Positions 1 through 51,261 of a stretch of 51,261 nucleotides of DNA are shown here, piece by piece (within the stretch, counting starts at the first letter, position 1; each line of letters begins with the position of its first letter). The notes under the pieces are model-generated. The model saw only the letters and a program-made list of their open reading frames with translations. It was not told the origin of the DNA and did not search any database. The stretch comes from Candidatus Nitrosopelagicus sp. (GTDB lineage Archaea; Thermoproteota; Nitrososphaeria; Nitrososphaerales; Nitrosopumilaceae). The stretch covers positions 1 through 51,261 of the forward strand of contig JAOMDR010000008.1 in NCBI GenBank assembly GCA_028345575.1, in the 5' to 3' direction. The position numbers and the translations under genes are program-made.

Positions 1-323
1 ATGTCAATTTTGTTTCGTGACATATTTGCAAATTTTGCAATTTCATAACCAGGATTTCCATATACAATTTTTTGGTCAAATTCAACTCCTTCTTTTTCGC
101 ATTGATTTCCTGCGATATCCATCATAGAATCTAGTTGTTTTTTGTGGTTTTTGTTGAATTTACCAGAGGTATCAAAGTCACCTTTTGGAGGCGCATAAAC
201 TGCATGAAGTACAATAATTTTAGCATCACAGTTTTTTGCAAGATAAATTGCAGACGATAAACCTCTAAAGGAGTTTTTTGAATTATCAAGCGGGACAAGA
301 ATTTTGTTTATGGATGTGGCCAT
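1..323 (-). CDS. Universal stress protein (UspA family), cut by window edge
   Basis: Reading the minus strand from the ATG at 321-323 gives MATSINKILVPLDNSKNSFR, then SAIYLAKNCDAKIIVLHAVY. This is the classic UspA start: a first beta strand ending in VPLD, a helix, then a strand ending in LHAVY. The end of the visible part (VYGNPGYEIAKFA) matches the G-x-P-a-x-x-I region of the family, which precedes the nucleotide-binding glycine motif. The C-terminus lies outside the window. UspA proteins are small cytoplasmic dimers, many of which bind ATP and respond to stress; the ligand here cannot be told. An AT-rich box at about 344-355 sits 26 bases upstream and suggests leaderless transcription. Confidence 0.9.
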   Translation of the reverse strand, partial: MATSINKILVPLDNSKNSFRGLSSAIYLAKNCDAKIIVLHAVYAPPKGDFDTSGKFNKNHKKQLDSMMDIAGNQCEKEGVEFDQKIVYGNPGYEIAKFANMSRNKID

Positions 324-385
324 AAGAAGAATAATTTCAAAGCTATTTAAAAAAGAGGCGCCTCTACCTATGTTCTTCCATTAAC

Positions 386-682
386 TCATGGCGAATCGTT
401 AGATTCCTCAGATTTATCATATTTTTCATGCCATTCTTTAGATTCTTTGTTGAACTCATCAGAAATTTGCTTCATTTTCTCTAATAAGGTGCGATAATTC
501 TTTGTATGATTTTGTATCTTTGTCAAATCGTGAATCATTTTATCAAACATTTCATTCATGGGATTATTTTGGTCTATATTTGTAAGACGTGTTTTAATTT
601 CATCCCAATTTTTCAACATGTCCATTAACAATAATTCTTGTTCAGTTACTAATTCATCTAAAGCATCTTGTTTTACACTCAT
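386..682 (-). CDS. Small helical protein of unknown function
   Basis: The product is 98 residues, strongly charged and almost without glycine or proline before its last residues, so it should be nearly all helix and probably coiled coil (heptad-like LVTEQELLLMDMLKNWDEI near the start). It has no cysteine and no signal peptide or membrane segment. I do not recognise the family. It lies between the stress protein and the tRNA gene on the same strand. The ATG start is the only sensible one. Codon use is similar to its neighbours, which supports a real gene. Confidence 0.65.
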   Translation of the reverse strand: MSVKQDALDELVTEQELLLMDMLKNWDEIKTRLTNIDQNNPMNEMFDKMIHDLTKIQNHTKNYRTLLEKMKQISDEFNKESKEWHEKYDKSEESNDSP

Positions 683-716
683 AATATTTCAAAAATAAAG
701 GAAGATATCAAGTTTT

Positions 717-727
717 AGAAAAAAATA
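717..727 (-). terminator. T-run after tRNA-Ser
   Basis: Directly after the tRNA 3' end the minus strand reads ATTTTTTTCT, a run of seven T (719-725 on the plus strand as A). Archaeal RNA polymerase stops at such runs without needing a hairpin, so this is the likely tRNA terminator. Confidence 0.55.
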
Positions 728-729
728 AG

Positions 730-829
730 CGCCGAGAGAGGGATTTGAACCCCCGTGTGCAGAGCACAGACGCTATCCTGTTTTGAGATTTCGAGGCGTC
801 CGCCTTGGACCAAGCTTGGCTATCTCGAC
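730..829 (-). tRNA. tRNA-Ser(CGA) with a 15-base intron
   Basis: The minus strand folds as a class II tRNA. The acceptor stem GTCGAGA pairs with TCTCGGC (731-737). The D stem is GCC/GGC. The anticodon stem GACGC pairs with GCGTC (769-773). The variable arm is GTGC-TCT-GCAC, and the T arm is GGGGG-TTCAAAT-CCCTC. The anticodon at 791-793 is CGA, which reads UCG serine codons, and the long variable arm fits serine. The anticodon loop is 22 instead of 7 bases, so 15 bases must be removed. The 3' CCA is not encoded. A TATA-like ATTTTATAC lies 26 bases upstream at 850-858. Spliced length is 85. Confidence 0.95.
775..789 (-). other. Predicted tRNA intron (after position 37)
   Basis: These 15 bases (ATCTCAAAACAGGAT on the minus strand) remain when a seven-base anticodon loop CTCGAA/A is restored. 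This places the intron at the canonical site between tRNA positions 37 and 38. The exact cut sites are inferred from loop length; I did not fold the bulge-helix-bulge structure. The enzyme that would remove it, EndA, is encoded at 30311-30847. Confidence 0.8.
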
Positions 830-849
830 ATCAAAAGTAAGAATTTCTA

Positions 850-858
850 GTATAAAAT
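850..858 (-). promoter_or_regulatory. TATA box for tRNA-Ser
   Basis: The minus strand reads ATTTTATAC here, centred 26 bases from the 5' end of the mature tRNA. This is the standard archaeal distance from TATA box to start site. Just beyond it, AAATAAAAAAAG (868-879) stands at the same distance from the fen start codon on the plus strand. Confidence 0.6.
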
Positions 859-900
859 CGAATCAGTAAATAAAAAAAGCAGCAAATACTGAATATCATT

Positions 901-1923
901 ATGGGATTAGATCTAAAACCATTACTAGTCAGAGAAAAAACACAGCTTGAATCATTTACAAATAAAGTTGTAGCAATTGATGCATACAATGCAATCTATC
1001 AATTTTTAGCTATAATTAGAGGTCCTGAAGGACTTCATCTAACAGATTCACAAGGAAGAGTCACAAGTCACATCACAGGATTACTGTTTAGAAACATAAA
1101 TTTCCTCACAATTGGAATTAAGCCAGTTTACGTATTTGATGGTAAACCACCGTCACTAAAATCAGCCGAAATTGAAAAAAGAAAACAGATCAAAAAAGAA
1201 GCCACGGTGAAATATGAAAAAGCAATTACTACAGGAAACATGGAAGATGCAAGAAAATATGCACAGCAGACTACATCAATGAGAGATGGAATGGTAGAAG
1301 ATTCAAAAAAATTATTAGATTTATTTGGAATACCTCATATACAAGCACCTTCTGAAGGAGAAGCGACAGCTGCAAATCTTACAATTACAGGACAAGCATT
1401 TGCATCAGCAAGTCAAGATTTTGATTCAATTTTATTTGGTGCGAAAAGATTAGTGAGAAATTTTACAAATAGTGGAAGAAGAAAATTACCAAATAGAAAT
1501 TCCTACATTGAAGTTTTACCAGAAATGATTGAGTTTCAAAAAAATTTAGAAAGTATGGGATTAACTAGAGAAGAATTAGTAGATACAGGAATATTGATTG
1601 GGACTGATTTTAATCCAGATGGATTTGAAAGAGTAGGACCAAAAACAGCTATCAAGATGATTAAACAGCATAAAAGACTAGAAGATATACCTCAAATTCA
1701 AGAACAGTTAGAACATATTCCATTTGGGGAAATAAGGAAAATTTTTCTTGAACCAAATGTAGCTAAGATAGATAAAATTGAGTTTGGTGAAACAAATTTT
1801 GAAGGAATTGTGAAATATTTGTCAGAAGAGCGTGATTTTTCTAAAGATAGAGTCGAAACATCAATGAACCGATTAAAGAAAAGTCTTGAGAAGAAAAGTC
1901 AAACATTAGATCAATTCTTTTAA
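901..1923 (+). CDS. fen: Flap endonuclease FEN-1
   Basis: This structure-specific nuclease removes 5' flaps during Okazaki-fragment maturation and base-excision repair. The 340 residues match the archaeal/eukaryotic length. The N-terminal XPG domain carries D27 (AIDAYN) and D80 (VFDGKPP). The internal domain carries E152 and E154 (PSEGEA), D173 and D175 (SQDFDS) and D236, the full two-metal set. A helix-hairpin-helix ([10 protein letters not shown]) follows. The last seven residues, QTLDQFF, are a textbook PIP box for binding the PCNA clamp. An A/T-rich box 26 bases upstream suggests a leaderless transcript. The DNA ligase at 27844 would seal the nick it leaves. Confidence 0.97.
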
Positions 1924-1925
1924 TT

Positions 1926-2037
1926 ATGACAAATGGCGAATTGAGTAATTGGTCAGGGTTGGGAATATACTGAATACCAAACAATTCCATCTCGTGTTGA
2001 TGGACTTGCTGAACGGCCAATGTCTAAACTATATTAA
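1926..2037 (+). pseudogene. Possible frameshifted mini-gene after fen
   Basis: An ATG two bases after the fen stop opens MTNGELSNWSGLGIY and stops at 1973. A second frame, open from 1945 to the TAA at 2037, reads VIGQGWEYTEYQTIPSRVDG followed by LAERPMSKLY. The two frames overlap at GGGTTGGGAA. One shift there would join them into a protein of about 37 residues. The second frame has no good start of its own (an ATG at 1933 is followed by an in-frame TGA). It may be a broken small gene, a sequencing indel, a programmed frameshift, or chance. I do not recognise the peptide. Confidence 0.25.
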
Positions 2038-2061
2038 ATCAAATAACACCTAACAAAATGT

Positions 2062-2295
2062 ATGACAGATAATGAACAAATCAAGCATAATTTATTATTG
2101 AATATCAAACGTTTGGAAGGAATTTTAGAAAGAATTGATAAATTTTGTCATAATTATGATCAAGAAAAAGTTGATGCATCAGTAGCAGTTCTAAAAATTA
2201 AAAGTGCAATAGAAAATCTTCGGGAAGTAATACCGGAAATGAGTAAAGATGCTGAATCGATAAATCAAGAAGTAAGTGAAGAAGAAAAAGATTAA
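2062..2295 (+). CDS. Small helical hypothetical protein
   Basis: The product is 77 residues and acidic at the C-terminus (SEEEKD). The middle (NIKRLEGILERIDKFCHNYD, then a helix ending ENLREVI) looks like a three-helix unit. The spacing of RLEGI, a cysteine and a following helix vaguely recalls CsoR-type regulators, but the metal-binding Cys/His set is not present, so I do not assign that family. The gene is followed after 25 bases by another small plus-strand gene, probably co-transcribed. Confidence 0.6.
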   Translation: MTDNEQIKHNLLLNIKRLEGILERIDKFCHNYDQEKVDASVAVLKIKSAIENLREVIPEMSKDAESINQEVSEEEKD

Positions 2296-2320
2296 CTAAC
2301 GTAAAAATGGTAAAAAAGTT

Positions 2321-2497
2321 ATGAGTTTTGAAGAAGATGTAGATGTTTATGGAGAATGTAGAAACTTCATTAAGTTTTGTAAAGAACAAGGGATACAAGT
2401 TACATCTGAAGCAGTTGCTACAATTTGGGCAGCATTTCAGACTAATGTGGCATTAGATGAAGACGAAGATGAAGAAACAACACTAGACGATTATTAG
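2321..2497 (+). CDS. 58-residue acidic hypothetical protein
   Basis: ATG at 2321 opens MSFEEDVDVYGECRNFIKFC and runs to an acidic tail (ALDEDEDEETTLDDY), 58 residues. Helical content is likely in the middle (SEAVATIWAAFQTNVAL). The reading frame follows the upstream small gene on the same strand. Its TAG interlocks with the stop of acs on the other strand in the four bases TTAG. Family unknown. The compositional contrast between a globular core and an acidic tail, with no stop in frame, supports a real gene. Confidence 0.6.
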   Translation: MSFEEDVDVYGECRNFIKFCKEQGIQVTSEAVATIWAAFQTNVALDEDEDEETTLDDY

Positions 2498-4419
2498 TTA
2501 TTTTTTTGATCTTTGATGTTGTTTTGTAGTTCTTGGAATGCAGATTGAATCTCACTTACTGCAGCACCATCTTCAAGAGTACTAACATCGCCAATTTTTT
2601 CATTTTTTGCAATTGCTTTTAGTAATCGACGCATGATTTTTCCACTTCTAGTTTTTGGTAATTTATTAACAATGTAAAATTGGCTTGGAGTTGCGATAGG
2701 ACCGATTTGTGTTCGAATGGTATCACGCAGTTCAGAACGAAGTTCATCTTCAGTAGTGTCGACATTTTCCTTTAACATAACAAACGCAATTATTGATTCA
2801 CCTTTTACTTCATCAGGTATTCCGCATACTGCAGATTCTGCAACATCATGATGTGAAACAATACTACTTTCAAGTTCCGCAGTTCCAATTCTATGACCTG
2901 CAACTTTCAACACATCATCTGAACGACCAAGTAGCCACAAATATCCATCAGAGTCTTTGATAGCATAATCTCCAGGATAGTAAAGTGATTCAAACTTGGA
3001 CCAATAGACATCTTTGTATTTTTCAGTATCTTTCCACAATCCAAGAAGCATTCCAGGCCAAGGATTTTTAATTATTAGTGAACCTTTTGTTTCAGGTTCA
3101 ACTTCATTTCCATCTTCATCAACAACTTCAATATTTAATCCAGGAATAGGTAATGTTGCAGAACCAGGTTTTAATGGAATTGTTTCAATCCCAGGTAAAG
3201 GACTGATTAACATTCCACCAGTTTCAGTTTGCCACCATGTATCAATAATTGGACATTTCTTTTTTCCGATTACATTGAAGTACCATTTCCATACTTCAGG
3301 ATTTATTGGTTCACCTACAGTTCCAAGTAAACGTAAAGTTGAAAGATTAAACGAATGTGGAATATCATCACCAAATTTCATTAGCATACGAAGAGCAGTT
3401 GGAGTTGTATAGAAAATCGTTACACCATATTTTTGAATTATGTCCCACATTCTAGATGAATCAGGATGATCAGGTGCACCCTCATACATTACCTGTGTTG
3501 CACCATGTAACAATGGGCCATAAACTACGTAACTATGACCTGTAACCCATCCAATGTCGGCTGTACAAAAATAGATATCATCATCTTTGATGTCAAATGC
3601 CCATTTGTAGGTTGAATGGAGATGTGTTAGATAACCACCAATCCCATGTAAGACACCTTTAGGTTTTCCAGTGGTGCCAGAAGTGTACAAAATGTATAAT
3701 GAATCATTACTGTCTAGTATTTCTGCATCACATTCTTGAGATGAGTTCTGCATTACCTCATGCCAAAGCAAATCTTTTTCATTCAGTGTTATTTTCTGAC
3801 CAGTTCTTTGATAGACAATCACATTTTTTACAAATTGTACAGATGAGGCTTCATCATCAACTATTTCTTTAAGATTGATTATCTTCCCTTTTCTGTATCC
3901 ACCATCAGCAGTTATGATGATTTTTGATTGTGAATCTTCTACTCTGTCTGAAAGAGATTTTGAGCTGAATCCAGAAAATACAACAGTATGAATTGCACCA
4001 ATTCGAGCACATGCAAGCATAGATATGGGCAATTCAGGAATCATAGGAAGGTAAATCGTGACCCGGTCACCTTTTTTAACACCTAGAGATTTAAGGACAT
4101 TTGCAAGTTTTTTGACTTGGACAAACATTTCATTATACGTGATTTTTCTATCAGTTCCATCTTCACCTTCCCATAAAATTGCCGGTTTCTCAGATTTAGA
4201 TTCCTGATGTACATCTAACGCATTATACGATGCATTAATTTTTCCACCAACAAACCATCTTGCAAAAGGAGGATTCCATTGCAAAGTTTCAGTCCAAGGT
4301 TCAAACCAAGATAAAGATTTTGCACAGTTATTCCAAAATGACACATAATCGCTTTTTGCAGAAGATCTAATTGTGGAATCATTGTTTCCTAATCCAATAT
4401 CAAATTCTTCAGAATGCAA
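2494..4419 (-). CDS. acs: Acetyl-CoA synthetase (AMP-forming)
   Basis: This enzyme activates acetate with ATP and CoA to acetyl-CoA through acetyl-AMP. The 641 residues are the usual full length. The adenylate-forming core shows the P-loop-like YTSGTTGKPKG at 245-255, then GHSYVVYGPLLHGAT, WWQTETGG at 395-402, and the hinge region YLWLLGRSDDVLKVAGHRIG. The C-terminal PKTRSGKIMRR holds the catalytic lysine K594, which in bacteria is the acetylation switch. The start is a TTG (4417-4419) giving MHSEEFDIG. The upstream neighbour on the strand (CdvA) is unrelated. In an autotroph it could recover acetate or supply acetyl-CoA. A related acyl-CoA synthetase specificity (for example propionate) cannot be excluded. 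Confidence 0.92.
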   Translation of the reverse strand: MHSEEFDIGLGNNDSTIRSSAKSDYVSFWNNCAKSLSWFEPWTETLQWNPPFARWFVGGKINASYNALDVHQESKSEKPAILWEGEDGTDRKITYNEMFVQVKKLANVLKSLGVKKGDRVTIYLPMIPELPISMLACARIGAIHTVVFSGFSSKSLSDRVEDSQSKIIITADGGYRKGKIINLKEIVDDEASSVQFVKNVIVYQRTGQKITLNEKDLLWHEVMQNSSQECDAEILDSNDSLYILYTSGTTGKPKGVLHGIGGYLTHLHSTYKWAFDIKDDDIYFCTADIGWVTGHSYVVYGPLLHGATQVMYEGAPDHPDSSRMWDIIQKYGVTIFYTTPTALRMLMKFGDDIPHSFNLSTLRLLGTVGEPINPEVWKWYFNVIGKKKCPIIDTWWQTETGGMLISPLPGIETIPLKPGSATLPIPGLNIEVVDEDGNEVEPETKGSLIIKNPWPGMLLGLWKDTEKYKDVYWSKFESLYYPGDYAIKDSDGYLWLLGRSDDVLKVAGHRIGTAELESSIVSHHDVAESAVCGIPDEVKGESIIAFVMLKENVDTTEDELRSELRDTIRTQIGPIATPSQFYIVNKLPKTRSGKIMRRLLKAIAKNEKIGDVSTLEDGAAVSEIQSAFQELQNNIKDQKNN

Positions 4420-4462
4420 TTATAGATATTTGGATTAGGAATGTTTTAAGAATTTTGAACGA

Positions 4463-5269
4463 TTATTGAGAATTCATTCGTTTAATCCAGTCAGATTCAG
4501 GTTCTGCTGGAATTTGTTGCTGTTGAGGAACAGTCATCAACTGAGTTTCAGGTAACTTTGAAGATGAGGACTCATTACTAGGAGGTTCTGGCAAACGAGT
4601 CTCAGTTGGCTCACCTTCAGAAGGGTCTGGTAGATAAGTTCCTGGTATCGCTGATGGTGATACCTGTGGAAGCATATCTTCGAGTGAGAGATTAGATAGT
4701 CTGGATTTAACTTTACTAATCTCATCTTTCTCATGTTTCATATGTTGAAGCATTTCGTCTGTTTCTTTTTGAACATGATCGAAGGTCTCCTGAGAAATTT
4801 CGTTACTTTTGAGTTGAACTTTTGCGTCAAACAAAAGAACTTTGACAGATTTTTCCTGTTCTTCAATTTCGACGACACGATTATCTAATTCAGAACTAAT
4901 TTCAAATTCAGTACGTTGAAGTGTCATTAATTTAGTGTTGTACTTTTCATGAATTATTTCTGCATCAGATTTCATACTGTCGTTGTCAGAGACAATTTCC
5001 ATCAATGCGTTAAGACGTCGGATTACAAGTTCTTTCTGTTTGAGTAAACGTTGTGAATCCAATCTCCACTTTGGAATGAAAATTACTACTTCAGATTGAA
5101 CTACGAGTTGATCAAAAGCAATTTGTTTTAGGCCTTCAGATCCGCAATTAATGCCGACTGTCTGTATAGAACCATCAACATCAGTTGAGGTACCTAAAAT
5201 TTTGCCCATTGGTGCGCCGTACATGTCTTTTACAGCTTTTCCAATAATTTCAACTTCACAGTTGCTCAT
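4463..5269 (-). CDS. cdvA: CdvA-like cell-division protein (PRC-barrel plus coiled coil)
   Basis: In Crenarchaeota and Thaumarchaeota CdvA binds membrane or DNA and recruits the ESCRT-III homologue CdvB to mid-cell. The N-terminus has a small beta barrel of PRC type (EIIGKAVKDMYGAPMGKILG, then TDVDGS, ending in VVIFIPKWRLDSQRLL), as I recall for CdvA. A long charged coiled coil follows (about residues 80-205). A Pro/Ser/Glu-rich linker then leads to a short conserved-looking tail SDWIKRMNSQ, where CdvA proteins carry their CdvB-binding element. I chose the ATG at 5269 over an in-frame TTG at 5299. The TTATAC box (5290-5295) would fit leaderless initiation at 5269 and lies inside the longer version. 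No cdvB or cdvC is in the window. Confidence 0.75.
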   Translation of the reverse strand: MSNCEVEIIGKAVKDMYGAPMGKILGTSTDVDGSIQTVGINCGSEGLKQIAFDQLVVQSEVVIFIPKWRLDSQRLLKQKELVIRRLNALMEIVSDNDSMKSDAEIIHEKYNTKLMTLQRTEFEISSELDNRVVEIEEQEKSVKVLLFDAKVQLKSNEISQETFDHVQKETDEMLQHMKHEKDEISKVKSRLSNLSLEDMLPQVSPSAIPGTYLPDPSEGEPTETRLPEPPSNESSSSKLPETQLMTVPQQQQIPAEPESDWIKRMNSQ

Positions 5270-5289
5270 GAATGAAAGTTGAAAGATCT

Positions 5290-5295
5290 GTATAA
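5290..5295 (-). promoter_or_regulatory. TATA box deciding the cdvA start
   Basis: The minus strand reads GGTTATACAG, centred about 24 bases upstream of the ATG at 5269. A box in this place makes a TTG start at 5299 unlikely because it would lie upstream of transcription. Confidence 0.45.
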
Positions 5296-5401
5296 CCAAC
5301 CAAGTGTTAACAAGGTTGACAATTTTAGTACAAAGAAATTAACCAAAATAAGAATTCACGACTAACGTAATTTTATTATTATAATTAAATAAAAAAACAA
5401 T

Positions 5402-5713
5402 ATGATAGATAAAGAAGAATTAGGACAAATTATGAAGTTTGTAGCGGAATACTGGGAAAAATTAAAAAATGATTCAGACAATGATGCGTTAAAAATTCTT
5501 CCATCCAAATTTTGGATGAAATCACTTGGAGGACCAGTTGGAAACGAGAAAGGTGTCAAAGGAAGATGGGTGACGACTTTGATGTATCTTGAAGATGAGG
5601 ATATGGAAAAAGCATTCCGTGATGTTTTAACAAGATGGCAAGCAAAAGGTCAACAAACTGCAACTGATCTTCCAACCAAATCACCCGATCTAATTCAAAT
5701 TGGTAGAAGATAA
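5402..5713 (+). CDS. Conserved-looking hypothetical protein, 103 residues
   Basis: A compact soluble protein with helix-rich ends and aromatic positions (FVAEYWEKL, PSKFWMKSLGG, KGRWVTTLMYL). It has no cysteine, signal or membrane segment. The segment GGPVGNEKGVKGRWV looks like an ordered loop. I do not recognise the family. It is transcribed toward the ThyX-like gene, 30 bases ahead of it, but a separate TATA-like box in front of that gene suggests its own transcript. Confidence 0.7.
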   Translation: MIDKEELGQIMKFVAEYWEKLKNDSDNDALKILPSKFWMKSLGGPVGNEKGVKGRWVTTLMYLEDEDMEKAFRDVLTRWQAKGQQTATDLPTKSPDLIQIGRR

Positions 5714-5714
5714 A

Positions 5715-5722
5715 GATAAAAC
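5715..5722 (+). promoter_or_regulatory. TATA-like box supporting the TTG start of the ThyX-like gene
   Basis: GATAAAAC is centred 26 bases before the TTG at 5744. The first in-frame ATG is 37 codons downstream and would cut into the conserved N-terminal fold, so TTG is preferred. Confidence 0.4.
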
Positions 5723-5743
5723 CAATCATAAAAAATAATATTA

Positions 5744-7354
5744 TTGTCTGAATTTTCAAAGAATGAAAGAAAAATTTTAGAAAAACATTTTTCAAATTCA
5801 GATAAGAATGTCTTTGCAGTAATTACACCGAGACAAGTCGATCGTGGTGCATTGATGTCACGATATAGTAGAACTGATAAGAGTATGAGGAAAATTTTCT
5901 TAGATGAGTTTTTAAAAAATAAAAATCGTGGTGAAGAGTTCTACGACAAAGTTTTGTTGGAATATGGAGATGATTCAGTTGCAGAATTGGGAATTGGTCA
6001 AGTAGCAATAGAAGGACTCTCAAATATTGCAGTTAAAAAAATAGAAGACAGAAGAATTGGTTTTTCATATTTAGAAAAATCATCAAGATATGTATCGTGG
6101 GATAAAAAAATTAAAGGAAAATATAAATTTCTTTATGAGCCAACAATAATGAAAACTAAATTTGCAGACGAATATGTTAATGCATGTAATTTAGATTTTG
6201 AGATATATTCTAAAAATATTGAACCCATGTTAAAATTAATTAGAGAAAGAGATTCAATTGATAATTATAAATTTAAAGACAAAGATGGGAAAGAGAAAAA
6301 ATTTAGTGCAATAAATGATGATACAATAATAAAATCTTCAATTAGAATATACAATGCAGCAACTAAAGCAAAAGCACTAGATGCATTAAGAAGTTTACTT
6401 CCTGCATCAACATTAACAAATGTGGGAGTTACAGGAAACGGAAGGGCTTTCGAGTATTTATTATCAATATTATTTGCATCTGAATTAAAAGAAGAAAATG
6501 ATTTAGCATCTCAAATCAAACATGAGCTTGATACTACAATCAAATCATTTGTTAGAAGATCAGATGATAAGTATGGAAAAGTTTTACAGAAATATCTCAA
6601 TAGTATAAAAAAATCCGCTCAAAATATTGCAAAAACATCAATCTCAGGCACGCCAATCAATGGAAAAACAGTAAAACTTGTGGAAAGTGAAAATGAAATT
6701 AAGGTAATCAATAGTGTAATATCTGCAATAATTTATGAACAGTCTCCAGGAATAGTATTTGAGAAAATATTACAACAGGTTAAGAAAATTCCAATAAATA
6801 GAAAAAGGAAGATCATTATGGAAATGACGAATCTAAGAAAAAATAGAAGACATAGACCATCACGTGCATTTGAAATGGCAGAATATACGTTTGATTTAGT
6901 CACAAATTTTGGAATGTTTAGAGATTTTCATAGGCATAGAGCATTAACATTGGAACGACAATTGCTTACAACATTACACGGATTTGATATGCCACAAGAG
7001 GTGAAAGATCTTGGAATGCAAAAAGAATTCAAAGAATGTATGAAAAATTCTGAAAATGTATTTAAAAAAATTCAGAAAAAAAATCCAGAAGAAGCACAGT
7101 ATGTTGTAAATTTTGCATACAACTATCCATACATGATGAAGATGAATATGAGGGAAGCGGTGCATATGATTGAATTGCGCACAGTTCCACAAGGACATCA
7201 AGATTATAGAATCGTAGCACAGAAAATGTATCAGGCAATTAATAAAAAACATCCAATTCTAAGTAATATAATGAAATTTGTGGATATGAATAAATATGAA
7301 TTAGAAAGATTTGAATCAGAAAAAAGAACAGAAGAAAAGAGAAATAAAAAATGA
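5744..7354 (+). CDS. thyX: Two-domain ThyX-like protein (FAD-dependent thymidylate synthase family)
   Basis: ThyX methylates dUMP to dTMP using methylenetetrahydrofolate, NADPH and FAD. At 536 residues the protein is about twice the usual ThyX size and looks duplicated. The N-terminal half has [10 protein letters not shown] followed near residues 103-117 by [18 protein letters not shown], which resembles the ThyX signature RHR-x-x-S-x-N-E-x-S-x-RY with the first residues changed. The C-terminal half has [19 protein letters not shown] near residue 397, which keeps RHR but not the serine pattern, and PQGHQDYR near the end. One active site may be composed from both halves. Start is TTG. It overlaps msrB by four bases (ATGA), so the two are co-translated. 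Enzymatic activity is inferred from family only. Confidence 0.75.
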
Positions 7355-7749
7355 GTGAAAAAAATTTTAAAACAGATGAAGAATGGAAACAAGAATTAAA
7401 TTCAGACGAGTATGAAGTTTGTAGATTAAAAGGTACAGAACGTGCATTTACGGGAATGTATTGGGATTGTAAAGATGATGGTGTTTACAAATGTAGAGGG
7501 TGCGGAATGGAATTATTTTCATCAGATACAAAATTTGATTCAGGTACAGGATGGCCAAGTTTTTTTAAACCTGAGGATGATGAGCGTATAGAATACATCG
7601 AAGATAGAACTTTTGGAATGGTTAGAGTTGAAGTTAATTGTAAAAAATGTGGTTCACATTTAGGACATGTTTTTGATGATGGCCCTGCACCATCAAAACT
7701 CAGATACTGTATCAACTCATTATCTCTCAAACTAGACAAGTCAAATTAA
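7351..7749 (+). CDS. msrB: Peptide-methionine (R)-S-oxide reductase MsrB
   Basis: It repairs oxidised methionine (R-sulfoxide) in proteins, in the cytoplasm. The 132 residues are the full single-domain length. The two zinc CxxC pairs are C48/C51 (KCRGCG) and C97/C100 ([10 protein letters not shown]). The substrate pocket [11 protein letters not shown] is intact, and the nucleophile C120 sits in [10 protein letters not shown]24 or C40 may resolve the disulfide. It overlaps the ThyX-like gene by ATGA and is followed after 25 bases by hom, so this is a plus-strand operon. Oxidative stress repair is plausible in an aerobic ammonia oxidiser. Confidence 0.95.
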
Positions 7750-7774
7750 ATAATCCATCGGATTTTACGATACT

Positions 7775-8785
7775 ATGAGAATAATACTATGTGGATTCGG
7801 AGTAGTGGCACAAAGTTTTTCAGAGCTTTTGGAATCACGCACACATGATCTTTATTCTAAATTTGGATTAAAACCAAGAATTGTTGGTGTTTTTGATAGT
7901 AAAGGATGTGCATATGATGAAACAGGATTGGATTTAAAAAAATTAAATAAAATCAAAAAACAATCAGGTACGGTTAGAGGGTATGATAAATCAATACGAC
8001 AAATTCCAGGTAAAGATATTATTGAAAATATAGATGCAGATGTTTTAATTGAAACTACAGCAAGTAACTACAAAGATGCAGAACCTGGAATGAGTCATAT
8101 AATTTCTGCAATGAAAAGAAAAATGCACGTCATATCAGTAAACAAAGGACCGTTAGCACTTGCATTTCCATCATTGATGGAATTAGCAACATACAATCAA
8201 GTTATGTTGAGATTTAGTGGTACAGTTGGGGGCGGAACACCAATTTTAGATTATGCAAAAAATAGCTTGAGAGGAGAAAGAATATTATCTTTTCAAGGAA
8301 TTCTTAATGGTACAACAAATTACATACTAACAAACATGGCAGAAGGAATGTCATTTGATGATGCACTAAAAGATGCAAAATCAAAAGGATATGTTGAAGC
8401 TGATGAATCACTTGATCTGGACGGACTAGATGCAGCAGCTAAACTTGTCATTCTAGCAAATTGGATAATGGGCATGAAAGTTACAATGCCAGACATAATC
8501 AAAAAAGGAATTCGTAAAGTTAATACAAATGATATCAAAAATGCACAAAAAAATGGTTCCGCGGTGAAATTAATTGCATCTTGTGGAAAAGAACTAACAG
8601 TATCACCTGTAGAAATAAAAATTAATGACCCATTATGTGTAAATGGAACATTAAATGCAATATCATTCACATCCGAACATTCAGGTACTCAAACAATAAT
8701 TGGAAGAGGTGCAGGGGGAATAGAAACTGCAAGTGCAATATTGCGTGATTTAATTGACATTAGAAAAGAGATTACTAAATCTTGA
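7775..8785 (+). CDS. hom: Homoserine dehydrogenase
   Basis: Reduces aspartate semialdehyde to homoserine for threonine and methionine synthesis. The 336 residues contain an N-terminal Rossmann domain (ILCGFGVVAQSF), the NKGPLA motif, then the catalytic domain with GGGTPIL, GILNGTTNYIL and the EADESLDLDGLDAAAKLVILA signature. There is no C-terminal ACT domain, so feedback control by threonine through ACT is not expected. It follows msrB and overlaps the next gene at TTGA. Confidence 0.93.
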   Translation: MRIILCGFGVVAQSFSELLESRTHDLYSKFGLKPRIVGVFDSKGCAYDETGLDLKKLNKIKKQSGTVRGYDKSIRQIPGKDIIENIDADVLIETTASNYKDAEPGMSHIISAMKRKMHVISVNKGPLALAFPSLMELATYNQVMLRFSGTVGGGTPILDYAKNSLRGERILSFQGILNGTTNYILTNMAEGMSFDDALKDAKSKGYVEADESLDLDGLDAAAKLVILANWIMGMKVTMPDIIKKGIRKVNTNDIKNAQKNGSAVKLIASCGKELTVSPVEIKINDPLCVNGTLNAISFTSEHSGTQTIIGRGAGGIETASAILRDLIDIRKEITKS

Positions 8786-9252
8786 AGACTAATCTAATTT
8801 CAAAGAGTGAAACAACACAGTTACTGAAAATTGTTTCAGAAAAATGGAAAATAGACATACCTAAAGTAAAAAATCTGAAAGTCTATGAAATCGATAATGA
8901 AACACAGTTAATCACAGGCAGTGAAATAAAAATTTTAAAAATTAAAGATGAACATCTGCCATTCCTTAGTGAAATTTCAACATTAAAGAAATTCCCATAT
9001 GTTCAAGTGGACATGGGAGCAGTGAGATTCATGTGTAAAGGTGCAAATCTCATGAGACCAGGAATCAAAAAATTCTCAGAATTTTCAAAAAACGATATTG
9101 TATGTATTGTAGAAGAATCACAAAATAAATTTCTAGCAGTAGGAAAATCGGAAGTGGATAGTGTAGAACTGGAAAATATGGATAAAGGAGAAGTTTTGAA
9201 GAATTTACATTATATTTCAGACAAAGCGTGGGAAATTTCTAAAACACTTTAG
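8782..9252 (+). CDS. PUA-domain RNA-binding protein
   Basis: The 156 residues end in a PUA domain: YVQVDMGAVRFMCKGANLMRPGI, then the strand-rich FSKNDIVCIVEE and FLAVGKS. This is the archaeal MCT-1-like arrangement, an N-terminal pre-PUA part followed by PUA. The eukaryotic relatives act in translation re-initiation; an RNA or ribosome role is inferred here. The start is TTG, overlapping the hom stop as TTGA, which implies translational coupling. The gene ends one base before the convergent proteasome gene. Confidence 0.8.
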   Translation: MKTNLISKSETTQLLKIVSEKWKIDIPKVKNLKVYEIDNETQLITGSEIKILKIKDEHLPFLSEISTLKKFPYVQVDMGAVRFMCKGANLMRPGIKKFSEFSKNDIVCIVEESQNKFLAVGKSEVDSVELENMDKGEVLKNLHYISDKAWEISKTL

Positions 9253-9253
9253 A

Positions 9254-9847
9254 TTATTTGACATCTTCGGTGAATTCGTTGATTCCATCTTTGTTAACAA
9301 CTAAGACATCAATTCCATCACCACTAAATGAGTCTCTCATAGTTGCAGAACGAACTGCTTTTACAGCTAAATCAACAGCATCTTTTTCAGTCATGTTTTC
9401 TTTGAATTGAGGATCCAATACACCTAATGCCATTTCAGCACCAGTTCCAACTGCGGCATATTCATCAGGTAAAACAGAACCAAGAGGATCTAGAGTATAG
9501 ATTACAGGTTTGTCAGTCATACCACCAACAATTACTTGAGTCAATAATGGAAAGTATCTTCGTTCATACATCATATTAGACATCATCTTTGCAATTGTAT
9601 TTGGTGGTACATCACGTTTCAAATCCATTTTTCTAATTTTTGCTAATGCAGAAATTTGTAATGATAATAATTGCATGTCAGCTACCAGACCGGCACAAGT
9701 TGCACCAACTTTAGGAGTTATTGGGAAAGTTTTCTTTGTAGATTTACTAACTAGAAAATTACCATACGCAATTCTTTTTTCACTTGCGAAGACCACACCT
9801 TGATCAAATGTAATACCTACAGCGGTTGCACCTGGCATGTAACTCAT
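9254..9847 (-). CDS. psmB: Proteasome beta subunit without the catalytic Thr1
   Basis: 20S proteasome beta subunits form the inner rings of the core particle. This 197-residue protein has the whole fold: AVGITFDQGVVFASEKR near the start, AGLVADMQLL, VIVGGMTDKP, AAVGTGAEMALGVLD and MRDSFSGDGIDVLVV. The usual mature N-terminus is TTTVG. Here the same place reads ATAVG after MSYMPG, so the nucleophile Thr1 is alanine. Glu17, Lys33 and the RDSxSG motif remain. It is probably a structural or regulatory beta subunit paired with an active one elsewhere, as in archaea with two or three beta genes. TTTTATTG 26 bases upstream fits leaderless transcription. Confidence 0.92.
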   Translation of the reverse strand: MSYMPGATAVGITFDQGVVFASEKRIAYGNFLVSKSTKKTFPITPKVGATCAGLVADMQLLSLQISALAKIRKMDLKRDVPPNTIAKMMSNMMYERRYFPLLTQVIVGGMTDKPVIYTLDPLGSVLPDEYAAVGTGAEMALGVLDPQFKENMTEKDAVDLAVKAVRSATMRDSFSGDGIDVLVVNKDGINEFTEDVK

Positions 9848-9896
9848 GATAACACTCTGAAAATAGACAATAAAAGCATTAGTAAAAATTTGTGAA

Positions 9897-9913
9897 TACC
9901 CAAAGTTAGGGTA
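9897..9913. repeat. Small inverted repeat upstream of psmB
   Basis: TACCC and GGGTA flank AAAGTTA, a perfect five-base inverted repeat about 50-66 bases upstream of the psmB start. It could be an operator or part of the trailing end of the H1-like transcript. Confidence 0.35.
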
Positions 9914-9919
9914 GTATCT

Positions 9920-9967
9920 AAAAAACGGTAGATCGTCAATTGCCGAGAACGCATCAGCGTGTTACCG
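9920..9967 (-). terminator. Structured 3' end with T6 after the H1-like gene
   Basis: On the minus strand CGGTA (9963-9967) pairs with TACCG (9926-9930), enclosing an inner ACGC-TGAT-GCGT hairpin, and six T follow immediately (9920-9925). The segment is much richer in G+C than usual for a gap here. It looks like a stem-loop terminator or a stable 3' UTR; a small RNA cannot be excluded. Confidence 0.4.
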
Positions 9968-9999
9968 CGGTCACGTTACTGACAGGATTTTCGATCAGT

Positions 10000-10404
10000 T
10001 TAACGACGACGTCGTTTTGGAGCTGCTTTTCGCTTTGCTGCTTTACGTTTTGGAGCTGCATTACGTTTTGCTGCTTTACGTTTTGCTGGTGCCTTACGTT
10101 TTGCTGCTTTACGTTTTGGGGCTGCCTTACGTTTTGCTGCTTTACGTTTTGGGGCTGCCTTACGTTTTGCACCACCTTTTCTCTTTGCTGGTGCCTTACG
10201 TTTTGCTGCTTTACGTTTTGGAGCTGCTTTACGTTTTGGGGCTGCCTTACGTTTAGCGCCGCCTTTTGCTGCGCTTCTCTTACGTTTACGTGCTGCAGAA
10301 GCTTTCTTCTTAGCTGCTGCTGCAGTTGCGGCTGCTGCTCTTCTTTTGCGAGTGCGTGCTGCTTTTTTAGCTGCTGCGCTTCTCTTAGCTTTAGACATAG
10401 CCAT
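10000..10404 (-). CDS. Lys/Arg/Ala-rich histone-H1-tail-like protein
   Basis: The 134 residues are almost only K, R, A and P, in tandem AKRKAAPKRKAA-type units (about residues 50-130). The N-terminus (MAMSKAKRSAAAKKAARTRK) and an Ala-rich segment come first. Composition and unit structure resemble the disordered tail of eukaryotic linker histone H1 and bacterial Hc1/AlgP-type proteins, which coat DNA. A DNA- or RNA-compacting role is inference. The coding DNA is itself a tandem repeat, so copy number may vary between strains. A strong TATA-like TATACTATA (10431-10439) precedes it with a very short leader. Apparent long reading frames on the opposite strand here are only by-products of the repeat. 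Confidence 0.85.
   Translation of the reverse strand: MAMSKAKRSAAAKKAARTRKRRAAAATAAAAKKKASAARKRKRSAAKGGAKRKAAPKRKAAPKRKAAKRKAPAKRKGGAKRKAAPKRKAAKRKAAPKRKAAKRKAPAKRKAAKRNAAPKRKAAKRKAAPKRRRR
10045..10255. repeat. Tandem repeat inside the H1-like gene
   Basis: Units of the type TTTGCTGCTTTACGTTTTGG, with short GGAGCTGC or GGGGCTGCC linkers, recur many times on the plus strand. They encode the AKRKAAPKRKAA pattern on the minus strand. Unit boundaries are approximate. Confidence 0.75.
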
Positions 10405-10430
10405 AACATTCTGCCAGATCTTTTCAGTGT

Positions 10431-10439
10431 TATACTATA
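10431..10439 (-). promoter_or_regulatory. TATA box of the H1-like gene
   Basis: TATAGTATA on the minus strand, about 31 bases before the ATG at 10404. The best A/T-rich box in this gap; it implies a leader of only a few bases. Confidence 0.5.
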
Positions 10440-10493
10440 CAAGTTACTTGTTTTCACACACATTGTGTAATTTATTCAAGTAGATTTTGTTAA

Positions 10494-11855
10494 TTATGAT
10501 CGTGAAAAATTTTTCAAGAGTAAACAAATGTTTTTAGTTGTTTTGTGTAACAGATCGATTTTTGCAAATTCATTAGGCGAATGCATTCTACAAAAGATGT
10601 ATGATGCACCGACAGAAATACACGGTACAGACAAAATATTTGTAAATGCATGCATTGGTCCAGTTCCTGCGTTAGAAATGTTCAAAACGTAGTCACCAAA
10701 AATTTTTTTTGTACTTTCACAAACAGTGTTGACAATTTTTTCATTAGGATTTGTTCTTGCAGCTGCTTCGGCATTCAAAACATTGATCGATATATCACTA
10801 AAACCGTTAACACGTAGATGTCTATGTAATAATTTTATTAATTTTTTTGGATCCATGTTTGGGACTAATCTAAAGTCAATTTTCACTTTTGCACTTCCTG
10901 GAAGAACTGTCTTTGCACCATCACCAGTATAACCAGATTCTATACCGGCAATGTTACAGGTAACACCAGACACAAGAGCTTTCTTTGCATCAAGAGCATT
11001 TTTGTTACCAACAAAACTTTTTACCCCATATTCTTTTTTGAATCCATCTGCATCAAATGGTTCTTTTTTTATCAATTTGATATCATTTTTTGATAGGGGT
11101 TTGATATCATCATACCAGCCTTTGATCAGTATTTTCCCGTTTTCATTACGCATCGTATTCAATGCTTGAACAAGTCGCCATGCAGGATTTTTGATTATTA
11201 CTGCAAAACTAGAATGAACATCTCTTACAGATTCGTTTGCAGTTAGTTCTACATAGAGTAAACCTTTCATTCCAAGTCCTATGATTGGCCTATTTTTCTG
11301 ATCAACATAGCCAAACTCCCATACAACACCATCACATGAAAATTTCTTTTTGTATTTTTTTAAATAACGTTCAATATTTTCACTTCCATTTTCTTCTTCA
11401 CCTTCAATTACAAATTTTATATTACATGGAACATCACCATATGTTTTCAAATACGATTCAACAGCTTTGATTCTAGTGATTAATTCGCCTTTGTCATCTG
11501 ATGCACCACGACCAAAAATTTTATTTCCAATTATTTTAGCACTAAAAGGGGGATCATCCCACAATTCTAGTGGTTCTATAGGCTGTACATCATAATGATT
11601 GTAAAATAATAAAGTGGTATTAGGATTATTTTTTGATTTTACCTCTCCGTATACAAGAGGTGCAGCTTTTTTTCCTAATCTTAAAATTTCAGATTTTATA
11701 CCAGATTTTTTTAAGATTTTAGATACAAGAACACTACATTCTTCAATTCCTTCATTTTTTGCAGAAACACTTGGTTGGTGAATTAGTGTTTGGAGATCTT
11801 TTATGAGAGAACCTTTGTTTTGGTCTATGAATTTTAACGCTTTTTCACAGTTCAT
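10494..11855 (-). CDS. M20-family metallopeptidase
   Basis: A dinuclear zinc hydrolase of the M20 dipeptidase/carnosinase type, 453 residues, full length. Metal ligands are visible in order: H87 in YNHYDVQP with D89 beside it, D120 in GRGASDDKG, and the E152-E154 cluster in EGEEENGS (general base and ligand). A dimerisation domain follows (about residues 200-320), and the ligand-bearing end includes RMHSPNEF. The substrate, probably small peptides or N-acyl amino acids, cannot be read from sequence. Its ATG is three bases after the nnrD stop, last in the queE-trmI-nnrD set. Confidence 0.88.
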   Translation of the reverse strand: MNCEKALKFIDQNKGSLIKDLQTLIHQPSVSAKNEGIEECSVLVSKILKKSGIKSEILRLGKKAAPLVYGEVKSKNNPNTTLLFYNHYDVQPIEPLELWDDPPFSAKIIGNKIFGRGASDDKGELITRIKAVESYLKTYGDVPCNIKFVIEGEEENGSENIERYLKKYKKKFSCDGVVWEFGYVDQKNRPIIGLGMKGLLYVELTANESVRDVHSSFAVIIKNPAWRLVQALNTMRNENGKILIKGWYDDIKPLSKNDIKLIKKEPFDADGFKKEYGVKSFVGNKNALDAKKALVSGVTCNIAGIESGYTGDGAKTVLPGSAKVKIDFRLVPNMDPKKLIKLLHRHLRVNGFSDISINVLNAEAAARTNPNEKIVNTVCESTKKIFGDYVLNISNAGTGPMHAFTNILSVPCISVGASYIFCRMHSPNEFAKIDLLHKTTKNICLLLKNFSRS

Positions 11856-11858
11856 TTT

Positions 11859-12716
11859 TTAATCATTAAATGAGTTTAGTACTCTAGGTAATGTAGAGAT
11901 AAGATCACTTGCAAGAATGTGATTACCAAATTCTTTCTGCAGTATTACACCTGCAGCACCATTAACAAAAGTTGCAGCACTTGTAGATTCAATCATATTT
12001 TTATTTCTAGATAAAAATCCAGCAGTTAGTCCAGATAAGATATCACCCGTACCACCGACAGTCATACACGGAGTTGATGTAGGATTTGTGTAAGTAACAT
12101 CACCGTTTGTAATTATGTCTTCTTGTCCTTTTAACAATATTGTAATTGAATGTTTTTTTGCAAACTTTTCACATAATGAAATTCTAGAATTAATTTCGTT
12201 TTCAACAGGCTCACCAAAAATTCGTTTGAATTCACCGGAGTGAGGAGTGACAACAACATTTTGACCTTCAATAATCGGAAGTATTTCTTGTACTAGAGAA
12301 TTTGCATCTAATGAAACACGTACATTTCTATCTAGTAGTGATTTCACAAGTAATTTTATTGCCTCAATATCTTGTATTGCAAGTCCCATTCCAATAGCGG
12401 TTGAATCAATATCAACAGGAACTTGTCCTAGCATTTTGTTAACAGTTCCACGTGTAAGTTTGGAATCAGCCATAGGAATAACTATCAAATCAGGTGAAAT
12501 TGAACGTGTGGAAAATGCATTAATTTTTGGGACACATGTGTATACAAGATCACTTCCAGAACGTAATGCCGCAAGTGATGAAAGTGCAGGAGCGCCGTGA
12601 TAGATGTAGCTTCCTCCAACTATCAAGACTTTACCATTATCGCCTTTTCGAGAATTATTTTCACGAGAAGGGATAAATTTTTCCACAATTTCTTTTGATA
12701 ATTTAGTTGGAGTCAA
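11859..12716 (-). CDS. nnrD: NAD(P)H-hydrate dehydratase
   Basis: Repairs hydrated NADH/NADPH back to the active cofactor using ADP or ATP. The 285 residues form a single ribokinase-like YjeF C-terminal domain: GKVLIVGGSYIYHGAPALSS at the start, VVTPHSGEFKRIFG in the middle, and the nucleotide site TVGGTGDILSGLTAGFLS. The epimerase domain (YjeF_N) often fused in bacteria is absent here. The gene lies five bases after trmI and three before the peptidase on the same strand. Confidence 0.9.
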   Translation of the reverse strand: MTPTKLSKEIVEKFIPSRENNSRKGDNGKVLIVGGSYIYHGAPALSSLAALRSGSDLVYTCVPKINAFSTRSISPDLIVIPMADSKLTRGTVNKMLGQVPVDIDSTAIGMGLAIQDIEAIKLLVKSLLDRNVRVSLDANSLVQEILPIIEGQNVVVTPHSGEFKRIFGEPVENEINSRISLCEKFAKKHSITILLKGQEDIITNGDVTYTNPTSTPCMTVGGTGDILSGLTAGFLSRNKNMIESTSAATFVNGAAGVILQKEFGNHILASDLISTLPRVLNSFND

Positions 12717-12721
12717 TTAAT

Positions 12722-13522
12722 TCACTTTTTCTTTATTCTTTTCTTATTAAAGTGGACTTTTCTCGCTATTGCAAGATATGTGGTGTGACCAATTCCTTGG
12801 TATGAATGTCTAGTTTTTCCTTCTCGAGCTTCAATACGACGAAGAATATGTTCAGTACATTCTATGTCAGTGAACTCATTTTCTACAAAAGCCACAGATA
12901 ATTTTTCAAGTTGATTCATTGTAGGGCAAATTGCAACAACACTTCCGCTACTTTTGAGCATTTTTCTAACTTGTGGTAATACTTCCCAAGGATCACCAAG
13001 ATCAATTATTGCTAAATCCATATCTTTTAGAGGCATTTTTTTAGATTTTTTTAGATTCATTTCATGCATGGTGACATATTTTGACATTCCAGCTTTTTTG
13101 ATATTCTTTTCTGCAATTTCCATGAATTTTGGTTCAACATCAAATGTGTAAACATGTCCACGAGGATTTACAATACTAGCAAGAAAAGTAGTCAATGAAC
13201 CGCTTCCAGTTCCTATTTCAACTATTTTTTGACCAGATTGCACACCCATTCGTGCCGCAATGTAACCAAAGTCTTTTGGATAAACAATTTGAGTACTATG
13301 CTGCATTTTCATTACATGATCATGAATTGTAGGCTTTAACAGATAGACGTATTTGTCCTTGTTTGTTACTAATCTACTTCCAAACTCTTTTCCTATTGCA
13401 TCAGAATGTTTGATGACTCCAATGTGTGAATGAAACTGTTCTTTTTTAGAAATTTTTAGTAACCATTTTTTTGAATCGTTGTAAAAAAACATAACAAGAT
13501 CTCCTGTTTTTATTTTTGCCAT
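12722..13522 (-). CDS. trmI: tRNA (adenine-N1)-methyltransferase TrmI
   Basis: Uses S-adenosylmethionine to methylate N1 of adenine at positions 57/58 of the tRNA T loop. The N-terminal small beta domain (KIKTGDLVMFFYNDSKKWLL) precedes the SAM-binding core VEIGTGSGSLTTFLASIV. DVEPKFMEIAEKNI and the catalytic-strand MDLAIIDLGDPW follow. I preferred the ATG at 13522 (MAKIKTG) over a TTG two codons upstream. It follows queE by about 30 bases on the same strand, so two tRNA-modification enzymes lie together. Confidence 0.9.
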   Translation of the reverse strand: MAKIKTGDLVMFFYNDSKKWLLKISKKEQFHSHIGVIKHSDAIGKEFGSRLVTNKDKYVYLLKPTIHDHVMKMQHSTQIVYPKDFGYIAARMGVQSGQKIVEIGTGSGSLTTFLASIVNPRGHVYTFDVEPKFMEIAEKNIKKAGMSKYVTMHEMNLKKSKKMPLKDMDLAIIDLGDPWEVLPQVRKMLKSSGSVVAICPTMNQLEKLSVAFVENEFTDIECTEHILRRIEAREGKTRHSYQGIGHTTYLAIARKVHFNKKRIKKK

Positions 13523-13552
13523 GTTCAAAATCCTAATTTTCTCGGGTTATAA

Positions 13553-14233
13553 TCATTTTCCACGTTGTGAACCCCACATTGCAACATGTAGTCTTGGGGA
13601 AAACGCAAAATTGTGAGATTTGGCTAATTTCGAAATTGATTTTTCACGCATGCTGATTTCTTCTTTTGTTGAAGCCTGAGTCATCAATTGTACTCTTTTT
13701 TCAGGGATTTTGTACTTTGTGACAAATTTTTTGATTTCAGGTATGTCAGTTTCGTCCTCTACAACATATTTGAAAAAAGCATTTTCCTGATTTGCAAAAA
13801 AGTAATAGCATTCATTATTTTCACAAAGTTCTAATGAATTCCCAGAGTTTTTAGTTTTTGGAGATACATTCCATTGATCAATTAGATCAGTTAGCATTTT
13901 GTTTGGTAAAATGGTACAATTAGTTTCAACCTCAACATAGAAATCAGGTTTTAGAAAAGATAGTAGATCAGCCAAATCATCTTGTTGTAGTAATGGTTCA
14001 CCACCAGTAATTACAAGATGTTTTATTTCAAGTTCTGTGATAGCGTCTTTAACTTCATCAATTGTCATTTCTTTAACCTCTTTACTAAAATCATAATTTT
14101 TCCAATCCCAAGTGTATTTTGTATCGCACCAAGTACATTTGAGATTACACTGAGCAGTTCTTAGAAAAATTGCAGGCTTACCAAAATTTGGACCCTCCCC
14201 TTGAATTGATTTAAAAATTTCATTTACCTGCAT
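13553..14233 (-). CDS. queE: 7-carboxy-7-deazaguanine synthase
   Basis: A radical-SAM enzyme that makes the deazapurine ring on the route to archaeosine in tRNA. The cluster motif C29-x3-C33-x2-C36 lies in AQCNLKCTWCDTKY, the start MQVNEIFKSIQGEGPNFG is the family hallmark, and VITGGEPLLQQ is the SAM-binding glycine motif. The 226 residues are the normal length. It opens the minus-strand set queE-trmI-nnrD-M20. Its ATG at 14233 stands 25-26 bases from a symmetric TATA box that also serves the divergent gene at 14285. Confidence 0.93.
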   Translation of the reverse strand: MQVNEIFKSIQGEGPNFGKPAIFLRTAQCNLKCTWCDTKYTWDWKNYDFSKEVKEMTIDEVKDAITELEIKHLVITGGEPLLQQDDLADLLSFLKPDFYVEVETNCTILPNKMLTDLIDQWNVSPKTKNSGNSLELCENNECYYFFANQENAFFKYVVEDETDIPEIKKFVTKYKIPEKRVQLMTQASTKEEISMREKSISKLAKSHNFAFSPRLHVAMWGSQRGK

Positions 14234-14254
14234 GGTAGTTATTATTTCATATAC

Positions 14255-14262
14255 CTTATATC
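14255..14262. promoter_or_regulatory. Shared bidirectional TATA box
   Basis: CTTATATC reads TTATAT on the plus strand and ATATAA on the minus strand. Its centre is about 26 bases from the queE ATG on one side and from the ATG at 14285 on the other. One box could serve both leaderless genes. Confidence 0.55.
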
Positions 14263-14284
14263 CTAAACTCCCAATTTAGTGAGT

Positions 14285-14653
14285 ATGATAAGAGAGTTAA
14301 TCATTACTTTTGATTATCATAGTGGAAAAACTGTCAAAAAATTAAGAAAACTTGAATTAGAAAAAAAAGAGACTACGGATAAAGAAAAAATACAACAGCT
14401 GAAAGATGAAATTCAAATTTTGCAGCAAGATTATGAATCAAAATTAAAGCCAGTTGTATTGGAAATTGCATTCAATATTGAATCGCAAATGCAAAAGATG
14501 TCAGAGGATGAGATTTTTGAGAAGTTTCAAATTAAGAATGTAGATTCATCAATTATAGGAGACTGTGTATATCATATTTGTCAAAAATTAGAAAGACAGC
14601 CGTCACATAAGGTAATTTTAGAAATGATGCCAGAGAAATTTCGAACAAATTAA
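14285..14653 (+). CDS. Coiled-coil hypothetical protein, 122 residues
   Basis: MIRELIITFDYHSGKTVKKL opens a beta strand, then a charged coiled coil (EKKETTDKEKIQQLKDEIQI) and a helical C-terminus ending in EMMPEKFRTN. Three cysteine/histidine positions are scattered, with no zinc motif. I do not recognise the family. A GTG six bases upstream is in frame, but the ATG at 14285 fits the TATA distance. The stop TAA interlocks with the stop of the next, opposite gene in TTAA. Confidence 0.7.
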   Translation: MIRELIITFDYHSGKTVKKLRKLELEKKETTDKEKIQQLKDEIQILQQDYESKLKPVVLEIAFNIESQMQKMSEDEIFEKFQIKNVDSSIIGDCVYHICQKLERQPSHKVILEMMPEKFRTN

Positions 14654-14931
14654 TCTTCAGGACTATAGCTTACGATTTTTTTCCAACCTTCAGTATCAGT
14701 ACATTGTTCATTAGTCATTCGTGAAAATAACAAATCATTCATTTTTGCAAATTTTTTGGTATCAAAATTAGATTCTTCCATATTTTCAATCATCTGATTT
14801 GCAAGACTCATGCATGCTTGTTCATGTAGATTTATCGAATTAGAAGGAAACAACATGTTTGTTATTGCAACAAGTGTGATAATTGAAATTCCAGTTATTA
14901 GTCCAATTTTTACTATCTTATTTAGATCCAT
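14650..14931 (-). CDS. Small membrane-anchored hypothetical protein
   Basis: The 93 residues start with MDLNKIVKIGLITGISIITL, followed by VAITNMLF, one hydrophobic helix (about residues 6-28) that is a signal anchor. The rest is a soluble part outside the membrane with two cysteines (EQACMSLANQ and NEQCTDTEGW) that could form a disulfide. Family not recognised. Convergent with the coiled-coil gene, sharing four bases of stop codon. Confidence 0.65.
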   Translation of the reverse strand: MDLNKIVKIGLITGISIITLVAITNMLFPSNSINLHEQACMSLANQMIENMEESNFDTKKFAKMNDLLFSRMTNEQCTDTEGWKKIVSYSPED

Positions 14932-15027
14932 TATTTCATTTTATAATGAAGATAAAATAAACAATATCATCATCCCCCTAAGGAAAAAAAGGAAAATCAT
15001 TTTAAGATCTAAGAACTATACTGTACG

Positions 15028-15222
15028 ATGAAACTTTTTGCCAAAACAGAAGAAAGTAGTACAAAATGTAAGAAATGCGGATCAGATTTGCATGATGCAG
15101 AGAGATTGAAAAGACATGAGAAAATTGCACATGGAAGAAGAATAGATGTCAAATGCCGCAATTGTGGAGAAGAATTCAGAGACCCAGAAGACTTGAGAAA
15201 ACACAGAAAAAAATGTAAATAA
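15028..15222 (+). CDS. Two C2H2 zinc-finger mini-protein
   Basis: The 64 residues hold two fingers. The first is CKKCGSDLHDAERLKRHEKIAH. The second is CRNCGEEFRDPEDLRKHRKKC, whose last ligand is cysteine (C2HC). The N-terminus MKLFAKTEESS resembles that of other small zinc proteins in this window. Such thaumarchaeal proteins probably bind nucleic acid or protein partners; the target is unknown. An adjacent gene on the other strand ends in the very next base. Confidence 0.85.
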   Translation: MKLFAKTEESSTKCKKCGSDLHDAERLKRHEKIAHGRRIDVKCRNCGEEFRDPEDLRKHRKKCK

Positions 15223-15399
15223 TTAGATGTGTGAATCCAAAGTTTCTTTGGGAATTAGTTTTACACGTCTTCGTCTAATTAGAACATAGTATTGTATAAT
15301 TTCAGTAATCTGTTCTTCAACAGTATTTTCATGTTCATTGCTTTCAAGTAAGAAATCGAAATAATCTTTTTCGTTTAGTTTTACAGTTATTTTTCTCAA
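15223..15399 (-). CDS. Small basic protein, 58 residues, possible DNA binder
   Basis: The minus strand from a TTG (15397-15399) reads MRKITVKLNEKDYFDFLLES and ends KLIPKETLDSHI. A short beta strand (KITVKL) followed by a helix and then a run of four arginines (IRRRRVKL) recalls ribbon-helix-helix proteins, but I cannot confirm it. No ATG start exists in the frame; an ATT lies upstream. The stop abuts the stop of the convergent zinc-finger gene. The frame is open with thaumarchaeal-type codon use over the whole length. Confidence 0.5.
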   Translation of the reverse strand: MRKITVKLNEKDYFDFLLESNEHENTVEEQITEIIQYYVLIRRRRVKLIPKETLDSHI

Positions 15400-15482
15400 A
15401 ATTATAATAGGAGATTGATGAATATTACAGATTCAGTATGCGATTCATTGATTAGTAGTCAATCGCAATTACAAATGAAAAG

Positions 15483-15578
15483 ATGAAAAAATGTATAATT
15501 TGTGGATGTAAAGACCATAAACTAGTAGGATGTATACGTCACAAATCAAAACAGTGTAGTTGTTATAAACAAGAATAA
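15483..15578 (+). CDS. 31-residue cysteine-rich peptide
   Basis: ATG at 15483 encodes MKKCIICGCKDHKLVGCIRH and KSKQCSCYKQE. Six cysteines and two histidines in 31 residues (C4, C7, C9, H12, C17, H20, C25, C27) suggest one or two bound zinc ions, as in a zinc knuckle or metallothionein-like cluster. It sits 12 bases ahead of the TPR gene, whose own TATA-like TTATAAAC (15563-15570) lies inside this peptide gene. Family unknown. Confidence 0.5.
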   Translation: MKKCIICGCKDHKLVGCIRHKSKQCSCYKQE

Positions 15579-15590
15579 TATTAAAAAAAT

Positions 15591-16406
15591 ATGGGGTTAT
15601 TTGGAAAAAAGGAAGACCCAGAAGACTTGATGTATCAAGCAATGACGTTTTTAGAAAAAAATCAACCAAAAGCAGCTGTTTCATTATTTAAAAAAGTCAC
15701 AAAAATTGACCCAGAAAATGTTAACGCATGGTATAATCAAGGTTTAGCACTAAATCAATTGAAAAAATATGCTGATGCAATAACATGTTTTGATATGATA
15801 ACACAAAGAAATCCAAATGACGCTCCAGCATTGAATAATCGAGGTATTGCAATGGCAGAACTTGGAGATCCAGATGGGGCAATGGAGTATTATGAAAAAT
15901 CAATTAAAGCAGATTCAAGCTATGCGCCAGCATATTATAACAAAGGGGTTCTGTTGGATAAAAAACTCGAACATGATGAATCGCTGAAAGTTTTAGATGA
16001 GGCAATTGAGAAAGATCCAAAGAAACCTAATCCAAGATTTTACAAAGGAATTGTTTTAGGTAAAATGGGAAAACATGAACTGGCGTTGAATTGTTTTGAG
16101 AGCGTTCATAGAGCAAATCCACAACACCTTGATTCATTATTTCATAAAGGAATAGAGTTAGCAGAGTTAGAAAGACATGAAAAAGCAATAGAAGTTTTTG
16201 ATAAGATATTGGACAAACATAAAGGAAATATCAACGTAGTTTATGCAAAAGCTAGAAGCAAGGCAGCGATAAATGAAGTCAATGAGGCTTTTGATTTGTT
16301 AAAGGTGGCAATAAAACATTCAAAGACCATCAAACTATGGGCAAGAAAGGAAAAGGTTTTTGAAAAGTTTTATGATGACCCAGAATTTCAAAGAATGGTA
16401 AAATAA
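15591..16406 (+). CDS. TPR-repeat protein
   Basis: The 271 residues form about six or seven tetratricopeptide repeats, for example AWYNQGLALNQLKKYADAIT, LNNRGIAMAELGDPDGAMEY and YYNKGVLLDKKLEHDESLKV. Each shows the W/Y-G-x-A pattern of paired helices. TPR arrays are scaffolds for protein-protein contacts; the partner is not known. The start MGLFGKKEDPEDLM shares its first seven residues with a zinc-finger protein at 21638. A TTATAAAC box 25 bases upstream suggests leaderless transcription. Confidence 0.9.
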   Translation: MGLFGKKEDPEDLMYQAMTFLEKNQPKAAVSLFKKVTKIDPENVNAWYNQGLALNQLKKYADAITCFDMITQRNPNDAPALNNRGIAMAELGDPDGAMEYYEKSIKADSSYAPAYYNKGVLLDKKLEHDESLKVLDEAIEKDPKKPNPRFYKGIVLGKMGKHELALNCFESVHRANPQHLDSLFHKGIELAELERHEKAIEVFDKILDKHKGNINVVYAKARSKAAINEVNEAFDLLKVAIKHSKTIKLWARKEKVFEKFYDDPEFQRMVK

Positions 16407-17111
16407 TTAGAGTATTTTCTTTCTAACTGCATCAATTCTTACAATTTTAATTCTTTTTTTAGGTCCAATTAATCGTGCCTCATAAATTGGAACATAAATC
16501 TCCAAAATATCTCTAAAATCAAAGATTTCTTCGGAGGATTTTGTTCCAGCGTCAGCAGGTTTTTTTAATTTTGAAATAAGTTTTGATTTTGCAGCAGGAA
16601 TTGTAATTTCAGGTCGACGAATAGACTCTTTATCTTCATTGATTGTTTTTTTAGGATGTTTTTCCAATAATTTAAGAGTGTCATTGTAAGAAAGATTAAT
16701 CTCCTTTCCATGATGATCAAATGAGATATCAGCAGTATTTTCAAGCATGACGCGTTCCTGCATTAGTAATTTTATTTTATTTTTGAATGATGGTTCTAAT
16801 TTACTTAGAACCCCATGCTTCTTTTTTACAGGAAACACTTCATCCGATATTATAACTTCTTGAACATCTTTGTCAACGGATAAGGTATGTTCAGCATCAC
16901 GAATAAAATCAACAGAATATTTACCAGATAATAGAAGAATTGATTCAAAATGTAAAGTAAGCGAATGTAGGTGTATCTCACTTTTTTTAGGTTTATGTAA
17001 TAAAGTTTGAAATGATTTAACTTTTCTTGAATCAATCATTTCTTCAGCAGCATCAGAATCAAGCAATGGTTTTAATGAAATTATTTTTACTTTTGTATCG
17101 TTTTTTGCCAT
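16407..17111 (-). CDS. Hypothetical protein, 234 residues
   Basis: Soluble, basic, without cysteine. Predicted alternating strands and helices at the N-terminus (KVKIISLKPLLDSDAAEEMI) and a strand-rich end (IYVPIYEARLIGPKKRIKIV). A lysine-rich linker (about residues 160-190) separates two parts. I do not recognise the fold or family. It converges on the TPR gene with no base between the stop codons. Confidence 0.7.
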   Translation of the reverse strand: MAKNDTKVKIISLKPLLDSDAAEEMIDSRKVKSFQTLLHKPKKSEIHLHSLTLHFESILLLSGKYSVDFIRDAEHTLSVDKDVQEVIISDEVFPVKKKHGVLSKLEPSFKNKIKLLMQERVMLENTADISFDHHGKEINLSYNDTLKLLEKHPKKTINEDKESIRRPEITIPAAKSKLISKLKKPADAGTKSSEEIFDFRDILEIYVPIYEARLIGPKKRIKIVRIDAVRKKIL

Positions 17112-17271
17112 TTGAACTACATACCGTATGTCTATGTATTTTTAAATCCTGTTAAACTATGACTCATGCACACTAACTGGCATATAGAATAAGACTATTC
17201 TAGAAAATCTTAACTGAAAAATTACAATTACAGGAGGTTTAGAAACATTTGAAGAAACTAGCGGGTAGGTC

Positions 17272-17586
17272 TTAGCTTCTAGTTCTCTTTTTTATTGCAG
17301 CAATTTTCTTTGAGGATCTAGCTTCTTTTGCTTTTGAAGTTGATTTTGTAACTTTTCCTTCAGTTTTCATACTTTTTCCACTTCTTCGAGAAGCTCGAGA
17401 TTGTTGTGCTCGTATTTTTTGTTCTTTTTTTGCTTTTGCTTTGGCTTCATATCTTTCTCTGATCTGATTACTCTTTACTTCATTCGCTCTTGATGGATGT
17501 TTTTTTTTCTTTGATTTGTATTCAGATTTTGATTGACGTCCTTTTTTCTTTGATTTTTGTTTTTCAGTTAATTTGGTTCTAACCAT
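17272..17586 (-). CDS. Lys/Arg-rich basic protein, 104 residues
   Basis: From the ATG at 17586 (MVRTKLTEKQKSKKKGRQSK) the protein is dominated by K, R, S, A and E, with a long charged helix (RERYEAKAKAKKEQKIRAQQ) and a disordered basic end (AAIKKRTRS). It probably binds nucleic acid or the ribosome. An upstream ATG at 17595 is in frame, but a GCTTTATC box 27 bases from 17586 supports the shorter form. It differs from the H1-like protein at 10000 in having no regular repeat. Confidence 0.65.
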   Translation of the reverse strand: MVRTKLTEKQKSKKKGRQSKSEYKSKKKKHPSRANEVKSNQIRERYEAKAKAKKEQKIRAQQSRASRRSGKSMKTEGKVTKSTSKAKEARSSKKIAAIKKRTRS

Positions 17587-17746
17587 ACAGAACATAGAAT
17601 TTAATCATAGATAAAGCAATTCTTAAGAAATTTTTGAAAAAGAATTAGCAGGAACAAGCAAATTTTTGGTAATTAAAAATGAAACGAAATATTCGTCATG
17701 TTGAAATACACTATGACTCATATACAACATCTTGAGGATGTAAATT

Positions 17747-18211
17747 ATGCAAAAAGAGAATCTTTTTACAAAATCAGGTATCCCAAGCAAGAAAGCTAAA
17801 GTGAATTATTTTACAGGAAAAATAGATGCAAAGGATATTTCAGCAAAAATCAAGCCAAGTACTGAAAAAATTTATCATGTAACATTCAAAAATGGAGCAA
17901 GAACTAAACTACATTTCCACGATGCAGGTCAAACATTGATAGTTACTAAAGGAAAAGGTAGTCTAGTCATGTATAAGAAAATTGGAACAGGAATGAAGAA
18001 TTTTAAAATAAAAAAGTTAGAAAGTATAAACCTCAATAAAGGAGATTGCGTGCACATTCCTGCAAAGAAATTACACACACATGGTTCTATAAAGAAAAAT
18101 GAGGAATTTTCACATGTTGCAATCAACTCATTTCCAAAAAAGAACTCCGAACCAAAAACCATATGGTTTGAATCAGATTTTAAAACAATTGTAACTGAAA
18201 AATTGTCATAA
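17747..18211 (+). CDS. Cupin-domain protein (first of two)
   Basis: The 154 residues carry a single cupin barrel: motif 1 around KLHFHDAGQTLIVTKGKGSL and motif 2 around NKGDCVHIPAKKLHTHG, with histidines that could hold a metal ion. Glu of motif 1 is replaced by Gln (DAGQT). It resembles quercetinase-like or small-molecule-binding cupins, but the substrate is unknown. Only one base separates it from the second cupin gene, so the pair is an operon. A CATATACAAC box lies 26 bases upstream. Confidence 0.85.
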   Translation: MQKENLFTKSGIPSKKAKVNYFTGKIDAKDISAKIKPSTEKIYHVTFKNGARTKLHFHDAGQTLIVTKGKGSLVMYKKIGTGMKNFKIKKLESINLNKGDCVHIPAKKLHTHGSIKKNEEFSHVAINSFPKKNSEPKTIWFESDFKTIVTEKLS

Positions 18212-18212
18212 A

Positions 18213-18572
18213 ATGAATACTAAAAAAATAGAAGAGACAGAATCATTTTCAGCACAAGAAGGAACACAAATTAGACAAATTTTTTCACCTGCAGATACAG
18301 AGAATGCAATTCGGTATAGTTTAGCACATTGTACAATAAATCCAGGAAATAGTTCAAAACCACACACCATGAAAACAAGTGAAATATTCTATATTTTGCA
18401 AGGAAGTGGAATCATACATGTGGGAACAGAGCAAAAAGAAATAACAAAAAATGAAACAATCTTTGTTCCACCAATGTCCAAACAGTTCATAGAAAACAAT
18501 GGGGACATAGATCTAATCGTACTTTGTATAGTGGATCCTGCGTGGAGACAAGAAGATGAAGTCATGGAATAG
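18213..18572 (+). CDS. Cupin-domain protein (second of two)
   Basis: The 119 residues show the cupin barrel: NPGNSSKPHTMKTSEIFYIL and LQGSGIIHVGTEQKEI (motif 1), then NETIFVPPMSKQFIENNG (motif 2). The metal-binding His-x-His is only partly kept (PHTMKTSE), so it may bind a ligand rather than act as an oxygenase. Such short cupins resemble mannose-6-phosphate-isomerase-like and ectoine-synthase-like folds. It is the downstream partner of the larger cupin. Confidence 0.85.
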   Translation: MNTKKIEETESFSAQEGTQIRQIFSPADTENAIRYSLAHCTINPGNSSKPHTMKTSEIFYILQGSGIIHVGTEQKEITKNETIFVPPMSKQFIENNGDIDLIVLCIVDPAWRQEDEVME

Positions 18573-18608
18573 AGCAAGTTTTTAACATATTGGAGATAAT
18601 GAAAGACG

Positions 18609-19292
18609 TTGAATTCAAGTCAGGCCTACAAGACATTAAAAATTGGTAACAACACAGATTTTGAAGAAGTCAAATATGCATATAGAAAATTAGCACTTCA
18701 ATATCATCCAGATAAAAATAAAGATTCAGAAAGTGAAAAAAGATTCAAGATTATTACGGAAGCTTATCATTTTTTGAAAAATCAAAAGAAACATTCTGCA
18801 AGACAAAAACCGGAAAAACCTCGAGAAGAATCAGATTATACTCAGACCAATCAAAAATTCTACAAGAGAACAAAATGGGGAAAAGATGGAGAAGGAAAAA
18901 CACCCGAAGCTGATTGGGGAAAATACACAAAAGATTTCGAAGCAAATGAGGAATGGTGGAAAAGATATGAAAATGAGTTTTGGGAAAAATATGAAAAAAC
19001 TGTTAACGAGCAAACAAAAAAAGAGCCAGATAGAGGATTTACAAAGAAACGTAAAGAATTTGAACTGAAAGTTGACGTTGATCAGAGTCTATGTATTGGA
19101 TGCTGTAGTTGTGAAATAATTGCTCCAGAGGTATTTACTATTGATAAAAATACAAAATCAAATCCAAAATCAAGAGTTTACAATAAGAAAGGTGCAAAGA
19201 ATCAGAGAATCATAAATGCCGCAGAAACATGCCCTACCAAAGCAATCATCGTAGATAATCTAGATGATAATGAAAGAATTTACCCGTATTAG
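18609..19292 (+). CDS. J-domain/ferredoxin fusion protein
   Basis: Residues 1-60 are a DnaJ J domain (QAYKTLKIGNNTDFEEVKYA, with the HPD tripeptide in LQYHPDKNKD), which stimulates the ATPase of DnaK/Hsp70. A charged, tryptophan-rich linker follows. The C-terminal 75 residues are a ferredoxin-like domain (DQSLCIGCCSCEIIAPEVF, then AAETCPTKAI) with the C-x2-C-x2-C...C-P pattern for an iron-sulfur cluster. I recall published work describing this fusion as shared by Thaumarchaeota and plants. Start is TTG, preceded by TTTTTAACATAT at about -26. No dnaK is in the window. Confidence 0.92.
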   Translation: MNSSQAYKTLKIGNNTDFEEVKYAYRKLALQYHPDKNKDSESEKRFKIITEAYHFLKNQKKHSARQKPEKPREESDYTQTNQKFYKRTKWGKDGEGKTPEADWGKYTKDFEANEEWWKRYENEFWEKYEKTVNEQTKKEPDRGFTKKRKEFELKVDVDQSLCIGCCSCEIIAPEVFTIDKNTKSNPKSRVYNKKGAKNQRIINAAETCPTKAIIVDNLDDNERIYPY

Positions 19293-19699
19293 ATAATCTT
19301 CAATTTATTGTAAATAGAATCAATCTCAAATTCAGATAATTCAACTTTATCTTTAAACATTGAATGGACAGGGCCTGCAGAATCATCATTACTTCGAGGT
19401 ATCAAATGAACATGTACATGAGGAATTTCTTGTCCGCTTTCTTTTCCATTATGAATTGCCACAAGAGTTGAACCTTCAAGTGAATCAACTTTAGGAGTCA
19501 TTTTATGAACAGTATTGAATAATTTTTGATTTACATCAGAAGGTAAATCTTGGATTTTCGCATGGTGTTTTTTTGGAATTACCAAGGTGTGTCCTTTTGC
19601 AACAGGAAATGCATCAAGAAATGACATGGTATCATCATCTTCGTATAAAATTTTTGTAGGAATTTCTTTTGTAACTATTTTGCAAAAAATACAATCCAT
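19289..19699 (-). CDS. HIT-family hydrolase
   Basis: A histidine-triad nucleotide hydrolase/transferase. From ATG 19699: MDCIFCKIVTKEIPTKILYE, with the catalytic H-x-H-x-H in IPHVHVHLIPRS. The N-terminal CIFC can bind zinc, as in many HIT proteins. Length 136 is usual. Substrates are typically AMP conjugates. An in-frame GTG at 19708 would overlap the upstream gene further. It follows the membrane protein at 19701-19985 with overlap and converges on the J-ferredoxin gene through a shared TTAG. Confidence 0.92.
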   Translation of the reverse strand: MDCIFCKIVTKEIPTKILYEDDDTMSFLDAFPVAKGHTLVIPKKHHAKIQDLPSDVNQKLFNTVHKMTPKVDSLEGSTLVAIHNGKESGQEIPHVHVHLIPRSNDDSAGPVHSMFKDKVELSEFEIDSIYNKLKII

Positions 19700-19700
19700 A

Positions 19701-19985
19701 TTATTCACCAGGAGTTACAATTTTTGCCCAAGGAAGTCCATGACCATACATTATAGTAACTTCAGTCCCAGGTTTAAGATTACAGTTTTCAATGGTTTTT
19801 GGAATTCCGTCAATAGTATCAACATAACAATTGCCGTCTGCAGACTGGAAAATTTCAACTTCTTCGGTAATATCTTCACGAATAAAGTTCCAAAATGGAA
19901 ATACAAGCGTACCCAGAATAATACCAGCAACTGCCAAGGATCCCAAGAAAACTATCGCATATTTTTGACCGTCAGATAATTCCAA
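19701..19985 (-). CDS. Small membrane protein upstream of HIT gene
   Basis: The 94 residues begin with a TTG start and one membrane helix (YAIVFLGSLAVAGIILGTLV). A soluble C-terminal beta-rich part with two cysteines (GNCYVDTIDGIPKTIENCNL) follows, probably outside the membrane with a disulfide. Family not recognised. The stop overlaps the HIT start region, so the two are probably co-transcribed. Confidence 0.65.
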   Translation of the reverse strand: MELSDGQKYAIVFLGSLAVAGIILGTLVFPFWNFIREDITEEVEIFQSADGNCYVDTIDGIPKTIENCNLKPGTEVTIMYGHGLPWAKIVTPGE

Positions 19986-20036
19986 TATTTAATCACATAA
20001 ATTTTGTATTAATAATTATTCGTGATGTTTAATCCA

Positions 20037-21251
20037 TTACGTTACTGAGATTAATCCCACTTTCACCAAATACTCGATTCCTTTTACAAATGAATTATCA
20101 TCTATCTGTCCTTCTGCCCACCATCCAGCGTTATTTTTCACCCATGTTGGAACAGCAGAAGATGCAGATTCGGCATTTCCGGTCTTTACATTATCAATAA
20201 TTCTCTCTTTTACCAAAAATTCAATTCCTTTTACAAACTCATCTTCAGAAATTTTATCTTCTGCCCACCATCCCGCTGTATTTTTTACCCATTCAGGAAC
20301 TGACACGGTAATTCCATTATCGCCAAAAGTTCCTTGCTGTGAAGAAGTATACCCAGTGGTTTGTGAATATCGTTTAGTTGTTTTACACTCGTTTATGACA
20401 AACGTATCTTCAAATGAATTTCTCTTGTTTTCCATTTTTACAGTAAATTTCTTAATATCATCACGCAAGATTCCGGTGTAAATTGTAATTTCATCATCTA
20501 TGAATGGCTGGTCTAATGAGAGTCCTGCAGTAGATCTTCCGTATTCTGTTGTTAATTGAGCACTAATTGAGCCACATGTAGAGTATGCCAAAATGTCAAC
20601 AGAATTATTATCTCCACAGAAATTGTATGACACCTCGTATACTGCTAGTGACTTGCCGACTCCAAATCCCCTAGAGTTACAACTTTGACTGCCTCCGCCA
20701 CCACCCCCTGTTGATGTGGAATCTGTTGATGTGGATGGAGGTAATGTTCCTTCCACAAACATAATGTGTACTGCACCACGGTCATCACCTCCATCATCAT
20801 CTAGATTTGCACCAACTGCCAAGTCATTGACACCATCACCATCCAAATCGCCAATGTTTGCAATAGATCTACCAAATGCATCACCATTAGTCAGTGTTGG
20901 TCCGTTTGTAGTTGAATCGTTAATCTCTACAGTCGAATCCACAGAACCGTCAGTGTTCATGAATATGATGTGTACTGCACCACGGTTAGTACCTCCATCA
21001 TCATCTAGACTTGCACCAACTGCCAAGTCATTGACACCATCACCATCCAAATCGCCAATGTTTGCAATAGACATGCCAAATTGATCATCATCAGCTAGTG
21101 TTGGTCCGTTTGTAGTTGAATCGTTAATCTCTACAGTAGACTTTACATCGCCGTCAGCAGCTGATGCATATGGTAATGAGACATATAATGCACCGGGAAT
21201 CATAACACCAAACATAGCAAGTGCCAAAATAGAAAGGAGTAAAATTTTCAA
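20037..21251 (-). CDS. Secreted FG-GAP surface protein
   Basis: The 404 residues start with a signal peptide (about residues 1-32, ending SLPYASA). Two FG-GAP (integrin-alpha-like) units follow at about 57-100 and 124-165. Each contains NIGDLDGDGVNDLAVGA, a calcium-binding D-x-D-G-D-G loop. A Ser/Thr/Gly linker (STSTGGGGGG) leads to a beta-rich domain with three cysteines. The end carries two copies of a WVKN-x-AGWWAE-x-x-I module with F-V-K-G-I, frequent in thaumarchaeal surface proteins as I recall. It is probably anchored at or released from the S-layer. Start is TTG; the coding DNA of the FG-GAP units is a near-identical direct repeat. Confidence 0.85.
   Translation of the reverse strand: MKILLLSILALAMFGVMIPGALYVSLPYASAADGDVKSTVEINDSTTNGPTLADDDQFGMSIANIGDLDGDGVNDLAVGASLDDDGGTNRGAVHIIFMNTDGSVDSTVEINDSTTNGPTLTNGDAFGRSIANIGDLDGDGVNDLAVGANLDDDGGDDRGAVHIMFVEGTLPPSTSTDSTSTGGGGGGSQSCNSRGFGVGKSLAVYEVSYNFCGDNNSVDILAYSTCGSISAQLTTEYGRSTAGLSLDQPFIDDEITIYTGILRDDIKKFTVKMENKRNSFEDTFVINECKTTKRYSQTTGYTSSQQGTFGDNGITVSVPEWVKNTAGWWAEDKISEDEFVKGIEFLVKERIIDNVKTGNAESASSAVPTWVKNNAGWWAEGQIDDNSFVKGIEYLVKVGLISVT
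20764..20933. repeat. Direct repeat copy A in FG-GAP gene
   Basis: 170 bases nearly identical to 20968-21137, at a spacing of 204 bases (68 codons). It encodes the second FG-GAP unit of the surface protein. Confidence 0.85.
20968..21137. repeat. Direct repeat copy B in FG-GAP gene
   Basis: The other copy of the 170-base repeat, encoding the first FG-GAP unit. The high identity of the DNA, including silent positions, suggests recent duplication or gene conversion. Confidence 0.85.
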
Positions 21252-21452
21252 TATTTCTTAGGAATATTTTGCAAGGATAAGTTTTTGTTAATTTTGAACT
21301 GTAACGTAATGCTTTTGTCATGGAGTAAATTGAGAAATTTCAAGCAAATTATTGCATTGAATTCTAATTTTATATTCGATTCAAGCTCAAAATCACTTTG
21401 AAATGAAATGAAATGCTTGAAACATACTGCTTATGTAGTGATCTAAATAATT

Positions 21453-21638
21453 TTACCACATGCCACCTTGTTCAACTCCACCCTTGGTGCTGAATTCAGG
21501 TTTCTTCTCAGGGACATTACCATGTGCTTTTTTCATGTGTCGTTCTAATCTTTCAGGTTGATGTAATTCTAGATCACACACTTTGCATATGGTATTAGTT
21601 TTCTTATCATCTTTCTTTTTCTTACCAAATAATCCCAT
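21453..21638 (-). CDS. Small C2H2 zinc-finger protein
   Basis: From the ATG at 21638: MGLFGKKKKDDKKTNTICKV, then CDLELHQPERLERHMKKAHG, one C2H2 finger, and a Gly-rich tail (GGVEQGGMW). The 61 residues share MGLFGKK with the TPR protein at 15591. A longer in-frame start at 21677 would add an unlikely hydrophobic stretch and lies beyond the TATA box. That box (21659-21666) is shared with the divergent dehydrogenase gene. The 201 bases between this gene and the surface-protein gene (21252-21452) are A/T-rich and hold nothing I can name. Confidence 0.8.
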   Translation of the reverse strand: MGLFGKKKKDDKKTNTICKVCDLELHQPERLERHMKKAHGNVPEKKPEFSTKGGVEQGGMW

Positions 21639-21658
21639 GAAAGTAATTGAAAGAAGAA

Positions 21659-21666
21659 TGATATAA
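21659..21666. promoter_or_regulatory. Shared bidirectional TATA box
   Basis: GATATAAT on the plus strand is ATTATATC on the minus strand. Its centre is 24-25 bases from the ATG at 21638 and from the GTG at 21687, symmetric to the base. Confidence 0.6.
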
Positions 21667-21686
21667 TGGTTTTTCAAAGATGGTGC

Positions 21687-22826
21687 GTGACGGTAAAAAA
21701 TATCACAGTTTTAGGTTCAGGAGTTATGGGGCATGGAATTGCACAGGTTTCAGCAACTGCAGGATATAATGTAGTATTACGAGACATCAAACAAGAATTT
21801 CTTGACAAAGCCATGGAGAAAATCAAATGGAGTTTAGATAAAATGGTAACAAAAGAGAAAATTTCAAAAGAAGAGGCAGATGGAATTTATTCAAGAATCA
21901 CACCAATAGTAGATTTGAATGAAGCAGTCAAAGATGCTGAAATGGTAATAGAGGTAGTGCCAGAAATAATGGATCTAAAAAAACAGGTTTATGCCGAATT
22001 AGACAAGGCTGCAAAACCTGAAGTCATTTTTGCATCAAATACAAGCACATTACCAATTACAGAAATTGCAAATACAACAAGTCGACCTGAGAAATTTATT
22101 GGAATTCATTTCTTCAATCCACCGCAATTAATGAAATTAGTTGAAGTTATTCCTGGTGAAAAAACAGGTCAAGAGATAACAGAAATGACACAAGAGTTTG
22201 TAAAATCAGTAAATAAGCAAGCCGTGTTATGTAGAAAAGACGTACCAGGTTTTATCATTAACAGATTATTCATTCCAATGGTTCATGAAGCGTGCTATCT
22301 ACAGGATAGAACTAACGCAACTTTAGAAGAGATAGATTCTGCAGTGAAATTTAAACTAGGATTTCCAATGGGGATTTTTGAATTAGCAGACTTTACAGGA
22401 ATGGATGTTATCCATAAAGCAACAGTCGAGATGCATTTACGAGATAAAAAAGTAATCAATCCACATAAGACAATAGAAAAAATGTTTGATGAGAAAAAAT
22501 TAGGTCAAAAATCAGGAGAGGGTTATTACAAATATTCAGATGACAAATATGAAAGAGTATCATTATCTGAAGAATTAGCAGAGAAATGCAATCCAATTCA
22601 ATTAGTTGCAAATATCTTAAACAATGCAGCTTGGCTGATTACAAACGGTGCAAGCGATATTGAAGAAATTGAGAAAGCATGCAAGTTAGGATTGGGATTG
22701 AAAAAACCACTATTTGAAACCGCAAAGGAGATTGGCATCAAAAATATTGTAGATGAATTAAACAAACTTGCAGATGAGCATGGTGAGTTTTACAAACCAG
22801 ACCCACTTTTAGAATCTATGATTTAA
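21687..22826 (+). CDS. 3-hydroxyacyl-CoA (3-hydroxybutyryl-CoA) dehydrogenase
   Basis: Oxidises 3-hydroxyacyl-CoA to 3-ketoacyl-CoA with NAD(P). In thaumarchaea this family serves the conversion of crotonyl-CoA toward acetoacetyl-CoA in the 3-hydroxypropionate/4-hydroxybutyrate carbon-fixation cycle. The Rossmann motif VLGSGVMGHGIAQVSATAGY, the catalytic His in IGIHFFNPPQ, PGFIINRLF, and ELADFTGMDV are present, with a C-terminal extra domain. From the GTG at 21687 the protein has 379 residues. The ATG at 21666 overlaps the last base of the TATA box and would lie upstream of transcription, so GTG is favoured. No enoyl-CoA hydratase is fused. Confidence 0.9.
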   Translation: MTVKNITVLGSGVMGHGIAQVSATAGYNVVLRDIKQEFLDKAMEKIKWSLDKMVTKEKISKEEADGIYSRITPIVDLNEAVKDAEMVIEVVPEIMDLKKQVYAELDKAAKPEVIFASNTSTLPITEIANTTSRPEKFIGIHFFNPPQLMKLVEVIPGEKTGQEITEMTQEFVKSVNKQAVLCRKDVPGFIINRLFIPMVHEACYLQDRTNATLEEIDSAVKFKLGFPMGIFELADFTGMDVIHKATVEMHLRDKKVINPHKTIEKMFDEKKLGQKSGEGYYKYSDDKYERVSLSEELAEKCNPIQLVANILNNAAWLITNGASDIEEIEKACKLGLGLKKPLFETAKEIGIKNIVDELNKLADEHGEFYKPDPLLESMI

Positions 22827-23325
22827 TTTGTTCTAAGATATAATCAACTGCATCTTTTGGAGAATCAAATCCAATGATTTTTACATTTTCTCTATGATCT
22901 AAATATTGATCAGCATATTTTGTAGCCATTCCGCCAGAATTTTTGATAGTTGCAATTGGTTTTTTGTACATGTATGCGGCACAAATTTCAGACAAGGTTC
23001 CAGAACCGCCACCCACTACAATTACACCATCCGCAGATAATGCATTTAGAAAATCTCTAGATAATCCCATTCCTGATGGAATTACAATATCACAGAACTC
23101 GTTTGCTAATGAAGAATCATCTTGAGGAATAATTCCAATTGTTAGTCCACCCCCATCTTTTGCACCATGAGATGCAGCCTTCATTACTCCGCCAAGACCA
23201 CCAGTGATCAAAACAGAGTTTGATTCTGCCACATGTTTTCCTGCATCATATGCGATTTTTTCAATCTCGGGAGTACAACCATTATCATTATTTCCAATAA
23301 TTAAGATCTGACGCATTTTTGCCAT
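22816..23325 (-). CDS. LOG-like / TIGR00725-type nucleotide-binding protein
   Basis: The 169 residues form a Rossmann-like fold: ILIIGNNDNG at the start, then SVLITGGLGGVMKAASHGAK, VIPSGMGLSRDF, and VVGGGSGTLSEICAAYMYKK. The last is the PGGxGTxxE-like motif of the lysine-decarboxylase-like/LOG family, with P replaced by V. Relatives hydrolyse nucleotide monophosphates or bind ligands; the exact role here is unknown. A TTATATTATC box 25 bases upstream supports the ATG at 23325. The last 11 bases overlap the convergent dehydrogenase gene. Confidence 0.82.
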   Translation of the reverse strand: MAKMRQILIIGNNDNGCTPEIEKIAYDAGKHVAESNSVLITGGLGGVMKAASHGAKDGGGLTIGIIPQDDSSLANEFCDIVIPSGMGLSRDFLNALSADGVIVVGGGSGTLSEICAAYMYKKPIATIKNSGGMATKYADQYLDHRENVKIIGFDSPKDAVDYILEQIKS

Positions 23326-23406
23326 GCTATAATATCACATGTAGATAATATAACATAATTTAAAAAATAAAGCAAGGTTTAAAACAAAAAGAGAAATGGT
23401 CTGAAT

Positions 23407-23532
23407 ATGGAAAAACGTTCAATGCCAGTTTGCTTTACTAACGAGCAATTCAAAAAGATCGAAGAAATTGCCAAAAAGAAAGGCATGCTAAACTCTAGTC
23501 AAGGTTTAGAGAAATTACTATCAGAACTCTAA
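23407..23532 (+). CDS. 41-residue ribbon-helix-helix-like protein
   Basis: MEKRSMPVCFTNEQFKKIEE, then IAKKKGMLNSSQGLEKLLSE and L. A short strand (SMPVCFT) is followed by two helices separated by a turn (KKKGMLNSSQG), the topology of CopG/Arc DNA-binding dimers. GTTTAAAAC lies 26 bases upstream of the ATG, which supports a genuine leaderless gene. Confidence 0.6.
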   Translation: MEKRSMPVCFTNEQFKKIEEIAKKKGMLNSSQGLEKLLSEL

Positions 23533-23590
23533 ATCAAAAAATTCTTTTTCTAATTTTATAATTTATTAGATCCCTATTTCATCATTCATT

Positions 23591-24001
23591 ATGGGATTAT
23601 TTGATAAAAAACCATCAATTTGTACTGTTTGTAATAAGGAAACAAAGCACAAGCATAAGGCAAAAAAAGAATGGTATGTAGAATCACCGCTATGTGGCGA
23701 GTGCTACATGGATAAAATGAAAGAATCATACGATTCAAACATTAAATCAAAATGTGCCACATGCGGTACACAAAAAAAGATTACAGATTTGTGGGAACCA
23801 AGATGGCAATGGGATATGAAAGGATTACTTTGTAAGACATGTTTTGATAACAAAGAAGGCGATTTTAAAACAAAAAAAGAATTTTGCGTTTTATGTAACA
23901 AAAAAATGGGATTCATTCGATATAATCCAAAACCAGAATGGAAGGTCAAGGGCCAACTATGCCGAAGATGCTGGGATGAACAGAAAGCAAAAAATAGTTA
24001 A
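23591..24001 (+). CDS. Multi-CxxC zinc-ribbon protein
   Basis: The 136 residues hold three pairs of zinc half-sites: CTVC with CGEC, CATC with CKTC, and CVLC with CRRC. Each pair is separated by a W-containing strand segment (KKEWYVESPLC, RWQWDMKGLLC, PEWKVKGQLC). The threefold internal repeat implies three stacked zinc ribbons. N-terminus MGLFDKK is like other small zinc proteins here. It is followed one base later by a C2H2 protein, so the two are probably translated together. Function unknown. Confidence 0.8.
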   Translation: MGLFDKKPSICTVCNKETKHKHKAKKEWYVESPLCGECYMDKMKESYDSNIKSKCATCGTQKKITDLWEPRWQWDMKGLLCKTCFDNKEGDFKTKKEFCVLCNKKMGFIRYNPKPEWKVKGQLCRRCWDEQKAKNS

Positions 24002-24002
24002 G

Positions 24003-24203
24003 ATGAAATTTTTTGAAAAATTTCCATGTGATAAATGTGATCTAAAATTTAAGAATCAAGAAAAGTTAATGCAACATCTCCAGATTACACATTACAAAGA
24101 TTTACCATACGACTGTAAAGAATGTGGTGAAAATTTCTCAAATATGGAAGATATGAGAACACATTTGCAAAGAAAGCACAGTTACAAAAAAGACAGAATC
24201 TAG
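24003..24203 (+). CDS. Two C2H2 zinc-finger protein
   Basis: ATG at 24003: MKFFEKFPCDKCDLKFKNQE. The fingers are CDKC...H-x3-H (LMQHLQITH) and CKECGENFSNMEDMRTHLQRKH. 66 residues. A much longer in-frame reading upstream to 23844 overlaps the zinc-ribbon gene and is spurious. It starts one base after the previous stop and ends interlocked with rpoP (CTAG). Likely nucleic-acid or protein binding. Confidence 0.82.
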   Translation: MKFFEKFPCDKCDLKFKNQEKLMQHLQITHYKDLPYDCKECGENFSNMEDMRTHLQRKHSYKKDRI

Positions 24204-24388
24204 ATTGCTTTTACGTTTCTAACAAGACCAGGTCTTTTCTTTGTAAATACTCTGAAACCACAGATACATTTGATTTCAGGAAGTCTTGCTAATTCTTCTA
24301 ATGCGGTTTCATGACCACATCTCATGCATTTGTAAAATACATCAAATTTTTCTTCAGAAAATGATTCTTCGAAATTCTCTTCAGACAT
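24200..24388 (-). CDS. rpoP: DNA-directed RNA polymerase subunit P (Rpb12)
   Basis: A 62-residue core subunit of archaeal RNA polymerase that holds one zinc ion. FYKCMRCGHETALEELARLP and the end TKKRPGLVRNVKAI are typical of the family. The second zinc half is KCICG (C41, C43), C-x-C instead of the usual C-x-x-C. The N-terminal 17 residues are an acidic extension. It follows rps10 on the same strand by 36 bases. Confidence 0.88.
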   Translation of the reverse strand: MSEENFEESFSEEKFDVFYKCMRCGHETALEELARLPEIKCICGFRVFTKKRPGLVRNVKAI

Positions 24389-24424
24389 AGTTGCTAATCA
24401 CGAGTTCCATAATAAAAGGCTAAG

Positions 24425-24733
24425 TTATTTTAGAGATAACTCAATGTAGACGTCATCAGGGATTTTTAGACGCATTAATTGTCTGATTGCTTTATCATCT
24501 GCGTTAAGATCAATAATTCTTCTGTGCATTCTCATCTCCCATTTTTCATATGTTTCAGTTCCGCTTCCGCATGGAGATTTACGGGTTACAACATTGAGAC
24601 GTTTAACGGGAAGTGGGGTTGGGCCTTTTACTTTAACACCAGTTTTTTTACCAATACCCATAATTTCATCACATACACCACCAAGCTTCAAAAGACTGGT
24701 ACTAGTTAATTTAATGCGAGCATTTTGAGCCAT
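24425..24733 (-). CDS. rps10: 30S ribosomal protein S10
   Basis: The 102 residues match archaeal S10: ARIKLTSTSLLKLGGVCDEI at the start, VKGPTPLPVKRLNVVTRKSP with the loop that reaches into the small-subunit head, and YEKWEMRMHRRIIDL. It lies 13 bases after EF-1alpha on the same strand, the common archaeal tuf-rps10 order, and is presumably made from the same transcript. Confidence 0.97.
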   Translation of the reverse strand: MAQNARIKLTSTSLLKLGGVCDEIMGIGKKTGVKVKGPTPLPVKRLNVVTRKSPCGSGTETYEKWEMRMHRRIIDLNADDKAIRQLMRLKIPDDVYIELSLK

Positions 24734-24746
24734 AATGACTCTATCT

Positions 24747-26045
24747 CTAAGGTGTGTGTGCTTCTGTAATTTCTTTTACGACACCGGCAGCAATTGTTGC
24801 ACCCATGTCTCTTAATGCAAATCTACCCATTTCAGGGAACTCACTAAATGTTTCAATTGGTGTTGGTCTTACAGGTCTGATTTTAACAATAGCAGAATCA
24901 CCAACTTTAAGGAACTTTGGATTTTCTTCATCCATTGCACCGGTTTGTGGATTAATTTTTCCTAGAAACTCGGTAATTGTTGCTGCAACTTGTGCGGTGT
25001 GAGCATGCATGACAGGGGTGTAGCCTGGTGCGATTGCAGTTGGATGATGAATAACTATAATTTGTGCTTTGAATTCTTTTGCAACATTTGGTGGTGCGTC
25101 TGGAGTTCCCAATACATCACCACGTTTGATATCTTTCTTTTCAATTCCTCTCAAGTTGAAACCAATGTTATCACCTGCTTCTGCACTTGGAAGTTCTGCA
25201 TGATGGGATTCAATAGATTTAATCTCACCTTGTGCACCAGATGGCATTACAACGATTTTTTGTCCTGGTTTCATCAATCCGGTTTCAACACGTCCTACAG
25301 GAACGGTTCCTACACCAGTGATTGAGTATACATCTTGAATTGGAAGTCTTAATGGTTTACCAGTTGGTTTTTCAGGTGCAACGAAATCATCAAATGCTTC
25401 TAAGAGTGTTTTACCGGAGTACCAACCCATGTTCTCAGATTTTTTAACTAGGTTATCACCTTTCCATCCAGAAACTGGAATGAATGGTACTTCATCTGGT
25501 TTGTAACCACATGATTTGATTAATCCTTTACCTTTCTCTACTGCTGCTTTGTAAGCATCTTCAGAAAAGTCACTGTCATCCATTTTGTTAATTGCAACGA
25601 TAATTTGACCTACACCAAGTGTCTTTAGTAAGAAAGCGTGTTCACGTGCTTGTCCACCAGGTGCAATTGCGGTATCAGTTTCACCAGGTTTTGCAGATAG
25701 TACAAGAACTGCACAGTCTGCTTCTGAAGCACCTGTAATCATGTTTTTGATAAAGTCTCTGTGTCCAGGAGCGTCGATTAATGTATAATTGAATTTTGGG
25801 GTATCGAATTTTTGGAAAGCAAGGTCGATTGTAATACCTCTTTCTCTTTCGTCTTTGATGTTATCCATGACCCAAGCATACTTGAAGGTATCACCCTTTC
25901 CAGTTTTCTCAGATTCAGCGGCATGAGCATCAATTGTTCTTTGGTCAACTACACCAAGATCCATCAAAAAGTGACCCATTGTTGTGGACTTGCCATTATC
26001 AATGTGTCCTGTGATAATCATGTTCAGGTGTGGTTTGTCTGCCAT
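24747..26045 (-). CDS. tuf: Translation elongation factor EF-1 alpha
   Basis: GTPase that delivers aminoacyl-tRNA to the ribosome. The 432 residues carry G1 GHIDNGKST (13-21), DAPGHRDF (G3), NKMD (G4) and SGWKGDN, followed by two beta-barrel domains (RPTPIETFSEFPEMGRFALR near the end). TTATAAAG on the minus strand at 26066-26073 is centred 25 bases from the ATG, so the transcript is leaderless or nearly so. It heads the minus-strand set tuf-rps10-rpoP. Confidence 0.98.
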   Translation of the reverse strand: MADKPHLNMIITGHIDNGKSTTMGHFLMDLGVVDQRTIDAHAAESEKTGKGDTFKYAWVMDNIKDERERGITIDLAFQKFDTPKFNYTLIDAPGHRDFIKNMITGASEADCAVLVLSAKPGETDTAIAPGGQAREHAFLLKTLGVGQIIVAINKMDDSDFSEDAYKAAVEKGKGLIKSCGYKPDEVPFIPVSGWKGDNLVKKSENMGWYSGKTLLEAFDDFVAPEKPTGKPLRLPIQDVYSITGVGTVPVGRVETGLMKPGQKIVVMPSGAQGEIKSIESHHAELPSAEAGDNIGFNLRGIEKKDIKRGDVLGTPDAPPNVAKEFKAQIIVIHHPTAIAPGYTPVMHAHTAQVAATITEFLGKINPQTGAMDEENPKFLKVGDSAIVKIRPVRPTPIETFSEFPEMGRFALRDMGATIAAGVVKEITEAHTP

Positions 26046-26066
26046 AGAAAATTCCTGTCAAGTCCG

Positions 26067-26074
26067 CTTTATAA
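26067..26074 (-). promoter_or_regulatory. TATA box of the EF-1 alpha operon
   Basis: The minus strand reads GATTATAAAGCGG, a near-consensus box centred about 25 bases from the EF-1 alpha ATG. Confidence 0.6.
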
Positions 26075-26153
26075 TCATTTTGATTTTTTCCAATTTTTGC
26101 TATCATTTTTTGAAATATTTAGATCACAAGAAATTTGTGATTTTAACATATAG

Positions 26154-26160
26154 TATAAAT
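26154..26160 (+). promoter_or_regulatory. TATA box of fbp
   Basis: TATAAAT, centred 26 bases before the fbp ATG at 26183, one of the clearest boxes in the window. Confidence 0.65.
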
Positions 26161-26182
26161 CAAAGAAGAAAAAATCGTTAGT

Positions 26183-27319
26183 ATGAAAATTACAGTATCA
26201 GTAATCAAAGCAGATGTTGGAGGAATTGGTGGACATACCAGACCTAGTGATAATTTAATTCAAGCAGTAAGAGATACAGTAAGCGCTTCATCAGATTTAC
26301 TAATTGATCATTATATTGGTTATTGTGGAGATGACGTACACATTGTCATGAGTCATACACATGGAGTGGATAATGAAAAAATTCACAAATTAGCTTATGA
26401 TTCGTTTGTTGCAGGAACTGCAGTTGCAAAAAAGGAGGGGCTATATGGTGCAGGTCAAGATTTGTTAAAAGATTCTTTTTCAGGAAATGTAAAAGGAATG
26501 GGACCAGGAGTAGCAGAATTAGAATTTGAGGAAAGAGCAAATGAAGCATTTACAGTTTTTGCAGCAGATAAAACAGAACCAGGATGTTTCAACTATCCAA
26601 TGTACAGATTATTTGTGGATGCACTAAGTAACACAGGATTGATTGTAAACAAATCACTTGCAAAAGGTGTTGATTTTTACATAATGGATGTTGAAGAAGC
26701 TACAATTGCAAAATTATCATTATGGGAAGATAAACCAGTGTTAGAAGCTGCACTGATGTATCCAGGAAGATATGTTATTTCATCAATTACTACAAAAGAT
26801 GGGGAACCAATTATGGATGCATCGACAGATAGATTACATAACATTGCAGGGACATATGTTGGTAAAGATGATCCAGTTTGTATTGTAAGAACACAAAAAA
26901 TGTTCCCAGCTACAGAAGAAGCAGGAAGTGTATTCAATAATCCACATTATGTAGCAGGAAACACAAGAGGAAGTCACAACATGCCATTAATGCCTGTAAA
27001 ATTAAATTCTGCAGCAACTATCAATTTCTGTATTCCAATTGTTGAATCACTTGTTTTTAGTATGCACGATGGAAAGTTCACAGGTCCATTTGACGGATTC
27101 TCAACACCAGATTGGGATTACATAAGAGAACAAGCAACAATCAAAGCACTTGCAATTAGAAGTCAAGGATTTATCCATCCAGCAACACTTGTCCCAGATG
27201 AATTAGAATATGCAGAAGGATACAAAGATGTGATGACAGGACTCAAAGAAAAAATGATCCCAATGGATTCAAAATCAGATACTAGTGAAAGAAAAGAAAA
27301 TTATGAAGATCCAGACTAA
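26183..27319 (+). CDS. fbp: Fructose-1,6-bisphosphate aldolase/phosphatase
   Basis: A bifunctional gluconeogenic enzyme that joins two triose phosphates and dephosphorylates the product to fructose-6-phosphate. The 378 residues are full length. Metal ligands D11 and H18 (KADVGGIGGHTRPS) and D50-D51 (YCGDDVHIV) are visible. The later GPFDGFSTPDWDYIREQA and FIHPATLVPDELEYAEGYKD are family-typical. In an autotroph it channels fixed carbon into sugars and needs no separate aldolase. A clear TATA box precedes it. Confidence 0.96.
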   Translation: MKITVSVIKADVGGIGGHTRPSDNLIQAVRDTVSASSDLLIDHYIGYCGDDVHIVMSHTHGVDNEKIHKLAYDSFVAGTAVAKKEGLYGAGQDLLKDSFSGNVKGMGPGVAELEFEERANEAFTVFAADKTEPGCFNYPMYRLFVDALSNTGLIVNKSLAKGVDFYIMDVEEATIAKLSLWEDKPVLEAALMYPGRYVISSITTKDGEPIMDASTDRLHNIAGTYVGKDDPVCIVRTQKMFPATEEAGSVFNNPHYVAGNTRGSHNMPLMPVKLNSAATINFCIPIVESLVFSMHDGKFTGPFDGFSTPDWDYIREQATIKALAIRSQGFIHPATLVPDELEYAEGYKDVMTGLKEKMIPMDSKSDTSERKENYEDPD

Positions 27320-27372
27320 AGATCAGATATTTTTTAGGTAAAGATTAAATCAATTGTTATCATAGCACACAC

Positions 27373-27801
27373 ATGATTTCAAAGTATGAATTTCAATTTT
27401 CATTCTTATCTCATAGTGTAACAAAGATTGCAATGACTGTTGCCGCAATATTGACATTTTCACATATCGTGGTTCAATTATTTGGACAGACCATCCCAGA
27501 CATTTTCTTACCAGTCTTCAAAGATATTGGTGCAGGATTCATCATAGTTGCAGCATTTGGATTTGCAATAGCATGGTTTCTAAAAGCCCGACCACATAAC
27601 AGACCAAAACACTACTCAATAGTAGCATTTGATATCGATGGAAAAGAAACGGTGTTACCAGGATTACGAACCGAATTTAGAAATCATGATGTGGCATGGA
27701 GTTTTATGAAACAATACAAAGAGGCATATCCATTAAACAATTTTGCATTAGTGTCAGATGTTAAAAAGGATCGAAAAAAAGTTATGTTCAGATATATTTA
27801 G
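27373..27801 (+). CDS. Two-helix membrane protein of unknown function
   Basis: The 142 residues have two membrane helices (about 18-38, TKIAMTVAAILTFSHIVVQL, and 50-70, GAGFIIVAAFGFAIAWFL). A cytoplasmic or external domain follows with VAFDIDGKETVLPGLRTEFR and SDVKKDRKKVMFRYI. No family recognised. The gene lies between fbp and lig on the same strand. Confidence 0.7.
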   Translation: MISKYEFQFSFLSHSVTKIAMTVAAILTFSHIVVQLFGQTIPDIFLPVFKDIGAGFIIVAAFGFAIAWFLKARPHNRPKHYSIVAFDIDGKETVLPGLRTEFRNHDVAWSFMKQYKEAYPLNNFALVSDVKKDRKKVMFRYI

Positions 27802-27843
27802 AACAAAAGTTAATCAAATAAAAGAACAAATCTAAAACAATAC

Positions 27844-29601
27844 ATGAAATTTTCAATTATTTCGGACGCATTTCAAAAGATGGAAGGAACAAGTAAGAGA
27901 CTTGAGTTAACAGACATTCTTGTAAAATTATTACAGGAGATTCCACAAGATGTGATTTCAAAAGCAATTTACTTAATTCAAGGGAAATTAAGACCTAATT
28001 TTGAAGGAGTTGAACTTGGGATAGCAGAAAAACTTGTGATGAAAGCAATGTCAAAATCAGCAGGAATACCATTAAAAAAAATTGAAGAGGATTATAACAA
28101 AGGCGGAGATTTAGGACAAACTGCAGAAAATATTTTACAGCAAAAAATTCAGACAACATTTGCATCAGAAATAATTACGTTGGAGAAGGTTTACGAGACA
28201 TTATTCAAAATTTCAAATCTAGAAGGAAAAGGATCACAAGAAATGAAGATGAAGTACGTTTCAAGTATGTTAAATGATGCAACACCTCAAGAATCAAAAT
28301 TCATTTTAAAGATTTTACTAGGCACATTACGACTAGGTATTGCAGAAAATACAGTCATGGATGCATTAGCAATTGCATTTACAGGAAAAAAAGAAAATAG
28401 AGAGATAATAGAAAACGCATACAATGTTTCAAGTGATTTAGGAAAAGTTGCAGAAGTTATTTCTATTGGAGGTCTTGAAGAAATTGAAAAATTTGAAATT
28501 AAATTATTTAGTCCAATTAGACCAATGTTAGCTGACAGAACTAAGAGTGGAGAAGAAACAGTTGAAAAATTTCAGGAAAAATTTGCTGCAGAATACAAAT
28601 TAGATGGAGAGCGAGCACAAATTCATAAACAAAAAGACAAGATAGAGATTTTTTCTAGAAGTTTAGAAATAATTACATCATATTATCCAGACATAGTTGA
28701 AAAAATTTCAAAGTTAATTATTTCAGATGACGTAATTTTAGAGGCAGAAGTAGTTGCGATGAATTCAAATTCTGGAGATTTCTTGCCATTTCAAGAATTA
28801 ATGCATAGACGAAGAAAATATGAAATTGATGAAGCTGTAGTAAAATATCCTATTACAGTTAATTTCTTCGATGTATTATTTTCAGATGGAAAAAATTGTA
28901 TGGAAATGAAATATGAAGAAAGGAGAAAATTATTAGAGAAAATTATCAAACAAGATGATTTTGCCAGACTTATTCCAATGTCAATTATAGAAAATGAAGA
29001 GCAAGTTTTAGAAATTTTAGAAAATTCAATCAATTCAGGATGCGAAGGTTTGATGTTGAAACATCTAGACTCCACATATCGAGCAGGTATTAGAGGAAGT
29101 AATTGGTTAAAACTAAAAAGAGAATATCAAAATGAATTAGGAGATAGTCTTGATTTAGTAGTCATCGGGGCATTTTTTGGAAAGGGTAGAAGAACCGGAA
29201 AATATGGAACATTACTGTTAGCGACATACAACGATGAGGAAGATATTTTTCCAAGCATTTGTAAAGTTGGAACAGGATTTACAGATGAAAGTTTAGATCA
29301 ATTATATCAAATTCTGTCACCTAAAGTTACCTTGAAAAAGAATCCAAGAATTATTAGTGAAATGCAAGCAGATGTGTGGTTTGAACCAGAATTAGTTATA
29401 GAAATTGTCGCATCAGAGATTACACAAAGTCCAATTCATAAAACAGCATTAGATAAGCTAAAAGATAAAACAGGATTAGCGTTACGATTCCCAAAATTCA
29501 CAGGAAAAATTAGAACAGAGAAAAATTCAGAAGATGCATCAACAGATGAGGAAGTTATAGCACTCTATAAAGGACAAAAAAAGACAGTAAATCAGGATTG
29601 A
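27844..29601 (+). CDS. lig: ATP-dependent DNA ligase
   Basis: Seals nicks after FEN-1 processing in replication and repair. The 585 residues contain an N-terminal DNA-binding domain (1-220), then the nucleotidyltransferase core with K252 in YKLDGERAQIH as the adenylated lysine. IFSRSLEIIT, LEAEVVAMN, EGLMLKHLDSTYRAG and NWLKLKREY follow, and an OB domain ends the protein. This is the usual archaeal ligase architecture. It is followed by a PhoU-like gene and endA. Confidence 0.97.
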   Translation: MKFSIISDAFQKMEGTSKRLELTDILVKLLQEIPQDVISKAIYLIQGKLRPNFEGVELGIAEKLVMKAMSKSAGIPLKKIEEDYNKGGDLGQTAENILQQKIQTTFASEIITLEKVYETLFKISNLEGKGSQEMKMKYVSSMLNDATPQESKFILKILLGTLRLGIAENTVMDALAIAFTGKKENREIIENAYNVSSDLGKVAEVISIGGLEEIEKFEIKLFSPIRPMLADRTKSGEETVEKFQEKFAAEYKLDGERAQIHKQKDKIEIFSRSLEIITSYYPDIVEKISKLIISDDVILEAEVVAMNSNSGDFLPFQELMHRRRKYEIDEAVVKYPITVNFFDVLFSDGKNCMEMKYEERRKLLEKIIKQDDFARLIPMSIIENEEQVLEILENSINSGCEGLMLKHLDSTYRAGIRGSNWLKLKREYQNELGDSLDLVVIGAFFGKGRRTGKYGTLLLATYNDEEDIFPSICKVGTGFTDESLDQLYQILSPKVTLKKNPRIISEMQADVWFEPELVIEIVASEITQSPIHKTALDKLKDKTGLALRFPKFTGKIRTEKNSEDASTDEEVIALYKGQKKTVNQD

Positions 29602-29657
29602 GTTAAATTCGTTTAACCAAGCCTTAATATTCAGTCCGAATGTTATGGTAACTTGTT

Positions 29658-30308
29658 ATGTACAGTGGGGAATTAGAAGTACAGGCAAAACGTAAAGCAG
29701 TTGCCGTGTTACAAGATGAAATTAATAGAATATTAAATGCAGGAAGAAGTCTATCACAATTACCAGAATTAATTGTAAAAAAAGATAAAGCTGGAATTAA
29801 AGATGCTCTAGAACAAATTGCTTCATTAGAAGAAGAAGTTGAGAGTTTGAGAAGAAAGATTACAAGAGATGTAGCAGACGTTGGAGGTCTAATTTTAAAC
29901 CGTGAAAATCTACTAAATACTGCATATACCATGGATGAGATTGCAGGATATATCACAGGAATTGCATTCAAATTATCAAACATTAAAGCAAGCACACTAA
30001 AGTCATCAAAATTAGAGGGAGACCTAACAGAGTTAATCGAATTGGTGGTAGATGAAATTTACAAATTAAATGAAATTATTAGAAGTCTAAATTCAGACTC
30101 TGCAAAATCAATCGAACTAGCACAAGATACACAAAAACTAGAAAGAGAGATAGATATCAAATATAGAAAAATGGTATTGAAAGCACTTGAAATTTCTACT
30201 ACAAGTGAAATGCTATTGATGAAAGATACCATAGAAGGAATTGAAGAAATGGCAGACAAATGTCAAGAAGTTTCAGATTCATTCATTCTTTTGGCATTGA
30301 GTTTATAG
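29658..30308 (+). CDS. PhoU/DUF47-like helical protein
   Basis: The 216 residues are almost all helix, with two similar helical-bundle halves: RKAVAVLQDEINRILNAGRS and later LEREIDIKYRKMVLKALEIS. Regularly spaced E and D (MDEIAGYITGIAF, IEGIEEMADKCQEVSD) could hold metals, as in the PhoU-like DUF47 proteins linked to phosphate transport. No pit transporter is adjacent, so the role is inferred weakly. EndA begins two bases after its stop. Confidence 0.72.
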   Translation: MYSGELEVQAKRKAVAVLQDEINRILNAGRSLSQLPELIVKKDKAGIKDALEQIASLEEEVESLRRKITRDVADVGGLILNRENLLNTAYTMDEIAGYITGIAFKLSNIKASTLKSSKLEGDLTELIELVVDEIYKLNEIIRSLNSDSAKSIELAQDTQKLEREIDIKYRKMVLKALEISTTSEMLLMKDTIEGIEEMADKCQEVSDSFILLALSL

Positions 30309-30310
30309 TT

Positions 30311-30847
30311 TTGAAGACAGAACTACTAGAGAATCGTTTGATTGTATGGAACATAGAAGATTCTAAAAAATTATTCAGTCAAGGATATTATGGAAAACCA
30401 ATTGGAATTCCAAAACCAAAATTAGATGAGATAAACGTTCCATTAATTTTAGATTTAATTGAAGGATACTATCTAATGAATAAATCAAAAATTCAGATTT
30501 ACAAAAATAAGAAAAAAATTACGATGAAAAAAATGTTTGAAATTTGTCAAGAACAACACCATAATTTTGAAAAAATGTTTCAAGTGTACAGAGATTTTAG
30601 AGATAAAGGTTACATTGTTAATCCAGGTATAAAATTTGGATGTGATTTTGCAGTTTATCAAAAAGGACCAGGGATTGATCATGCACCATTCTTAGTTCAA
30701 GTGTACAACAGAAATGAAAGTATTACATCAACAGACATTGTATTGGCAGGAAGATTAGCAGCTAGTGTTAAAAAACAATTCATTTTGGCAATTCCTTTTG
30801 GAAAAGATAGAGTAGATTATGTTGCACTCGATTGGTGGAAAGCTTAG
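30311..30847 (+). CDS. endA: tRNA-splicing endonuclease EndA
   Basis: Cuts introns from precursor tRNA at bulge-helix-bulge motifs. From the TTG at 30311 the protein has 178 residues, the homotetramer-type length. The N-terminal domain precedes the catalytic C-terminal domain: YRDFRDKGYIVNPGIKFGCD contains the tyrosine and the GxKFG fold, PGIDHAPFLVQV holds the catalytic histidine, and AASVKKQFILAI holds the lysine. I chose the TTG because it sits three bases past the previous stop, while the longer frame overlaps the PhoU-like gene. Its likely substrate, tRNA-Ser(CGA), is encoded at 730-829. Confidence 0.92.
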   Translation: MKTELLENRLIVWNIEDSKKLFSQGYYGKPIGIPKPKLDEINVPLILDLIEGYYLMNKSKIQIYKNKKKITMKKMFEICQEQHHNFEKMFQVYRDFRDKGYIVNPGIKFGCDFAVYQKGPGIDHAPFLVQVYNRNESITSTDIVLAGRLAASVKKQFILAIPFGKDRVDYVALDWWKA

Positions 30848-31215
30848 AAGCTTTTGATGTGACCGGCTATTTTATCAAATATTTCAAATTGTGCTTTTGA
30901 TACCTTGAATTCAAAGCTATTTTTCCATTTTCCATAAATTCTAACACCTTTTGACGTAGGATCAATGGTTATTGTTGCATCATCGACAGATTGTTGTGCA
31001 ATAAGTTCGTTTAAGACAGAGTCAGAATTTAGTGTGTCAGCTATTTTTCCACCTTGCCATTCAACTTTAGTAACTTTTTTTGTGCCAAAATGTCCAGAAG
31101 TTTCCAAAATAGTTCGTGCTGTAAGATCGAGAGGTTTTTCTGCTTGTCTTTTAACAATGAAGTGAGCCTGAAAACGGTCCTGTGCGCCCCATGGAAGTGG
31201 ATTTGGATCTTGCAT
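30844..31215 (-). CDS. Hypothetical protein, 123 residues
   Basis: MQDPNPLPWGAQDRFQAHFI, then several strands (KKVTKVEWQGGKIAD, DATITIDPTSKGVRIYGKW) and a C-terminal helix (FEIFDKIAGHIKSF). Soluble, no cysteine. Not recognised. It is the second gene of a two-gene minus-strand set with the 78-residue protein two bases upstream. Its stop interlocks with that of endA (TTAG). Confidence 0.68.
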   Translation of the reverse strand: MQDPNPLPWGAQDRFQAHFIVKRQAEKPLDLTARTILETSGHFGTKKVTKVEWQGGKIADTLNSDSVLNELIAQQSVDDATITIDPTSKGVRIYGKWKNSFEFKVSKAQFEIFDKIAGHIKSF

Positions 31216-31217
31216 GA

Positions 31218-31454
31218 TTATCCCTTTTGTATTATCTGAATGACATCAATGTTTGTTCCAGTGACGTCTAAACAGCCTTTGTTTGTAACCATTCGAGTTG
31301 TTTGTGAAAACACTCTACTGTAATAATCATCATTTTCAACATCATCAGTTGCAATTTCTTTTGGGGTTGAATCTATAGCGATCTCTTTTAACATATCTGA
31401 AAATTTTTCAGGTATTGATTTAATGACAAATGTTTCAGGTTCGGTATCATGCAT
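31218..31454 (-). CDS. Hypothetical protein, 78 residues
   Basis: MHDTEPETFVIKSIPEKFSD, acidic middle (ATDDVENDDYYSRVF) and a strand-rich end (GCLDVTGTNIDVIQIIQKG). No known motif. It is translated just ahead of the 123-residue protein, two bases apart, so the pair is probably functionally linked. Confidence 0.65.
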   Translation of the reverse strand: MHDTEPETFVIKSIPEKFSDMLKEIAIDSTPKEIATDDVENDDYYSRVFSQTTRMVTNKGCLDVTGTNIDVIQIIQKG

Positions 31455-31541
31455 TAGCTATCTTCAAGATTACCCACAAATAAAGATAATTCTCTAGTGA
31501 CAAGTAATTAATATTGGAAATCTAACAAAATTTTTGTCAGA

Positions 31542-33290
31542 TTGAAGTTTGAAGATAAAGTTGTTTTAATCACAGGTAGTGGAACCGGCATAGGAATGAC
31601 GGTTGCTAAGAAGTTCATAGAAAATGGAGCAAGTGTCATTATTTTAGGTAGAAGAAAAGAACCCCTTGAAAGCACATCAGAAATGCTAACAAAAATCATT
31701 AATGAGAAAAATTCAAAAGGATTTGTAAAGATATTTTCAGGAGTTGATGTTAGTGATGAAAAATCAGTTTCAGATATGTTTGATTCATTGAAAAATGACG
31801 GAATTAATGTAGATGTGATAGTAAATAATGCCGGAGTTTCAGGACCGGTAACATGCTTTTCTCATGCATCACTAGACGATTTTAGAAGTACGGTTGATAT
31901 TCACCTAACAGGAACTTTTTGGACATCCGTACAAGCATTGAAAGTTATGAGAGAGGGAGGAAAAATCATTACAATCTCAACTTTCTTTGCGGAAGAAAGA
32001 CCATTGGAACAAAGACCATACAGATTCAGAGGTCCATATACAGCATCACAAGGTGCAAAGAATAGATTAGTTGAAGCAATGTCATGGGAGTTAACTGAAA
32101 AAGGAATCATATCCATTGGAACCAATCCAGGACCAGTTCATTCAGATAGAATTTACAAAACAGTTTATCCAAAAGCAGCATCAGAGTTTCTCAGAGTTAG
32201 TGGATTTGAAGATTTAGAACCTACTGAAGTGGAAGCTGCAAATAAAGAGCTTGTGGGATTACTTGGAGAAGATGAAAGTACAATTAAAAATGGAATTAAG
32301 GCTGCCGCAGAAAAATTAGGAAAACAAGAAGCCACATTCACGAATTTACTAAACAAAGTTCAAAGTATTGCAGAAAAAATTCAGAAAAATACATCGACAA
32401 TGATTGCAGATCAACAATTCTTATCACAAGATCAGGTCGCAACTACAGTTTTAACACTATCCGATGATGATCAAGCAAAAATTCTAAATGGAAAAATTAT
32501 TCCAGGTGACAGAGTGTTCTATCCAGTCAGATCACATATTACATCAGTTCCAGAAACGGTAAAACAACATGATTATTCATCAAAAATTGCAGTACTGACA
32601 ATTGATGCAACAGATGGAGAAGATGCAAAGAAGGCAGAAGAGGTTGCGACAAATGTTCAATCAAATGGAGGTCAAGCAATTTGTTTCATTTCAGACAAAT
32701 GCCCAAAAGAAATTCAGGATTCAATATCAAATAAATTCCATTCACATGTAATAGATTTTTCAAATAATGAAGAAGTTACAAGATGGTTTAACACAGCAAA
32801 ATCAAAAGGAGACATTGAAATATTTATTCACATAACCGGTAAAGTTCCATCAATTTCAAAATTAACAGAATTATCTAGAAGCGAATGGGATGGATTAACA
32901 GACAAATTCATCAACATTCCAGCTACTGTCAGTCAAAACGCAATGAGTGTTTTTGTTCCTAATGGCTCAGACGATCCAAGACTTTTCAAAGATGCAAAAG
33001 GACGTATCGTAATAATTGGTCCAGACCTACCACACGGTAAAAAAATAGGCGGAGGGGAAAGAGCAAAAGTAGAGGTATTCAGAGGAGCACTAAGACCATT
33101 TGCAACAACTGTAAACCAAGAACTAAGCGATGTATTGAAATCAAATGTCAGAGCATTCCTAGTATTAGCAGGAACAGTAGACGGAAAAGAGCCAAACAAT
33201 GCCAGAATTACAGACGCAGTGAATTATTTGATATCTGACGATTCAAGATCTAGCGCAGAAGTAATTTTCTGCCCTGATGAATCAAGATAA
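31542..33290 (+). CDS. Tandem short-chain dehydrogenase/reductase (SDR) protein
   Basis: 582 residues with two SDR-like domains. Domain 1 has the cofactor motif TGSGTGIG (11-18), R38 after the second strand (GRRKE, suggesting NADP), NNAG (95-98), S146 (ITISTFF) and Y166. The expected YxxxK lysine is Gln170 (YTASQ); a lysine stands at 173, giving Y-x6-K as in FabI. NPGPVHSDRI follows. Domain 2 (about 350-575) keeps the fold but lacks the glycine motif, so it is probably structural. The tandem layout recalls the reductase half of Chloroflexus malonyl-CoA reductase (from memory). Start is TTG. A hot-dog protein gene follows three bases later. Substrate unknown. Confidence 0.82.
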   Translation: MKFEDKVVLITGSGTGIGMTVAKKFIENGASVIILGRRKEPLESTSEMLTKIINEKNSKGFVKIFSGVDVSDEKSVSDMFDSLKNDGINVDVIVNNAGVSGPVTCFSHASLDDFRSTVDIHLTGTFWTSVQALKVMREGGKIITISTFFAEERPLEQRPYRFRGPYTASQGAKNRLVEAMSWELTEKGIISIGTNPGPVHSDRIYKTVYPKAASEFLRVSGFEDLEPTEVEAANKELVGLLGEDESTIKNGIKAAAEKLGKQEATFTNLLNKVQSIAEKIQKNTSTMIADQQFLSQDQVATTVLTLSDDDQAKILNGKIIPGDRVFYPVRSHITSVPETVKQHDYSSKIAVLTIDATDGEDAKKAEEVATNVQSNGGQAICFISDKCPKEIQDSISNKFHSHVIDFSNNEEVTRWFNTAKSKGDIEIFIHITGKVPSISKLTELSRSEWDGLTDKFINIPATVSQNAMSVFVPNGSDDPRLFKDAKGRIVIIGPDLPHGKKIGGGERAKVEVFRGALRPFATTVNQELSDVLKSNVRAFLVLAGTVDGKEPNNARITDAVNYLISDDSRSSAEVIFCPDESR

Positions 33291-33293
33291 AAA

Positions 33294-33755
33294 ATGGAAA
33301 AATTCAAATCATTAAAAGTAGGAAATGCTTTTGTTTCGACAACAAGTATTTCAAAAAAAGAATTAAACGAATACCTGGGATTTTCAAGAATAAAAAATGC
33401 AATGTTTGAGATAGACTCTGGAAAAGATGAGGACAGAGTGATTTCAGGAAGAGCAATTATTTCACGAATGGAAGGAGAATTTACAAGGTTGCGACAAATT
33501 TACGGAAATTATATTGTCCTATATGGAATTGATGGGGATACAGAATGGGAAAATAGACAAACCAGATTTGTAAGACCAGTTTACACAGATCAGGTTATAC
33601 GACTCAAATTTACAATTTCAGATAAAAAAGATATTGATGATGAGTATGGTTTGATTAGCGTAGATTTTGAAGCTACCTTTGAAGGTGGAGAATTAGTGTT
33701 AACATCAAAAAAAAATCTTTACAGGATTAAAAAAGACCCCCCAACGAATCGATAA
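33294..33755 (+). CDS. MaoC/hot-dog-fold protein paired with tandem SDR
   Basis: The 153 residues show the hot-dog pattern: a long helix region (MEGEFTRLRQIYGNYIVLYG), then FVRPVYTDQVIRLKFTISDK, GLISVDFEATFEGGELVLTS and LYRIKKD. This resembles MaoC-like dehydratases and thioesterases acting on CoA thioesters. The usual Asp/His active-site pair of R-hydratases is not evident, so catalysis is uncertain. Its place three bases after the SDR gene suggests they act on the same acyl-CoA or acyl chain. The end overlaps the convergent TauE gene by 29 bases. Confidence 0.7.
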   Translation: MEKFKSLKVGNAFVSTTSISKKELNEYLGFSRIKNAMFEIDSGKDEDRVISGRAIISRMEGEFTRLRQIYGNYIVLYGIDGDTEWENRQTRFVRPVYTDQVIRLKFTISDKKDIDDEYGLISVDFEATFEGGELVLTSKKNLYRIKKDPPTNR

Positions 33756-34485
33756 CCAATTTTGCTGCAGCAGCTAAAAGAACTAGTGTTATCAGAATTT
33801 TTAATTTTCTTTCTTTGATTTCTAAGGATAATCTAGCACCAAGTAAACCTCCTCCAAATGCACCAATTGCTAACAAAAATGCTTGTAAGTAATCCGGATG
33901 ACCTAATGCAGAATGTACCAAAAGACCGCTGAGAGATGCAAACATCAAAACAAGCTGTGCAGTAGGAGCTGCCTTTCTCATAGGAATGCCTATTCCAATA
34001 ACCATTAAAGGAACAAAAACAATCCCTCCACCAATTCCAAACAAGCTAGATATTATACCAGCAAAGAGACTTGCGCCTGCAGAAATTATCATCATTAATG
34101 CAGTTTTATTGTATGGCTTTTCATCGACCGCACGTTTTACAAAAATGTAAACTGCAGAAGCAATTAATACAAATGCAAATAAAATCTGAAACGCTACGGG
34201 AGTCACTACATCAGAAACAAATGCACCCAAAACAGTTCCAGGAATACACATTAACCCAAGTTTAATTCCAATTCCAAATTCAACACGTTTTTGGCGTGCA
34301 TATGACACAGTAGATGCTACAGAATTACTGAAAGCTGCAAAAAGACTGTTACTTGCAGCTAATGAAGGAGGGAATCCAGCAAAAGTCATTACAGGTACCG
34401 CAATTATTCCACCACCAAGTCCAACAATAGAGCCCAAAATACCAGCCGCAAATCCCAACGGAATTAACCATAGATTTTCATACAT
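33727..34485 (-). CDS. TauE/SafE-family membrane exporter
   Basis: 252 residues, about eight membrane helices in two inverted-repeat halves. Each half starts with a glycine motif: GSIVGLGGGIIAVPVMTFAG and SLFGIGGGIVFVPLMVIGIG. The family exports sulfite, sulfonates or organic anions, or moves other small anions; the substrate cannot be read from sequence. The opposite gene overlaps its 3' end by 29 bases, the longest convergent overlap in the window. Confidence 0.9.
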   Translation of the reverse strand: MYENLWLIPLGFAAGILGSIVGLGGGIIAVPVMTFAGFPPSLAASNSLFAAFSNSVASTVSYARQKRVEFGIGIKLGLMCIPGTVLGAFVSDVVTPVAFQILFAFVLIASAVYIFVKRAVDEKPYNKTALMMIISAGASLFAGIISSLFGIGGGIVFVPLMVIGIGIPMRKAAPTAQLVLMFASLSGLLVHSALGHPDYLQAFLLAIGAFGGGLLGARLSLEIKERKLKILITLVLLAAAAKLVIDSLGGLF

Positions 34486-34564
34486 TGTAAGTTAGGACAG
34501 AAGATCATGCGGTATATTAGATTTAGGAAAAAAAATTTAACTGCAATGACAACGTATTGACACC

Positions 34565-34807
34565 ATGACTAAAGCATTTGTTTTGATTAATTGTGAATTA
34601 GGTTCAGAAGAACATGTTATTTCAGAGCTAAAAACATTTTCAGATGTAAAAGAGGTTCAAGGTACATTTGGAGCATACGACATTATTGCAGAAGTATCAT
34701 CAGAGTCAATTGAGAAAATTCGAGAAACCATTACATGGAAAATCCGTAAAATTGAAAAAATTCGATCCACATTAACACTAACAAAAATTGAAGGGCAAGG
34801 AGAATAA
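34565..34807 (+). CDS. Stand-alone Lrp/AsnC ligand-binding (RAM) domain protein
   Basis: The 80 residues are only the effector-binding alpha/beta domain (KAFVLINCELGSEEHVISEL, then VKEVQGTFGAYDIIAEVSSE), without the helix-turn-helix. Such proteins assemble as ring-like oligomers that sense amino acids and may modify full-length Lrp regulators. The TauE gene is divergent from it 79 bases away. No base separates its stop from the convergent SIMPL gene. Confidence 0.88.
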   Translation: MTKAFVLINCELGSEEHVISELKTFSDVKEVQGTFGAYDIIAEVSSESIEKIRETITWKIRKIEKIRSTLTLTKIEGQGE

Positions 34808-35641
34808 TTACATAGGCGCAATATAGAAAATTACACTTACGTTAGTTGTAATTTCTTCATCACCGGACATTATTGGTGCAGATTTCATTGAAGACTCCAT
34901 TGCCATCCCATCAAATGAGGCCCTCATAGGACTATCATAGTATGGAATTGCACTATCATGTATAACTACAGATTTCACTCCAACGATTTGCTGTTTTAAT
35001 GGAACAAGTGCTTTTTCGGCTTTTTGTGTGGCATCAGTTATTGCATTAGCGATTAGATTATCACTGATTTTTTGAGATTTATCATCAGACAATTGAAAAG
35101 ATACAGTGTCAACACGGTTTGCACCAGAAGATACAGCGGCATCAATAATATTTCCAGCTAAATTAATTTTGTCAGTTTGGATAGATAATATGTTAGAAAC
35201 ACGATAGCCGATTAGAATTTGTTGATAATTTCCATTAGAATCCTTTATGCTATCGTATAAGGGATAAATTCTAAAATTCGATGTTTGTATGTCATCTTCA
35301 GATATTCCAGAGCTAGTTAATGACGAAATAACAGAGTTTAATGAATTAGAATTTTTAGACAAAGATTCATTGGCAGTTTTTGCTTCAGATTCTACTCCAA
35401 GAACTACGATTAGTGTATCAGGTTCAGAAGATGCAGATGCAGTGCCGGTAACCGAGATAATATTTTCTGTATAATCAAATTCTTCTGTCCAGTGAGTGAT
35501 TATCTCATCACTTATTTCAGATTCGGCATCTTGAGATTCAGCTTGATTCTCATATTGAGTTAAAGTTACAGCAAAGGCTAAAACAAATACAACGCCAACT
35601 ATCACAGCGATGTTAATCCGAGTATCCATAGAATTTATCAA
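34808..35641 (-). CDS. SIMPL (DUF541) domain protein, membrane anchored
   Basis: 277 residues. The N-terminus has one membrane helix (IAVIVGVVFVLAFAVTLTQY), a signal anchor or cleavable signal. The SIMPL domain follows: ISVTGTASASSEPDTLIVVL, then TSNFRIYPLYD, GYRVSNILSIQT and AINDATQKAEKAL-like segments (AITDATQKAEKALVPLKQQI). These surface proteins form large periplasmic-type cages in bacteria; the role in archaea is unknown. Its promoter overlaps that of the divergent TPR gene. Confidence 0.85.
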   Translation of the reverse strand: MINSMDTRINIAVIVGVVFVLAFAVTLTQYENQAESQDAESEISDEIITHWTEEFDYTENIISVTGTASASSEPDTLIVVLGVESEAKTANESLSKNSNSLNSVISSLTSSGISEDDIQTSNFRIYPLYDSIKDSNGNYQQILIGYRVSNILSIQTDKINLAGNIIDAAVSSGANRVDTVSFQLSDDKSQKISDNLIANAITDATQKAEKALVPLKQQIVGVKSVVIHDSAIPYYDSPMRASFDGMAMESSMKSAPIMSGDEEITTNVSVIFYIAPM

Positions 35642-35650
35642 AGAATATAG

Positions 35651-35675
35651 TATAAAAATTCACGAGTCAGATATA
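35651..35675. promoter_or_regulatory. Interleaved divergent promoters (SIMPL / TPR)
   Basis: TATAAAAA (35651-35658) faces the TPR gene about 30 bases ahead of its ATG. TATAT (35671-35675) faces the SIMPL gene about 32 bases ahead on the minus strand. Each gene's box lies within the 42-base gap, so only one direction may be able to load polymerase at a time. Confidence 0.45.
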
Positions 35676-35683
35676 GATTAGAA

Positions 35684-36397
35684 ATGAAGGATATTCCGAT
35701 GATAGACCCAGTTACAGAATTAAAAAAGTTGTTTGAGGCCAAGAAATTTGATGCGGCAATTGAATTCTGTCAAAAACTACTAGAAAAAGATCCAAATGAC
35801 CCTATTGCACTACAGAATCTAGGCACAGCGTACTACATTGTAGGAGCATATGAGGATACTATAAAATGCTGTGACAAAATTTTAGAAAAAGATCCAAATG
35901 AAGAACATGCTATAAAAAATAAAATGCGTGCATTGGAGAGAATGGAATTACACGAACAGGTTTTAGAGTGTTGTAAGATTCTATTATCAAAAAATGATAA
36001 AGATGTGGATGCATTAGTTACAAAAGGCATTGCACTTAACAAAACAGGAAAACATGAAGATGCGTTAACACTGTACGATTTATCTTTAGAGTTGGATAAA
36101 ACAAATGTTGATGCATTGATGAATATGGCAGTAACCCTAAGTTATTTAGGAAGATACCAAGATTCAATTCCATATTACGATACAGTTCAACAAATAATGC
36201 CAGAATTTTCTAGAGCTGCTGTTGAAAAATCAAAAGCATTTAAAGAATTAGGGAGAGAAGACGATGCATTTTTAGCTGCACAAGGCGTGAGATTGAAAGA
36301 CGCAGAATTATTGAAACAAGATGCAAGAGATAACAAGTATTCAGTTCAACATGCATTTCTTTTGAAGAGGTATAAAAGTTCAGAAAAAAAGAATTAA
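35684..36397 (+). CDS. TPR-repeat protein
   Basis: 237 residues with about five TPR units, for example KKLFEAKKFDAAIEFCQKLL, ALQNLGTAYYIVGAYEDTIK and DALVTKGIALNKTGKHEDAL, ending in a basic tail (KRYKSSEKKN). It is a scaffold protein similar in plan to the TPR protein at 15591 but without the MGLFGKK start. No base separates its stop from that of the convergent argS. Confidence 0.88.
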   Translation: MKDIPMIDPVTELKKLFEAKKFDAAIEFCQKLLEKDPNDPIALQNLGTAYYIVGAYEDTIKCCDKILEKDPNEEHAIKNKMRALERMELHEQVLECCKILLSKNDKDVDALVTKGIALNKTGKHEDALTLYDLSLELDKTNVDALMNMAVTLSYLGRYQDSIPYYDTVQQIMPEFSRAAVEKSKAFKELGREDDAFLAAQGVRLKDAELLKQDARDNKYSVQHAFLLKRYKSSEKKN

Positions 36398-38269
36398 CTA
36401 CATTCTTTCAGGAGCATCAATTCCAAGTAAACCTAATGATGTCTTAAGAGTTTTTTGAAATGATACGACAAGGCATAATCTTGCATTTAGTAACTCCGTA
36501 GTTTCAGATGCCAAGACCTTAACATGTTCATAAAATGATGAAAAAGTAACTGCTAATTCGTATGAATATTTTGCAATTACTTTAGGCGATAAATTATTAA
36601 CAGAATCATTTACGTGAACATCAAACATTCCAATTTTTTTAATTAGATTTTTTTCATATTCAGAAGATAATAATTCAAATCCTGAATCAAAATTTGGTTT
36701 CACATCTGTTTTTTCAAGAATTCTAGATGCACGTGCATACGAATATTGAATATAACTACAAGTGTCACCTTCCAAACGAAGTGAATTTTTCAAATCAAAT
36801 GTAATAATTTTGTCAAGATCCGGTTTTATCATTTCATAACGAATGGTTCCAACTGCAACAATGTTGGCAATATTTTGAAGTTCAGATTCAGACAAATTTT
36901 CATTTCGACTTTTGGATTCATCATAAACGCGTTTTGTGAGAGTTTCAAGCACGGTATCGGCATTTACATACAATCCTTTTCGTCCAGACATTTGTGCAGA
37001 TTCACCATCCACAGATAGGCCTAATGATTTTACAGTATCTGCACTCAAAGTGACAGATTCATAGCCCAGATGCGTGTAAGCACCTTCTTCTTTGAATTTT
37101 GCCATCAACCCCGACACAATTTTTTGTAAACGAATTTGTCTATTATCAATAACAGTGATGACCTTACTTCCAGAGAAATTTAATTTGTTATCACCCTCCA
37201 ATGTTGTTTCATAGAGTGTTTGAGAATTTTTTTGTGTAGAATGTATTTTGTAATAAAATGGATCCTCAACTAAACCAAGCTTCCAAGCAGCATATGGAAT
37301 ATCTTTTGCAATGTATGTTGCAACACCATTACTTCTCACCAAAATTTTGTCATCCTCACCATCTGCAGGAATTACCCAACAACCGGCATTATCTCCTTTA
37401 TCTTCATACTTGATTTGATTATCAGATTTGAGTTTTTCAAAAATTGTTTCCCATAATTTTGAATGTATTATTTGAGATTCAAAATTGAGACAATCATAGA
37501 AAACTCCTAAATTCCAAACTGTTTTCAATTGTTCATTCAATACTTTTCTAGTTATAGTTTGTGCAATTTTTGAAACTTCACTGGATCTATCTTCAATCTG
37601 TTTTAGAATTTCATGTCGTTTTCCTTCTAATTCCTTATCAAATTCATATTTTTCAGTAGTTTTTACATATACGGTATCACCACAATAATGATCAAATTTT
37701 TCATTGTTAGGAGATTCTTGTGAAAAACCAAGTTCCGTAAAACCAACTATAATATCTGCAACTTGAAGACCAGAGTCATCCACATAATTTAGTATCTTGA
37801 CATCATAGTTTGCTTTTTTTAGAATTTTGGATACAACATCACCTAAAATTATATTTCGTATATGCCCAACATGCAAGGCTTTGTTTGGATTTACCGAAGT
37901 ATGTTCTACAACAATTTTTTCATTATTTCCAAATTCAAGTGCACCATAATTTTCTTGAAGAGATAATCTAATGACAAAGTCATTGAATTTTGTGTAATCA
38001 ATACTAAAGTTGAGATATCCACTTGGATGCGATTCAACATTTTTTATTTGCGGCATATCATCAAAATTGTACATCTCGGATAATTCGACGGATATTTCCT
38101 GAGGGCTTTTTTTGAGCTGTTTTGAGAGTAGAAATGGAACATTACATGTAATATCTCCAAATCCAGGCTTTGCAGATTCTACTGAAAATTTGACAGGCTC
38201 ACATTTTTTTGCTTCCAATATTTCATCAGTTTTACTTCGTATATTTTCAAGTAAATTTAGAAAGACCAT
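36398..38269 (-). CDS. argS: Arginyl-tRNA synthetase
   Basis: 623 residues, class I synthetase. The N-terminal Add1 domain (1-110) is followed by the HIGH motif as HVGHIRN (VNPNKALHVGHIRNIILGDV). The KMSKS region is reduced to MSGRKG (SAQMSGRKGLYV), as in other ArgRS that lack the second-motif lysine. The C-terminal DALR anticodon-binding domain starts at YSYARASRILEK. The gene lies four bases after the phosphatase gene, so the pair shares a transcript. Confidence 0.96.
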   Translation of the reverse strand: MVFLNLLENIRSKTDEILEAKKCEPVKFSVESAKPGFGDITCNVPFLLSKQLKKSPQEISVELSEMYNFDDMPQIKNVESHPSGYLNFSIDYTKFNDFVIRLSLQENYGALEFGNNEKIVVEHTSVNPNKALHVGHIRNIILGDVVSKILKKANYDVKILNYVDDSGLQVADIIVGFTELGFSQESPNNEKFDHYCGDTVYVKTTEKYEFDKELEGKRHEILKQIEDRSSEVSKIAQTITRKVLNEQLKTVWNLGVFYDCLNFESQIIHSKLWETIFEKLKSDNQIKYEDKGDNAGCWVIPADGEDDKILVRSNGVATYIAKDIPYAAWKLGLVEDPFYYKIHSTQKNSQTLYETTLEGDNKLNFSGSKVITVIDNRQIRLQKIVSGLMAKFKEEGAYTHLGYESVTLSADTVKSLGLSVDGESAQMSGRKGLYVNADTVLETLTKRVYDESKSRNENLSESELQNIANIVAVGTIRYEMIKPDLDKIITFDLKNSLRLEGDTCSYIQYSYARASRILEKTDVKPNFDSGFELLSSEYEKNLIKKIGMFDVHVNDSVNNLSPKVIAKYSYELAVTFSSFYEHVKVLASETTELLNARLCLVVSFQKTLKTSLGLLGIDAPERM

Positions 38270-38273
38270 ACAT

Positions 38274-38966
38274 TTAGAATTCAGATGATATCATATCTAA
38301 GCCTTCCAATAGGCCTTCACCTGAATTTTTTGTGGTTACAATTTTTGCAATTTCTTTTAATTCTGGAATTGAATTATTCACTGCAATGTTGTTTTTTACG
38401 GTTCTAAATAATGGAACGTCAGTTTCACTATCACCTAAGGCAATTGTATCTTCAAGATCAGCATTTAACATTTCAAGTGCTTTGATTAATCCTGAACCTT
38501 TGTCAATACCACGGGAATTGATGTGATATGCATAACCACTATCAAAAAGTCCTACGTTGAATCCTTTTTCGTCTAATAATTTTTGGGCATTTTTTATATC
38601 AAAAGTTCTATCTAAAACAACTTCAGTAAGTCTAGGAAAAACAGGTTTTTCTAAAATTGGTTCGTCTAGTTTTTCTTTTAGATATGAAAAAGCATTTTGA
38701 CATTCTTCTTTATTTCCAAGTAGTTCATGAGTCATTATTTCTCCATGAGTAATGCAACCCCCATTTTCACCTACACCAAGTAATGTCAGTCCGCCAAATA
38801 TAGAAAGAATGTACGCTTCTACTGATGAACGACCTGTGACAAAAATTACATGATGCCCATCATTTTTTAAATTTCTTAATTTTTCTAGAGCTTTCAGATG
38901 AATTGTTCCAAATCCATTTAACGTGACAGTTCCATCAATATCGACCGCAAGAACTTTTTTCTTCAA
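38274..38966 (-). CDS. pgp: Phosphoglycolate phosphatase (archaeal HAD type)
   Basis: 230 residues, HAD phosphatase with the type IIB cap. Motif I DIDGTVT (aspartate nucleophile), motif II VTGRSS, motif III lysine in RGIDKGSGLIKAL, motif IV GDSETDVPLF. The archaeal enzyme removes phosphate from 2-phosphoglycolate and related sugars; sucrose-phosphate phosphatase-like activity is an alternative. It is translated ahead of argS with a four-base gap. Confidence 0.85.
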   Translation of the reverse strand: MKKKVLAVDIDGTVTLNGFGTIHLKALEKLRNLKNDGHHVIFVTGRSSVEAYILSIFGGLTLLGVGENGGCITHGEIMTHELLGNKEECQNAFSYLKEKLDEPILEKPVFPRLTEVVLDRTFDIKNAQKLLDEKGFNVGLFDSGYAYHINSRGIDKGSGLIKALEMLNADLEDTIALGDSETDVPLFRTVKNNIAVNNSIPELKEIAKIVTTKNSGEGLLEGLDMISSEF

Positions 38967-39050
38967 TGATCTTTCATTTTAGATACCATTAATGAGTAAA
39001 GCGTTAGAAACCTTTGATATTGAGTTAATTTGTAAAGAAATTGAATACTA

Positions 39051-40154
39051 ATGGGAATTCCAGAAAAAATTAAAGCTATACAAGATGAAATACTTCGAAC
39101 ACAAAATAACAAAGCAACCGAACATCATATCGGATTACTAAAAGCAAAAATTGCTAAGCTGAAAAGAGAACAAGAAACCGAACAGGTCAAAAAAAGTGCC
39201 AAAAAACAAGATGGGTTTGATGTAAAACGGACGGGAGATGCTACAGTAGTTTTTATTGGATTGCCTAGTGTGGGTAAATCCACATTATTGAATAGATTAA
39301 CAGGCTCAAAATCAGCGATAGGTGCATATCAATTCACCACATTGACAGTAGTTCCAGGAGTGATGAATTATCGAGGAGCTAGAATTCAAGTTTTAGATTT
39401 ACCAGGAATCATCAAAGGAGCATCAACTGGAAAAGGTTTAGGAAAGAGAATTCTTTCAGTTGCAAGAAGTGCAGACATAGTGTTATTGGTGTTAGATGTA
39501 TTTCAACCATATCATGAAGATGTGTTAATCAATGAATTAGGAAACATTGGAATTAGATTAAACCAAACACCACCAGATATTGTAATTGAAAAATCAACTA
39601 CAGGAGGAATTGCAGTTGCTCAGCAAAAAAAATTAAAGAAAATGTCAGAAAAACTATTAAAAGAAATTCTAAATATTTATGGATATACTAGTGCAAGAGT
39701 TGTAATCAAAGAAGATATTGAATCAGAACAACTAATTGATTTCATAAATGGGAATAAAACATACGCAAAAGGTATTACCATTTTAAATAAAATTGACCTA
39801 GTTGATGAAAAATTTCTAAAAGATGTATCAAAAAAATTAAAAACAGATTTTATTCCAACTTCAGCTGATTCGAATAAAAATATCAATCAATTAAAAGAAA
39901 GAATTTACAATGAATTACAGTTCATTCGGGTATATCTTAGACCAAAGGGTGGAGAGACAGATTTTAAGGAACCACTAATTGTGAGAAAAGGAAACACGGT
40001 TGCAGATGTTTGTAACAAATTACATCGAAATATGAAAAAAGATTTTAGATTTGGATTAGTATGGGGCAAAAGTGTGAAATTTGGAGGACAAAGAGTCAGC
40101 CTAAATCATGTTTTAATTGATGAGGATGTCCTCACAGTAGTTAAAAAAAGATGA
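39051..40154 (+). CDS. DRG-family GTP-binding protein (Obg superfamily)
   Basis: 367 residues, developmentally-regulated-GTP-binding type. An N-terminal helical hairpin (IQDEILRTQNNKATEHHIGL) leads to the G domain with G1 FIGLPSVGKSTLLN, G3 LDLPGIIKGAS, G4 NKID. An inserted domain and a C-terminal TGS domain (IRVYLRPKGGETDFKEPLIV, then RKGNTVADVCNKLHRNMKKD) follow. The family acts in translation or ribosome quality control. It overlaps the next gene by ATGA. Confidence 0.93.
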   Translation: MGIPEKIKAIQDEILRTQNNKATEHHIGLLKAKIAKLKREQETEQVKKSAKKQDGFDVKRTGDATVVFIGLPSVGKSTLLNRLTGSKSAIGAYQFTTLTVVPGVMNYRGARIQVLDLPGIIKGASTGKGLGKRILSVARSADIVLLVLDVFQPYHEDVLINELGNIGIRLNQTPPDIVIEKSTTGGIAVAQQKKLKKMSEKLLKEILNIYGYTSARVVIKEDIESEQLIDFINGNKTYAKGITILNKIDLVDEKFLKDVSKKLKTDFIPTSADSNKNINQLKERIYNELQFIRVYLRPKGGETDFKEPLIVRKGNTVADVCNKLHRNMKKDFRFGLVWGKSVKFGGQRVSLNHVLIDEDVLTVVKKR

Positions 40155-40717
40155 TTTTAAAAAAAGAATTCTATGAACGAGAGACTATAACAGTAGCAAA
40201 ACAATTGATTGGAAAAAAATTAACAAGAAAAATAAAAAATCTAAAATTAACAGGCATAATTACTGAAACTGAAGCCTATAGAGGAAGAGATGATCCTGCC
40301 AGTCATGCAGCAACAAATTTGACAAATAGAAATCAAATCATGTTTGGGCCGGTTGGAATGTCTTATGTCTACTTTACTTATGGAATGTACTTTATGCTAA
40401 ATGTTGTCGCAAAAAGTAAAAAACAAAATGCGGGCGCAGTTCTAATTCGAGGAATTTATCCGCAAGACGGAATTAAAATCATGATTAAGAATAGAGGTAT
40501 GAAAGATGTTAACAAGATTACAAACGGTCCAGGAAAACTAACAATGGCTATGAATATTTCAATGAAAGAAAATAATCTGAATTTAACAAAAAAGTCTTCA
40601 ATTTACATAAGTGAAGGAATCATTCCAAAAAAAATTAAAAAATCACCCAGAATAGGAATTACGAAAGCGATTGATAAAAAATGGAATTTTAGTATTAATT
40701 CAAAAGATTATTTTTGA
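40151..40717 (+). CDS. mpg: 3-methyladenine DNA glycosylase (MPG family)
   Basis: 188 residues of the AAG/MPG fold, which flips out and removes alkylated or deaminated purines. IITETEAYRGRDDPASHAAT (catalytic Glu region), GPVGMSYVYFTYGMYFMLNV and GAVLIRGIYPQDGI are hallmarks. The start overlaps the DRG gene by ATGA. The last ten bases overlap the convergent DedA gene. The C-terminus is lysine-rich, compatible with DNA binding. Confidence 0.92.
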   Translation: MILKKEFYERETITVAKQLIGKKLTRKIKNLKLTGIITETEAYRGRDDPASHAATNLTNRNQIMFGPVGMSYVYFTYGMYFMLNVVAKSKKQNAGAVLIRGIYPQDGIKIMIKNRGMKDVNKITNGPGKLTMAMNISMKENNLNLTKKSSIYISEGIIPKKIKKSPRIGITKAIDKKWNFSINSKDYF

Positions 40718-41373
40718 TCCTTATCTTCATCTTCTAGTGTCCAAGGAAGAAAACGTCCAAGTATACGACTCCAATCCATTCTTAACATCAATACAACAAC
40801 AGCAGTCATTGCAGCACCAAAAACGACAATACCAACAATTATCGGAGTAGGATCATCCAAATCTTCAGGTTCTGTAATTCCAAACATTTCAAAAATTGGG
40901 TCAACTACAGGACCACTCAAGTAATGAGCCAGTATAACAATTGCATAACATAAAACAAGTTTCCCTGTTAAGGTTGCAATAAAAAATCTTAATGGGTTGT
41001 ATTTTGCTAATCCTAATGGAACATATATGATGTCATCGGGAATTGGTGTAGCAGCAGCTACAAACGCAGCTGCAGCACCATATTTTTTAACCAATCTTTG
41101 AAATGGCAACATACGTTGTTTTGTTTTTTCAGACATGATTTTTCTTCCACCGTAACTAATTACAAAAATTATTTGTTTTGCAACAGTAGCAGTGACTGCA
41201 GCTATTATTGCAAGGATATGTAGATCAAACTGATCACCAACAGACATGGTTACTAATAGGATAAAAGATGGAATTGGGACAAAAGGAATTAAAGAACCAA
41301 AAAAACTAACTAACGCAAGTCCGAGATATCCAACTTCTGAGGAAAAGAATGGAATAAAGTCCCAAAGATCCAA
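40708..41373 (-). CDS. DedA/VTT-domain membrane protein
   Basis: 221 residues, about five membrane helices. The VTT/SNARE-associated signature appears as a proline-rich re-entrant loop (FFGSLIPFVPIPSFILLVTM) and the second half AAAFVAAATPIPDDIIYVPL. A C-terminal anchor helix (IIVGIVVFGAAMTAVVVLML) ends in a charged tail. The family includes lipid scramblases and flippases; the substrate is unknown. Confidence 0.85.
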   Translation of the reverse strand: MDLWDFIPFFSSEVGYLGLALVSFFGSLIPFVPIPSFILLVTMSVGDQFDLHILAIIAAVTATVAKQIIFVISYGGRKIMSEKTKQRMLPFQRLVKKYGAAAAFVAAATPIPDDIIYVPLGLAKYNPLRFFIATLTGKLVLCYAIVILAHYLSGPVVDPIFEMFGITEPEDLDDPTPIIVGIVVFGAAMTAVVVLMLRMDWSRILGRFLPWTLEDEDKDQK

Positions 41374-41455
41374 TAGATTGTAAAATTTACAACCGTATAT
41401 AAAAAAATGGAATTTAATTAATCATTAAAATATTCGAAAATGGGTAATTAGATGA

Positions 41456-41830
41456 ATGACCGAAAATGAAGACTATGAAATAGCAGATTTAATCTCAAAA
41501 ATCAGCCCATACATCAGATTTATCGGGGTAATTAGTAAAACAGGTGAACTTCTTTCATACTATAGAAGAGAGGATTTAGATCCACTACTAGACCAAAAAA
41601 AGACACAATATCAATTTGCTCAAATTGCAATTAAAACTGAACTAGAAGAACAATTTGACGATCAATTAGGAGATACAGAATTCATCTGGGAAGAAAGAAC
41701 AGAAGTTCAAACAATTGCATTTGCAATTTCTTCAAAAAGAATTTGGATTACAATTGACAAAAAAGTTATCCGCTCAGAAATGCTCAGAATTATAGATTCA
41801 TGTCTTCCGATTGTTAAACGCTATTCGTAA
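41456..41830 (+). CDS. Roadblock-like hypothetical protein
   Basis: 124 residues: ISKISPYIRFIGVISKTGEL, LLSYYRREDLDPL, then VQTIAFAISSKRIWITIDKK and a last helix (SEMLRIIDSCLPIVKRY). The order helix, strands with SKTGEL, then strands, helix resembles the Roadblock/LC7 fold found in small thaumarchaeal families, but I cannot confirm it. Soluble. No partner GTPase adjacent. Confidence 0.7.
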   Translation: MTENEDYEIADLISKISPYIRFIGVISKTGELLSYYRREDLDPLLDQKKTQYQFAQIAIKTELEEQFDDQLGDTEFIWEERTEVQTIAFAISSKRIWITIDKKVIRSEMLRIIDSCLPIVKRYS

Positions 41831-41907
41831 AATTTTATAAAAATAAAAAAAAGATAGTAGTTACTCGATAATAGATTGTTAAGAAAATTAATTTAAAATT
41901 ACTAATC

Positions 41908-42102
41908 TTAGTCTACTTTTTTCACTGATTTTGCGGCTGGGCCTTTTTCCGATTCACCAATTTCAAACTCAACTTTATCGCCATCGTTAATTCGACCTTG
42001 AACTTCTGTCATGTGAACAAACAAGTCCTTGTCTTCATTTTCGCGTTCGATAAAACCGAAGCCTTTTGTTTGGTTAAACCATTTTACGGTTCCTGTTTCC
42101 AT
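41908..42102 (-). CDS. cspA: Cold-shock protein
   Basis: 64 residues, single OB-fold cold-shock domain: [20 protein letters not shown] with RNP1 KGFGFI, then [10 protein letters not shown] with RNP2. It binds single-stranded RNA/DNA and melts secondary structure at low temperature. Cold-shock proteins are uncommon in archaea and often seen as acquired from bacteria. A GATATAG box lies about 28 bases upstream. Confidence 0.97.
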
Positions 42103-42178
42103 CTTAGTTTTTGTGGTTTTTAACCACTATATCAATTAATGAAACAATCAAATTTAATCAAAAAGAGTCATAATTGTT

Positions 42179-42225
42179 GGCTGTAAGACCATGCATGCCT
42201 AAGCTCATGTATGGCCTGCTGACGG
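42179..42225 (+). ncRNA. Candidate GC-rich hairpin RNA
   Basis: In the gap between cspA and the small zinc gene, 47 bases hold about 55 percent G+C. CCATGCATG and CATGTATGG pair over nine positions (one G-U) around an eight-base loop. TTTAATC, centred near 42155, stands about 25 bases ahead, and an A/T-rich stretch follows. A short reading frame here is unconvincing. It may be a small RNA; no known family recognised. The rest of the gap holds only promoters. Confidence 0.3.
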
Positions 42226-42330
42226 TTTGGTTAAAAATTAGGTTATTTATCCTTGAATCAAGTATTTTATACGTAAAATTAATCATTAGGAATAGATCGG
42301 TTTCTATACTAGTGATAATCAAAAAAAAAT

Positions 42331-42483
42331 ATGGTAAAATACGTATGCAAAAGCTGTAAGACAGAATGTGACGATATTACAGAACACATGTTAAAAGTTC
42401 ATAAATTCTCAAAATGGATTATGGAACTACAACTTAAAACAAATCCAAATACATACAAAAATTGTTTTGAGAAAAAAGCTTAG
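42331..42483 (+). CDS. 50-residue single zinc-finger protein
   Basis: MVKYVCKSCKTECDDITEHM, with CKSC and H-x4-H (EHMLKVH) giving one C2H2 finger. A basic, amphipathic tail (FSKWIMELQLKTNPNTYKNC) ends FEKKA. Short but with a clear finger. Independent of its neighbours. Confidence 0.7.
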   Translation: MVKYVCKSCKTECDDITEHMLKVHKFSKWIMELQLKTNPNTYKNCFEKKA

Positions 42484-42580
42484 AATTATAATATAAAATT
42501 TTGTAACTTAATTCTTTCATTTTATTCTTACATCTAATTATTTGTGTTAGATTTTAATTCATTTAAAATGAGTTGTAAAC

Positions 42581-43327
42581 ATGGATAAAGAAATTTGGGA
42601 CGATATGGCCATCGATTATGATAAGAGTGTAGAAGATAATCAAGATCCAATAATTTTCAACTATCTTAAAAAAGAAATTGAAATTCTCACAACTTTATGT
42701 AACCGAATTTATGATTCAAACAAAAATTGTTCAATCATAGATATGGGTGCAGGAACCGGACGAGTGATATTTGCACTAGATGAAAAATTACATGGAAATG
42801 CAATCAAATTCTATGGAATAGAAGTATCAGAACCAATGCTAAATCATGCAAATCAAAAAAAACAAAATTGCAAAGATGTTTCAAAGATTGAATTTTTAAA
42901 ATTTGATCTAACAGATGAGAATTTATCTGAATATTTTCAATCCGATGAGACAAATATTGTAATGTGCTTATACAATACACTAGGTGTCATTCCTTCAGAT
43001 AAACGACAAAAATTCATCAACAATATGAAAAACATTGCAGGAGAAAATGGATTGACGATACTAACTGCATTTAACGGAGATAATTTTGATTTTGTAGCAC
43101 CAAAATTATACAATCCCATGATACCCATGATTAAACAAATAGATCAAAACTCTTTTGATGAAACAAATAGAGTTTTTCAAAATGGTCTTGGTTTTAGAAG
43201 TCAATGGTTTACAAAAAATGAATTAAAATTAATGTTAGATACTAATGTAGAACCAATCCCAATTAATGTGACAATTAATGACACATCATACATACTTGGA
43301 AATGTGTTTATAGATAGAAATATTTGA
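42581..43327 (+). CDS. Class I SAM-dependent methyltransferase
   Basis: 248 residues. IIDMGAGTGRVIFALDEKL is the SAM-binding motif I, GIEVSEPMLNHANQ is the acidic second strand, and NIVMCLYNTLGVIPSD is motif IV. The N-terminal MDKEIWDDMAIDYDKSVEDN is common to small-molecule methyltransferases. Substrate unknown. ATTTTAATTC stands about 26 bases upstream of the ATG. Confidence 0.88.
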   Translation: MDKEIWDDMAIDYDKSVEDNQDPIIFNYLKKEIEILTTLCNRIYDSNKNCSIIDMGAGTGRVIFALDEKLHGNAIKFYGIEVSEPMLNHANQKKQNCKDVSKIEFLKFDLTDENLSEYFQSDETNIVMCLYNTLGVIPSDKRQKFINNMKNIAGENGLTILTAFNGDNFDFVAPKLYNPMIPMIKQIDQNSFDETNRVFQNGLGFRSQWFTKNELKLMLDTNVEPIPINVTINDTSYILGNVFIDRNI

Positions 43328-43336
43328 GAATTATTA

Positions 43337-43420
43337 TTAAAGATGTGTTGGAGGTTCGTGACTTCCACATGGATGAATATTTTCACATTCATCTTCACAT
43401 GTTTCAATATGACACTTCAT
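43337..43420 (-). CDS. 27-residue Cys/His peptide
   Basis: The minus strand from ATG 43420 reads MKCHIETCEDECENIHPCGS and HEPPTHL. Four cysteines and four histidines in 27 residues (C3, H4, C8, C12, H16, C18, H21, H26) could hold zinc or another metal. It has no recognised family and no clear promoter. The composition is unlike random A/T-rich DNA, which gives it moderate support. Confidence 0.4.
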   Translation of the reverse strand: MKCHIETCEDECENIHPCGSHEPPTHL

Positions 43421-43465
43421 AATGTTTAATTTTTTTACTAATAAAAAAAGAATTAGTTTTGTGTT

Positions 43466-44401
43466 TTATTCATAAAGCCAACATGAAACATAACCAGTTT
43501 CAGTTTTAATTTTTGGAGGATTTTTTTTACATTTTTCCATCGCTTCGGGACATCTATCATAAAACTTACAACCATCAGAAGGATTTACCAAATTTGGAGG
43601 AATTCCTGGAATGAATTTTGGTTTTGTGTTTTTTGATAAAACAGGAATTGATTCTAGCAGTCCTTTTGTATAGGGATGCTTTGGTTCAAGAAAAATTTCT
43701 TCAGAAGTTCCAAATTCAATCATTTGTCCCCCATACATAATTCCAATTTTTTCAGCAACCTCTGATAAAACTGCCAAATCATGAGATATTATCATAAATG
43801 ATTGACCGTCTTTTTTCAATTTTTTAAAAAGATTAACAATTTGAGCTTGTATTAGAACATCCAGTGCAGTAGTAGGTTCATCTGCAATTACAAACTTTGG
43901 TTTCAAAATTAATGCCATAGCAATAACAACTCTTTGTTTCATACCTCCGCTTAATTCATGAGGGAATTTCTTCAATACAGATTCGTCCAAATTAACAGAG
44001 TTCAAAGATTGAAGTATAGATTGTTTTGAATCACCTTCAAAATTGTGTTGTTTTAGAACTTCTTCAAATTGTTGTTGTATTGAAAAAACAGGATCAAGTG
44101 AGTTCATTGCACCTTGAAAAACCATGGAAATTTCTTTCCAGCGTATAGTCTTGTTAAATTCATCGTCCGGTACATCAAGTAATGATTTTCCATCAAATTG
44201 TATTTTTCCAGAATAAATTTTTCCATTTGAAATCATTTGAATTATAGATAAGCCTAGTGTACTTTTTCCACATGCACTTTCCCCTGCAATTCCAATTGAT
44301 TCTCCCTTATCAATTGCAAATGTGACATCCTCTAATGCATGAACTAAACCTTTTGAGGTATTATATCGAGTAGTCAAATTTTCAATTGAAATAAAAGTCA
44401 T
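43466..44401 (-). CDS. Oligopeptide/dipeptide-type ABC transporter ATPase
   Basis: 311 residues, OppD/DppD type. Walker A GESACGKST (unusual Ala-Cys in place of Gly-Ser), Q-loop MVFQGAMNSLDP, signature LSGGMKQR, Walker B FVIADEPTTALD, H-loop IISHDLAV. The C-terminal extension has the CKFYDRCPEAMEKC cysteine motif, which in some OppD proteins binds an iron-sulfur cluster. The permeases and the binding protein of this importer are not in the window, so it is either a solitary subunit or part of a set elsewhere. It shares a 57-base gap with divergent aspS. Confidence 0.88.
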   Translation of the reverse strand: MTFISIENLTTRYNTSKGLVHALEDVTFAIDKGESIGIAGESACGKSTLGLSIIQMISNGKIYSGKIQFDGKSLLDVPDDEFNKTIRWKEISMVFQGAMNSLDPVFSIQQQFEEVLKQHNFEGDSKQSILQSLNSVNLDESVLKKFPHELSGGMKQRVVIAMALILKPKFVIADEPTTALDVLIQAQIVNLFKKLKKDGQSFMIISHDLAVLSEVAEKIGIMYGGQMIEFGTSEEIFLEPKHPYTKGLLESIPVLSKNTKPKFIPGIPPNLVNPSDGCKFYDRCPEAMEKCKKNPPKIKTETGYVSCWLYE

Positions 44402-44458
44402 ATTTTTAGTTAGGAGAGGTTAGATTAAGTTTTTACTTGTGTATATTTTCAACATTAC
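44402..44458. promoter_or_regulatory. Divergent promoter region OppD-like / aspS
   Basis: The 57-base gap holds ATTAAGTTTTTAC (44425-44437), A/T-rich in both directions, about 25-30 bases from both start codons. The boxes for the two genes overlap. Confidence 0.35.
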
Positions 44459-45745
44459 ATGGATATTTCAAGAACACATCTTATTGAAGAGCTAAATTCA
44501 TCTATGGAAGGAAAAGATGTTATTTTTGGAGGTTGGGTAGTAGATCTACGAAAGCTCGGAAAAATGGCATTTTTGACAGTTAGAGATGTTACAGGAATGT
44601 GTCAGGTCATAGTTAAAGGAGATTCAATGAGTTTGCTAGAAGGGTTAAACAGACAAAGCGTTGTAAGAATTTTAGGAAAGATACAAGCTAGTAAAGCAAA
44701 AGATTTTGATTTTGAAGTTTCTGCAACAGAGATACAAGTTCTTGCAAAAGCAGAATATCCACTTCCGATAGATCCAATTGGACGATTAGAAAGTGATATC
44801 GATAACAGATTGAATTCAAGAGCTCTGGATATGAGAAATCAGAAAACAGCGTCAATCTTTAAACTTAGAAGTAAAGTTTTAGCATCAATTAGAGAGACTC
44901 TCATTAAAAGAAAATTCATTGAAATTAACACACCAAAGATTATAGGTAGTGCAAGTGAAGGAGGAGCCGACTTATTTGGTCTTGACTACTTTGGACAAAA
45001 AGCATACTTGGCTCAGAGTCCACAATTATACAAAGAACAAATGACAATTGGATTAGAAAGAGTATTTGAAATTTCATCGTTTTATAGAGCAGAAAAATCA
45101 CACACAGGAAGACACCTGAGTGAATTTACTAGCGTCGATATTGAGGCTGCAATGATGGATTATACTGACGTGATGGATGTTCTGGAATCAATTGTAGTAG
45201 ATGTTTTCAAAAATACATCTGAAAATTGTAAAACAGAACAGCAGGAAATTGGATATGAGATTAAAGTTCCAAGTTCACCATTTGAACGAGTAACATACAC
45301 ACAAGCATTAGAAGAATTGAGTAGTATGGATATCAAGATAGAATTTGGAGAAGATTTACAGGATTCACATCTTCGTAGTTTAGGAGAAAAACATCCAGGA
45401 TTTTTCTTTTTGACTGACTGGCCTATGAAACTAAAACCATTTTACATTCATGAAAAAGATGATGATCCTAAACTTTCACGTTCATTTGACTTACAATATG
45501 GATATCTTGAATTATCATCAGGAGGACGGAGATTACATGACCCAGAACAGCTAAGATCTAGATTGAAAGAACAAGATTTAGATCCTACAAGTTTTGAAGA
45601 ACATTTGAAAACATTTGGATGGGGAATGCCTCCACATTCAGGTTGGGGAATGGGATTAGATAGATTAATGACAGTTTTGATTGGAATTGACAATGTTAGA
45701 GAGGTAGTTTTGTATCCAAGAGATCCAGATAGGCTCAAACCATAA
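44459..45745 (+). CDS. aspS: Aspartyl-tRNA synthetase
   Basis: 428 residues, class IIb synthetase of archaeal type. The N-terminal OB-fold anticodon-binding domain (DVIFGGWVVDLRKLGKMAFL) comes first. The core has motif 1 (FIEINTPKIIGSASEGGADL), motif 2 (FEISSFYRAEKSHTGRHLSE) and motif 3 (GWGMGLDRLMTVLIGIDNVR, ending YPRDPDRLKP). It may also charge tRNA-Asn (non-discriminating); the deciding residues were not analysed and no asnS or gatCAB is in the window. Confidence 0.95.
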   Translation: MDISRTHLIEELNSSMEGKDVIFGGWVVDLRKLGKMAFLTVRDVTGMCQVIVKGDSMSLLEGLNRQSVVRILGKIQASKAKDFDFEVSATEIQVLAKAEYPLPIDPIGRLESDIDNRLNSRALDMRNQKTASIFKLRSKVLASIRETLIKRKFIEINTPKIIGSASEGGADLFGLDYFGQKAYLAQSPQLYKEQMTIGLERVFEISSFYRAEKSHTGRHLSEFTSVDIEAAMMDYTDVMDVLESIVVDVFKNTSENCKTEQQEIGYEIKVPSSPFERVTYTQALEELSSMDIKIEFGEDLQDSHLRSLGEKHPGFFFLTDWPMKLKPFYIHEKDDDPKLSRSFDLQYGYLELSSGGRRLHDPEQLRSRLKEQDLDPTSFEEHLKTFGWGMPPHSGWGMGLDRLMTVLIGIDNVREVVLYPRDPDRLKP

Positions 45746-45830
45746 ATTTTATTGAAAAAAATTAGATAAAAAAAACAAACATTGGTGACAGTGTTAGATA
45801 TCAAATTAAATTGTATTTTGAACAATTAGA

Positions 45831-45947
45831 ATGACAACTGAAGAACGTAGTAGAGCCGCAATATTGGGATGGATAGGTCACGATCTTGCAGCACTAAAAC
45901 GAAGCTATGCATCTGTAAAAGGCTGGGAAACTAGAAGAAAAAATTAA
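45831..45947 (+). CDS. 38-residue basic peptide
   Basis: ATG 45831: MTTEERSRAAILGWIGHDLA and ALKRSYASVKGWETRRKN. A helix with two tryptophans and many basic residues, possibly a ribosome or nucleic-acid binder. No family recognised. It ends six bases before the convergent leuB stop. Composition supports a real small gene, but no independent evidence. Confidence 0.4.
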   Translation: MTTEERSRAAILGWIGHDLAALKRSYASVKGWETRRKN

Positions 45948-45952
45948 CAGCA

Positions 45953-46966
45953 CTATAGTCTGCTGGTAATTTCACTAGTGAATTCCTGTGTGGATTTTTC
46001 TCCACCAATATCTTTAGTGGTAATTCCAGATTTTATCAAATCTAATACTACCTCTTCAAGTTTTTTACCTGCAGAAATGCAATCAGAATCATTGTTTTTC
46101 GAGCCCAACCAATCCAACATCATTTTTGTAGAAAGTATGAATGAAGAAGGATTTGCAATTTGTTTTCCAGCGATATCAAAAGCAGCCCCATGAACCGGCT
46201 CGAATAAACCAAAATTATCACCTAAATTTGCAGCAGGTGCCATACCTAATCCACCTACAACTTGAGAGGATTCATCAGATAAAATATCACCAAACAAGTT
46301 TGTAGTCACAATTACATCAAATTCATGAGGAGCACGAATCAAGTTCATAGCACATGCATCTACATACATTTCATCAAAACTAACATCAGGGTAATCTTTG
46401 GATACTTCTTCACAACTTTTGGCAAAAAGACCATCAGTCAATTTCATTACATTTGATTTATGAACACATGTTACACGTTTTTGTTGATTTCTATCCATTG
46501 CAGTCTCAAATGCATGTTTTGCAATTCTTTTTGATGCTTTTTCACTAATTATTCGTAATGCAACCGCAGTATCATCTACCTGAAATTCTTCACCGGTATA
46601 AAGATCTTCAGTGTTTTCACGTACAATTACAAGATCAATATCGTTTCGTAACGCAGGAGTATTTGGATATGATTTTGCAGGACGAATATTTGCATACAAA
46701 TCTAACTTTTGTCTTAATGCAACAATTACATCTTTAGCACTTTCTCCAACAGGAGCTTTCAAGCATGCATCAGAAGATTTGATTGATTCAAAAACATCAT
46801 CAGGTAATGCATTACCTGTTTTTTCAAGTGCAGTATCACCAGCTACAAGAGAGTTAACATCAAATTTTACATTTAGTTTGTCATGAATTGTATCTAAAAT
46901 TGTTTTTACAGATTCAGATAATTCAGGACCAATTCCATCACCGGTTATTAAAGAAATTTTATACAT
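45953..46966 (-). CDS. leuB: Isopropylmalate/isocitrate dehydrogenase family protein
   Basis: 337 residues. MYKISLITGDGIGPELSESV is the family start; VIVRENTEDLYTGEEFQ, then the NAD-binding GLFEPVHGAAFDIAGK, are the cofactor and substrate motifs. Its place behind leuA suggests 3-isopropylmalate dehydrogenase (leucine); homoisocitrate or isocitrate dehydrogenase are alternatives because the family overlaps. I chose the ATG at 46966 over a TTG two codons upstream because a GGTGA Shine-Dalgarno-like element sits seven bases ahead of it. leuC and leuD are not in the window. Confidence 0.82.
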   Translation of the reverse strand: MYKISLITGDGIGPELSESVKTILDTIHDKLNVKFDVNSLVAGDTALEKTGNALPDDVFESIKSSDACLKAPVGESAKDVIVALRQKLDLYANIRPAKSYPNTPALRNDIDLVIVRENTEDLYTGEEFQVDDTAVALRIISEKASKRIAKHAFETAMDRNQQKRVTCVHKSNVMKLTDGLFAKSCEEVSKDYPDVSFDEMYVDACAMNLIRAPHEFDVIVTTNLFGDILSDESSQVVGGLGMAPAANLGDNFGLFEPVHGAAFDIAGKQIANPSSFILSTKMMLDWLGSKNNDSDCISAGKKLEEVVLDLIKSGITTKDIGGEKSTQEFTSEITSRL

Positions 46967-46993
46967 ACACAATCACCTAAAATATTATAATGA

Positions 46994-48508
46994 TTAAATC
47001 TTCTTTTCCTTTAGAACATTTTTTAACATTATACGATTAATTCCATCAACCATAGCTTGTACACTTGTTGTGACAATGTCTTCACCAACAGATTTTGATG
47101 AAATTATACTACCACGTGCATCTTCAACTTTTACTGTCACTTCACATAACGCATTAGCGCCACCAGAAATAGAATCTAATTTGTACTCTTTTAATCGTAC
47201 TTCATCAGTTATCTGACTTGTGATTTTCTGTATTGCGTTTAATGCTGCATCAACAGGACCAACGCCAAAGTCAGTTGCAGAAAATTCTTGTCCATCAACA
47301 TTTAATTTTATAAATGCATAAGGCATTGTTCCAACGCCAGTGGATACAGAAAATCCAGTCAATTGAACAATTCGTTTTAATTTATTTTCACCAATTACTT
47401 CATTTGCCATAGATAACAATTCAACTTCAGTTACTTGTTTTCCCTGGTCACCTAACGCCTTTACTTTTTCTAAGATTTGCTTTGTTTGGTCTTCGTTTGG
47501 TTCAATGCCATACTCTTTGAGCATTGCATTCATGCCGTGAATTCCAGCATGTTTTCCTACCTGTAACCAACGTGTTCTTCCTACAATTTCAGGACTAATT
47601 GGCTCGTAAGTCAAAGGATTATTCAATACACCATGAGTATGAATTCCAGATTCATGACCAAATGCATTTTCACCAACTATCGCTTTGTTTGGTTGTACTG
47701 ACATTCCTGCTAATTTTGAAATGTATCTAGAAGTTTCATAGATTAATTTTGTATTGATATTTGTATCCCATTTTTTCTCAAATTGTAAACTGGTTAATGC
47801 CATAACGAATTCCTCTAAAGAAGCATTTCCTGCACGTTCGCCAATTCCATTAATCGTAACATGAGCACATGATGCACCAGATTGTACACCAGAAATTGCA
47901 TTTGCGACAGCTAACCCAAAGTCATTGTGACAATGGACACTAATTGGTAATTTTGATACTTCAATTGCATCCTTTGTAATTTCGCCTATGTATTGCGGAG
48001 TAGAATAGCCCACAGTATCTGGAATATCAATTCTGTCAGCACCAGCACTAGCAACAGATCCAAAAACTTTTTTCAAAAATTCCCTATCAGTTCTAGTTGC
48101 ATCTTCTGCAGAAAATTCTACTTGTAAACCTCTAGATTTTCCATACTCTACAGCCTCAATGGCTTTTTCCAAAGCTTCATCACGAGTCATTTTTAATTTA
48201 TACTCTAAGTGAATGTCGGAAGTTGCAATGAATGTGTGTATGTAATTTAATCCACAGTCTACAGCAGCATCAATATCTTTTTTGTTTGTTCTTGCTAATC
48301 CACATAATTCTGCATTTAGTCCTTCCGCGACAATTAATTTTACACCTTCTTTTTCTCCTTCAGAGATAACAGGAAAACCAGTTTCAATTGCATCGACACC
48401 CAATTCATCAAGTTTTTTTGCAATGTTTAATTTTTTTTCTGGAGATAATGAAACACCAGGTGATTGTTCTCCATCACGTAAAGTTGTATCAAAAATTCTA
48501 ATGTTCAT
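46994..48508 (-). CDS. leuA: 2-isopropylmalate synthase
   Basis: Condenses acetyl-CoA with 2-oxoisovalerate, first step of leucine synthesis. The DRE-TIM barrel has DTTLRDGEQSPGVSLSPEKK, the metal/substrate motif HCHNDFGLAVANAISGVQSG and GIGERAGNASLEEF. The C-terminal LeuA regulatory domain (about residues 370-500) is present, so leucine feedback control is likely. From ATG 48508 the protein has 504 residues; a GTG at 48517 would deepen the overlap with ilvN. Citramalate synthase is an alternative reading of the family. Confidence 0.9.
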   Translation of the reverse strand: MNIRIFDTTLRDGEQSPGVSLSPEKKLNIAKKLDELGVDAIETGFPVISEGEKEGVKLIVAEGLNAELCGLARTNKKDIDAAVDCGLNYIHTFIATSDIHLEYKLKMTRDEALEKAIEAVEYGKSRGLQVEFSAEDATRTDREFLKKVFGSVASAGADRIDIPDTVGYSTPQYIGEITKDAIEVSKLPISVHCHNDFGLAVANAISGVQSGASCAHVTINGIGERAGNASLEEFVMALTSLQFEKKWDTNINTKLIYETSRYISKLAGMSVQPNKAIVGENAFGHESGIHTHGVLNNPLTYEPISPEIVGRTRWLQVGKHAGIHGMNAMLKEYGIEPNEDQTKQILEKVKALGDQGKQVTEVELLSMANEVIGENKLKRIVQLTGFSVSTGVGTMPYAFIKLNVDGQEFSATDFGVGPVDAALNAIQKITSQITDEVRLKEYKLDSISGGANALCEVTVKVEDARGSIISSKSVGEDIVTTSVQAMVDGINRIMLKNVLKEKKI

Positions 48509-48998
48509 GCTCTTCACGCTCTAATGCAGTTATACCAGTTCGTGCCATTTCTTTTAATCCAAATTTCTTTGCCAATTCTTCAAAGGCACTAATTTGATGA
48601 GGAGTTGCAGTCATTTCTACAATAATTGACTCTTTTTTGGCATCATGTATTTTTGCAGAGTATGCACTGGCTAATTTGTTAATTTCCATACTATCTTCTG
48701 GTTTGTTTACTTTAATCTTAAACATTACCAACTCTCTATACACAGAGTTATTCACATCTAACCTACGAACCTCAATTGTGTCAATCATTTTGTCAAGTTG
48801 TTTGACAATCTGTGTAATTTGCTTCTCATCACCTATAGTGGTGATAGTCATTCGTGAATATTTTTTATCTTCAGTGACACCTACAGAAATACTATCGATG
48901 TTAAAGTTACGTGATCTAAAAAGATGTGTAACCTTAAACAAGATTCCAGGTTTATTTTCCACTTTGATTGATAAAATTGCCCAAACCATTTCTATCAC
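48498..48998 (-). CDS. ilvN: Acetolactate synthase small (regulatory) subunit
   Basis: Regulates the large subunit and binds valine. From GTG 48998 or ATG 48989 (MVWAILSIKVENKPGILFKV) the first ACT domain is visible, ending in SRMTITTIGDEKQITQIVKQ, followed by VRRLDVNN and the C-terminal domain. 166 residues is the normal length. One base separates it from the ilvB stop; its 3' end overlaps leuA by eleven bases. Confidence 0.93.
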   Translation of the reverse strand: MIEMVWAILSIKVENKPGILFKVTHLFRSRNFNIDSISVGVTEDKKYSRMTITTIGDEKQITQIVKQLDKMIDTIEVRRLDVNNSVYRELVMFKIKVNKPEDSMEINKLASAYSAKIHDAKKESIIVEMTATPHQISAFEELAKKFGLKEMARTGITALEREEHEH

Positions 48999-48999
48999 A

Positions 49000-50706
49000 T
49001 TATGATGGTAATATCATATCCTTTAATCCAGTTCCGGGTGCAACAAATGGTAATACATCTTCTTCAGGATCTATTGGTATGTCAATTACAGTTGCAACAT
49101 CACTTTTCAATGCAGTCTTAATTGCACTGTCAAGCTCATCCATTGATTGCGCACGTAATCCTTGTGCACCATATGATTCAGCTAATTTAACATAATCAGG
49201 ACATTTTTTTAGATCAACACCAACCATGCGACGGTCATAAAATGTTCTTTGCCATTGTGCAACCATTCCTAAAGAATAATTGTTTATCAAAAATACAATT
49301 ACAGGCAAGTCCTCTAATACTGCAGTTGCAAGTGAATTTTCGGTCATGTTAAAGCTACCATCACCTGCAATGTCAACTACAGGAACATCAGGACGTGCAG
49401 TTTTTGCTCCAATTGCTGCAGGAAATCCCCAACCCATAGTACCCAAACCAGTTGAGCTGAAGAAAGTTCCAGGATGTATTGCATCAAAGAATAGTGAAGC
49501 CCACATTTGGTGTTGACCTACTTCAGTTGTCACAATAGATTCGTTTGGAAGTAATTCTCGTAATTTTCTAAGAATTTTTGCAGCACCCATTTCACCAGGA
49601 TGTATTTTCAAATTTTCTCGCCAGTATTGTTTAACTTCTTTTACATGTTTTAACCAAGGATTATCATCAGAGGTACGTACAGCTTTATCCATTAACATTT
49701 TTCCAAATATACGTAATGAGGCACGTACATCACCTACTACAGCTACAGAAGTTGTTTGGTTCTTTCCAATTTCTGCAGGATCAACATCCATGTGAATAAT
49801 TTTCAAGTTCTTTTCAAACTCTGCAAATGTACCAACAGAGCGGTCTGAGAATCTAGTTCCAATCGCCAAAACACAGTCAGCTTCAGTCATCAATTTATTG
49901 GCTTCAGCATGTCCATGCATTCCAATTGGACCTAAGGATAACGGATGATTTTCAGGAAATGCACCTTTACCTTTGAAGGTAGTTACTACAGGAATCATTA
50001 GTAATTCAGCTATTGATTGTAATTCTGCAAATGCAGATGAAATGATTACACCACCACCAGCAAGAATTATTGGTTTTTGTGCAGATAACAATAATTCAAC
50101 TGCACGGGCGGTATTTGTAATATCAGGATCAGCCCAAGGATGATAACCAGGAACTCTTACTTCATCAGGAAAAGTAAATTTACCTTCATTTTGTTGAACG
50201 TCTTTAGGAATATCTAATAATACAGGACCAGGTCTTCCAGTTTCCGCAATGTAAAATCCTTGTTTAACCATTGTTGGAATTTCTTCAGGAGTTCGTGGTT
50301 GATATGAATATTTTAATGCAGGATTAGCCATACCGATGATGTCACTTTCTTGAAATGCATCTTTTCCAATCATTGCTACAGGAACTTGACCAGTTACTGC
50401 AACCATTGGTGCAGAATCTGCTTGTGCAGTTGCAATTCCAGTTAACAAATTGGTTGCTCCAGGTCCAGAAGTTGCAAAACATACACCAGGTTTTCTACTT
50501 ACTCTACCAAAACCATCTGCCATATGTGCAGCAGATTGTTCATGTCTTACTAAAATATGACGAATGTTACTTTTTCCCAATTCATCATACATTGGAAGGT
50601 TCGCACCTCCCGGTAGACCGAAGACTTCCTTTACTCCTTCTTTTTCCAATGATTTCATTAGCGCAGTTGCGCCGATCATATTCTCCATTTTATTATTATC
50701 ACTCAT
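49000..50706 (-). CDS. ilvB: Acetolactate synthase large (catalytic) subunit
   Basis: A thiamine-diphosphate enzyme making acetolactate from pyruvate for valine and leucine. 568 residues: LVRHEQSAAHMADGFGRVSR carries the catalytic glutamate, then the FAD-like middle domain (GTRFSDRSVGTF), and the ThDP motif GDGSFNMTENSLATAVLEDL, with the magnesium Asp/Asn. First gene of the minus-strand operon ilvB-ilvN-leuA-leuB; ilvC and ilvD are missing here. A perfect 7+7 inverted repeat lies just upstream of its likely TATA box. Confidence 0.96.
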   Translation of the reverse strand: MSDNNKMENMIGATALMKSLEKEGVKEVFGLPGGANLPMYDELGKSNIRHILVRHEQSAAHMADGFGRVSRKPGVCFATSGPGATNLLTGIATAQADSAPMVAVTGQVPVAMIGKDAFQESDIIGMANPALKYSYQPRTPEEIPTMVKQGFYIAETGRPGPVLLDIPKDVQQNEGKFTFPDEVRVPGYHPWADPDITNTARAVELLLSAQKPIILAGGGVIISSAFAELQSIAELLMIPVVTTFKGKGAFPENHPLSLGPIGMHGHAEANKLMTEADCVLAIGTRFSDRSVGTFAEFEKNLKIIHMDVDPAEIGKNQTTSVAVVGDVRASLRIFGKMLMDKAVRTSDDNPWLKHVKEVKQYWRENLKIHPGEMGAAKILRKLRELLPNESIVTTEVGQHQMWASLFFDAIHPGTFFSSTGLGTMGWGFPAAIGAKTARPDVPVVDIAGDGSFNMTENSLATAVLEDLPVIVFLINNYSLGMVAQWQRTFYDRRMVGVDLKKCPDYVKLAESYGAQGLRAQSMDELDSAIKTALKSDVATVIDIPIDPEEDVLPFVAPGTGLKDMILPS

Positions 50707-50723
50707 AATCCTAATTTAAATCG

Positions 50724-50732
50724 GTAAATTGG
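50724..50732 (-). promoter_or_regulatory. TATA-like box of the ilvB operon
   Basis: CAATTTACC on the minus strand, centred about 22 bases from the ATG; ATTTAAATT at 50713-50721 is an alternative box. A start site close to or at the ATG is implied. Confidence 0.35.
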
Positions 50733-50747
50733 CTGTAAGTTTACAGC
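50732..50747. promoter_or_regulatory. Perfect inverted repeat upstream of ilvB
   Basis: GCTGTAA-GT-TTACAGC, a 16-base dyad with seven matching bases per arm. It touches the upstream edge of the likely TATA box of ilvB, about 26-41 bases ahead of the start codon. Size and symmetry fit a dimeric regulator such as an Lrp/AsnC protein. Confidence 0.5.
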
Positions 50748-50858
50748 AGCAGGTCAACTAGCAATGAGATACCAAAAGTGCTAATTGTTGCTTGTTGTTG
50801 CAATGAATCAAAATCAGGCGATCGACTAATAAGGCTTCCTTTTTAGAAATGATGTAAC

Positions 50859-51261
50859 GTGTCTGAACAAGAAGGAATTATAAAAATTGTAGAATCATTT
50901 TTTGAAATTGGGAAATCAAAAAAATTAGAAATTCTAAAAGATATTCAAATTAATGATTCGTCTTTTTCAAGTTTTAGTGATGTACCGCCATATGATCTAA
51001 AAGATTTTTCAACAACAGTAGCGTTAGAAGAATTAAGATTCATTAGTATTTCAGATTACGATTACATCATTAATAATGTGAAAGTTAACATTTTTGGAGA
51101 TACTGCAATAGTTGCACTTGAATTAATACAAAAAGGAATGCTAGTAGACAATAAAGCATTCACAGGAGAACATATCACAATTCCAGGTAGGGCTACGTTT
51201 GTATTAATTAAAAAGCCAACATGGAAGATTGTACATCTTCATTTATCAAAATCTGGAAACT
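50859..51261 (+). CDS. SnoaL-like (NTF2-fold) protein, cut by window edge
   Basis: From GTG 50859: MSEQEGIIKIVESFFEIGKS, then DVPPYDLKDFSTTVALEELR, NVKVNIFGDTAIVALELIQK, FTGEHITIPGRATFVLIKKP and TWKIVHLHLSKSGN. The pattern of a long helix, strands with F-G-D-T-A-I-V, and WKIVHLH is typical of SnoaL-like/DUF4440 proteins. At least 134 residues; the C-terminus lies outside the window. Divergent from ilvB. Role unknown. Confidence 0.82.
   Translation, partial: MSEQEGIIKIVESFFEIGKSKKLEILKDIQINDSSFSSFSDVPPYDLKDFSTTVALEELRFISISDYDYIINNVKVNIFGDTAIVALELIQKGMLVDNKAFTGEHITIPGRATFVLIKKPTWKIVHLHLSKSGN

Follow-up and report, generated by a model that had tools for sequence, protein, structure and literature searches.

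The window analysed here, a stretch of 51,261 nucleotides from Candidatus Nitrosopelagicus sp., a member of a group of ammonia oxidisers, encodes a predicted non-catalytic proteasome beta subunit, hereafter beta1 (Table 1). It lies between a convergent PUA-domain gene and a repetitive open reading frame. Proteins that are 100% identical to the window beta1 are present on Candidatus Nitrosopelagicus contigs (L064-L066).

Table 1. Features at the beta1 locus, in window coordinates. Hyphens in motifs precede residue 1.
Feature	Position	Strand	Remarks
PUA-domain gene, convergent with beta1	8782..9252	+	no sign of proteasome membership
beta1, predicted non-catalytic proteasome beta subunit	9254..9847	-	197 aa, PG-ATAVG, starts MSYMPGATAVGITFDQGVVFASEKRIAYGNFLVSKSTKKTF
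Thr2 codon	9824..9826	-	Thr2 invariant in beta1
GCA codon, Ala1 at the nucleophile position	9827..9829	-	
N-terminal tail MSYMPG, six residues	9830..9847	-	ends in Pro(-2) Gly(-1), though autolysis requires Thr1
Repetitive Lys/Arg/Ala-rich open reading frame adjoining beta1	10000..10404	-	134 residues, without Pfam match

A sequence-only reading of this DNA had proposed that the mature N-terminus of beta1 reads ATAVG in place of TTTVG, and that Glu17 and Lys33 are retained. Both proposals are borne out by a HMMER alignment to 1pma_B, from what we take to be the Thermoplasma proteasome. Here, PG-ATAVG of the window protein lies opposite TG-TTTVG without a gap, which places Ala at the Thr1 position. 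Thr2, Val4, Gly5, Glu17, Lys33, Gly47, Asp166, Ser169 and Gly170 are kept. Apart from the nucleophile, the catalytic set is therefore represented by E17, K33, D166 and S169, with Thr instead of Ser at position 129. A catalytic Thr at another position had been named as the outcome that would speak against this reading; inspection by eye of the open frame back to the upstream stop revealed no TTxVG.

The protein belongs to the Pfam Proteasome family (PF00227; 166 bits, cut-off 22.4). Against the NCBIfam equivalog for archaeal proteasome beta subunits (TIGR03634) it scores 210.3 bits, which is under the cut-off of 224 that is reached by the second beta subunit of the same genome (L001; 229) and by the relative L230 (255.5). 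With Ala1, it lacks the N-terminal nucleophile of a Thr1 peptidase.

The gene is under purifying selection, with a dN/dS of 0.02-0.08 against seven of the eight relatives compared, the eighth pair being saturated. Ala1 is present in 80/80 named relatives (the best 80 of 137), encoded by GCA in 73, GCT in six and GCG in one. On both grounds, a sequencing error or a pseudogene was rejected.

Loss of Thr1 across the phylum

The 243 beta1 records from the phylum have Ala at residue 1 in 225 cases, Gly in nine, Gly by register in six, Ser in three and Thr in none. The six rows assigned by register read LPG-TxxG and are one residue shorter, which makes their Gly uncertain. The records comprise 80 named contigs (the best 80 of 137 relatives, one of which, L103, is titled as a bacterium) and 163 genomes, span 55 family codes in addition to the named contigs, and may include some genomes in both parts. 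Excluded were alpha and alpha-like open reading frames, beta1 fragments that lack the N-terminus (L345 of G144, L311 of G027) and L003, a copy of L144; G144 enters the count via the edge fragment L353. A draw of 121 genomes across the phylum gave a readable residue 1 in 117, and a class draw of 150 genomes was read in part. The conserved Ala that the earlier reading suggested looking for across Thaumarchaeota is thus found in this group and beyond it. Confinement of the loss to Thaumarchaeota is rejected, as non-Thr1 beta1 proteins also occur outside. In all 61 phylum genomes in which both betas were read, a beta with Ala, Gly or Ser at position 1 is paired with a Thr1 beta.

The three Ser1 proteins (L242, L252 and L253) belong to the Sulfolobus-like family f30. 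A role of Ser1 as a spare nucleophile is unlikely, because position 17 is Val in all three.

Beta1 was not found in four of the 121 phylum-draw genomes (G169, G191, G204 and G210; 70-86% complete). Each of these yielded alpha and beta2, with an additional unread stretch of 126 bases in G210. Beta1 was also not found in G005 (94% complete), nor in G047, G017, G039, G051 and G033 (66-86%). We count these genomes against the explanation favoured below, together with G112, in which a third beta was seen but no beta2.

Beta1 and beta2 were initially sorted by their N-terminal motif, so that the absence of Thr from beta1 would by itself be circular. This circularity is removed by trees and profiles built without the N-terminus, from residue 7 onward. 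In a tree of 118 rows (reduced from 194), the 82 non-Thr1 betas all fall on one side of a single branch (SH-aLRT 97), and a careful search on 56 rows recovered the same split (bootstrap 98, SH-aLRT 96). Profiles applied to all rows assigned 242 records to beta1, with zero Thr1 rows, and 96 genomes to beta2, with Thr1 rows only. The narrowest margins were 25 bits (fragment L311) and, for the next row, 38 bits. For one beta1 row, presumably G006, the profile run took an upstream Arg as residue 1, G006 itself reading Gly; the 243rd record, presumably the contig-edge fragment of G144, was absent from the run. In both trees and profiles, the window beta1 groups with Saci0662-like proteins, apart from the Thr1 betas.

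The simplest reading of these sequences is that Thr1 would have been lost once, through a single duplication and a single loss that preceded the divergence of the sampled lineages; as the trees are unrooted, the direction of change is part of that simplest reading only. Several independent losses are not needed, since the trees accommodate a single change. An old local duplication would leave both beta genes near each other, and they lie no more than 17 kb apart in at least 21 genomes (partner read as beta2 in 14, and judged by identity to beta1 alone in seven). The inert beta subunit is an ancient, widespread class. The age of the loss and its extent across the sampled phylum go beyond the sequence-only reading, as does the Asn166 of beta2 described below.

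In 220 beta1 records, Thr2, Lys33, Gly47, Asp166 and Gly170 are each present in all 220, Arg19 in 219, Ser169 in 217 and an acidic residue (Glu/Asp) at position 17 in 217. Beta1 thus keeps a nearly invariant pseudo-active site minus the nucleophile. Upstream of residue 1, Gly(-1) is found in 209/220 (six of unsure register) and Pro(-2) in 173/220. In 36 genomes with both betas, the mean pairwise identity amounts to 0.479 in beta1 against 0.466 in beta2, with beta1 above beta2 in 60% of 630 pairs, so that the constraint on beta1 is similar to that on the catalytic subunit. The retention of K33, G47, D166 and S169 exceeds the apparent structural need, a point against a purely structural role.

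Beta1 as a subunit of the 20S core

The window genome, 86% complete with 1.10 Mb in 41 contigs, contains three PF00227 genes: beta1, an alpha subunit (L002) and the beta2 subunit L001, which reads HG-TTTVG. The second psmB with Thr1 that the earlier reading called for is therefore present. Thr1 is found in all 96 beta2 proteins read, and in 48 tabulated genomes beta2 has fixed Asp17, Lys33 and Ser129, as well as Thr2 (48/48).

In the PDB, the window beta1 is matched best by 6z46_H, presumably from the Sulfolobus Saci0662 particle; on this basis, Saci0662 is the closest solved relative. L230, which lies on the same side of the tree, shares 187 of 189 aligned residues with this chain and has the N-terminal motif ELP-ATAIG. 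The window protein is 41% identical to L230. The chain 6z46_H begins one residue before TAIG.

An inert structural beta is already known from Sulfolobus; the present analysis adds how widely it occurs, that one split separates it from the Thr1 betas, that its pocket is intact, and that its partner carries Asn166. As reported in the S. acidocaldarius study, alpha and truncated Saci0662 form a stable 28-subunit particle without activity, while Saci0909 and alpha alone give no stable complex (PMC4569737). When all three are co-expressed, Saci0909 joins the ring at a lower ratio and brings activity, and Saci0662 assembled better with its tail removed (PMC4569737). A second beta is also recorded in the MEROPS account of 2017 for S. 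acidocaldarius and P. furiosus, with more subunits in Asgard archaea (PMC5753285). The study states a Thr equivalent to T1 for both Sulfolobus betas (PMC4569737). From the alignment, the Saci0662 residue so named seems to be Thr2, shifted by one position and preceded by Ala1. Such a shift would explain why the particle is inert, and it speaks against a nucleophilic Thr2.

We consider it very probable that beta1 is a dedicated structural pseudo-enzyme of the 20S core, in which Thr1 was lost once and beta2 is the minority cutting subunit. The single loss would predate the divergence of the sampled lineages of the phylum. Beta1 would probably fill most of the inner rings and dock the alpha rings, whereas beta2 (L001 in the window genome) would occupy a minority of ring places and supply the cutting. 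Without Thr1, beta1 would be unable to cleave its own six-residue tail, which may stay in place or be removed by an adjoining beta2. Yeast T1A subunits show neither processing nor cutting, and the mutation as such leaves the beta5 site unaltered (PMC4792962). The non-catalytic status proposed by the earlier reading is supported by the loss of the nucleophile together with the inert Sulfolobus relative (PMC4569737), and its proposal of a mixed beta ring with fewer active sites is likely to hold in the window organism, by analogy with that relative.

As a refinement of this explanation, the pocket may have been selected as a binding site, with the protein's own tail or peptides permanently inside, so that beta1 plugs itself. 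The frequent Gly(-1) and Pro(-2) in a protein without self-cleavage fit such a plug. In the yeast T1A subunits, the substrate channel holds the prosegment, still uncut and sharply turned at Gly(-1) (PMC4792962). The better assembly of the Sulfolobus relative once its tail was removed (PMC4569737) speaks against the refinement, however, and the kept residues may merely hold the fold. On balance we regard it as rather unlikely.

It is considerably less probable that beta1 and beta2 reside in separate particles, the beta1 particle serving a non-proteolytic function in storage, as a scaffold or in a chaperone-like role. Alpha and the Sulfolobus relative of beta1 do assemble alone in vitro, but the catalytic Sulfolobus beta forms no stable complex with alpha when the other beta is missing (PMC4569737), and the proximity of the two beta genes described above also argues against separation. 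Least credible of all is Thr2 as the real nucleophile, with the tail cut after Ala1 and Thr2 replacing Thr1: this would explain the invariant Thr2 and the kept Lys33/Asp166 pocket, but Thr2 is equally fixed in the catalytic beta2, so that its conservation needs no catalytic reason, and the truncated Saci0662 particle, which the start of 6z46_H suggests to be cut just before Thr2, is inactive (PMC4569737).

Homomeric archaeal 20S particles have a single beta with Thr1 and 14 sites. Their subunit (1pma) belongs to the same family, and its E17, K33 and D166 align with the window beta1. In the eukaryotic 20S, three of seven betas cut (PMC13022661). The likeness lies in non-catalytic subunits sharing one ring with catalytic ones, as would be the case in the window organism. 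In contrast to the seven distinct subunits of the eukaryotic ring, the window genome would provide one inactive and one active type. The paired betas offer a simple two-component model of how a proteasome can lose active sites and live with the dead ones, as the eukaryotic ring has come to do too.

Asn166 in beta2 and a third beta subunit

Position 166 of beta2 is Asn in 56 of the 57 genomes read from the window's order, over 17 family codes, the exception being G260 (f55). Outside this order it is Asp in 37 of 39 (exceptions G241 and G204), including the two Sulfolobus-like genomes read (f30). All 56 Asn166 genomes have Thr at beta2 position 169, and the motif around position 166 in L001 is RNIGTG. 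With a beta1 that lacks Thr1 and a beta2 that lacks Asp166, no beta found in the window genome has the full canonical set. As no beta1 of any relative examined has Thr1, cutting must rely on the second subunit, which itself seems weakened. In yeast beta5, the D166N mutation still permits cleavage of the propeptide, but activity is reduced ("drastic", or about 60%) and growth is impaired (PMC4792962). Among the listed titles and openings of abstracts, we found neither a natural Asn166 nor a naturally Thr1-less beta outside Sulfolobus, which we do not put forward as a claim of absence from print.

The particle in the window's order is thus probably doubly attenuated, with few sites, each of them slower. 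A fuller account of such a proteasome, in an order that includes ammonia oxidisers, can be put forward tentatively. An ancestral, obligatory and inert beta1, whose pocket is complete except for the nucleophile, would fill most of the ring, and the fixed Asn166 of beta2 would alter the proton shuttle. The ring would stand half-way between the homomeric and the eukaryotic one, and slow, low-site proteolysis may have been selected in low-energy nitrifiers. We hold this account as a whole to be possible, with the balance somewhat against it. The fixed Asn166 makes it possible to ask directly whether a natural proteasome is tuned in its rate by position 166, and whether Thr169 is compensating.

The complement of PF00227 genes varies among the relatives. 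G046, G003 and other Nitrosopumilaceae have four each, two of them alpha-like; the incomplete window genome shows one alpha. A third beta (L255, L256, L257, L258, L259, L370, L372, L375) adjoins a divergent second alpha; of the 101 genomes from the window's order, 26 contain a match to this beta with at least 63% identity. It mostly starts with Met-Thr-Thr, which would expose a Thr1 without the need for propeptide cleavage. In G112 (97% complete), beta2 was not found and beta1 and the third beta are present, the latter seemingly as the sole Thr1 beta.

Follow-up and report, generated by a model that had tools for sequence, protein, structure and literature searches.

A tandem-SDR protein of ammonia-oxidizing archaea is a candidate for their unassigned malonyl-CoA reductase

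A gene found in 122 of 122 AmoA-positive archaeal genomes, and in none of the archaea outside the ammonia-oxidizing families searched here, encodes a protein built like one half of bacterial malonyl-CoA reductase (MCR). This makes the protein a strong candidate for an enzyme whose gene has long been missing from the CO2-fixation cycle of ammonia-oxidizing archaea (AOA), although its enzymatic activity was not assayed. AOA fix much of the carbon of the dark ocean by a 3-hydroxypropionate/4-hydroxybutyrate cycle described as the most energy-efficient aerobic one known, yet in the papers examined the gene for its second step has not been assigned. The gene was identified in a window of 51,261 nucleotides from the marine AOA Candidatus Nitrosopelagicus sp. 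(GCA_028345575.1, contig JAOMDR010000008.1, positions 1 to 51,261), and near-identical loci belong to Candidatus Nitrosopelagicus.

The tandem-SDR gene and its hot-dog neighbor

To determine whether the gene organization proposed in a first-pass annotation was correct, the open reading frames, domains and predicted structures of both proteins were examined. The tandem-SDR gene occupies positions 31542-33290 on the forward strand, begins with TTG, ends with a stop codon at 33288-33290 and encodes 582 residues. After three bases (aaa), an ATG opens the second gene (33294-33755, forward strand), which encodes a 153-residue MaoC-like hot-dog protein. Pfam adh_short matched residues 6-202 only (1.5e-36), and no family was called over the second domain. 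An AlphaFold model (pLDDT 89.3, pTM 0.90) showed two Rossmann domains, formed by residues of about 1-205 plus 296-330 and by residues 345-582, joined by a helical insert that follows the PGP turn. The annotation had also described Gln170 at the position of the SDR lysine, Lys173 in Y-x6-K spacing and the loss of the cofactor motif from domain 2. The observation was confirmed in each of these respects.

The core of SDR domain 1 (residues 1-205; 31542-32156, forward strand) contains the cofactor motif TGSGTGIG (residues 11-18), the NADPH-type arginines R37/R38, D69 and NNAG (residues 95-98), all in invariant columns. Tyr166, Gln170 and Lys173 were identical in 95 of 95 aligned sequences, comprising the query and 94 ortholog loci; Gln170 and Lys173 are encoded within 32049-32060 (forward strand). 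The helical insert (residues 206-295; 32157-32426, forward strand) is intermediate in length between the lid helices of SDR1 and the extra domain of SDR3 of MCR. SDR domain 2 (residues 345-582; 32574-33287, forward strand) is degenerate, like SDR2 and SDR4 of MCR, and lacked a TGxxxGxG motif in every ortholog displayed. Several marine lineages (loci L049, L052, L054, L057-L059, L062, L065, L071 and L073 of the tandem-SDR gene set) carry a shorter protein, of about 540-547 residues in L049 and L065, from which part of domain 2 around residues 380-425 is deleted. Most of these loci also lack the hot-dog gene. One further locus (L078, JAESSC010000128.1), on a contig labelled as a Pelagibacteraceae MAG, carries the 3' end of an AOA tandem-SDR gene and is probably binning contamination.

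To examine whether the two genes form an enzyme pair, as the annotation had proposed, the hot-dog protein was examined for catalytic residues and its linkage to the SDR gene was surveyed; absence of conserved linkage had been set out in advance as evidence against the pairing. The hot-dog protein was only weakly detectable by sequence (MaoC Pfam E 0.09; PDB 1q6w E 2e-4), but its model matched MaoC-like folds (4ffu, 1q6w and the R-hydratase 1iq6). The hydratase Asp was absent from all homologs and the His was absent in Nitrosopumilaceae. The gene lies directly behind the SDR gene in most Nitrosopumilaceae and is adjacent only in that family, is unlinked in some Nitrososphaeraceae-like genomes, and was not found in several AOA lineages that retain the SDR gene. 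Several of the unlinked Nitrososphaeraceae-like homologs (L099-L104) keep the His (LHENPE) but not the Asp of MaoC hydratases. A TauE/SafE-type permease gene (33727-34485, reverse strand), convergent with and slightly overlapping the hot-dog gene, is a more widely conserved neighbor, adjoining the tandem-SDR gene in four AOA families of the genome set (f1, f2, f3 and f5; 18 of 27 loci), for a reason that was not identified. A functional pair is therefore unlikely.

Relationship to bacterial malonyl-CoA reductase

To identify the closest structural relatives, the AlphaFold model was used as a Foldseek query against the PDB. Comparison with Chloroflexus MCR and FabI had been named beforehand as a check, with a closest match to an unrelated SDR class counting against kinship with MCR. 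The first 24 matches, over the whole length of the protein, were all N-terminal halves, C-terminal halves or full-length forms of MCR (E 2.8e-24 to 1.2e-18; TM-score by query length 0.66-0.76; alignments of 626-695 columns). The next architecture, peroxisomal multifunctional enzyme type 2 (MFE-2; 2et6), had a TM-score of 0.58 with an rmsd of 17.5 Å, and single SDRs, which cover one domain only, reached only about 0.38. No FabI structure was among the top 50 matches. Thus, FabI kinship is limited to the lysine spacing.

Consistent with the fold search, a profile of 26 orthologs ranked full-length MCRs first (1.8e-45, against 8.9e-27 for the next match). This ranking is helped by the presence of two matching SDR domains in MCR, as single-domain scores for SDR3 (84 bits) did not exceed those of ordinary SDRs (91 bits for 4iuy). 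Profile alignment with the C-terminal half of Chloroflexus MCR was colinear through the insert and second domain (query residues 4-467), but domain 2 alone was not significant (hhalign probability 21% to SDR2 and 6% to SDR4), and only the fold search links it to SDR2/SDR4. The Chloroflexus sequence used was compared by phmmer with PDB 8hjw and was identical over the C half and, after removal of one extra residue, over the N half. A search of plasmids for other tandem relatives returned only single SDRs.

To examine the active site, the protein was compared with the residues described for Roseiflexus MCR (PMC10470521). In that enzyme, a YXXRXXY motif shared by SDR1 and SDR3 holds the malonate end (Tyr743-Arg746-Tyr749), Arg616 and Asp651 contact NADP, and Arg785 binds CoA. 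The AOA protein carries the motif as Y160-RF-R163-GP-Y166 (32019-32039, forward strand), Thr147 (31980-31982, forward strand) at the position of Ser731 in SDR3 and Thr165 in SDR1, R37 and D69 as the NADP-type residues, and Arg203 (32148-32150, forward strand) at the position of Arg785 of Roseiflexus and Arg773 of Chloroflexus MCR, R773A and R773Q variants of which were among the structures listed by the fold search. All were invariant in the AOA alignments (95 sequences in one and 26 in the other). In contrast, the motif was present in none of 26 archaeal and 9 plasmid-borne SDRs with a located active site. Thirteen residues separate T147 from Y160, against 12 in SDR3 and 7 in SDR1, so the loop is of the CoA-acylating type. 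The annotation had likened the protein to the N-terminal half of MCR, but this loop and the insert resemble SDR3, the half that converts malonyl-CoA to malonic semialdehyde, more than SDR1.

The catalytic lysine departs from MCR. Lys753, which is essential in Roseiflexus MCR, is replaced by the invariant Gln170; Lys173 is a possible substitute. This change is the main objection to a malonyl-CoA reductase function. The CoA-binding residues Arg799 and Arg1164 of MCR had no clear equivalents in a region that aligned poorly, and although invariant R218 and R518 lie nearby in sequence, the alignment does not indicate whether these contacts are conserved. The four-SDR chain of MCR is also absent, as the AOA protein corresponds to one half only.

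To test for common ancestry of the catalytic domain, maximum-likelihood trees of domain 1 were constructed. The AOA proteins grouped with SDR1 and SDR3 of MCR with 98/90 support against 33 other SDRs. When residues 146-174, containing the motif loop, were removed and plasmid-borne SDRs were added, the same group retained 94/92 support. Long branches join the AOA and MCR groups, and the trees are therefore support rather than proof of common ancestry.

Distribution and pathway context

To determine whether the gene tracks ammonia oxidation, 160 genomes of the class were searched. All 122 genomes with AmoA carried the gene. The four other carriers were genomes of AOA families in which AmoA was not found, two further AOA-family genomes lacked both genes, and none of the 32 genomes of non-AOA families carried it. 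Among 250 genomes of the phylum, only AOA families had the gene (45 genomes). Relatives in family f4 have 4-hydroxybutyryl-CoA dehydratase-type genes but not this one, so it does not simply track that enzyme. Many genes could, however, share the AOA-only profile.

The literature was examined for the status of this step. Enzyme activities of the whole cycle were measured in Nitrosopumilus extracts, but the MCR gene was listed as unidentified in 2015 (PMC4510362), 2018 (PMC6038301) and 2020 (PMC6964070). A 2025 proteome study lists Asd and GabD as putative candidates for cycle steps (PMC12542715), and a 2026 marker resource gives no MCR for the AOA variant of the cycle (PMC12894919). No paper naming the present protein was found, in a search that did not extend to subscription journals or preprints.

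Competing candidates were sought by scanning the semialdehyde-dehydrogenase and iron-dependent alcohol dehydrogenase (Fe-ADH) families. Every AOA genome scanned had exactly two semialdehyde-dehydrogenase-family genes, as do many non-AOA relatives, so there is no extra copy like the Sulfolobales enzyme, which is a paralog in this family. Families f2 and f5 lacked an Fe-ADH match of the strength seen in other AOA, presumably the malonic semialdehyde reductase, yet retained the tandem-SDR gene; which enzyme performs that step in these families was not identified. Family f2 is probably Nitrosocaldaceae, since its main genus has the two adjacent 4-hydroxybutyryl-CoA dehydratase genes reported for Nitrosocaldus (PMC5797428).

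The window also contains the only 3-hydroxyacyl-CoA dehydrogenase gene of the genome (21666-22826, forward strand), 9 kb upstream of the tandem-SDR gene. It was taken as the ortholog of the characterized cycle enzyme Nmar_1028 because each is single-copy (PMC8287830). The two genes lie within 20 kb in 19 of 32 AOA genomes, including one of family f2, but this is mostly inherited synteny and only weak support.

Candidate function and comparison with known systems

The simplest reading of these data is that the 582-residue protein is an NADPH-dependent, CoA-acylating malonyl-CoA reductase of the AOA cycle, resembling the C-terminal half of MCR. We consider this somewhat more likely than not. The analysis itself demonstrates the MCR-like arrangement of two SDR domains, the NADP-type cofactor site in domain 1, the invariant motif and CoA-binding Arg, and the distribution of the gene; substrate, cofactor use and mechanism are inference. 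In this view, NADPH would bind domain 1, R163 and Y160 would hold the malonyl carboxylate, T147 and Y166 would polarize the thioester carbonyl, and hydride transfer would release CoA and malonic semialdehyde, while domain 2 and the insert would form the CoA tunnel without chemistry of their own. Lys173, about one helical turn beyond the usual position, would orient the nicotinamide ribose as the Tyr-x6-Lys lysine does in FabI. Malonic semialdehyde would then pass to a separate reductase (Nmar_1110 type) where that exists, and the hot-dog protein would not be needed. The interpretation in the first-pass annotation was thus partly supported: kinship with Chloroflexus-type MCR and the link to the AOA cycle were upheld, but the assignment to the N-terminal half was corrected and the enzyme pair was not supported. 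If the protein is this enzyme, the pathway gap closes, the AOA cycle shares an enzyme family with the Chloroflexus bicycle rather than with Sulfolobales, and engineers gain a single-function malonyl-CoA reductase from mesophiles.

The two main alternatives are both considered unlikely. First, the protein may reduce succinyl-CoA, or both malonyl- and succinyl-CoA, to the semialdehyde. This is the other CoA-acylating reduction of the cycle, and its gene is also unassigned (PMC6038301, PMC4510362). The YXXRXXY motif would bind the carboxylate of a C4 dicarboxylate too, and in Sulfolobales one enzyme performs both reactions. However, all characterized relatives with this architecture and motif act on malonyl-CoA or malonic semialdehyde, and GabD has been proposed for a cycle step and behaves like cycle proteins (PMC12542715). 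Second, and almost as likely, the protein may be an AOA-specific oxidoreductase unrelated to the cycle, with Asd or another protein serving as the MCR. The abundance of Asd rises under carbon limitation like that of cycle enzymes in Nitrososphaera viennensis (PMC12542715), although its assignment to the malonyl-CoA step is our reading and the tandem-SDR protein was not examined in those data. The AOA-only profile fits other AOA traits equally well, and the catalytic Lys is changed. Against this, the MCR-specific motif and tandem architecture have no known other use, and Asd-type genes are equally present in many non-AOA relatives.

A more speculative and improbable extension, which the data do not exclude, is that a second lineage of MCR-type tandem SDRs with a relocated lysine serves as a broad dicarboxyl-CoA reductase in AOA, acting on malonyl- and succinyl-CoA, and in families lacking the iron-dependent malonic semialdehyde reductase carries malonyl-CoA all the way to 3-hydroxypropionate in one active site. 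It is doubtful that the protein is instead a malonic (or succinic) semialdehyde reductase, like SDR1-SDR2 of MCR, taking over that step in families such as f2 and f5. SDR1 shares the YXXRXXY motif, but the gene is equally present in AOA that have the Fe-ADH, the loop spacing fits SDR3, and R203 and the long insert fit CoA binding. A (3R)-hydroxyacyl-CoA dehydrogenase/hydratase pair like MFE-2 is very unlikely, given the different domain arrangement, the degenerate second domain, and the absence of catalytic residues from the hot-dog protein and of its gene from many AOA with the SDR gene. A FabI-like enoyl-CoA (acryloyl-CoA) reductase is equally improbable: acryloyl-CoA reductase was long unassigned in AOA (PMC6038301), but the Nitrosopumilus maritimus equivalent of Adh4 is reported to reduce acryloyl-CoA (PMC12542715), and the Arg-rich carboxylate motif would be unexplained.

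Among known systems, the Sulfolobales malonyl/succinyl-CoA reductase (Asd-like, K15017) would catalyze the same step of the same cycle but belongs to an unrelated fold family, the semialdehyde dehydrogenases. The FabI/InhA enoyl-ACP reductases share the Tyr-x6-Lys spacing but are single-domain enzymes without the carboxylate motif. The SDR part of MFE-2 (2et6) also has two tandem SDR domains, linked in that system to MaoC-type hydratase domains, but both of its SDR domains aligned to domain 1 of the AOA protein in the sequence search. The N-terminal half of MCR (SDR1-SDR2; PDB 8aew, 8hi6, 6k8v) has the same two-domain size and fold, gave the best Foldseek E-value, and shares YXXRXXY and Thr165, but has a shorter loop before the motif and a shorter lid, retains Lys182 and reduces malonic semialdehyde. 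The C-terminal half of MCR (SDR3-extra domain-SDR4; Chloroflexus Caur_2614, Roseiflexus Rcas_2929 and Porphyrobacter; PDB 8a8t, 8hi5, 6k8u) differs in forming part of a longer chain, in its longer extra domain, in Lys753 in place of Gln170 and Lys173, and in overall sequence, with about 15-17% identity in fold alignments; its Arg799 and Arg1164 have no clear equivalents in the poorly aligned region. It shares with the AOA protein an active SDR followed by a degenerate SDR, the YXXRXXY motif, a Ser/Thr before it with similar spacing, the Arg785/773 equivalent, the NADP-type Arg and Asp, and a full-length fold match.
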